Positions 1 to 25,211 of a DNA stretch of 25,211 nucleotides are shown piece after piece. This DNA comes from a virus. The notes beneath the pieces are model-generated. The model was not told the origin of the DNA, did not search any database, and worked only from the letters and a program-made list of their open reading frames with translations. A program made the translations under genes and the position numbers. Positions within the stretch are counted from its first letter, which is position 1. Each line of letters opens with the position of its first letter. Location of the stretch: positions 1 through 25,211 of IMG/VR virus record IMGVR_UViG_3300037883_000017. The stretch is one strand, 5' to 3'.

Positions 1-1756
1 CGGACCTGCGCGCGCTCTGAGGAGTGACCTGTAACAGTTTGTCAGCCGCTTCCTTGCCGATGTAATCCGGCAACTTGTTCTGCTCGACGTATTGACTGAT
101 GACGGCATGCCCTGAGTGGTCATAAGCCGTCAGCGTGCCGCCCTCGTTTTTATCGATGTCCTCGGGGCGGCTAAAGCCGGATGTTCCGCTTTTCTCGTAA
201 TGCACGCGGCTAATCTGTTTGCTCAGATCGTACCGATCGGCATTCGTCGCCCCGGTATCCCAGGACAAGCGGTCATAACCGTTCTCAGCGGCATAGCGGA
301 CCATCCGCTTGAGCGACAGCTCGGGCCATGTCGTCTTGAATGGCGCGTCGGGGACGCCTTCCGATCCCGTGATTCTCTGGCGCAGTATTCCCATTTCAGT
401 TTCTAACGCAGCATATTCCGCCGTATCGCGACGGCTATACATCGCATTAAGTTGTGCCTCGAGATCGTGCAGGCGCTCGATCGCGGCAGGACGATCCGCA
501 GCAGAGATCGGCTGTTGATACCCCTGCCGCCGCCCTTTCTGATGCCAATCGCTTTGGACCTCGGCCATGTGCAGCGAATTATCGTTGCCGATCTTGCGAT
601 CGTCGAAACGGATATGCGCCAGCACGTTCGGCTCGTCCCAATGCGATCCGGTAAAGTTCGGGTTTTGCGGAACCTCGGTCGTCGCCTTTTGCAAGGCCTC
701 GTCAGGCGACGCGCCGTAAGACAAAATCGCGTTTGGCTCGCCCTCAAACGTGCCGCGCACTCTATAAACGCCGTCACGGACTTTCTCGACTGTCCAATCA
801 GGCTGCACGTTGATTTTCGGCAACGGCTTTTGCGGCATAGTCAGCAGCAACTCGCGATAATTCTCGCCGCCGGGCAATGCGTACTGACCGAATTTCGGCT
901 TTCCTTCAAATTCCTCGGTCAATCGACGCCCGCTTGCCGTTTGAATATATCGCTGGCGATCGACCCGCGACAGAGACTGCCAATCATTGCCTTGACTTTC
1001 GGCCATCGCTCGCCCAGCCGCTTCCGCATCGGGAGAATAGCCCTTTAGAACTTCTTTCACGTCGACCTTGTTGCCGCGCAGATAATCGGCGACCGCGTCC
1101 TTAGAGACCGAGCCTTTCTGTCCTTTCAGCCAATCCTCGAGCCCGGTCCATTGTAGCTCCTCGGGCTTGACGCCCGGCGTATTGCGGATCGCGCCGAGCC
1201 ATTGTTCGGCCGGCGCGGCTTTCGTCGTCGCGTGGCTGACGGCATTTTCGAGCGCGGAAAAAAACCGCGGCGCTGGCGTCGGCTCGATCGGCGGCTGCAT
1301 CAATCGGCCGCCGGCCGCGGCTGCTGCGCCCTCTTCGGCGAATGGCGTGCCGCCGCCGACCATCGTCAGCGCCGTCTGCGGCCCCCACAAAGCCTCGCCG
1401 CGAATGTTCGCCTGCCGCGTCGCCTCGTCGACGTCTGACCATGTGCCCGGCGTCTGCGGCGCTTGCGGCTGCATGACGTCGCCGGGCGGACTTAGGAACC
1501 GCCGCAGACTATCGGCAAACGATCCGACGATGTTCGTTGCCGTCGGGATCGGGATCGGCGGCTCGCCGGCGAGGATCGGCTGGTAGTCGACCGGCGTCAG
1601 CGTGACCGGCGGCGCATCCGCGGCGGTTTGAGGCCCGATTTGCGTCGGCGGCGCTGCCGGCGTCGGCGAGGTCTCTTGAGTGCCCGGACCGCCCGTAACT
1701 CCGCGAAAGTTATATCCGGCGAACGGATCGTCATCGATCGGGATCAGTTCCGGCAC
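1..1756 (-). CDS. Large phage polyvalent-domain protein, N-terminal part (runs off the window)
   Basis: About 585 residues are visible; the C-terminus lies beyond base 1. The first ~150 residues are Pro/Ala/Thr-rich and probably disordered. Around residues 365-415 comes a block seen in large phage 'polyvalent' proteins: GSHWDEPNVLAHIRF followed by AEVQSDWHQKGRRQGY. Around residue 485 lies WPELSLKRM..AAENGYDRL.WDTG. The GTG at 1756 is the only reasonable start, because an in-frame TGA lies just upstream at 1769-1771. It begins one base after the portal stop, so it is probably translationally coupled to the portal. Its place directly after the portal suggests a virion-associated or ejected internal protein (inference). 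The exact enzymatic content cannot be judged without the C-terminus. Confidence 0.7.
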   Translation of the reverse strand, partial: MPELIPIDDDPFAGYNFRGVTGGPGTQETSPTPAAPPTQIGPQTAADAPPVTLTPVDYQPILAGEPPIPIPTATNIVGSFADSLRRFLSPPGDVMQPQAPQTPGTWSDVDEATRQANIRGEALWGPQTALTMVGGGTPFAEEGAAAAAGGRLMQPPIEPTPAPRFFSALENAVSHATTKAAPAEQWLGAIRNTPGVKPEELQWTGLEDWLKGQKGSVSKDAVADYLRGNKVDVKEVLKGYSPDAEAAGRAMAESQGNDWQSLSRVDRQRYIQTASGRRLTEEFEGKPKFGQYALPGGENYRELLLTMPQKPLPKINVQPDWTVEKVRDGVYRVRGTFEGEPNAILSYGASPDEALQKATTEVPQNPNFTGSHWDEPNVLAHIRFDDRKIGNDNSLHMAEVQSDWHQKGRRQGYQQPISAADRPAAIERLHDLEAQLNAMYSRRDTAEYAALETEMGILRQRITGSEGVPDAPFKTTWPELSLKRMVRYAAENGYDRLSWDTGATNADRYDLSKQISRVHYEKSGTSGFSRPEDIDKNEGGTLTAYDHSGHAVISQYVEQNKLPDYIGKEAADKLLQVTPQSARRS

Positions 1757-1757
1757 G

Positions 1758-3860
1758 TCACGCGACCATCAGGAATTTCCCGGGCCGGCGCGGATCGGGA
1801 ATGTATTGCCGCCCGTCGTGCGGCGAGGTCCGCGCCGACTGCAGGATCGGATGGTTCGCGGGCACTGTGATAGCGCCCGGCGTTCGAGGTCCGCCAGGCG
1901 CTCGAGGCGTCGCCGGCCGCGGGGAGGAAGAACGCGGACGGAACGTCCCGAAATCTTGCTGCGGCGTCGGCGGCTGCGATCCGCCGCTCTGCTGCTGCTG
2001 GCCGTTGGCCTGATCGGATGCGGCCATGAATCCATCGCGAACGAATTCGGCGGTCCGCATGTCGGACTCGTGCGCCAGATGCGCGGCGCTCGCCACGTCG
2101 CGAACCGATCCGGCACGGCGCAAATCGGCCTGTGCTCTGCGATCGTCGACCTTGGCCGCCAGCTCTTGCAATGCCAACACCTGACCCTGCTGCGCCATCG
2201 GATCGGGCGGCGGCGGCTGCATCATGCCCAGCACTTGCTTTTTCATCTTGGCTGACAAGGCCGACAGCGTAATCAAAACCTGCGGCGGGATGGTGCCGGG
2301 CGGGAACGTCTTGAGGACGTCGTAGGCGTCCTGCATGATGTTGGCCTCGTCCGGTCCCTCGTCGATCGTGATCTCGACGTCGAGACCGCCGATCGCGTTG
2401 ACGAACGTCGGCACGCCGTCAGGACCGATCTCGACGCCATTGATCTGAATGAACTGTGCAATACCTTCCGCATTCGTCACGCGCAGGAACCGCTCGCTCG
2501 TCCATGTGCGACGGACGATATTCCAGACCGCGCGATAAACTCGCTTTTTCCAGTTCTTATAGTTGCGCAGGTACGGCCCCAGCTCGGCGATCCCAGCTTT
2601 CTGCAGCATATTGATCGCGACGCCCGAGTGATCGCCCGGGATGTCGCGCGTCACCATGTCGGGCGTGATATTGGCGAAGCTGTCGATTTCGTTGCGAGCT
2701 TCCTGTCTCAAGGCGAGCTGGGCCGCGAAGTCCGCGTCCTTTGTGTCAGGCTTTGGCGGATCAAAGCCGGGATTGTATTCGACAAAACCGTCAGGCCGCG
2801 CGTATTCCTTGCGCGCCCGCTCGACATCGTCGACGGCACCCTTTTGCGAGATCAGCCGCGTCGAGTTCGTGATAAAAAGCGCTTTCGAACCGCGCTGATT
2901 GACCTCGTCCTGCGGACCTTTCATGTTGCGCACAAAGCCGTAGCGGTCGCCGTCGTGATCGACATAGGCCGACCACATGATAAAACGCGACATCGGCTTG
3001 TTGCGCTCGTCGATAAAGGGCGACACGCCCTGATCGAGCAACAAGTTCGAACAGAAAAACGCCCACATCCATTTGCCGCGAAAGCGATACCACATTTCGA
3101 CGAGGCGCAGGCGTTTTTCGTTCGTGTAAATCCATTTGTATTCCCGATCGGCATGCGTCGTCAGGTCGAAACCCGTTTCGACCATCAGCGTGCGCAACTC
3201 GACCTCTTTGTCGGGAAACAATTCGACCGCGGCCTCGACGTCGAGCCATTTGGCGATCCCGTGAAACCGCCCGTCGAGAAAATCCGCCCGGACCGAGCGC
3301 GGATCGTAGAAATAATCATCGCCGAACACGAAATCGAGCCCGACGTCGGGATCGTCGTGGTCGCCCTCCATCAGCTTGATTTCGATCCCGGCGATGCCCT
3401 CGACGCCGGCCTGTCCGGCGCAGAACGGATCGACGAATTCCCAATCGGCGCTGTCGAGAACCGACTGAATGCAGAGCGTGGCGATCTCGGCGCCGTCGGC
3501 GTTCTGCGGATTGCGCGGATACGCCTTCGGATCTTGCCGTAAGCGCTGCACGAGGCCGACGATCTGATCGATCTTGCGGCCGATCCGATTGTAAGTGACG
3601 ATCGGCTGGCGCCGAGCGCGCAGCGTGCGGATTTCCTCGGCGGTCCATTGCGCAGCGTGATAATAGTGTCGCGATTGCCGCTGCTCCTCGTATTCGAGCT
3701 GCTTGGCGGTCAGATAATCGATATAGCATTGCCGCAGCCGCGAGACCGGCCAATAGCCGTCGCTGTCGCCCGAAAAATCAAAATCGTCCGGCGCGTTCGT
3801 CGACCACGCGCCGACGGTTCCGGTTGCCGACTGATAGTTTTCGCCGAGCGTCAGCGGCAT
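1758..3860 (-). CDS. Portal protein, P22-like
   Basis: 700 aa, close to the usual length of P22-type portals (about 725). The portal forms the dodecameric ring at the head vertex through which DNA is packaged and ejected, and it docks the terminase. The N-terminal third carries the typical stretch RRQPIVTYNRIGRKIDQIVG followed by VQRLRQDPKAYPRNP (residues ~75-115). The middle is rich in aromatic residues and acidic loops. The C-terminal ~100 residues are Gln/Pro/Arg-rich and end in DGRQYIPDPRRPGKFLMVA, an ending typical of the family. The ATG at 3860 is chosen: it overlaps the previous stop by 10 bp and is preceded by GAGG. A further 34 upstream codons are open but lie on the preceding gene. 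A P22-like portal hints at a podovirus-like virion (inference). Confidence 0.9.
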   Translation of the reverse strand: MPLTLGENYQSATGTVGAWSTNAPDDFDFSGDSDGYWPVSRLRQCYIDYLTAKQLEYEEQRQSRHYYHAAQWTAEEIRTLRARRQPIVTYNRIGRKIDQIVGLVQRLRQDPKAYPRNPQNADGAEIATLCIQSVLDSADWEFVDPFCAGQAGVEGIAGIEIKLMEGDHDDPDVGLDFVFGDDYFYDPRSVRADFLDGRFHGIAKWLDVEAAVELFPDKEVELRTLMVETGFDLTTHADREYKWIYTNEKRLRLVEMWYRFRGKWMWAFFCSNLLLDQGVSPFIDERNKPMSRFIMWSAYVDHDGDRYGFVRNMKGPQDEVNQRGSKALFITNSTRLISQKGAVDDVERARKEYARPDGFVEYNPGFDPPKPDTKDADFAAQLALRQEARNEIDSFANITPDMVTRDIPGDHSGVAINMLQKAGIAELGPYLRNYKNWKKRVYRAVWNIVRRTWTSERFLRVTNAEGIAQFIQINGVEIGPDGVPTFVNAIGGLDVEITIDEGPDEANIMQDAYDVLKTFPPGTIPPQVLITLSALSAKMKKQVLGMMQPPPPDPMAQQGQVLALQELAAKVDDRRAQADLRRAGSVRDVASAAHLAHESDMRTAEFVRDGFMAASDQANGQQQQSGGSQPPTPQQDFGTFRPRSSSPRPATPRAPGGPRTPGAITVPANHPILQSARTSPHDGRQYIPDPRRPGKFLMVA

Positions 3861-4162
3861 GCGCGCCTCGTTCGAATTCGTCGCCCAGGTCGGCGCGGCG
3901 CCAGAAAGGCACTCTTGATATTTTCGGCGATGGCCGGCGTGACGTAATCGGTTGCGAGCCATTCGCGCTGCAGACGATCACGGCGGCTTTCGAGAATGCC
4001 GCGCAGCTCGCGGGCGTCGTGATAACCGTCGTTCCACATGGCGACGACGATCACGAGCCCGAATTCATAGACCAGCGGCCGAAACGATTTCGGCAATTGG
4101 TCGATCGCCTCCATATTGAGCCGACAATCGGGATCGGCAAACGCGACGTGCGGCAGGCTCAT
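3851..4162 (-). CDS. Small phage protein upstream of portal
   Basis: 103 aa, function not recognised. The start ATG overlaps the stop of the preceding gene as ATGA, and the end overlaps the portal start, so translation is coupled on both sides. The N-terminal two thirds look folded (FRPLVYEFGLVIVVAMWNDGY followed by a basic helix ESRRDRLQREW). The C-terminus is strongly basic (PRRPGRRIRTRRACR). Its position between packaging and portal genes suggests a role in head assembly, but nothing in the sequence proves it. Confidence 0.7.
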   Translation of the reverse strand: MSLPHVAFADPDCRLNMEAIDQLPKSFRPLVYEFGLVIVVAMWNDGYHDARELRGILESRRDRLQREWLATDYVTPAIAENIKSAFLAPRRPGRRIRTRRACR

Positions 4163-4494
4163 TGCTCGGAATTGGCAACGCTCGCCCAAAACGCCATGAT
4201 CTCGTGCATGATGGCGTCGATCCGCTTGCCGTCGGTTTCGGTCAGATCGTCGCTGCCTTCCTCGAGCGTGTCGCTATAGACGAGGTTGTCCATCAGCGCT
4301 TTCGCCCCGGCAAAAAAGAATCGCTTGTAAGTCTTGACCTGCAGCGGATGCGTTTCGGGCGGGATCAGTTTCGAAAACTCGATCCATGCGATTTCTATGA
4401 CCCGGCTCGTGAGCAGCACAGGCGCGCCGGTCTCGGCGATCGGCGCGAGCGGATGGTTCGGATGCTCATTCGGAACTGCGGTTCGCTTCGCCAT
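4159..4494 (-). CDS. Small acidic phage protein, unknown function
   Basis: 111 aa. It has an N-terminal Pro-rich segment, then a mostly helical body (VIEIAWIEFSKLI, YKRFFFAGAKALMDNL) and an acidic stretch (TLEEGSDDLTETDGKRID). It ends in a helix MHEIMAFWASVANSEQ. The stop overlaps the next start as ATGA. It begins 6 bases after the preceding stop. It lies in the head-gene operon and is presumably virion- or assembly-related (inference). Confidence 0.65.
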   Translation of the reverse strand: MAKRTAVPNEHPNHPLAPIAETGAPVLLTSRVIEIAWIEFSKLIPPETHPLQVKTYKRFFFAGAKALMDNLVYSDTLEEGSDDLTETDGKRIDAIMHEIMAFWASVANSEQ

Positions 4495-4500
4495 GATGCC

Positions 4501-4734
4501 TCACGCGGATCGAATGAAGCCCAGGCGCAGGCCCGAGCGCAGGATGATTGTCTGCTGCGTCAGATCGTCGACCGGCAGAGCCGCACCGATCGCGCCGCGC
4601 GCCGTGCTATCGAGCAGCGCCGCACGCATTTCGCGCGCCTTGACGCGGCGCGGCCTCGACATCTTGCGCACGGCCTCGGCCATGCGCGCGCCGCTCGAGC
4701 CGGCGAATGACTGGCGGATGGCGAGCGCGGTCAT
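4501..4734 (-). CDS. Small basic phage protein, unknown function
   Basis: 77 aa with many Arg and Ala residues (KMSRPRRVKAREMRAALLDSTARGAIGAALPVDDLTQQ). The ATG at 4734 is chosen because it overlaps the preceding stop as ATGA; an upstream extension would read through that gene. It is probably helical. It sits between other short head-operon genes. No family was recognised. Confidence 0.6.
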   Translation of the reverse strand: MTALAIRQSFAGSSGARMAEAVRKMSRPRRVKAREMRAALLDSTARGAIGAALPVDDLTQQTIILRSGLRLGFIRSA

Positions 4735-4982
4735 GACAGCCCCACAAGGCGCTTGAGCAGATGCGGTAGCGCGCGGACCTCGATATTGAGGCCGCAATAT
4801 TTGAGAACGCCTGTCGTCGGCGTCTTGACCGTCAAGAATTGGTGGCCCAATTCACGCTTGAACGCGCACTCGATCGCGTCTTTCGTGCGCAAATCGTCAG
4901 TCTGTAACACGACCGAAACGCGCTCGGGATCGATCCCGTGCGACGCAAGCCAATGACTCAGAGCCGGCGGCCATTCCATCAT
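4731..4982 (-). CDS. Small phage protein, unknown function
   Basis: 83 aa. It reads as a small mixed alpha/beta protein (LSHWLASHGIDPERVSVVLQ, DAIECAFKRELGHQFLTVK, GVLKYCGLNIEVRALP). The first of two adjacent ATGs (4982) overlaps the preceding stop as ATGA, which decides the start. The stop in turn overlaps the next start as ATGA. No enzyme motif was recognised. Confidence 0.65.
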   Translation of the reverse strand: MMEWPPALSHWLASHGIDPERVSVVLQTDDLRTKDAIECAFKRELGHQFLTVKTPTTGVLKYCGLNIEVRALPHLLKRLVGLS

Positions 4983-5149
4983 CTTGGCCCGATCCGAAAG
5001 CGTTCCAATGCAGCCGAAGATTGATAACAACCGAGAGCCTTGAGTTCTTCGCGGGTCAGCCGTATGAGCACCTCACGGTCGATTTCGACGACCGCAAATG
5101 GTTGAGCGAATTCTTTACGAGCGCGATCTTCATCATTGAGGATGCTCAT
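4979..5149 (-). CDS. Short phage protein, 56 aa
   Basis: It begins MSILNDEDRARKEF and has a compact beta-then-helix pattern (FAVVEIDREVLIRLTREELKALGCY) before a basic end FRIGPR. The start is set by an ATGA overlap with the preceding gene, and it is linked to the following gene the same way. Being locked in a chain of coupled genes is the main evidence that it is real. Function unknown. Confidence 0.6.
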   Translation of the reverse strand: MSILNDEDRARKEFAQPFAVVEIDREVLIRLTREELKALGCYQSSAALERFRIGPR

Positions 5150-5535
5150 GCGTTGCGTCCGGGCTGTGAATCGAAGTCGGCGCCAAGCGCGAACCGCGTG
5201 TCCGCTTCGCACATCCACACGCCGTTGATCTCGACCATGTCGATCGGATCGTCATGGATCGCGAGCGGGTTGTGCGGCGGCGGCGCCGGGCTCGCGTCGC
5301 CCGCGTCAAATCCGAATGTTGTGCGCCCGACCCCAAAGCGAACGGCGTCCGCTAAAATACGAGGATCGATCGCAGCGCCGCGCATCATCTGATCGCGAAC
5401 GAACGCATCGAATGCCTGGGCAGCGTCGTGCGAGCCGACATAAGACATGCCGGGACGTTGAAAGATCGGATCGCTGAATTTCGTTCCGGCTGGCGGCGCT
5501 TCCCAGCCAAATCCGCCGCGGTTCCTATTTGTCAC
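5146..5535 (-). CDS. Phage protein of the head operon, unknown function
   Basis: 129 aa from GTG 5535, with GGAG about 10 bases upstream. Farther upstream in-frame codons run through the neighbouring gene and encode an Arg/Ala-rich artefact. Features seen: a Gly-rich N-terminus (NRNRGGFGWEAPPAGTKF), a helical middle (DAAQAFDAFVRDQMMRGAAI), then ILADAVRFGVGRTTFGFDAGD. The C-terminal half is acidic and ends near WMCEADTRFALGADFDSQPG. No known family was recognised. The start overlaps the preceding gene by 11 bp. Confidence 0.6.
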   Translation of the reverse strand: MTNRNRGGFGWEAPPAGTKFSDPIFQRPGMSYVGSHDAAQAFDAFVRDQMMRGAAIDPRILADAVRFGVGRTTFGFDAGDASPAPPPHNPLAIHDDPIDMVEINGVWMCEADTRFALGADFDSQPGRNA

Positions 5536-5902
5536 GGCTGAGATACTCCGCGGCCTCTTTCGGATAGCTCGGCGTGCCGGGCTTGCGGCTCGACTTGCCG
5601 CGGCTGACCGTGCCGCGATGCAGCCGCACGGTCGCCGAATGACGCTCGCCGTCGGGCGTTGATCGGCTTTCCGATCGCTCGACCTTGCCCATGCCTTGAA
5701 AGCCGACGGCATCGCCGGATTTTAAGCTGCCGCCGATCGGCTGGCCGTCGGCGCCCTTGAGCGCCATCAAGTGATGATGCTCGAGGTCAATGCGCAGGCC
5801 TTGATCGTCCGGCGACGTGTAGGGTGTCGGCGGTCCGTTCATGCGCTCGCGCTGCTTTTTGAGATCGGCAGGCGGACGCCTGAGGCTGACCATCGGGCTC
5901 AT
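5525..5902 (-). CDS. Capsid-staple-like small head protein
   Basis: 125 aa. The order of elements matches small phage capsid-staple-type proteins: an N-terminal MVSLRRPPADLKKQ arm, a Pro/Tyr segment with PYTSPDDQGLRIDLEHHHL, then a beta-domain GSLKSGDAVGFQGMGKVERSES and HSATVRLHRG. The family members I know of stitch capsid subunits on the head surface; that role here is inferred from pattern only. The C-terminus carries the tail GTPSYPKEAAEYLS, closely matched by the neighbouring upstream gene. The start overlaps the preceding stop as ATGA. It could also be another kind of decoration protein. Confidence 0.45.
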   Translation of the reverse strand: MSPMVSLRRPPADLKKQRERMNGPPTPYTSPDDQGLRIDLEHHHLMALKGADGQPIGGSLKSGDAVGFQGMGKVERSESRSTPDGERHSATVRLHRGTVSRGKSSRKPGTPSYPKEAAEYLSRDK

Positions 5903-6147
5903 TTGACGTACTCCGCAGCTTCCCGGGGATAGACCGGCGCGCCGCGGCGGCCGCGGTTTTGTTTGATCCCCGGATACTTTTTCGCGACCTTGGCGCGGAC
6001 CTCGGCCTTGACCGCAGGCCCCTTGTTGGCGACGCGGGCCAGCGCATTGCGCGCATGGCCGGCGTCCTCGATCGGAAACGACCGCCCAGGCCCGGCAAAA
6101 TCCTTCGCCGGCAGAGCGTTGCGGGTCGCGGCGCGTAGTAGTGCCAT
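5899..6147 (-). CDS. Small conserved phage protein (LPAKDFAGPGRSFPI type)
   Basis: 82 aa. The block LPAKDFAGPGRSFPIEDAGH with HARNALARVANKG, then VRAKVAKKYPGIK, recurs in small domains of many tailed phages, often near head genes or fused to head proteins. The function is not established as far as I know. The ATG at 6147 has GGAG 8 bases upstream. The C-terminus is basic and ends GAPVYPREAAEYVK, the same tail as the next gene. The stop overlaps the next start as ATGA. Confidence 0.65.
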   Translation of the reverse strand: MALLRAATRNALPAKDFAGPGRSFPIEDAGHARNALARVANKGPAVKAEVRAKVAKKYPGIKQNRGRRGAPVYPREAAEYVK

Positions 6148-6157
6148 TTGTTCGCTC

Positions 6158-6472
6158 CTATGCGACGGTCCGCCAATCAACGCCCTGCAGATGGATCGGA
6201 TCGGTCGACCATCGATCGCTTTCGCCCGGGCGCTTATTGACCCATTGCTCGACCGCGGCGATCAGTTCGGGCGCATCCTCGAGCGTGACCGGCTGGCGCC
6301 GACGAACAAGCGCGCGCTTGGCGCCGCACGCAAAGACGATCCCGGTCAGGATCGCGTCCGACTTGTCCTCGGGATCGATGCGATAGAACGAGACCGAGGC
6401 GAGAGGTTTCAGCTTGGCGTTGGCGAACGCCGCGACGCGGAGCTGCTCGTCGTCAGGGGGAAGGTTTTTCAC
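6158..6472 (-). CDS. Small phage protein, unknown function
   Basis: 104 aa from GTG 6472, which overlaps the preceding stop as GTGA. It looks like a compact folded protein with central beta strands (ASVSFYRIDPEDKSDAILTGIVF) and a helix (LEDAPELIAAVEQWVNKRP). One Cys only, no catalytic motif recognised. Ten bases separate its stop from the next start. Confidence 0.65.
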   Translation of the reverse strand: MKNLPPDDEQLRVAAFANAKLKPLASVSFYRIDPEDKSDAILTGIVFACGAKRALVRRRQPVTLEDAPELIAAVEQWVNKRPGESDRWSTDPIHLQGVDWRTVA

Positions 6473-6768
6473 GAGAGATCGTCGACCTCATAGATCGGCA
6501 CGCCCTCGTAATAGTCGACGAGGCGATGCTTGACGCCGGGTTTTGTGCTTTCCGGCATCCATGACAAGCGGCGCGAGTGTCGGCGATTGATCTCGTCCTG
6601 TGCCTCGCGCGCCATCACTTGGTCATAACCACCTTCGAGCAAGGGCTTCGCTGGAAACTCGATGCCGTGGCGCCTATTGTATTCGTCGATCGTTTCACGG
6701 CGTCGGGGTGCGACGGCTGCGGCGACAGCGGCAGCGATGGTTGCGAAAAAGCCTCGACGTCCAATCAT
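6469..6768 (-). CDS. Small protein with Tat-like signal or N-terminal membrane anchor
   Basis: 99 aa. The N-terminus MIGRRGFFATIAAAVAAAVA has a twin-arginine pair followed by Gly-Phe-Phe and a 12-residue Ala-rich hydrophobic stretch, then ARG-rich APRRRE. This resembles a short twin-arginine export signal or a membrane anchor. The rest is hydrophilic and charged (EYNRRHGIEFPAK, QDEINRRHSRRLSW) and ends in EVDDLS. GGAGG five bases before ATG 6768 decides the start. The stop overlaps the next gene as GTGA. Phage proteins rarely carry Tat-like signals, so export is only a hypothesis. Function unknown. Confidence 0.65.
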   Translation of the reverse strand: MIGRRGFFATIAAAVAAAVAPRRRETIDEYNRRHGIEFPAKPLLEGGYDQVMAREAQDEINRRHSRRLSWMPESTKPGVKHRLVDYYEGVPIYEVDDLS

Positions 6769-6851
6769 GATTGCCTCCACTTTCGTCGCGCTCGCCGCAA
6801 ACGCCAGCCCTCGATCAGCATGCGCAGGATCGCCCTCATGGCGCCGATCAT
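6765..6851 (-). CDS. 28-aa mini-gene downstream of large terminase
   Basis: A 28-residue reading frame, hydrophobic at first (MIGAMRAILRMLIEGW) and strongly basic at the end (RLRRARRKWRQS). It exactly fills the space between the large terminase and the following gene. Its ATG overlaps the terminase stop as ATGA, and its TGA overlaps the next ATG as ATGA. This double coupling is the evidence that it is translated. The sequence would make an amphipathic, membrane- or nucleic-acid-binding helix. It could instead serve mainly as a coupling bridge. Confidence 0.5.
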   Translation of the reverse strand: MIGAMRAILRMLIEGWRLRRARRKWRQS

Positions 6852-8515
6852 AGCAATTTGAACCCCTCGGTCAATCGGGCCGCATCCTCGACCGGCTTAT
6901 AGCCGTCCGCCGGCTCCTCGGGCTTCATGGTCTCTTTGAGCCACGGCCGCGAGAGAACCGCATAGCGCCAATCGTCGGCGGCGTGATCCTCTGAATTCGT
7001 GTCCAAATCCTCGGCGCGGTCTGGATCGTGCTGCAGCGTCGGGATGGTGCGGATCGAGTCCTTGCACGTCGAAAACGTGTAGATCATCGGGCGCCCGGTC
7101 GACCAATCGACGAGGCCATCGTCGTCGATCTTGGCTGTCCCGATCATCCGGCCGCGGACCGCGTCCCAGCCGCCCATCGGGCCGCCGCGATCGCGGCCTT
7201 GCACGCGCGAGACGCGAGAATTGTCCGCCGCCCGAAACGCCGCGAGTTGCGGCTTGTTGTCAAGCAGGATTTTATTGATCCGCTCGGCTATCGACGGGCC
7301 GCCATCCTCTTTGAACGTCGAGGGATCGAGGACCGCATAAGCGAGCGGCTTGTCGCCCTTTTCGCTTTTGACGAGACGATGGCCGACCTGATCGGCGGAT
7401 AGTTTTAGGCCTTTGCCTGGGCCGGATGCTCCATAATCCTCGCGGTATCGAACGAGGGAGCCGCGCGGAAGCATTCGTGCTGCAGGTACTCGTTCCATGA
7501 TTGCTGACGAAATTGCATTAGTTTCGCATTGATCGAAACGCCGTTTGAGCGCTGCGGCGTAATCGACATCGGCCGGCAATTCGAAATCGTCTTGGACGAC
7601 AGCCCACCATCCGAAAGAGAACGGGGAAGCCGAGCCCCAATCCCCGCTACGAAACCGCAGCCAATCATCCGGAACAACGAACGGCGGGATAACATGCTGT
7701 TTCTCCGACCAGCAATCAAAGAACGCGCCCTCGATCGCGGTCCAATCGCCTTCAAGCCAAGCCTTGACGAGCTGTTTCGATCCGACGAGATAGAGCCGGC
7801 TTTTATAGCCGGGATCGCGCGATAAGAGGATTTTATTATTCTCAAGCCGCGACGGAATGACCGCGACGTAGTGACTCGATCCGTCCGGCAGTCGCCGCGT
7901 CAATAGCCTCGATTTGAGCGGGAACGGAACGAGCTGGTAGCGGTCGCGCAACCAAAGCTGACCGGCGCCGCCGGGGTTTGCCGTGATGACGAGCTGGATC
8001 GGCACGCCATGCGCGGACCGCAGCACGCCGAATAGCCTATCGATAGGCGCCGACGTCTTATAGAGGCCACCCTCCTCGACCCAGGCGTCCGTGACGTTGC
8101 GGCCCTGATACTGATCGGCATCGTCGATCGTTTCGAGGTAGGCGAACGAGACGCGACCGCCATGCGGCATTTGCCAATGCGGAACCGGCGATTTGGAGAA
8201 TTCGCCGCCGAGCGAACCGTAAATCTCTTTCGACCGCTGGATCGCATCTTCGAACGAGACTTGCGTCGGCCGGAAAGCCATGGCGTTGAAGGCGGCGCCA
8301 TAGCGGCGCTCTTTGATCGCCCATTTGCCCAGCACGCCATCGGTCTTGCCGCCGCCGCGCGTGCCGCCGAAAAAGACCTCGGGACACGGGCAATCGCAAA
8401 GGGCGTGCTGCGGACCTTCCTGGGGACGCCAAACGCCTCGACCGACGATCGGATGCGCAAGCGCCTCAGCGGGTAGCGGCGTCGATCGAGTCGCTTGTGT
8501 CGCTCGTCGAGCCAT
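6848..8515 (-). CDS. terL: Terminase large subunit (packaging ATPase/nuclease)
   Basis: 555 aa, a normal length. It drives ATP-dependent DNA packaging into the prohead and cuts the concatemer. The ATPase domain shows Walker A GGTRGGGKTD at ~50-59, a Walker B-like DAWVEEGG with acidic pair at ~147-148, and coupling motif TANPGG at ~178-183. The RNase H-like nuclease domain begins near RFRSGDWGSASPF (Asp ~292), with later acidic residues in the C-terminal half. The ATG at 8515 overlaps the previous gene by 50 bp; no other start codon follows that stop in frame before the conserved part. The stop overlaps the 28-aa gene. Confidence 0.97.
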   Translation of the reverse strand: MARRATQATRSTPLPAEALAHPIVGRGVWRPQEGPQHALCDCPCPEVFFGGTRGGGKTDGVLGKWAIKERRYGAAFNAMAFRPTQVSFEDAIQRSKEIYGSLGGEFSKSPVPHWQMPHGGRVSFAYLETIDDADQYQGRNVTDAWVEEGGLYKTSAPIDRLFGVLRSAHGVPIQLVITANPGGAGQLWLRDRYQLVPFPLKSRLLTRRLPDGSSHYVAVIPSRLENNKILLSRDPGYKSRLYLVGSKQLVKAWLEGDWTAIEGAFFDCWSEKQHVIPPFVVPDDWLRFRSGDWGSASPFSFGWWAVVQDDFELPADVDYAAALKRRFDQCETNAISSAIMERVPAARMLPRGSLVRYREDYGASGPGKGLKLSADQVGHRLVKSEKGDKPLAYAVLDPSTFKEDGGPSIAERINKILLDNKPQLAAFRAADNSRVSRVQGRDRGGPMGGWDAVRGRMIGTAKIDDDGLVDWSTGRPMIYTFSTCKDSIRTIPTLQHDPDRAEDLDTNSEDHAADDWRYAVLSRPWLKETMKPEEPADGYKPVEDAARLTEGFKLL

Positions 8516-8804
8516 ATTTGCTCGCCATCTTGGCGTGCTGCTTTGGCGAGATCAGGCCGCGCTTGCGCAGTTTCGCGATCCGCTTGTTCGCGACCGCGAG
8601 CGCTATCCCCTCGTTGCCGGTCGCTTTGAGGACCGCGTTCGCCTGCCGGGCGCCGCTCTTGGCTTGCGCCGGCGACGCCGCATGGTTGTGAGTACCGAAC
8701 GTCTTGGCGTTCCAGGGCATCGCGTCGGTCCTCGGCTGCTCACGCTGCGCTCGGCCGCGGAATACGACCGCCTTGTTCGTCGGCGCGACGGTCGTTTCCG
8801 CCAT
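8466..8804 (-). CDS. Small conserved phage protein (MPWNAKTFG type)
   Basis: 112 aa. The centre MPWNAKTFG..HN.A.SPAQAKSGARQANAVL followed by GNEGIALAVANKRI belongs to a small domain common in phage genomes, often near packaging genes (established pattern, function unknown). It is basic and mostly helical. The N-terminal 28 residues look disordered. The first ATG after the preceding stop is used. The end overlaps the large terminase start by 50 bp, so the two are coupled. Confidence 0.7.
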   Translation of the reverse strand: MAETTVAPTNKAVVFRGRAQREQPRTDAMPWNAKTFGTHNHAASPAQAKSGARQANAVLKATGNEGIALAVANKRIAKLRKRGLISPKQHAKMASKYGSTSDTSDSIDAATR

Positions 8805-8806
8805 GT

Positions 8807-9319
8807 TTAGGCAACCGCGGCCAGATGTCGGCGCGCCGCAATGATTGCGCCGACAACGCCGCCGACCGTGAGGAGAATGGCCTCCTCGCCAACGTCGGAC
8901 CGATGCGGCCGAGCTGCGGTCAAAACGAGCCCGGAATTCGGATCGAACACGTCAAAGCCGAGCCCGAAATGCGTCGGTGGACCGACGACGAAACCGTGCT
9001 TGTCGGCGGCGGCCTCGAGGTCGTCGCGCAGGCTTTCGAGCGCGTCGTGCATGATCCGCACGCGCTTGGACGCGACGATCGGCTCGCGATCGTGATCGCG
9101 ATGATCCTCGTCCTTGTCGCGCGCCTTACGATCGGCGAGTTCCTTGTCGGTGTGATAGGCGACTGCGCGGATCGGGCGCCCGTCCGGCGCGTCGGGATGG
9201 CGAGCCTCGGTCTGCGGGTCGCGCCCGGTATCATTGTCGAGCGCTCCACCGCGCAGGACACCTCGTTGATCGCTCTGGCGCTGCGGTTCGTCGCGATTGG
9301 CCTGATTGGCGTTTTCCAT
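8807..9319 (-). CDS. Charged phage protein with C-terminal hydrophobic segment
   Basis: 170 aa. The first ~85 residues are highly charged and repetitive (RKARDKDEDHRDHDREP). A folded-looking middle (RIMHDALESLRDDLEAAADKHGF) and beta part (FGLGFDVFDPNSGLVLTAA) follow. Near the C-terminus is a likely membrane segment AILLTVGGVVGAIIAARRH. ATG 9319 is preferred over the GTG three codons upstream because GAGGAG lies at proper distance from it. A tail-anchored membrane protein is plausible; a lysis role is only a guess. Confidence 0.6.
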   Translation of the reverse strand: MENANQANRDEPQRQSDQRGVLRGGALDNDTGRDPQTEARHPDAPDGRPIRAVAYHTDKELADRKARDKDEDHRDHDREPIVASKRVRIMHDALESLRDDLEAAADKHGFVVGPPTHFGLGFDVFDPNSGLVLTAARPHRSDVGEEAILLTVGGVVGAIIAARRHLAAVA

Positions 9320-9374
9320 GGTCGTCACTCCTCTGTGTTGGCGGATTTAACGCGGCGCGGCGCGCAGCGTTCCT

Positions 9375-9527
9375 TTACCAAATATTCGCCTCGCGGCGGT
9401 CCTCGGCGTCACGCTCGGCGATCTGGTCCGGCGTCAGCTCGGCGCGCTCGCGGGCATTCCAAAGATTGACGTAGGCGATAACCGCCCCGAGCCCGATCGA
9501 GCCGGCAATCCAGGCCAGAGCGGTCAT
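9375..9527 (-). CDS. 50-aa single-pass membrane protein
   Basis: The N-terminal ~22 residues (MTALAWIAGSIGLGAVIAYV) form one membrane segment. A charged helix (NARERAELTPDQIAERDAED) and the end NIW follow. The ATG shares one base with the preceding stop (TGATG), supporting the start. It is followed by 55 bp without a gene. N-in/N-out topology and function cannot be read from the sequence. Small one-TM proteins in this position can be holin- or spanin-related, but no specific motif supports that here. Confidence 0.6.
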   Translation of the reverse strand: MTALAWIAGSIGLGAVIAYVNLWNARERAELTPDQIAERDAEDRREANIW

Positions 9528-9970
9528 CACGGCCGGCCGTTCGGACCACCGTACATCGGGCCGCTCGGCCGCTGCCGGCCGCCGCGCACGGCGCGAGGCG
9601 CGGCATTGGTCGCGCCGCGGCGCACGGTCGCGCCCGCGGGGAAAGCCGGGCGCTGATCTTGATTGATGGCATCGACGGTCGGCTGTCCGCCACGATTGAC
9701 CCGGCCGCCGCGCGTCGGACGCGACGCAATGGCGCTGCCTTCGCGCTGCTGGCGCGCCTTGTTGATATGACCGACGCTGGCGACCGTCGTGTCGCCGCGA
9801 TCTCGATTACGACCCTGATCGCGGGCGCCGCCTCGGTTGCCGTGTTCCTCGCCGGCCTGAAACGCCGGATTGATTCGCGTGCCCTTTTGCGCGCCGAGCA
9901 CGCCGAATTTCGCGGCCTGACGGCCGGAGATCATGCCGCGGTTGAACAGCGATTGACCGGATTCAGCCAT
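9527..9970 (-). CDS. Disordered Gly/Arg/Gln-rich protein
   Basis: 147 aa. The first ~35 residues (SLFNRGMISGRQAAKFGVLG) could form a helix. The remainder is low complexity, dominated by Gly, Arg, Asn, Gln and Pro (EHGNRGGARDQGRNRDRGD, AVRGGRQRPSGP). AGGA lies 7 bases before the ATG. Such basic disordered proteins may bind nucleic acid or act in assembly, but no family was recognised. Confidence 0.55.
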   Translation of the reverse strand: MAESGQSLFNRGMISGRQAAKFGVLGAQKGTRINPAFQAGEEHGNRGGARDQGRNRDRGDTTVASVGHINKARQQREGSAIASRPTRGGRVNRGGQPTVDAINQDQRPAFPAGATVRRGATNAAPRAVRGGRQRPSGPMYGGPNGRP

Positions 9971-9984
9971 GACGTTTCCTTTCG

Positions 9985-10401
9985 TCAGTAGGGGATTTCA
10001 GCAAGCCCACTTTCGGGCGGCAGCGGCAACGCGATCTTGCCTGGCGTATGCCGGCGCTTCGCCATGTTCTCGGCGTTCGTGAGCCAAACGAGCTGCGCGC
10101 GGCCCTTGTCGTTCACGCGACGATTGTCAAGGCTGTCGCCATTGTCGTGATCGACGAAATGATGCTCACTTGGCCGCTCGATCTTCATGCGTTCAAGGAT
10201 GACAACCCTGTGCATCAGGATTGTCTCGTTCGCTCCGTCAGGCGCTCTGATCGATCGCCGCGCATAGATCAGGCCGGACCATTGGCCGTGACTACGGGCG
10301 AACGTCCATCGCCATTGCATCAGAAAATCGTAATCCTCGGGCGAGACCTTGACGACGAATTGTGTGCGCGCGCCGACGACTATCTCGCGATAGGGCGCCA
10401 T
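9985..10401 (-). CDS. HNH endonuclease
   Basis: 138 aa. An N-terminal part (MAPYREIVVGARTQFVVKV) leads to a predicted beta-beta-alpha nuclease fold. The core is HHFVDHDNGDSLDNRR (~87-103) followed by LVWLTNAENMAKRR. His-His, the DNGD/LDNRR segment and the AEN helix match the HNH_3/AP2-type phage endonucleases. These cut DNA as free-standing homing enzymes or help terminase cutting near packaging genes. Its place between small and large terminase fits either role. ATG 10401 shares a base with the preceding stop (TGATG). Confidence 0.8.
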   Translation of the reverse strand: MAPYREIVVGARTQFVVKVSPEDYDFLMQWRWTFARSHGQWSGLIYARRSIRAPDGANETILMHRVVILERMKIERPSEHHFVDHDNGDSLDNRRVNDKGRAQLVWLTNAENMAKRRHTPGKIALPLPPESGLAEIPY

Positions 10402-10649
10402 CAAAACCCCGGAGGCAGCGGCGGCTCGATGGTCGCAATGCCGACGATCAAGAGAATGACGAATGTCAAGGCCACGCAACAGAACGCGATCATCGCGCTA
10501 TAAACGCGGAAATCGCCGGGATGCGGTCCGAATTTGCACATCCATTCCCAATCGCCGCCGATCTCATGACGCCAAAACTCGCCGTCAACACCGACGAGCT
10601 GACGCGCGCCAGGATCATACAGCGACGCAAGGATTTCGTTCGCACTCAT
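10401..10649 (-). CDS. Small protein with C-terminal membrane segment
   Basis: 82 aa. The soluble N-terminal ~48 residues contain FWRHEIGGDWEWMCKFGPH. A single long membrane segment (YSAMIAFCCVALTFVILLIV) follows, and the end is EPPLPPGF. The ATG overlaps the preceding stop as ATGA. The layout suggests a tail-anchored protein. No positively charged cytoplasmic tail is present, so it does not look like a classical holin. Function unknown. Confidence 0.6.
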   Translation of the reverse strand: MSANEILASLYDPGARQLVGVDGEFWRHEIGGDWEWMCKFGPHPGDFRVYSAMIAFCCVALTFVILLIVGIATIEPPLPPGF

Positions 10650-11011
10650 CGCGGAATCATCTGCGGCGGCGCGTGCATGACCATATCGGGCAGCGATGCA
10701 TAATCCGCCGGGCGCCCATCGATCGACAGCCACTCGGGCTCGACGTGATCGAAATCCGGCGGCGCCATGCGCTGCGCCTGGGCGCGCTCCAAAATAGCGG
10801 CGCGCGTTTGCTCGTTAAGAACCTGCGCCGCCGACAGCATCGGCCAATGCGTTTCGCAAGCAACGATGTCGCAAGCGAGCGTCATGGCGCAGCAGCGGCA
10901 GCGATACCCGATCGGTGTCCCCGGCGGCCAGAACCGCAGCGCATAGGAATAGCGGGCCGGCGCAAAGCAACCGAGCGCCTCGCATTCACAAACTGGCGGC
11001 GCTTTCAGCAT
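10646..11011 (-). CDS. Cys-rich, probable zinc-binding protein
   Basis: 121 aa. Cysteines cluster in the N-terminal half: CECEALGC, then YRCRCCAM, then CDIVACETHW, consistent with one or two metal sites. The C-terminal half is acidic and Pro-rich and looks unstructured. The start overlaps the small terminase by 26 bp; the stop overlaps the next gene as ATGA. A structural zinc protein bound to nucleic acid or terminase is possible (inference). Confidence 0.55.
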   Translation of the reverse strand: MLKAPPVCECEALGCFAPARYSYALRFWPPGTPIGYRCRCCAMTLACDIVACETHWPMLSAAQVLNEQTRAAILERAQAQRMAPPDFDHVEPEWLSIDGRPADYASLPDMVMHAPPQMIPR

Positions 11012-11657
11012 GCTGTTTCGTCCAATCCTCAAGCGACATCGGTTTGTCGCTGATGTCATAGCGCACGATCTCGGCGGTCTGGATCGGCGCGCCATCCTTG
11101 CCGGTCAGCTCGGTGCGGCGCGCAGCCTTGAGGCCGTACATATCGCGCAGTTGATTGATGGCGCCGAGAATATCGGTCAGGTCCGGCGTCGAGAATTTGA
11201 TCGCGCCGGTCTCGCTGTCGACCTCAAAGCCGGCAACGAGCGACGAGCAGCCCGAGCGCTTGAGCGCCTCGAGATCGAGCCCGATCACGCGCTTGACCGT
11301 AACCGGCTTGCCCTGCTGATCGATGGCGCCCGGAACGAGGACGTCGCCGATGATCGCAAAATCGCGCAGCACGTCGAGCGAGATCAGCCCCATCAGCCGA
11401 TTGCGCACATAGCCGCGCGTCTCGCGTGTGATCGCCGTTTCGTGGCCGGCCAAATGCGCGATGCGCGCCGCGACTTTCGGCTCGTGATAGATTTTCCAAG
11501 CGTTGCCGTCGGCGATCTTCTCGCCATCGCGCTTGCGAATGCCGGCTTGATCCGCAGCCTGCGGCGGCTGCAGCCCGATCAGCGTCAGATGCGCAAAACG
11601 CTCGCGCCGACCGTCCTTGAGCGGCTCCGCCGGATCGAAAATCCCCTGCTTTGGCAT
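10986..11657 (-). CDS. terS: Terminase small subunit
   Basis: 223 aa, first gene of the packaging/head operon. Small terminases recognise the phage packaging site and regulate TerL. The N-terminal part has the helix-turn-helix-like pattern FAHLTLIGLQPPQAADQAGI, then HEPKVAARIAHLAGHETAI. The C-terminal part has INQLRDMYGLKAARRTELTG, typical of the ends of these proteins. Its order upstream of TerL fits. The SD is weak, but a promoter candidate and three GANTC sites lie directly upstream. The middle third (residues ~85-150) is less typical, so family assignment is good but not certain. Confidence 0.75.
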   Translation of the reverse strand: MPKQGIFDPAEPLKDGRRERFAHLTLIGLQPPQAADQAGIRKRDGEKIADGNAWKIYHEPKVAARIAHLAGHETAITRETRGYVRNRLMGLISLDVLRDFAIIGDVLVPGAIDQQGKPVTVKRVIGLDLEALKRSGCSSLVAGFEVDSETGAIKFSTPDLTDILGAINQLRDMYGLKAARRTELTGKDGAPIQTAEIVRYDISDKPMSLEDWTKQHAESAASL

Positions 11658-11694
11658 GACTCACGCCATTCGTTGGATCGACTCACAGTGACTC
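11658..11694. promoter_or_regulatory. Cluster of three GANTC sites before small terminase
   Basis: GACTC occurs at 11658-11662, 11680-11684 and 11690-11694. The last two are 10 bp apart and the first is 22 bp from the second, about one and two helical turns. GANTC is the CcrM methylation site of alphaproteobacteria and the site through which GcrA acts. All three lie between the promoter candidate and the start codon. Confidence 0.55.
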
Positions 11695-11707
11695 AGTTTC
11701 GTTCATC

Positions 11708-11716
11708 ATTATGGCA
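11708..11716 (-). promoter_or_regulatory. Candidate extended -10 promoter of late operon
   Basis: On the minus strand the sequence TGCCATAAT fits an extended -10 element (TGn plus five of six bases of TATAAT). No good -35 is seen at the right spacing; TTTTCG 18 bases upstream is poor. Transcription would begin near 11700, giving a leader of about 43 bases before the small terminase start. It lies downstream of the terminator at 11841-11875, as an independent late promoter should. Confidence 0.4.
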
Positions 11717-11840
11717 TAGACAACGCCGCGGCGAAAAGTCGAGGTCTGATCGCCGCGGCGCGCGCTTTCGCTTTCTCTTCTTCGCCTTTGCTGCCCTCCT
11801 AGCTGGAGTGGGTGGCGACGAGACGCCCATCGACGCCTCT

Positions 11841-11875
11841 ATAAAACGCAAAAGGCCGAGGCTTTCGCCCCGGCC
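11841..11875 (-). terminator. Intrinsic terminator after NusG-like gene
   Basis: Read on the minus strand: GGCCGGGGC, loop GAAA, GCCTCGGCC (a 9-bp stem with one G-U pair and a GNRA-type tetraloop), followed by TTTTGCGTTTT. It lies about 100 bases past the NusG-like gene stop and before the late operon. It therefore separates the early/middle minus-strand operon from the packaging genes. Confidence 0.8.
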
Positions 11876-11978
11876 CATGCCACTCCAAACGGCCGATGCG
11901 AGCGTCAAGCCCGATCCGCCTTAAACCGCCTATCCCGAGCCCCGACCCAGCGCACAAACGCAACAAGATCGCTGACGG

Positions 11979-12641
11979 CTACGAGGGAAGGCTGAACGCT
12001 TTGCGGAGTATCTGATTCCTTTGTTCGCCGTCAACGGATTGTCGTAGACCATCTGTGAAGGCCGACCATGCGCGCACGCTTACGATCTGATTATCGTGAA
12101 TTTCCTGCCTCTGATCCGGCATTTTCGTGCGCCGCCAGCGGCGTTTTTTCTTATATGCGGCGAATTCCCGAAATGCATCGGCTGGCATCACGAGCGGGCG
12201 CTTGCCATTTTCGACTTTTCGGATTTCGTCGATCGCCTCGTCGGGCAGCATGACGAACCGGGGCGCCCAAGTCTCGGGATCGTGCTGCAGCATCAATCGA
12301 AATACGCCCGGGCAGGCTTCAATGCGCGAGACATGATCCTGAATTCCCCATGTAAATATAAATAGATAGCCCGGAAACATCGGGCGCGTCGCCCTGATCT
12401 TTCGGCCGCGCCTGATTTCGATCTCCTCGGCCTCGGGCACGTAGACGCCAAACCGTCGGCCTGACAAATGACCCGCCGCGATGCGCTCGTGAGCAGGATG
12501 GGTCTCGACGATATACCAGCCCGCGAGTGCCCCAGGTCTCGCCTCGGCGTTAATCGGATTTACGTCGCCATATCCGACGATTGTTCCCTGCTCGAGCGGC
12601 TTATTGAGGGCGCGATAGACTTTTGCGAGATCGCCGGTCAT
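11979..12641 (-). CDS. NusG-like transcription elongation/antitermination factor
   Basis: 220 aa. After a ~40-residue leader comes an NGN domain: GWYIVETHPAHERIAAGHL at ~41-59, FGVYVPEAEEIEIRRGRKI, then PMFPGYLFIF (~88-97) and SRIEACPGVFRLM. The final ~40 residues (DNQIVSVRAWSAFTDGL... VDGEQRNQILRKAF) resemble a degenerate KOW domain. NusG-family proteins bind the RNA polymerase clamp; specialised paralogues such as RfaH suppress termination on chosen operons. It is the last gene of its operon, just before a terminator and the late operon, so it is placed to act there (inference). GGGA precedes ATG 12641. Confidence 0.85.
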   Translation of the reverse strand: MTGDLAKVYRALNKPLEQGTIVGYGDVNPINAEARPGALAGWYIVETHPAHERIAAGHLSGRRFGVYVPEAEEIEIRRGRKIRATRPMFPGYLFIFTWGIQDHVSRIEACPGVFRLMLQHDPETWAPRFVMLPDEAIDEIRKVENGKRPLVMPADAFREFAAYKKKRRWRRTKMPDQRQEIHDNQIVSVRAWSAFTDGLRQSVDGEQRNQILRKAFSLPS

Positions 12642-12689
12642 GCTTTTTCCCTTTTTTGGCGGCTGTTTAAGCGATGATAAATCCTCCTC

Positions 12690-13946
12690 CTATGCGACCT
12701 CAGATTCGGGCGGTCCTGTCGACAAGCTGCCGTCGACCCGTGGCGGCCATGCCCAGGGTGCCAAAAATCCCGGCTCGTCAATTCGCCTCGTCCCGCGCCA
12801 GTTCCGCGTGTCAACGAGGCGGGGCCGAGCCCGATCGCCCAGCGCTTTCCATAAAAAATTATTCCACGCGCCGACCCGCTGTTTTTCGGTCTCGGCAATA
12901 AAACACCATTCGCCGACATCCGAAGCGTCGGCAAATGCCAAGAGCTGCGGCGTCATCGGCCCTGACAATAAATATCGGCCATCATAGGCTTTAGGCTCGA
13001 TCCGCGCGATGACATGCAACACGCGCCATGCGCGGCCCTCGGGACTGTCCTCGGAGACGCGGATGCGCTCCCCGGCTTTTTCGACCTCGGCGCCCTTAGC
13101 GAGAAAACCAGCCCACTGATGGCCGCGCGCCCAATTGTGGAAATCCTTGATAACGCGATGCTTTCCGTGATCGCGCAGATTTTGATTGAATGCCGCAAAG
13201 CCTTTGACGCCGGTCACACAATCGGTCCACTCGTCCTCGGTCAAAGCGCCCAAAACCATGACGGCGCGCTCGGCGTCCGGGATCGGTTCCGGCCAGATTG
13301 GAACGATAATCTCAAGGCGTTTGCGGCCGATCTGTCTTAATTCGGGATCAAAATTGCTTGTCGTCCCCCCGCCGCTTGCGGGGGTACTTGAGGGGGGCGC
13401 TTCCCCTGACGGATTAGAGAGTCGTTTCAAGGGGTTACTCTCTGGCGATACCCTCCCCGTATCAGAGCCGTGATCCCCTCCCCCTGCCAGAGCCGTGACA
13501 GGGGAGGAGGGTATCGCGCTGATACCCTCCCCCGAATCATCGGTTTCGGTTCCATCGTCTTGCTCGGATGGCTCGTTTTCGCCGTCGAGACCGGCTTTTT
13601 CAATCGCCGCGAGGAGCTGGTCGGCCGTCGTTTTTAGTTGCAGCCGCAGCTCGTCGCTAGACTGCCGGCATCCCGGCGGTCGATCGTCGCTCGGCTGCGT
13701 CAAAACCAGCTTGCCGTCGGGCGACATCCATCGGCTGAAACGAACCAATAGGCCAAGCTGCTCGAGTTCACGAATGCGCCGCCGCACGGTCTGCGGCGAC
13801 TGCAACGTGTCCTCGGCCAGCGTCGTCAGCGACGGGAAGGCAACGCCGTCCGTGCCCGCATAGCTGCCGATCATCATCAGGGTAAATTTAAGCCTGATGG
13901 TCGGCAGCGGCAGGCCGCGCGCCCATTCTGTCGCCTGAAAACTCAT
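12690..13946 (-). CDS. Winged-helix DNA-binding protein, possible replication initiator
   Basis: 418 aa. The N-terminal ~75 residues form an HTH_36-like winged helix (PTIRLKFTLMMIGSYAGTDG, FPSLTTLAEDTLQSPQTVRR, RIRELEQLGLLVRF). A long acidic, Ser/Gly/Pro-rich linker (~110-200) follows. The C-terminal domain begins near RQIGRKRLEIIVPIWPEPI and has many Trp residues (VKGFAAFNQNLRDHGKHRVI, KDFHNWARGHQW). Proteins with this layout in related phages are often annotated as replication or regulatory proteins; I cannot decide. The linker-coding DNA holds strong palindromes. The start overlaps the preceding stop as ATGA. Confidence 0.7.
   Translation of the reverse strand: MSFQATEWARGLPLPTIRLKFTLMMIGSYAGTDGVAFPSLTTLAEDTLQSPQTVRRRIRELEQLGLLVRFSRWMSPDGKLVLTQPSDDRPPGCRQSSDELRLQLKTTADQLLAAIEKAGLDGENEPSEQDDGTETDDSGEGISAIPSSPVTALAGGGDHGSDTGRVSPESNPLKRLSNPSGEAPPSSTPASGGGTTSNFDPELRQIGRKRLEIIVPIWPEPIPDAERAVMVLGALTEDEWTDCVTGVKGFAAFNQNLRDHGKHRVIKDFHNWARGHQWAGFLAKGAEVEKAGERIRVSEDSPEGRAWRVLHVIARIEPKAYDGRYLLSGPMTPQLLAFADASDVGEWCFIAETEKQRVGAWNNFLWKALGDRARPRLVDTRNWRGTRRIDEPGFLAPWAWPPRVDGSLSTGPPESEVA
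13440..13530. repeat. Palindrome cluster in a linker-coding region
   Basis: Perfect 10-bp arms GGAGGGTATC / GATACCCTCC surround a 5-bp loop at 13506-13530. A second dyad pairs GATAC with GTATC at 13447-13463, with outer CTCT/AGAG arms. Between them, CCCCTG and CAGGGG form another stem. The words CAGAGCCGTGA and GATACCCTCCCC are each repeated. All of it lies within the disordered linker of the winged-helix gene. Confidence 0.65.
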
Positions 13947-14182
13947 TCGCGATCCTGTGGAAAACTAGGAGAACGGGGATCGACTGCGTCCGAATCTGTC
14001 GCGGGCGACGACGCGGGGACGGATTTGGTCGAATCTGCGAAGATCGAGGACTGCCGGCGTTTCGCTGCGGTTATATCTTCCCGGTCACAATCGGCGCGAT
14101 CGCAACGGACAAATTCATAAAACCCAGCGCCGCATGTGACGCAGTAGAAAGGCGCCCCGTCGTATGGCGTGCGAAGGGTCAT
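13943..14182 (-). CDS. Small zinc-ribbon protein
   Basis: 79 aa. The N-terminal half carries CVTCGAGFYEFVRCDRADC, four or five cysteines in two knuckles as in zinc ribbons. The C-terminal half is Ser/Asp/Pro-rich and probably unfolded. Both ends overlap neighbours as ATGA. Its coupling to the winged-helix protein suggests they act together, but the partner of such mini zinc ribbons is not known. Confidence 0.6.
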   Translation of the reverse strand: MTLRTPYDGAPFYCVTCGAGFYEFVRCDRADCDREDITAAKRRQSSIFADSTKSVPASSPATDSDAVDPRSPSFPQDRE

Positions 14183-14628
14183 CGATAATCCCTCCGCAAT
14201 TGTTCGATGGTTGCCGCGATCGAGATCACGGGCCGACGATCCTCGAGCTGCTCGGCCTGCCGCCGGCGATACTCGGCGAGCTGCGAAAATTCGACCGGCG
14301 GATCGCCAAAAAACCCTTGCGTGTAGGTCCGCCGATCAGCCGCGGCCTTGCGCGCGTCGCGCTCGGCGATCTGCGCCTCGGATAACCGCAATGCGCCCAT
14401 GCTGGGCTGCTCGCGGTTTGGCATGACAGAGGCGACCGGGCGCTCGCCATCCGCAAATGTCGGGCCGCAACGGTAAAATCGCGTCGAAATGACGCCCTCG
14501 GTCCGTTTCAGCGCCGCCATAATCGCCCGAAATGCCTCTTTGCGCCGGCCGTCATTCGCCATCACCTCGGCGTAAATCCTGGCGGCCTCGGCAATTTCCT
14601 CGGCAGTCCATCGATGGCGCGTCTGCAT
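14179..14628 (-). CDS. SANT/Myb-like putative DNA-binding protein
   Basis: 149 aa. Residues ~5-55 (HRWTAEEIAEAARIYAEVM..RRKEAFRAIMAALKRTEGVISTRF) resemble a Myb/SANT-type three-helix fold or a GcrA-like HTH, with Trp at the start and a basic last helix. The rest is charged and likely helical (LSEAQIAERDARKAAADRR, LAEYRRRQAEQLEDRRP). A run GGGGGA six bases upstream supports ATG 14628. Likely a regulator or nucleic-acid-binding protein; moderate certainty only. Confidence 0.55.
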   Translation of the reverse strand: MQTRHRWTAEEIAEAARIYAEVMANDGRRKEAFRAIMAALKRTEGVISTRFYRCGPTFADGERPVASVMPNREQPSMGALRLSEAQIAERDARKAAADRRTYTQGFFGDPPVEFSQLAEYRRRQAEQLEDRRPVISIAATIEQLRRDYR

Positions 14629-14630
14629 CG

Positions 14631-14960
14631 CTATCCCCCTGTGACGAGTTTCGTCGGTTCGGCGCCAACATCGCCTTGTGGTTTCGGCCCAGGACACGAC
14701 GGAGTGTGATGCGTGAAAAACTCAGAGCGCCCTGGGCGCCGCCATCGTCGCTCGGCCTGACTGCCGCCCGCGAAATGCACTGTGATCTTGACGAGCCCAC
14801 AATGGGCGCAGGTCCGTAGCGTGCGGGCATTGCCGTCGGCGAATTCGGTATGCGCGAGCCGCTGCTCGGGGATCGTTTTCCAATCGTGGCGAAATTCAAT
14901 GCCAAGCGGCGTCGCATCGTTGACGCTGGCCGGCTCGATCTTGGCAGGCTCGCCGATCAT
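14631..14960 (-). CDS. Small Cys/His protein, unknown function
   Basis: 109 aa. Centre contains TLRTCAHCGLVKITVHFAGG and later FFTHHTPSCPGPKP. CxxC plus HH and a later Cys could bind one metal. The N-terminus is Pro/Glu-rich. The start overlaps the preceding stop as ATGA. It is two bases from the next gene. No family was recognised. Confidence 0.55.
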   Translation of the reverse strand: MIGEPAKIEPASVNDATPLGIEFRHDWKTIPEQRLAHTEFADGNARTLRTCAHCGLVKITVHFAGGSQAERRWRRPGRSEFFTHHTPSCPGPKPQGDVGAEPTKLVTGG

Positions 14961-15229
14961 GCGGCCGCCCTTTCGCTTTCGGCCTGCGCATTGATCGACA
15001 CCGCGATCGCCTGGAATTCCGGGCCGCACGCTTCGAACCATTCCGCCAAAATATGCAAGATCAGGCGCCGCGCCTTGGCAACGCTGTCGACCATGCGCAG
15101 CCGATCATTGCCCGGCAGATGCAAGCGATAGCGGGCGCCTTGACGATCCGGATCGATGGCACCGACGACGTGCAGCCCGACCACGACCTGAATGCGTCCC
15201 GATGGCAGGATGACGAATTCGGCGGTCAT
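14957..15229 (-). CDS. Small phage protein, unknown function
   Basis: 90 aa. The N-terminal half is beta-rich (FVILPSGRIQVVVGLHVVGA, RYRLHLPG) and the C-terminal half is helical (VAKARRLILHILAEWFEACG). Both ends overlap neighbours as ATGA, directly behind the ParB/MT-A70 gene. No motif that assigns a function. Confidence 0.6.
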   Translation of the reverse strand: MTAEFVILPSGRIQVVVGLHVVGAIDPDRQGARYRLHLPGNDRLRMVDSVAKARRLILHILAEWFEACGPEFQAIAVSINAQAESERAAA

Positions 15230-16854
15230 GCGGCGGCCTCCTCGGGCGCCCGGCGCCAGAATGGGCAATCCCCGCGGGTATTCTCAGCGCAGGCGCAGCC
15301 CGCACCGCGGCTGCAGCCCCACTCGTCGGCGTCGGTCGGCTCGAGGAAAGTGATCGGCGGCTTATCAATCGGCGCTTGCGCAACCTCTTCGGGCGTCCAT
15401 TGCGGGGCATCGGCGATCGGCTGGCCTCGGCTGTCGACCTTGGCGGCGAAATGATCGAATTTTTGCCAATGCCGCTCAATCGCAGCGTCAAGCGTATTGT
15501 GCCTCCCCGGATCATCCCAGGGCGCCGACCATTTCATTCCGCATTCGCAGGTCGCAATTTCCGTGCAGACGCCGTCAACGACCGGATTCGTCATCGCGAC
15601 GGTATGGCCGACCGGGAACTGCTTGCGCGCCTTGTGCTGGGCGAGGATCGGATCGATCGGCGCCGGCTCGGCCTCATTGCCCCAGGCTGACCAGCCCAGC
15701 CGCGGCGGACCGCGGCGATTTAATTCGATTTTACGCCATGTCGGGAAATACCCTTCGATCATTTCGAGGAAAGCCTCGGGCTTGGCCGAATGCTCGCCGA
15801 GCGCTGCCTCGATCACGCTATCCCATTGCTTACCGGGCGCTGGGCACGGGACCGAGCCCTTGACGCCGATTAAAAGATGCTCGTGCTTGAACCGTGCCCA
15901 CCATCCCGTGATTATGGTCGGCTTTTTCCAGACGTAATTGCTGACATATTTGAAGCCACGCAGTTCCAAAACCTTGATCGCGATCGACAGATGCGGCGCA
16001 GGCGCCCACATCCAAAGGACGCAGTTATCGTCGGCGCAGGCAAAGCGGTCGGCCGTGCGCTTGACGATCTCCTCGGGCGTGTGAGCATCTTCGGCGACCT
16101 CATAATGATTCGCCGCGTGCCGATCGAGGCCGGTCTCGCGGCTGTAAACCTCATAATCCCATTCGAAATCTTCGACGACGACGCCGAATTTGCCCTCGGG
16201 CGCCTTTAGTCCGGTCGTTTTCTCCCGGGCCGCTCGAGTCTCTTGCTTTATGACCGTCCGGATGACATTCGGCTTATTTTCGGCCGCCAGCTCGGCGATC
16301 TTGCGCTGCGTCTCCGCCGGCAGGCTCGAGGCCTGGGCGGCAGCGGACACGCTTAGTCGGCCCTGATCGACCGCGAGCGACAACTCGGGCTGGGCGTTCT
16401 CTTGCACGGCTTTGGCCGAGCGGACGAGCCGCTCGGAAACGCGGAGTTGGCCGGCCGCATCGGCTTGAGTAACCGGCAAATTTGCCGGTTTCTCTGGGTC
16501 GGGCCGCGGCTGGCCTTGCGGCAGATTTGCCAAACGCGCCGCAACCATAGCGCGCTGACTCTCGTTCAAATGACGCCGCTTGAGGTTTTGCGAGATCACA
16601 TAGGCCAGCGGATCGCCGTCGATCTCGGCGAGATATTTGCGGAATAGCGATGGCCGATCCTCGGGCCGCGTGTCGCGCTCGACGAGACCGGCGAACAGCG
16701 CCGCGTTATAGCGGTTGCGGCCGTCGAGGATCATGCCGTCGAGGATGTCGATTTTCTGGCGCAGCCGATTGCGCTTGACATCCTCAAAGAATTCCGAGCG
16801 CTCGTCGCCTTCGAGGAGGGGGAAGATATTCGCGAGCGGATGGAATTCGATCAT
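15226..16854 (-). CDS. ParB-domain/MT-A70 adenine methyltransferase fusion
   Basis: 542 aa in three parts. Residues 1-~100 form a ParB/Srx-like N-domain (IEFHPLANIFPLL, MILDGRNRYNAALFAG at ~41-56, LAYVISQNLKRRHLNESQR). A helix-turn-helix follows (TQADAAGQLRVSERLVRSAK, ~129-148). Residues ~223-395 are an MT-A70 methyltransferase (NCVLWMWAPAPHLSIAIKVL, GEHSAKPEAFLEMIE, LGWSAWGNEAE). The signature expected as DPPW reads DFEW (229-232). The C-terminal ~130 residues hold two Cys groups (CTEIATCECG and CSRGAGCACAENTRGDC). MT-A70 enzymes make N6-methyladenine in DNA or RNA; phages use them to evade restriction or control expression. The start codon now abuts an inserted element. Confidence 0.88.
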   Translation of the reverse strand: MIEFHPLANIFPLLEGDERSEFFEDVKRNRLRQKIDILDGMILDGRNRYNAALFAGLVERDTRPEDRPSLFRKYLAEIDGDPLAYVISQNLKRRHLNESQRAMVAARLANLPQGQPRPDPEKPANLPVTQADAAGQLRVSERLVRSAKAVQENAQPELSLAVDQGRLSVSAAAQASSLPAETQRKIAELAAENKPNVIRTVIKQETRAAREKTTGLKAPEGKFGVVVEDFEWDYEVYSRETGLDRHAANHYEVAEDAHTPEEIVKRTADRFACADDNCVLWMWAPAPHLSIAIKVLELRGFKYVSNYVWKKPTIITGWWARFKHEHLLIGVKGSVPCPAPGKQWDSVIEAALGEHSAKPEAFLEMIEGYFPTWRKIELNRRGPPRLGWSAWGNEAEPAPIDPILAQHKARKQFPVGHTVAMTNPVVDGVCTEIATCECGMKWSAPWDDPGRHNTLDAAIERHWQKFDHFAAKVDSRGQPIADAPQWTPEEVAQAPIDKPPITFLEPTDADEWGCSRGAGCACAENTRGDCPFWRRAPEEAAA

Positions 16855-16856
16855 AT
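16848..16856. repeat. Left 9-bp target-site duplication
   Basis: CGATCATAT, identical and in the same orientation as 17214-17222. It overlaps the start codon (16852-16854, minus strand) of the ParB/MT-A70 gene. Confidence 0.75.
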
Positions 16857-17213
16857 CATGCTTATCCGGTTGTCACACACAGCTCTATATCTTGTGTTGA
16901 ACAGCGGCGCGGCCTTTGGGCGTTATTTGATACCATTGGCCAGGGACATCGCGTTCTTTCGGCTCTATCAACCCGCGTTGCACCAAAAACCACTGAGGAT
17001 TTGAATAGGCGCGGATGACAACGCCGCCATCTTTGGCGCGACAAATGCCAAATCCATATTTTCGGGCGAGGTTCCCCGTGAATGCCGCGAGATCGCCCCG
17101 CTTCATTGCGACGAGAATGTCGCTTTGCATCGTTGTGAGTTTTTCTGCCGCCATTGGAGGTGCCTCAACATCTAGTAGGTTTCTGCGCCTGTGTGTTTAA
17201 ACCGGATAAGCAT
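16857..17213. mobile_element. 357-bp TIR element without transposase (MITE-like), flanked by 9-bp duplication
   Basis: The ends are inverted copies: ATGCTTATCCGGTT at 16858-16871 and AACCGGATAAGCAT at 17200-17213 (14 of 14). A second matching block follows inside, ACACACAG / CTGTGTGT, after three unmatched bases. CGATCATAT stands directly outside both ends (16848-16856 and 17214-17222). The left end has one extra C. Removing the element and one duplicate restores an ATGA overlap between the zinc-ribbon gene stop and the ParB/MT-A70 start, the junction type used throughout this operon. The only gene inside is the 89-aa frame; no transposase is present. The inner sequence is visibly less GC-rich than its surroundings. 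Confidence 0.8.
16885..17154 (-). CDS. Winged-helix-like 89-aa protein carried by the TIR element
   Basis: The whole gene lies within the inserted element and stops three bases inside its left inverted repeat. The protein starts MAAEKLTTMQSDILVAMKRG and ends PGQWYQITPKGRAAVQHKI. The ending looks like the wing of MarR/PadR-type winged helices (YxxTxxG). The middle (LARKYGFGICRAKDGGVVIR) is mixed. GAGG lies 8 bases upstream of ATG 17154. It could be a small regulator carried as cargo. Its arrival separated two genes that appear once to have been coupled. Function unknown. Confidence 0.6.
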   Translation of the reverse strand: MAAEKLTTMQSDILVAMKRGDLAAFTGNLARKYGFGICRAKDGGVVIRAYSNPQWFLVQRGLIEPKERDVPGQWYQITPKGRAAVQHKI

Positions 17214-17222
17214 CGATCATAT
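17214..17222. repeat. Right 9-bp target-site duplication
   Basis: CGATCATAT, the second copy. It covers the stop codon (17217-17219, minus strand) of the upstream zinc-ribbon gene. Confidence 0.75.
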
Positions 17223-17444
17223 GATGCCGAGTTGCTGTTTTGCTTTGACAGTCGCCGCAGCGATTGCTATGGCGCCGGCGCACGGATTAGCGTCGAGATC
17301 GTTGTCGCATTTGTCCTCGTAAGTCTTGAACGTAGCGCCGCAGCGGCCGCAGATCGCACGCGGACCGAGGAGTTGCTCGACCCGCGCCCAAATCTTTTCG
17401 CGCTGTTCCCGCGCGAAATTCGGCGACTTGCGATGCGCGGCCAG
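17217..17444 (-). CDS. Small zinc-ribbon protein with unusual start
   Basis: The real-looking part runs HRKSPNFAREQREKIWARVE, then CGRCGATFKTYEDKCDND, then NPCAGAI and a helical tail ending QQLGII. Four Cys would hold one zinc ion. No ATG or GTG exists in this frame after the preceding gene's stop (17455). The nearest options are CTG 17444 (used here, with TAGG nearby) or TTG 17579, which would overlap the previous gene by 125 bp and encode an artefact-like Ser/Arg/Trp stretch. Its stop lies in the right target duplication of the inserted element. Start assignment is weak; the Cys-bearing body is more secure. Confidence 0.5.
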   Translation of the reverse strand: MAAHRKSPNFAREQREKIWARVEQLLGPRAICGRCGATFKTYEDKCDNDLDANPCAGAIAIAAATVKAKQQLGII

Positions 17445-17454
17445 CGCGGCGAGC

Positions 17455-18357
17455 CTATTCGGCCACGCCGCCAGTGCGCCCGAACACGACGGGACAAGCT
17501 GTCGCGTCGCCCACGGCCAGCACGATCTGCTTAAAGACCGCCTGCCGGACCAGCTCGAGGCGATGCAGCTTGATGCCAAGTGTCAGGCCGCCATTTTCGT
17601 CGATATTCCAGCGCAGGAAGGCGAACAGCTCCGACGGCGCCTCGCCGAAATAAATCGGCAGCGAAAGCTGAAATCGGTTCGGCAGCTCGAGGCCGTCCTT
17701 TTTGGTCGTCGCCTCGCTTTCGACCTTGTATTCGAAATTTTCCGCGTCGGATGCGGTCCTTACCGCTTGGATGAAATTGACCCGGCGCAGCGCTTGAATG
17801 TCGCGGACGATTTCGAGGAGATCGGCGCCGCTCGGCGCGCTGACCTCGGCGGCGTTCTCCTCGAGGAAGCGCGCGAAATCGAGCTGCTTCATCAGCTTGC
17901 CGTCGATCGCCTTCCAGGCGTTATATTCCTCGGAAAACGGCAACTCCATAATGGCGCGATGCGCCGCGCGCTTGACCGTCGGCGCCGCACCCGACAGCGG
18001 CATAGCCTTTGATGCGTCCTCGACGTCGACGATAGTCAGCGATGGCGTCGCCGCGGAATGATAATCCAGAACCGCAACGATCTTGCTGGCGGCGATGTCG
18101 GCGAACAGAACGGAATCGGCGATCTTAAACCGATTGACATAGACGCCGAGCGACTCGACCGATTGCAGCGTGACGCGCTGCGAAAGATAGGCCGGCATCG
18201 ATTTTTTGAGCCCGTGCTCGTCGGGGATGTCGACTTTCGTCATGCCCAGCGGCAGGATCACGAATTCCCGGCCGTCCTCGATTTTATGAAAATCCGCAAC
18301 GAGAGTTTTGCGGGTCAGCTCGGCAACGGCTTCGGCTTCCGTTCGATGCTCGGTCAT
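17455..18357 (-). CDS. DUF2303 family phage protein (YfdQ-like)
   Basis: 300 aa, normal length. DUF2303 proteins occur in early operons of many phages; their role is not established. Features: N-terminal EFVILPLGMTKVDIPDEHG, the middle YVNRFKIADSVLFADIAASK followed by VLDYHSAATPS, WKAIDGKLMKQLDFARFLEE and helix DLLEIVRDIQALRRVNF. The C-terminal beta part is LSLPIYFGEAPSELFAFLRW followed by GLTLGIKLHR. AGGA about 10 bases before ATG 18357 supports the start. It is preceded by the small protein that typically accompanies this family. Confidence 0.85.
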   Translation of the reverse strand: MTEHRTEAEAVAELTRKTLVADFHKIEDGREFVILPLGMTKVDIPDEHGLKKSMPAYLSQRVTLQSVESLGVYVNRFKIADSVLFADIAASKIVAVLDYHSAATPSLTIVDVEDASKAMPLSGAAPTVKRAAHRAIMELPFSEEYNAWKAIDGKLMKQLDFARFLEENAAEVSAPSGADLLEIVRDIQALRRVNFIQAVRTASDAENFEYKVESEATTKKDGLELPNRFQLSLPIYFGEAPSELFAFLRWNIDENGGLTLGIKLHRLELVRQAVFKQIVLAVGDATACPVVFGRTGGVAE

Positions 18358-18417
18358 GATGCACGTCCTTTCGATGGGTTAAGACCCTGTCGGAATTTGT
18401 CGCTATTTATCGCGATT

Positions 18418-18741
18418 TCAGTTCGTGGCGCCGCGCCTGCTGGCGTCCTCCAACTGCATTTCGGTCTGCGCCGGATCGTTGCGATGCAGATCGCCAGCGG
18501 TATCCGAGAAAAAGACCGCGTCCGGAATGTCGCGAACCGGCTTTTTGCTCGAGATCTTGATCGAAACTTTCTTTTCGCTGCCGCCAGCCTCGGCGGGCGT
18601 GATCTTGAATTTGATCGTGACCTCGCCGGGCTTGTTGGTCTCGTCGACGGCGCGCACGACCTCATTCAACAGTTCGGTCGCGAGATCGACGGCGGCGCCC
18701 TTGCGATAAGCGCGTAGCGTGTCAGTGATGGGCCGGCTCAT
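18418..18741 (-). CDS. Conserved small phage protein next to DUF2303
   Basis: 107 aa. Pattern: MSRPITDTLRAYRKGAAVDL, then LNEVVRAVDETNKPGEVTIK, then a beta part ending DAVFFSDTAGDLHRNDPAQ. Homologous proteins of this shape are widespread in phages of actinobacteria and proteobacteria, commonly beside DUF2303 genes; no function is known to me. GAGGAG seven bases before ATG 18741 supports the start. It overlaps the preceding gene by 20 bp. Confidence 0.7.
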   Translation of the reverse strand: MSRPITDTLRAYRKGAAVDLATELLNEVVRAVDETNKPGEVTIKFKITPAEAGGSEKKVSIKISSKKPVRDIPDAVFFSDTAGDLHRNDPAQTEMQLEDASRRGATN

Positions 18742-18922
18742 TGGCTTTCTCCTCGTTGCTCGATTGCTGCTGCCGCGCCGTATTCGCCGCGGCCTGCTCG
18801 ATCTCTCGCCGCAAATCCGCTTTCGTCGGCTTCGTCAGTTCGGCCGCGCTGCGGTTGTTCCGCGCCTCGGTCTGCTGCTGCCAATAGCGCTGCGTTTTGT
18901 AGCTGGGGAACCCCATTGTCAT
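18722..18922 (-). CDS. Short charged phage protein, 66 aa
   Basis: Gln-, Ala- and Glu-rich and mostly helical (YWQQQTEARNNRSAAEL, ADLRREIEQAAANTARQQQ) with a hydrophilic end. The ATG shares one base with the preceding stop (TGATG). An upstream extension would run over that gene. It could form a coiled coil. Function unknown. Confidence 0.55.
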   Translation of the reverse strand: MTMGFPSYKTQRYWQQQTEARNNRSAAELTKPTKADLRREIEQAAANTARQQQSSNEEKANEPAHH

Positions 18923-19218
18923 CAGATCAGACCTTTCTGATGCGCCAGCGACCGCGGCAGCGTGACCTCCACGACGCCATTGCCAATGTCGCGATATTCG
19001 ATCAGCGATTTCGGCAGGGGAATCCATTTCGATTTCGGCTTTGCCGGATCGGTGACCATGAGCGACAGCGGCCGATCCTGCTGCAATTGCAGCTTGAGAT
19101 CGATAAGGTTCGACGCGCCCGTGACCCGCGGTCCCACGCCTGGGCGATGCCGCAGCTCGTTCTCGCCGAACCGGCCGCGCTCGGGCTTTTGGAACATATC
19201 GTAAGCGTCACGGGTCAT
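18922..19218 (-). CDS. Small phage protein, unknown function
   Basis: 98 aa. Contains a basic loop (KPERGRFGENELRHRPGVGP) and then a beta-rich part (LIDLKLQLQQDRPLSLMVTD, KSKWIPLPKSLIEYRDIG, VVEVTLPRSLA). The C-terminal half WIPLPKSLIEYRDIGNGVVE reads as a compact beta domain also found in other small phage proteins. The start overlaps the preceding stop as ATGA. No function assigned. Confidence 0.6.
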   Translation of the reverse strand: MTRDAYDMFQKPERGRFGENELRHRPGVGPRVTGASNLIDLKLQLQQDRPLSLMVTDPAKPKSKWIPLPKSLIEYRDIGNGVVEVTLPRSLAHQKGLI

Positions 19219-19706
19219 GTGCCGAACCGTTCGAATTTTGACGGACCGTTACCGGTCAACGCAATCCGATGAAGCTCTGCCCGATCCGCGATCCTCTGGA
19301 TTTCATCATCAGTCAGCCCGATCTGATAGTCGTCGCCGTTTTGTCGCTTCGCCATTTTCAGCGTGAGCGGATCGAGATCGAAGATCGGTTTGCGGGCGCG
19401 CTCAAAAACTTTGATCTCGTGCGCGATGCCGCTACTTTCGCCCCAGCCACACATTTGAGCGACGATCAGCGTATCGCAACGCTCCATCATCAGCTCGTCG
19501 AAAGGCAACCATATTTTCAGATCGAGCACGTCCATTCCGCTGTAAAGGCCGATTGGATGCGTATGCGCGATCGGACTGTAAACATTCACGCCTGCCAGAA
19601 TGAGCCTTCCCGCGAGCCGGGACGCATCAAAGAATGCGCCATGCGGCCCTGTCGGATATTTCGTGTAGGGCGTTGCCAGATAGGCGAGCGATCCAGTCAC
19701 GTTCAT
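19215..19706 (-). CDS. DUF1937 / nucleoside deoxyribosyltransferase-like protein
   Basis: 163 aa. N-terminal AYLATPYTKYPTGPHG, then ASRLAGRLILAGVNVYSPIA with HTHPIGLYSG, matches DUF1937, a relative of nucleoside 2-deoxyribosyltransferases. Further matching parts: LPFDELMMERCDTLIVAQM and GIAHEIKVFERARKPIFDLD. This suggests a small Rossmann-like enzyme in nucleotide metabolism, though DUF1937 activity is unproven. GGGGAGG three bases before ATG 19706 is a strong ribosome site. The last ~45 residues are a helical extension. Both ends overlap neighbours as ATGA. Confidence 0.72.
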   Translation of the reverse strand: MNVTGSLAYLATPYTKYPTGPHGAFFDASRLAGRLILAGVNVYSPIAHTHPIGLYSGMDVLDLKIWLPFDELMMERCDTLIVAQMCGWGESSGIAHEIKVFERARKPIFDLDPLTLKMAKRQNGDDYQIGLTDDEIQRIADRAELHRIALTGNGPSKFERFGT

Positions 19707-19942
19707 TTTCCTCCCCAAAACCCCCTGAAAGCCGCTCGCACAGCCTCGATAACGAAAAACCCAAAAAACGCCGGCCACGCCGTGACGCAGAACATCATCG
19801 AAACGATCATGGCGGCGCGGGGATGCGGCGCCCGCTTGCGGCTCAGGTCGGCGAGGGTTTCCTCAAGCCGGGATTTCGGCGAATTGAGCAGATAGACGGC
19901 CTCGCCGACCGACAGCCAATCCCAAGGGATATTGAGTGCCAT
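19703..19942 (-). CDS. Small membrane protein
   Basis: 79 aa. The N-terminal half is soluble and amphipathic (WLSVGEAVYLLNSPKSRLEE, LADLSRKRAPHPR). A membrane segment follows at about 42-67 (AAMIVSMMFCVTAWPAFFGF), then a basic end RAAFRGFWGGK. GGAG lies 8 bases before the ATG. It probably has its N-terminus in the cytoplasm or a positive-inside tail. Function unknown. Confidence 0.6.
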   Translation of the reverse strand: MALNIPWDWLSVGEAVYLLNSPKSRLEETLADLSRKRAPHPRAAMIVSMMFCVTAWPAFFGFFVIEAVRAAFRGFWGGK

Positions 19943-19945
19943 GGG

Positions 19946-20173
19946 TCACTCCGCGACCGTGTGGCCAGACGGCGGCGAGGGATTCAAACGATTGGAATGA
20001 ACCAAATGCTGACGTTGCCGCCCATCCCTCAAGAGCCCGAGCCGGTCCAGCTTGCCCATCACCGCGCCCCGACTGCATTTGAGCAATTTGGCGATCCGAG
20101 CCCCGGTCAGGCCGCGCCGCCAGAGGCGCCGCAGGCGTTGTGTCCGGTTATGTGTCCAAAATCCGTCTTCCAT
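19946..20173 (-). CDS. GcrA-like DNA-binding protein
   Basis: 75 aa. WTHNRTQRLRRLWRRGLTGA followed by RIAKLLKCSRGAVMGKLDRLGL aligns well with the N-terminal DNA-binding helices of GcrA (pattern W..eR...L..LW..G.s...IA..L....R.AV.GK..RLGL). GcrA is the alphaproteobacterial cell-cycle regulator that works with sigma-70 at CcrM-methylated GANTC promoters. The protein is less than half the length of GcrA (about 170) and lacks the C-terminal polymerase-binding domain. It may therefore bind DNA only, or compete with host GcrA (inference). ATG 20173 is used; a TTG 14 codons upstream is open but unlikely. First gene of its operon. Confidence 0.72.
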   Translation of the reverse strand: MEDGFWTHNRTQRLRRLWRRGLTGARIAKLLKCSRGAVMGKLDRLGLLRDGRQRQHLVHSNRLNPSPPSGHTVAE

Positions 20174-20230
20174 GACGTGAATTTGAGTGATTCGCCGTCC
20201 ATAGGCAAGAGACAACGTGAGTTTTATGTC

Positions 20231-20282
20231 TCATTCTGGATCACGGAATGCCAAACCGGCACGGAAAGTCACACGGGCGCGG
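20231..20282 (+). repeat. Leader-type repeat A, copy 1
   Basis: Starts TCATTCTGGATCACGGAATG and ends with GGCACGGAAAGTCACACGG, identical over 19 bases to copy 2. CATTCT pairs with GGAATG around the loop GGATCAC. This copy lies between two minus-strand genes, upstream of the GcrA-like gene, and is oriented opposite to them, unlike copies 2 and 3. Confidence 0.7.
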
Positions 20283-20296
20283 GCGCTATACCTCAG

Positions 20297-20518
20297 TTAA
20301 CTGGCGTTTGCTTCGTTCGCGGTGTAGAGAAACTTGGCGGCACAGATGCGGCACTGTCGCGGTTTGCGAATAGTGAAATGGTGTCGGCACGAGCATCGCG
20401 GACAGATGACGGTCACTATGCCCCTGCCGCCCCAATTGAAGCCGCCAAAGGTCACTCGGCGCCGACCGTTAACAACCTCGTCGGCTTGTACGTTTAGGGA
20501 ATTGCTCTCTTCGCCCAT
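20297..20518 (-). CDS. Small zinc-ribbon protein
   Basis: 73 aa. The N-terminal ~35 residues are polar; then comes ICPRCSCRHHFTIRKPRQC followed by RICAAKF. This gives Cys 39/42 and 56/59 (plus 44), a two-knuckle zinc ribbon. The rest shows beta strands. GGGA 7 bases before ATG 20518. It lies between the parS palindrome and repeat A copy 1 in the control region. Possibly a small DNA- or protein-binding regulator (inference). Confidence 0.6.
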   Translation of the reverse strand: MGEESNSLNVQADEVVNGRRRVTFGGFNWGGRGIVTVICPRCSCRHHFTIRKPRQCRICAAKFLYTANEANAS

Positions 20519-20566
20519 TTCAATTTCCCGACATTGCAGAAGCCAGTCGCAACGCCGGATTTTGGC

Positions 20567-20586
20567 GTTGTTTCACGTGAAACAAC
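20567..20586. promoter_or_regulatory. parS: parS-type palindrome (ParB binding site)
   Basis: GTTGTTTCACGTGAAACAAC is a perfect 20-bp palindrome. Its inner 16 bases (20569-20584, TGTTTCACGTGAAACA) equal the widely conserved bacterial chromosomal parS consensus bound by ParB. It sits in the 78-bp gap between the repressor gene stop and the next gene. It is not followed by a T-run as a terminator would be. See findings. Confidence 0.88.
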
Positions 20587-20596
20587 GGGAATCGGC

Positions 20597-20800
20597 TCAC
20601 TCGGCCGCCTCTTTCGGTCGATTGGCCTCGATATAGGCCCGGATTGCCTCGGCGGTTTTCAACGTGACGCTGGCGCCGCCCTCTAACCTACTGACAACAT
20701 AGCCGTTCTTGACGGCGCGCTGGCAAAGCGTGCTGGGCGCAATGCCGAGGGCTTTTGCCCCTTCCTTGATCTCTTGAAGCAGGTCCATTGAGACAGACAT
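20597..20800 (-). CDS. Small HTH repressor-like protein (CI/Cro type)
   Basis: 67 aa. MDLLQEIKEGAKALGIAPST followed by LCQRAVKNGYVVSRLEGG reads as helix-turn-helix with recognition helix after GIAPSTL. A dimer or wing part follows (ASVTLKTAEAIRAYIEANRP). It is transcribed divergently from the plus-strand early operon across an AT-rich operator zone, the classic place of a phage repressor or Cro. A TTGACA/TAGGAT promoter ends almost exactly at its ATG, suggesting a leaderless message, with a second in-frame ATG at codon 5. A GAATC (GANTC) site overlaps the -10 region. Confidence 0.72.
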   Translation of the reverse strand: MSVSMDLLQEIKEGAKALGIAPSTLCQRAVKNGYVVSRLEGGASVTLKTAEAIRAYIEANRPKEAAE

Positions 20801-20807
20801 GGGCCGA

Positions 20808-20835
20808 ATCCTAACCTTTCCAGGCTAATTGTCAA
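20808..20835 (-). promoter_or_regulatory. Promoter of the repressor gene (probably leaderless)
   Basis: On the minus strand: -35 TTGACA (20830-20835, perfect), 16-base spacer, -10 TAGGAT (20808-20813). Only seven bases separate the -10 from the ATG at 20800, so transcription would start at or next to the start codon. Confidence 0.7.
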
Positions 20836-20853
20836 GTGCCTACGTTTCTGTGT

Positions 20854-20874
20854 ATTGTAATATTCTGTAACAAT
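20854..20874. promoter_or_regulatory. Operator candidate, 21-bp imperfect palindrome
   Basis: ATTGT...ACAAT arms with further symmetric bases (ATTGTnAnA...TnTnACAAT). It lies in the middle of the divergent intergenic zone, 19 bases upstream of the repressor promoter -35. It is likely bound by the small HTH protein or another regulator. Confidence 0.5.
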
Positions 20875-20901
20875 TCGTGATAGTCATATGCCATTTAGCG
20901 G

Positions 20902-20932
20902 TTGATCTTAATAGGCAACGGACTATTATCAA
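20902..20932 (+). promoter_or_regulatory. Early plus-strand promoter overlapped by an inverted repeat
   Basis: -35 TTGATC (20902-20907), 16-base spacer, -10 TATTAT (20924-20929), start expected near 20936, 19 bases before the first plus-strand gene. The same bases form arms TTGAT..AATAG (20902-20914, with a 3-base bulge) and CTATTATCAA (20923-20932), so a repressor binding there would cover the promoter. Confidence 0.55.
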
Positions 20933-20954
20933 CTCAACCGATAGGGGAATGGTC

Positions 20955-21119
20955 ATGCAAAAGCTGCTCGATACCTTCGCCGCAAACCCGAGCCCCAAGG
21001 CCGCCGAGCGCGTCGCCGTTTACCTGCGCCGCCATCCCATGAGCGAATGCCTGCTCGCCCCCATTGACCTCGCCATTCTGCGCTATGCGGTGCAGGTCGC
21101 CGGCACCAATAGGAGCTGA
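20955..21119 (+). CDS. First gene of early operon, small helical protein
   Basis: 54 aa: MQKLLDTFAANPSPKAAERV followed by AVYLRRHPMSECLL and DLAILRYAVQVAGTNRS. AGGGGA lies about 6 bases before ATG 20955, which decides between two close ATGs. It is helical and slightly basic. First-transcribed small phage proteins often target host functions, but nothing specific is visible. Confidence 0.6.
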   Translation: MQKLLDTFAANPSPKAAERVAVYLRRHPMSECLLAPIDLAILRYAVQVAGTNRS

Positions 21120-21123
21120 TGCC

Positions 21124-21327
21124 ATGTCCGACTGCTCCGAAACCATCCGTCAAGACGTGATCGCCGCGCTCAAAGCCGCCCACGATCTAGCATGGCGCGC
21201 GCAGGATCATCAGAAAGTGATCCGCTGCATCAACGACCTGCGCAAGCTGGGCGCGATCAAGATCGAGCCGGCAGTCGAGATCGTCGGCCGCAAGAGATCG
21301 GCCATTCACGGTCATACGACGTGGTGA
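21124..21327 (+). CDS. Small helical phage protein
   Basis: 67 aa: ETIRQDVIAALKAAHDLAWR, then QDHQKVIRCINDLRKLGAIK and a basic end (GRKRSAIHGHTTW). AGGAG lies 8 bases before the ATG; it follows the preceding stop by four bases. It reads as a two-helix bundle. No family recognised. Confidence 0.6.
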   Translation: MSDCSETIRQDVIAALKAAHDLAWRAQDHQKVIRCINDLRKLGAIKIEPAVEIVGRKRSAIHGHTTW

Positions 21328-21331
21328 TGTC

Positions 21332-21490
21332 ATGATCCTATATCGCTTTGTCGTCGCGCTGATTTACGTCATCGCTTGTGTTCTGATCGGCGCCACGCTG
21401 GCGCTCGTCGTTCACGCCGCGCCGCGCTGCTCGTCGAATTCGCCGCCCGGGCCGACTATCGGGCACGTTATCAAACTTTACGGATGCTGA
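21332..21490 (+). CDS. 52-aa protein with N-terminal membrane segment
   Basis: MILYRFVVALIYVIACVLIG followed by ATLALVVHAAPRC gives one strong membrane segment or signal peptide, with a short Ser/Pro tail ending KLYGC. It starts four bases after the preceding stop and ends 17 bases before the next gene. The VHAAP site could be cut by signal peptidase. It could be a small inner-membrane or periplasmic early protein (inference). Confidence 0.5.
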   Translation: MILYRFVVALIYVIACVLIGATLALVVHAAPRCSSNSPPGPTIGHVIKLYGC

Positions 21491-21507
21491 AACGAGGAGA
21501 GACTGAC

Positions 21508-22443
21508 ATGGCATTTCTTGACCGCACCAATCACGAACGCCTCGCCGCGGCAGCGACCGCGCGCATGATGGCTTCGGTCATCGCCGACAAATACATCCCT
21601 GCGGCCGACCGACAGGTCGCGCCGACCGATAATCAATCGGACGATCTCGATCAGCTCGAGCGCGACGCGATCGCGGCCGAGGGTGCCGAGCCGGACGACG
21701 ACGACTTTTCGCAAGTCGAGATCGATCCCGACAAGGAACTGAAATGCGCCAGCGTCGCATTCGCCGAGCTGAAAGCGTGGATGGAAACAACGCCGGTCAT
21801 TGTCACGCCAGAGATCGCCAAGCTGGGCGCCGATTGGAAACATCGGACCTCGATTTCGCTCAAGGCCGCCGACGACGAACGCGATGCCAAGGTCCGGCCG
21901 CATAACGAGCATGTGCGCAAGGTCAATGCCGCCTATAAGATCGTCCTCGATCCGCTCGATCGGCTGTTTAAGGAACTGCGCTCGCGGCTGACGACTTTCG
22001 AGCGCGCCGAGACCGCAAAGCGAGAGGCCGCGGCGGCGCTGATCCGTCAGCACGCCGAGGATGCCGCGAGGATCGCCCGGGAAGCCGAGGCGCAGCTCGC
22101 CGAGGCCGTCGACGACGCCGCCCAGGGCGCCGAGTCCGACGTCGGCGGCGCGATCGAGACGGTCGAGGCCGCCCTGCAGGTCGCCGCCCGGCTGCAGCGG
22201 CAGGCCGCAGTCGCCGAGCGCGACAGCCACGTTCGCATCCCCTCGGCCATGGGCAAAGCCATTAGCGGGCGCACTTACAAAGAGCTGATCGTCGCCGATC
22301 TCGAGGCCGCGATTATCGCGATCCGCCACATGGGGCTGACCGAGCGGATCGCCGACGCGATCTGCCTCGAGGCCAAGGCCTTCAAAGCGACCTGGGGCGA
22401 ACTGCCCGAGGGCGTGATCGAGAACAGCGAAAAGCGGATTTAG
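21508..22443 (+). CDS. Coiled-coil early phage protein
   Basis: 311 aa from ATG 21508, with GAGGAG at good distance. N-terminus helical (TNHERLAAAATARMMASVIA). An acidic segment (AEGAEPDDDDFSQVEIDPDK) follows, then LKAADDERDAKVRPHNEHVR and FERAETAKREAAAALIRQHA continuing as a long Ala/Glu/Arg coiled coil. A compact C-terminal domain runs SGRTYKELIVADLEAAIIAI to the end. Proteins with this layout (ADDERxxxxxPH..., coiled coil, C-terminal domain) are common in phage early operons near recombination or ssDNA-binding genes. Their role is not clear to me. Confidence 0.7.
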   Translation: MAFLDRTNHERLAAAATARMMASVIADKYIPAADRQVAPTDNQSDDLDQLERDAIAAEGAEPDDDDFSQVEIDPDKELKCASVAFAELKAWMETTPVIVTPEIAKLGADWKHRTSISLKAADDERDAKVRPHNEHVRKVNAAYKIVLDPLDRLFKELRSRLTTFERAETAKREAAAALIRQHAEDAARIAREAEAQLAEAVDDAAQGAESDVGGAIETVEAALQVAARLQRQAAVAERDSHVRIPSAMGKAISGRTYKELIVADLEAAIIAIRHMGLTERIADAICLEAKAFKATWGELPEGVIENSEKRI

Positions 22444-22448
22444 TTGCT

Positions 22449-22504
22449 GGGTCATTCCAGATCACGGGATGACTCGGCGGCACGGAAAGTCACACGGACG
22501 CGGA
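22449..22504 (+). repeat. Leader-type repeat A, copy 2
   Basis: GGGTCATTCCAGATCACGGG at its start, GGCACGGAAAGTCACACGG near its end; 63 bases before the next start codon. TCATTCC pairs with GGGATGA around AGATCAC. It contains GACTC (22471-22475), a GANTC site. TTGCTGGGTCA (22444-22454) is the exact complement of a sequence at 23666-23676. Confidence 0.75.
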
Positions 22505-22511
22505 GAGTGTT

Positions 22512-22721
22512 ATGGAAGAATTAACGCATATGGTTCAATACCGCCGCACATCAGGCACTTGCGATTTGGGCTGGCACACAATAGCGGCGTTCGATTGCAG
22601 TTCCGCAGCGGACCACTACCGCAAGGAATGCGAGGGCTACGCTAAACAGCGCGACTACGAATACCGCGTCAGAGAAATCCCGCTTAACGCCGAAACGTGG
22701 GGAACCGCTGCCTGCCGTTGA
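22512..22721 (+). CDS. 69-aa accessory protein, unknown function
   Basis: MEELTHMVQYRRTSGTCDLG, then WHTIAAFDCSSAADHYRKEC and DYEYRVREIPLNAETWG. It reads as a small alpha/beta protein with three Cys near the centre and one near the end. GGAG lies 6 bases before the ATG. It is bracketed by repeat A (upstream) and repeat B, whose first three bases are its stop codon. No family was recognised. Its layout is shared with the unrelated 56-aa gene farther on. Confidence 0.6.
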   Translation: MEELTHMVQYRRTSGTCDLGWHTIAAFDCSSAADHYRKECEGYAKQRDYEYRVREIPLNAETWGTAACR

Positions 22722-22770
22722 CCAAACCGTAATCCCAGAGAATCCGTGACCCATAATCTTCAAACCGGAG
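22719..22770 (+). repeat. Leader-type repeat B, copy 1
   Basis: Starts with the stop codon TGA of the 69-aa gene, then AACCGTAATCCCAG, ATCCGTGACCCA and CAAACCGGAG, which supplies the ribosome site of the OB-fold gene. It matches copy 2 in 31 of the first 35 bases. Confidence 0.75.
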
Positions 22771-22778
22771 TAACGACC

Positions 22779-23375
22779 ATGAACGCCCACACTGATTTGA
22801 CCACGATCCGCGGAACCGTCGTCGCCATCGCGCCAGCGCCGGCAAGCAACCAATCCGGCAAGATCAAGCTGCAGGACGGCATGATCCTATCGGCCTTCAA
22901 AGAAAAACTCGATCTCGTCTATGCGGGCGAGTCCTATGCGTTCGGCGTGCAGATCAAGCCGGGCGAAAAGGGCCGCGTCTTTCACAACGTCAAGAGCGTG
23001 ACGCCGCTGGCGCTGATCAAGGATAATCCGCAATTTGTCAGCACGGCCGAGGTTGTGGCCCAGCGCCGGCCGACCGCCCAGGCGCAACCGCCGCAGCGCC
23101 AGCACCAGGCCGAGCAGCCCGGCAACGCACATGCGAACTGGACTCCGCCGCGGCAAGAGCCAATGGCACCGCCAGCGCAGCACGGCGCGGCATTCCCGGT
23201 CGAATGGCAGCGGCCGACCCATCCTCGCGACAGCCGTCGCATGTTCGTCTGCGCCATGCTCGGTCAGGACATCGCCGCAGGCCGCGTCGCTCACAACGAG
23301 GACGACTATGTCCTGCGCGTCGAAATGTGGTCGCGCGTGTACGATCGCACATTCGGCCTTAGCGATCCCGAATAG
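22779..23375 (+). CDS. Putative OB-fold ssDNA-binding protein
   Basis: 198 aa. N-terminal ~75 residues suggest an OB-fold: IRGTVVAIAPAPASNQSGKI, KLQDGMILSAFKEKLDLVYA, YAFGVQIKPGEKGRVFHNVK. A Gln/Pro/Ala-rich flexible linker (~85-145) follows. The C-terminal block RMFVCAMLGQDIAAGRV, then YVLRVEMWSRVYDRTFGL, resembles endings of phage ssDNA-binding proteins. ssDNA-binding proteins protect replication and recombination intermediates. GGAG from repeat B is the ribosome site. No acidic C-terminal tip typical of bacterial SSB is present (it ends LSDPE), so the call is tentative. Confidence 0.5.
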   Translation: MNAHTDLTTIRGTVVAIAPAPASNQSGKIKLQDGMILSAFKEKLDLVYAGESYAFGVQIKPGEKGRVFHNVKSVTPLALIKDNPQFVSTAEVVAQRRPTAQAQPPQRQHQAEQPGNAHANWTPPRQEPMAPPAQHGAAFPVEWQRPTHPRDSRRMFVCAMLGQDIAAGRVAHNEDDYVLRVEMWSRVYDRTFGLSDPE

Positions 23376-23390
23376 GCCGAGGCAATAATC

Positions 23391-23437
23391 GGGTCATTTC
23401 AGATCACGGGATGACTCGGCGGCACGAAAAGTCAGAC
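23391..23437 (+). repeat. Leader-type repeat A, copy 3
   Basis: GGGTCATTTCAGATCACGGG at the start, then GATGACTCGGCGGCACG and AAAAGTCA. TCATTTC pairs with GGGATGA using two G-U pairs. Holds GACTC at 23413-23417. It begins 66 bases before the next ATG. Confidence 0.75.
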
Positions 23438-23456
23438 AAACTCTCAGGAGCTAAAA

Positions 23457-23627
23457 ATGGCGCAAGGTGAATTCACGAAAGAAGAAGCGGCTGAGACCAT
23501 CAAGGCCGTTGACGAAATGTTCAAGGCGCTGCCGAAAGCGAAACAAGCCGCGTTTTTCGGTCATTTAAACGACGTTTGCCTTTTCCTTGAAGCGGCAAAA
23601 CGCGCCGCGCCTGCGGAAAAGAAATAA
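23457..23627 (+). CDS. 56-aa helical accessory protein
   Basis: MAQGEFTKEEAAETIKAVDE, then MFKALPKAKQAAFFGHLNDV and CLFLEAAKRAAPAEKK. Two or three amphipathic helices, no motif recognised. AGGAG seven bases before the ATG is strong. It lies between repeat A copy 3 and repeat B copy 2, as the 69-aa gene lies between the first pair, but the two proteins show no resemblance. Confidence 0.6.
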   Translation: MAQGEFTKEEAAETIKAVDEMFKALPKAKQAAFFGHLNDVCLFLEAAKRAAPAEKK

Positions 23628-23637
23628 CGACATCGGA

Positions 23638-23686
23638 TGACCGAACCGTAATCCCAGCATATCCGTGACCCAGCAAACCGAGGAGG
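23638..23686 (+). repeat. Leader-type repeat B, copy 2
   Basis: TGACCGAACCGTAATCCCAG followed by ATCCGTGACCCA and CAAACCGAGGAGG, which is the ribosome site of the KTSC gene. It begins 11 bases after the 56-aa gene stop. Confidence 0.75.
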
Positions 23687-23691
23687 CAACA

Positions 23692-23940
23692 ATGGCAATG
23701 CGACCCTTGAAATCGAGTTTTCTGCATTCGATCGACTACGACGAGCCATCGAAAACCCTGATCGTCATTTTCAAAAAGGGCGATCTCTATACCTATGACG
23801 GCGTGTCGGCCGAGCTGTTCGAAAAGATGATGGCGCACGAGCGGCCGAGCGCGGTCTTTATCGACGAGATCAGGGACAACTATCCCGCCACAAAAATCCG
23901 CGTGCCGGCCGCCTCGTCGGTGCCAGAACTTACGGCGTAA
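23692..23940 (+). CDS. KTSC domain protein
   Basis: 82 aa. LKSSFLHSIDYDEPSKTLIV followed by IFKKGDLYTYDGVSAELFEK and FIDEIRDNYPATKI matches the KTSC domain (small beta-alpha fold with S...i..i.Yd.....L.v.F..G..Y.Y..V). The domain occurs as short stand-alone proteins in phages and is sometimes linked to lysyl-tRNA synthetases or nucleases; function uncertain. GAGGAGG 6 bases before ATG 23692 is strong. The end (IRVPAASSVPELTA) is flexible. Confidence 0.75.
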   Translation: MAMRPLKSSFLHSIDYDEPSKTLIVIFKKGDLYTYDGVSAELFEKMMAHERPSAVFIDEIRDNYPATKIRVPAASSVPELTA

Positions 23941-23965
23941 GCCCCCCCAAGCATTGCGCCGTAGG

Positions 23966-24012
23966 GCGGCGCCTTGAGGAAATCCAAAGTGAGCAGACCA
24001 CAAGGGCGCCGC
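23966..24012. repeat. Inverted repeat in intergenic region
   Basis: GCGGCGCCTTG (23966-23976) and CAAGGGCGCCGC (24001-24012) form an 11-bp stem with one bulged G and a 24-base loop. A smaller hairpin (GCGCCG/CGGCGC) overlaps the left arm, so two structures exclude each other. No T-run follows. The rest of the gap 23941-24047 shows only a C-run at 23942-23948. Confidence 0.6.
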
Positions 24013-24047
24013 AGCATCTTCACCATCAGACCGAGGACTTGCAGGCC

Positions 24048-24230
24048 ATGAGATTTTTCCCCGATCAGGTCGAAATCGCCGATCTCGAGGAAATGTTCGG
24101 CCACGATGCCTCGGGCGACGAATTCGCCGAGCTTGACGACAACGATTGCACCAATCCGGGCGGTCATCTGTTCGTAACCAGTTGCGGCGAGACCAAATGT
24201 CGATATTGTCCTAAAATCGCGTGGCGATAG
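24048..24230 (+). CDS. Small Cys-rich protein
   Basis: 60 aa. N-terminus acidic (FFPDQVEIADLEEMFGHDAS), C-terminal half NDCTNPGGHLFVTSCGETKC followed by RYCPKIAWR. C..., C, C..C would bind one zinc ion. AGGA and GCAGG stand before ATG 24048; a TTG three codons upstream is less likely. Its stop codon lies in the ribosome site of the next gene. Function unknown. Confidence 0.6.
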   Translation: MRFFPDQVEIADLEEMFGHDASGDEFAELDDNDCTNPGGHLFVTSCGETKCRYCPKIAWR

Positions 24231-24238
24231 GAGCCAAG

Positions 24239-24394
24239 ATGCCTCGGGCGACAAAAGATCGCGGAATTTGCATGGCGCCGGGCTGTAATCGCTTTGTGCG
24301 ATCCAGCGGGGCGGCATATTGCGAAACCCATTACTATCGCATCAGGCGCGGAGATTCAAACGCCTTGCAGCGCGGCACGTCGGCGCGACAGTGA
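24239..24394 (+). CDS. 51-aa basic zinc-finger-like protein
   Basis: MPRATKDRGICMAPGCNRFV followed by SSGAAYCETHYYRIRRGDS. The C-x4-C and C-x2-H pairs plus HYYRIRRGD match small phage proteins resembling the zinc part of HNH nucleases (C..pgC...C..HY.R.r.GD), but no nuclease His-Asn-His is present. GGAG six bases before ATG 24239 is strong. Possibly nucleic-acid binding (inference). Confidence 0.6.
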   Translation: MPRATKDRGICMAPGCNRFVRSSGAAYCETHYYRIRRGDSNALQRGTSARQ

Positions 24395-24493
24395 GCCAAC
24401 GGCCAATGCCCGGCGGTCGGACGGACGCACTTAAACGGAAAATGGACGGTACTATCGTCCTTCGCTCGACAAATGAACCTCGGAGACGTTAGA

Positions 24494-24712
24494 ATGCCTC
24501 GCGCCAGCCGCCTCGATCCCGACGGTCGCCGCCCACTCGTCAAGGCCAATGACCGCTTTGTGGCGCGCATGAATAAGGCTATAAAATCAGGCCGCGAGAC
24601 TGCCGAGGCCGGAACCTTTGTCGACCTAACGCCGTCGAAAGCCCGGGCGACGCAAAGGCCGATGCAGATGTCCGGATGCGGATCGCCGGGCGCGGCCTGT
24701 CTTGGCGACTAA
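24494..24712 (+). CDS. Small basic phage protein, unknown function
   Basis: 72 aa from ATG 24494, chosen because GGAG lies 9 bases upstream; an ATG seven codons earlier has no ribosome site. Sequence: basic Pro/Arg N-terminus (PRASRLDPDGRRPLVKANDR), helix (FVARMNKAIKSGRETAEAG), and a Cys/Gly tail (SGCGSPGAACLGD). No function recognised. The 99 bp before it hold no gene. Confidence 0.55.
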   Translation: MPRASRLDPDGRRPLVKANDRFVARMNKAIKSGRETAEAGTFVDLTPSKARATQRPMQMSGCGSPGAACLGD

Positions 24713-24728
24713 AGAGAGAGGAAACATC

Positions 24729-24947
24729 ATGACCACGCAACAGCCTGATATTTTTTTGCAGGACACGGGCGACTTTTTTCGCGACTATCTCGCCGGCGAC
24801 GAAATGACTCGGCGAAATATGGCGCTCGGAATGCATCTGCGCTTGCATCAGCAGAATGACGAGCTGCGGCGCGTTAGATGGCTCGCGGTCGTCGCCTTCA
24901 CGCTTTTCGTTGCCTGCATCGTCGGCATTCTCGCGGCGACGTATTAG
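24729..24947 (+). CDS. Small tail-anchored membrane protein
   Basis: 72 aa: charged soluble N-terminal ~50 residues (DIFLQDTGDFFRDYLAGDEM, HLRLHQQNDELRRVR) and a C-terminal membrane segment WLAVVAFTLFVACIVGILAA. GAGAGGA before ATG 24729. Predicted N-in, C-out tail anchor. Early phage membrane proteins of this size sometimes serve superinfection exclusion, but that is only a possibility. Confidence 0.6.
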   Translation: MTTQQPDIFLQDTGDFFRDYLAGDEMTRRNMALGMHLRLHQQNDELRRVRWLAVVAFTLFVACIVGILAATY

Positions 24948-24972
24948 CTTCTGCAATGTCGGGAAAATGATC

Positions 24973-25211
24973 ATGACGATTGAGCCTCCGCGCTTCACTC
25001 TCGTAGATGCCGACCGCGCCTACGATGAATGGGGCGTCAATTGTGGGCCTGGCGCGCTCGCCGCGATCATGGGTATGACGCTCGATGAGGTTCGGCCGCA
25101 CATGGGAGACTTCGAGAAAAAGCACTATACAAATCCGACGTTGATGATCGCCGCGCTGCGCAGTACGCGCGCCGTCTATCGGCTCCTGAAATTAGGCGAC
25201 CAAACAGGCCC
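24973..25211 (+). CDS. Protein with NCGPGALAA motif, cysteine-peptidase-like (partial)
   Basis: About 79 residues are visible; the gene runs off the window. DEWGVNCGPGALAAIMGMTL followed by DEVRPHMGDFEKKHYTNPTL and LMIAALRSTRAVYRLL. The NCGPGALA segment resembles the N-terminal catalytic-cysteine helix of papain-like/C39-type peptidases; the His and Asp would lie beyond the window. ATG 24973 is preferred because GGGA is at good distance; ATG 24967 is possible. Could equally be a non-catalytic phage protein of the same fold. Confidence 0.5.
   Translation, partial: MTIEPPRFTLVDADRAYDEWGVNCGPGALAAIMGMTLDEVRPHMGDFEKKHYTNPTLMIAALRSTRAVYRLLKLGDQTG

Follow-up and report, generated by a model that had tools for sequence, protein, structure and literature searches.

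The window analyzed here is a record of IMG/VR with a length of 25,211 bases, and it is possibly a fragment of a phage genome. It encodes a portal protein, TerL, a putative TerS and replication-initiation genes, which marks it as phage DNA rather than the origin region of a chromosome. An origin as a fragment of a host chromosome was also considered and rejected, as the packaging genes of a phage are present and parAB are absent. A gene for a NusG-like antiterminator is found at 11979-12641 (PF02357, E 8.7e-15). The region of interest is a small gene block with a parS site inside it, and its features are given below.

19946-20215, minus strand: protein with a GcrA-like cell-cycle regulator domain, in the same leftward block (PF07750, E 1.6e-10)
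20297-20518, minus strand: 73-aa zinc-ribbon-like protein, the next gene after parS (PF12760, below its cut-off)
20566-20587, no strand: 22-bp perfect palindrome around parS, CGTTGTTTCACGTGAAACAACG
20569-20584, no strand: chromosomal parS consensus of 16 bp, TGTTTCACGTGAAACA, exact match (consensus as in PMC7383237)
20597-20800, minus strand: 67-aa HTH-like protein, putative repressor of the switch (phrog_57, weak, E 6.6e-5; a relative with 82% identity in record L424)
20808-20835, minus strand: promoter-like TTGACA-16-TAGGAT, directly before the repressor start codon (similar layout in L424)
20902-20929, plus strand: divergent promoter-like TTGATC-16-TATTAT, toward the rightward genes

The parS site is intergenic: the HTH-like gene, whose stop codon is 12 bp away, and the zinc-ribbon-like gene, whose start is about 50 bp off on the other side, leave a gap of 78 bp around it. 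The match to phrog_57 is the sole family match of the HTH-like protein, and the leftward promoter leaves its gene nearly leaderless. The two promoter-like sites stand back to back before this gene, an arrangement that can reasonably be read as a repressor/early-gene switch, and the divergent layout makes it plausible that the gene is the repressor of this switch. A direct repeat of about 50 bp (20231-20278 and 22448-22497) with an exact 20-bp core, CGGCACGGAAAGTCACACGG, flanks the switch region, and the repeat with this core occurs once, in diverged form, in L424 (5038-5088, minus strand). The GcrA-domain gene is reminiscent of the GcrA homologues in PhiCbk-like phages.

The parS site and the chromosomes of the likely host group

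The sequence TGTTTCACGTGAAACA is the idealised consensus parS in work on ParB and forms the core of the DNA in the crystal of the ParB DNA-binding domain (PMC7383237). In the window it is the sole site with three or fewer mismatches, and shuffled windows have 0.05 such sites on average. By a zero-order model the exact 16-mer is expected 1.6e-6 times in the window, and perfect 22-bp palindromes are expected 0.01 times. A chance match was rejected as the origin of the site on these shuffles, on this expectation and on a reversed control in 61 genomes (given below).

The palindrome reaches 3 bp past the 16-mer at each side, and this excess would suit a 3′ hairpin of the repressor message or the operator of some other phage regulator which merely resembles parS. 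A 9-bp stem on the leftward transcript, which is followed by a second stem (z -2.5), points in the same direction. The stem of an intrinsic terminator is thus present, but the U tract is missing and no terminator was called at the site, and an operator with a free choice of sequence would not match all 16 letters of parS (1.6e-6), so that we hold this explanation to be very unlikely.

The exact 16-mer was found in 36 of 61 Hyphomicrobiales genomes, typically as pairs about 2 kb apart, and the reversed palindrome in none of the 61. In five alphaproteobacterial genomes having related prophage-like loci, all sites with at most one mismatch cluster near the chromosomal parAB. Three chromosomal loci with unusual site spacing, taken as off-origin candidates, are also about 3-4 kb from parAB, and a fourth (G026 contig 105) has no parAB match on its 9-kb contig. 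Thus, on the genome counts, the proximity to parAB and the published consensus, the 16-mer of the window is identical in every letter to the parS on the chromosomes of the likely hosts. That these belong to the Hyphomicrobiales, Caulobacterales or Rhodobacterales is inferred from the genomes in which related prophage genes are found.

The original prediction had described a palindrome at 20567-20586 which holds the full 16-base consensus of a chromosomal-type parS, lies intergenically beside a repressor gene and is very unlikely to be a chance match. The consensus, its chromosomal type and the low probability of chance are all borne out by these results. The palindrome is indeed perfect, although the extent given was slightly short of the 22 bp. 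The intergenic position also stands, whereas the identity of the repressor is plausible and goes with a weak family match.

Partition genes and conservation in related phages

The search for parA and parB which had been proposed with the prediction gave no ParA ATPase (PF13614) in the window, which may be a fragment, or in 12 related records, and all 14 control genomes were positive. A canonical ParB, having ParB_N, HTH and dimer domains, is also absent from the window. Thus neither component of a self-contained ParABS system is encoded in cis, and what the window offers is a cis site matching the ParB site of the host group on an element without ParAB of its own, as is expected when a host ParABS is used. 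With no ParA and no canonical ParB in the window, the obvious candidate binder is the host ParB. The sole ParB-like gene of the window is a fusion with MT-A70, and a second palindrome was found inside it.

15226-16854, minus strand: ParB-like/MT-A70 fusion protein of the phage (ParB-like region phrog_4715, E 9e-10)
16471-16490, no strand: 20-bp in-gene palindrome AACCGGCAAATTTGCCGGTT, perfect, immediately ahead of the codons for the HTH in the ParB-like gene

This protein had been named as a second candidate binder of the parS site, and its ParB-like region and the distance of its gene, about 3.7 kb from parS, are in keeping with that; Pfam ParB_N, on the other side, has no match in the fusion. 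Among 50 representative homologues (from records L344-L423), 24 have a perfect palindrome of at least 14 bp before the HTH codons, as against 1.9 expected from codon-preserving shuffles, and four other regions of the same genes have 0-3 palindromes. The centre is usually AATT or AAATTT and the arms differ between homologues. The residues encoded by the palindrome vary (PANLP, PPIGG, PSIEG), and the constraint is therefore on the DNA (or RNA) and not on the protein. The simplest reading of these sequences is that the in-gene palindrome is a candidate self-site of the ParB-like protein. As the gene family has its own, AATT-centred and different dyad, the protein is an unlikely binder of parS, and parS is nearly absent from its relatives (about 80 records, one of them with a 2-mismatch site). 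The claim is weakened accordingly, and that parS is the site of the phage's own protein is, of all the explanations weighed here, the most improbable.

All 12 records related through DUF2303 lack the exact 16-mer; one 2-mismatch site occurs among them, at a contig edge, and the switch modules of these records are not homologous to that of the window. The nearest relative, L122, has 61-72% identity in several proteins and no detectable homologue of the repressor or of the neighbours of the repressor. A search with the MT-A70 protein alone gave no close relatives. The only record sharing the repressor is L424 (66.5 kb), in which the identity extends over 67 aa. It has the sequence TGTTTCACGTGGAAAA about 450 bp behind the repressor, inside the end of the following ORF; this is the sole site with three or fewer mismatches to parS in the record, and its right half-site is degenerate. 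The comparison is suggestive of a parS counterpart in a shared repressor module. The absence of the palindrome from relatives, which had been put forward as a check on the prediction, is thus answered in two ways: the DUF2303 records speak against conservation, though with non-homologous modules, and the degenerate site 3′ of the repressor in L424 speaks for it. Conservation of parS across this phage family was looked for and not found in the related records. With the exact 16-mer missing in relatives, parS appears to be gained and lost quickly and not to be deeply conserved. In the related phage L133 the sequence GCTTCACGTGAAGC at 5290-5303 has the 10-bp core of parS and adjoins a putative repressor region, and the same record also holds TAAGACAAATTGTCTTA-type repeats.

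An integrase above the cut-off is found in 5 of 13 records of the phage group, which is therefore at least partly temperate. None was seen in the window, and the integrase of L122 falls outside the stretch matching the window. The phage of the window is probably temperate and alphaproteobacterial. When 10 kb of the window were compared with cultured phages at the DNA level, there was no match.

Occurrence of parS in other phages

The exact 16-mer was found in at least 120 IMG/VR stretches, as against 7 and 5 for two control palindromes having the same base composition, one of them also with the same CACGTG core. The 18-mer TTGTTTCACGTGAAACAA, which is the class of the window, was found in at least 119 stretches and is present in 3 of the 120 16-mer loci among the matches listed. 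Taken at face value, a rough estimate from three overlaps gives several thousand contigs of IMG/VR as carriers of parS. Among the matches listed, 51 of 132 sites of the 16-mer are intergenic, as against 12.7 expected, and 39 of 133 in the TTGTTTCACGTGAAACAA set, as against 15.6. A ParB HMM, built from five alphaproteobacterial ParB proteins, matched 1 of the 120 listed loci and a ParA HMM matched none of them; the positive controls worked for both. A single parS core is found in 99 of the 120 listed loci, which are partial. Among the genes beside the sites are those of terminase, portal, head, endolysin and replication families, and these loci are therefore phage sequences and not origin regions. 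Contamination is unlikely to be the main source of parS in IMG/VR, in view of the phage genes in the flanks, the one ParB match in the listed loci and the existence of cultured carriers. Thus chromosomal-type parS is far commoner on phages than the control palindromes and is normally without a ParB gene.

The flanks of phage parS sites are mostly of the A..T class (48, as against 3 of the T..A class) and those of chromosomal sites vary; the site of the window has the rarer T..A flanks. Most of the phage sites seen are not beside repressors; many are found in structural regions, before terL or close to the ends of the genome. About 18 loci of the terL clade phrog_38 have an exact parS at a distance of 33-151 bp before the terL start (these include L007, L019, L027, L029, L042, L083, L088, L093, L097, L101, L111, L119, L120, L199, L209 and L217). 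These loci had been selected for carrying parS, and in a comparison free of this bias the site is absent upstream of terL in four cultured terL relatives with 55-64% identity, so that the statement is limited to recurrence within the closer clade; a general conservation of parS at this place was rejected on the same four relatives. Phage HTVC027P has a 1-mismatch site about 4 kb from terL.

A 30-mer of the window matched 340 of 50,697 cultured phage records and its reversed letters matched 25, with counts that are inflated by redundancy, as 90 of the 340 records are Listeria phages. Plasmid records gave 31 matches, several of them chromosome-sized, in a database three times larger. Ten cultured or complete phage records proved to have exact parS, and others have a variant of it. 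Roseobacter phage DSS3P8 has three exact sites, Gordonia phage Woes has two, and Arthrobacter phage Emotion has two exact sites and seven at two or fewer mismatches. Exact sites are also found in Listeria, Microbacterium and Rhodococcus phages, in the phi29-like Bacillus phage B103, in Vibrio phage phi 3 and in microvirus CA82. A faecal inovirus of 5.8 kb (PQ006148.1) has five exact sites, at 713, 1186, 2773, 4109 and 5765, and no match of the reversed control over the whole record. The variant TGTTCCACGTGGAACA, which is the Pseudomonas type of parS, occurs in Pseudomonas phages, in a Xenohaliotis phage (three copies) and in others; its presence in the Pseudomonas phages agrees with a matching of the site to the host. 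The ParB_N domain was found in one of six phages checked. Enterobacterial phages are absent from the 120 matches listed of the cultured set, and E. coli is without a ParB homologue (PMC5815017).

In phi 3, SYP, DSS3P8, Woes and Emotion several parS sites are no more than a few kb from an end of the record. Such end-clustered sites were noted in Vibrio phage phi 3 (Demerecviridae, NC_028895.1), where they are in the terminal repeats, and in Pseudomonas phage vB_PpS_SYP (OQ183418.1). Perhaps a site near an end sits in the DNA which enters the cell first.

Phages regarded as virulent also carry parS (Listeria Pecentumvirus, phi29-like and T5-like phages), and partition in lysogens therefore cannot be its sole use. 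It may be asked whether the phage copies act as decoys, which would titrate ParB and ParB-loaded SMC away from the host origin and block segregation and division during lytic growth. Such a takeover role fits phages without a lysogenic cycle and would agree with the multi-copy clusters seen in several phages, with the sites near genome ends in DSS3P8, phi 3 and SYP, and with the disturbance of division and segregation, dependent on position, by extra parS in Caulobacter (PMC5815017). One site on one genome would, however, titrate little, and most of the listed, partial loci have a single core; we consider this role improbable as the general explanation.

Possible role of the phage parS site

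The original prediction had suggested that the phage may recruit host ParB to be segregated like a plasmid, to be positioned in the cell or to silence its switch region, and this reading is partly supported, by the genuine parS and by its frequency on phages. The palindrome is very probably a genuine loading site for host ParB which is under selection. The best explanation of it, which we favour by somewhat more than an even judgement, is that the phage recruits host ParB by its parS and couples extrachromosomal phage DNA to the host ParABS. Host ParB dimers would nucleate on the phage parS, close as CTP-dependent clamps and slide about 1-2 kb to either side, by which the phage genome would be linked to the ParA/ParB segregation and pole-anchoring machinery of the host. 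The linked genome may be incoming DNA, a deferred infection or an episomal prophage, and it would be positioned and passed to the daughter cells without parA or parB of its own. In Caulobacter, ParB spreads up to about 2 kb from one site and connects to ParA and to MipZ/PopZ at the pole, and ectopic or extra parS disturbs division and segregation according to its position and can cut fitness (PMC5815017). This cost of extra chromosomal parS, along with the many-copy inovirus, favours a use in positioning and inheritance of extrachromosomal DNA. The five copies of the inovirus fit with episomal maintenance, and if the phage of the window integrates, its ectopic parS could, by analogy with Caulobacter (PMC5815017), harm the host. 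Whether positioning and segregation are the main benefit is in our judgement evenly balanced; the binding of ParB in vivo, this role and the identity of the host are all inferred.

The leading alternative is that parS is a cis-element of the lysogeny switch, where ParB clamps or a ParB roadblock would lower transcription of the repressor block and from the divergent promoters, and the decision would be tied to the level of host ParB or to the stage of the cell cycle. The site follows the putative repressor closely and is separated from the two promoters by about 220-360 bp, a distance within the ~2 kb of ParB spreading in Caulobacter (PMC5815017). This speaks for the alternative, as does the degenerate site in the repressor module of L424. 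The GcrA-like gene in the same block suggests a tuning to the cell cycle, and KorB, a plasmid protein of ParB type, can silence over a distance (PMC11790492). The phage sites observed elsewhere are mostly away from repressors, though, and phages without a lysogenic cycle carry parS too, so that as the main role this is rather unlikely; it is possible that such control coexists with a role in positioning.

The recruitment of host ParB for positioning and inheritance may be compared with known systems. Phage-plasmids such as P1, N15 and those of the mycobacterial RedRock type encode ParA and ParB with private centromeres. They, too, rely on a phage-borne centromere to be inherited stably outside the chromosome, whereas the window has neither ParA nor ParB and has, instead, the letter-perfect site of the host. 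In phi29, host Spo0J (ParB) is involved in the entrapment of phage DNA in spores (Meijer et al. 2005, as cited in PMC9437464). This is the case of a phage without partition genes which places its genome via the host chromosomal ParB, as is proposed here, and its relative B103 is one of the exact carriers above; phi29 is, however, virulent and its case concerns sporulation in a Firmicute, while the phage of the window is probably of the temperate, alphaproteobacterial kind and has one site in a switch region. The element SGI1 carries parS-like sites captured from IncC plasmids and exploits the IncC ParAB for its stability (PMC10954446); here also a mobile element has only the centromere and another replicon supplies ParAB, but the system is that of a plasmid, with two sites and the helper protein Sci, and not the ParABS of a host chromosome. 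A mobile element bearing the centromere of another replicon is thus of a kind already known from phi29 and SGI1. In alphaproteobacterial phages, CtrA-mediated deferment of lysis has been described and some of these phages encode GcrA homologues (PMC9437464). Sites for host cell-cycle proteins in phage control regions are common to both cases, and the host factor in the phage of the window would be the segregation protein ParB and not CtrA. Full-text literature searches of partial coverage, in which absence is weak evidence, gave no earlier case of an alphaproteobacterial phage with a chromosomal parS in its switch region, and no study surveying phages for such sites.

Judged from their sequences, numerous phages that are unrelated to one another have the parS of the host but no segregation system, and so they probably borrow that of the host. 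We tentatively propose, with a confidence falling a little below an even judgement, that parS without parAB is a widespread, convergent and host-matched strategy of tailed phages, inoviruses and microviruses, the site often being close to a key operon or to the end of the genome. By this strategy the genomes would enter the ParB/SMC system as surrogate chromosomes, and in the phage of the window it may also tie the lysogeny switch to host ParB. This suggests that phages may routinely join the segregation of host chromosomes by a 16-bp passport and not by a partition operon. If true, it would bear on the persistence, positioning and inheritance of extrachromosomal phage genomes, and on why the ParB systems of hosts may face pressure from phages.
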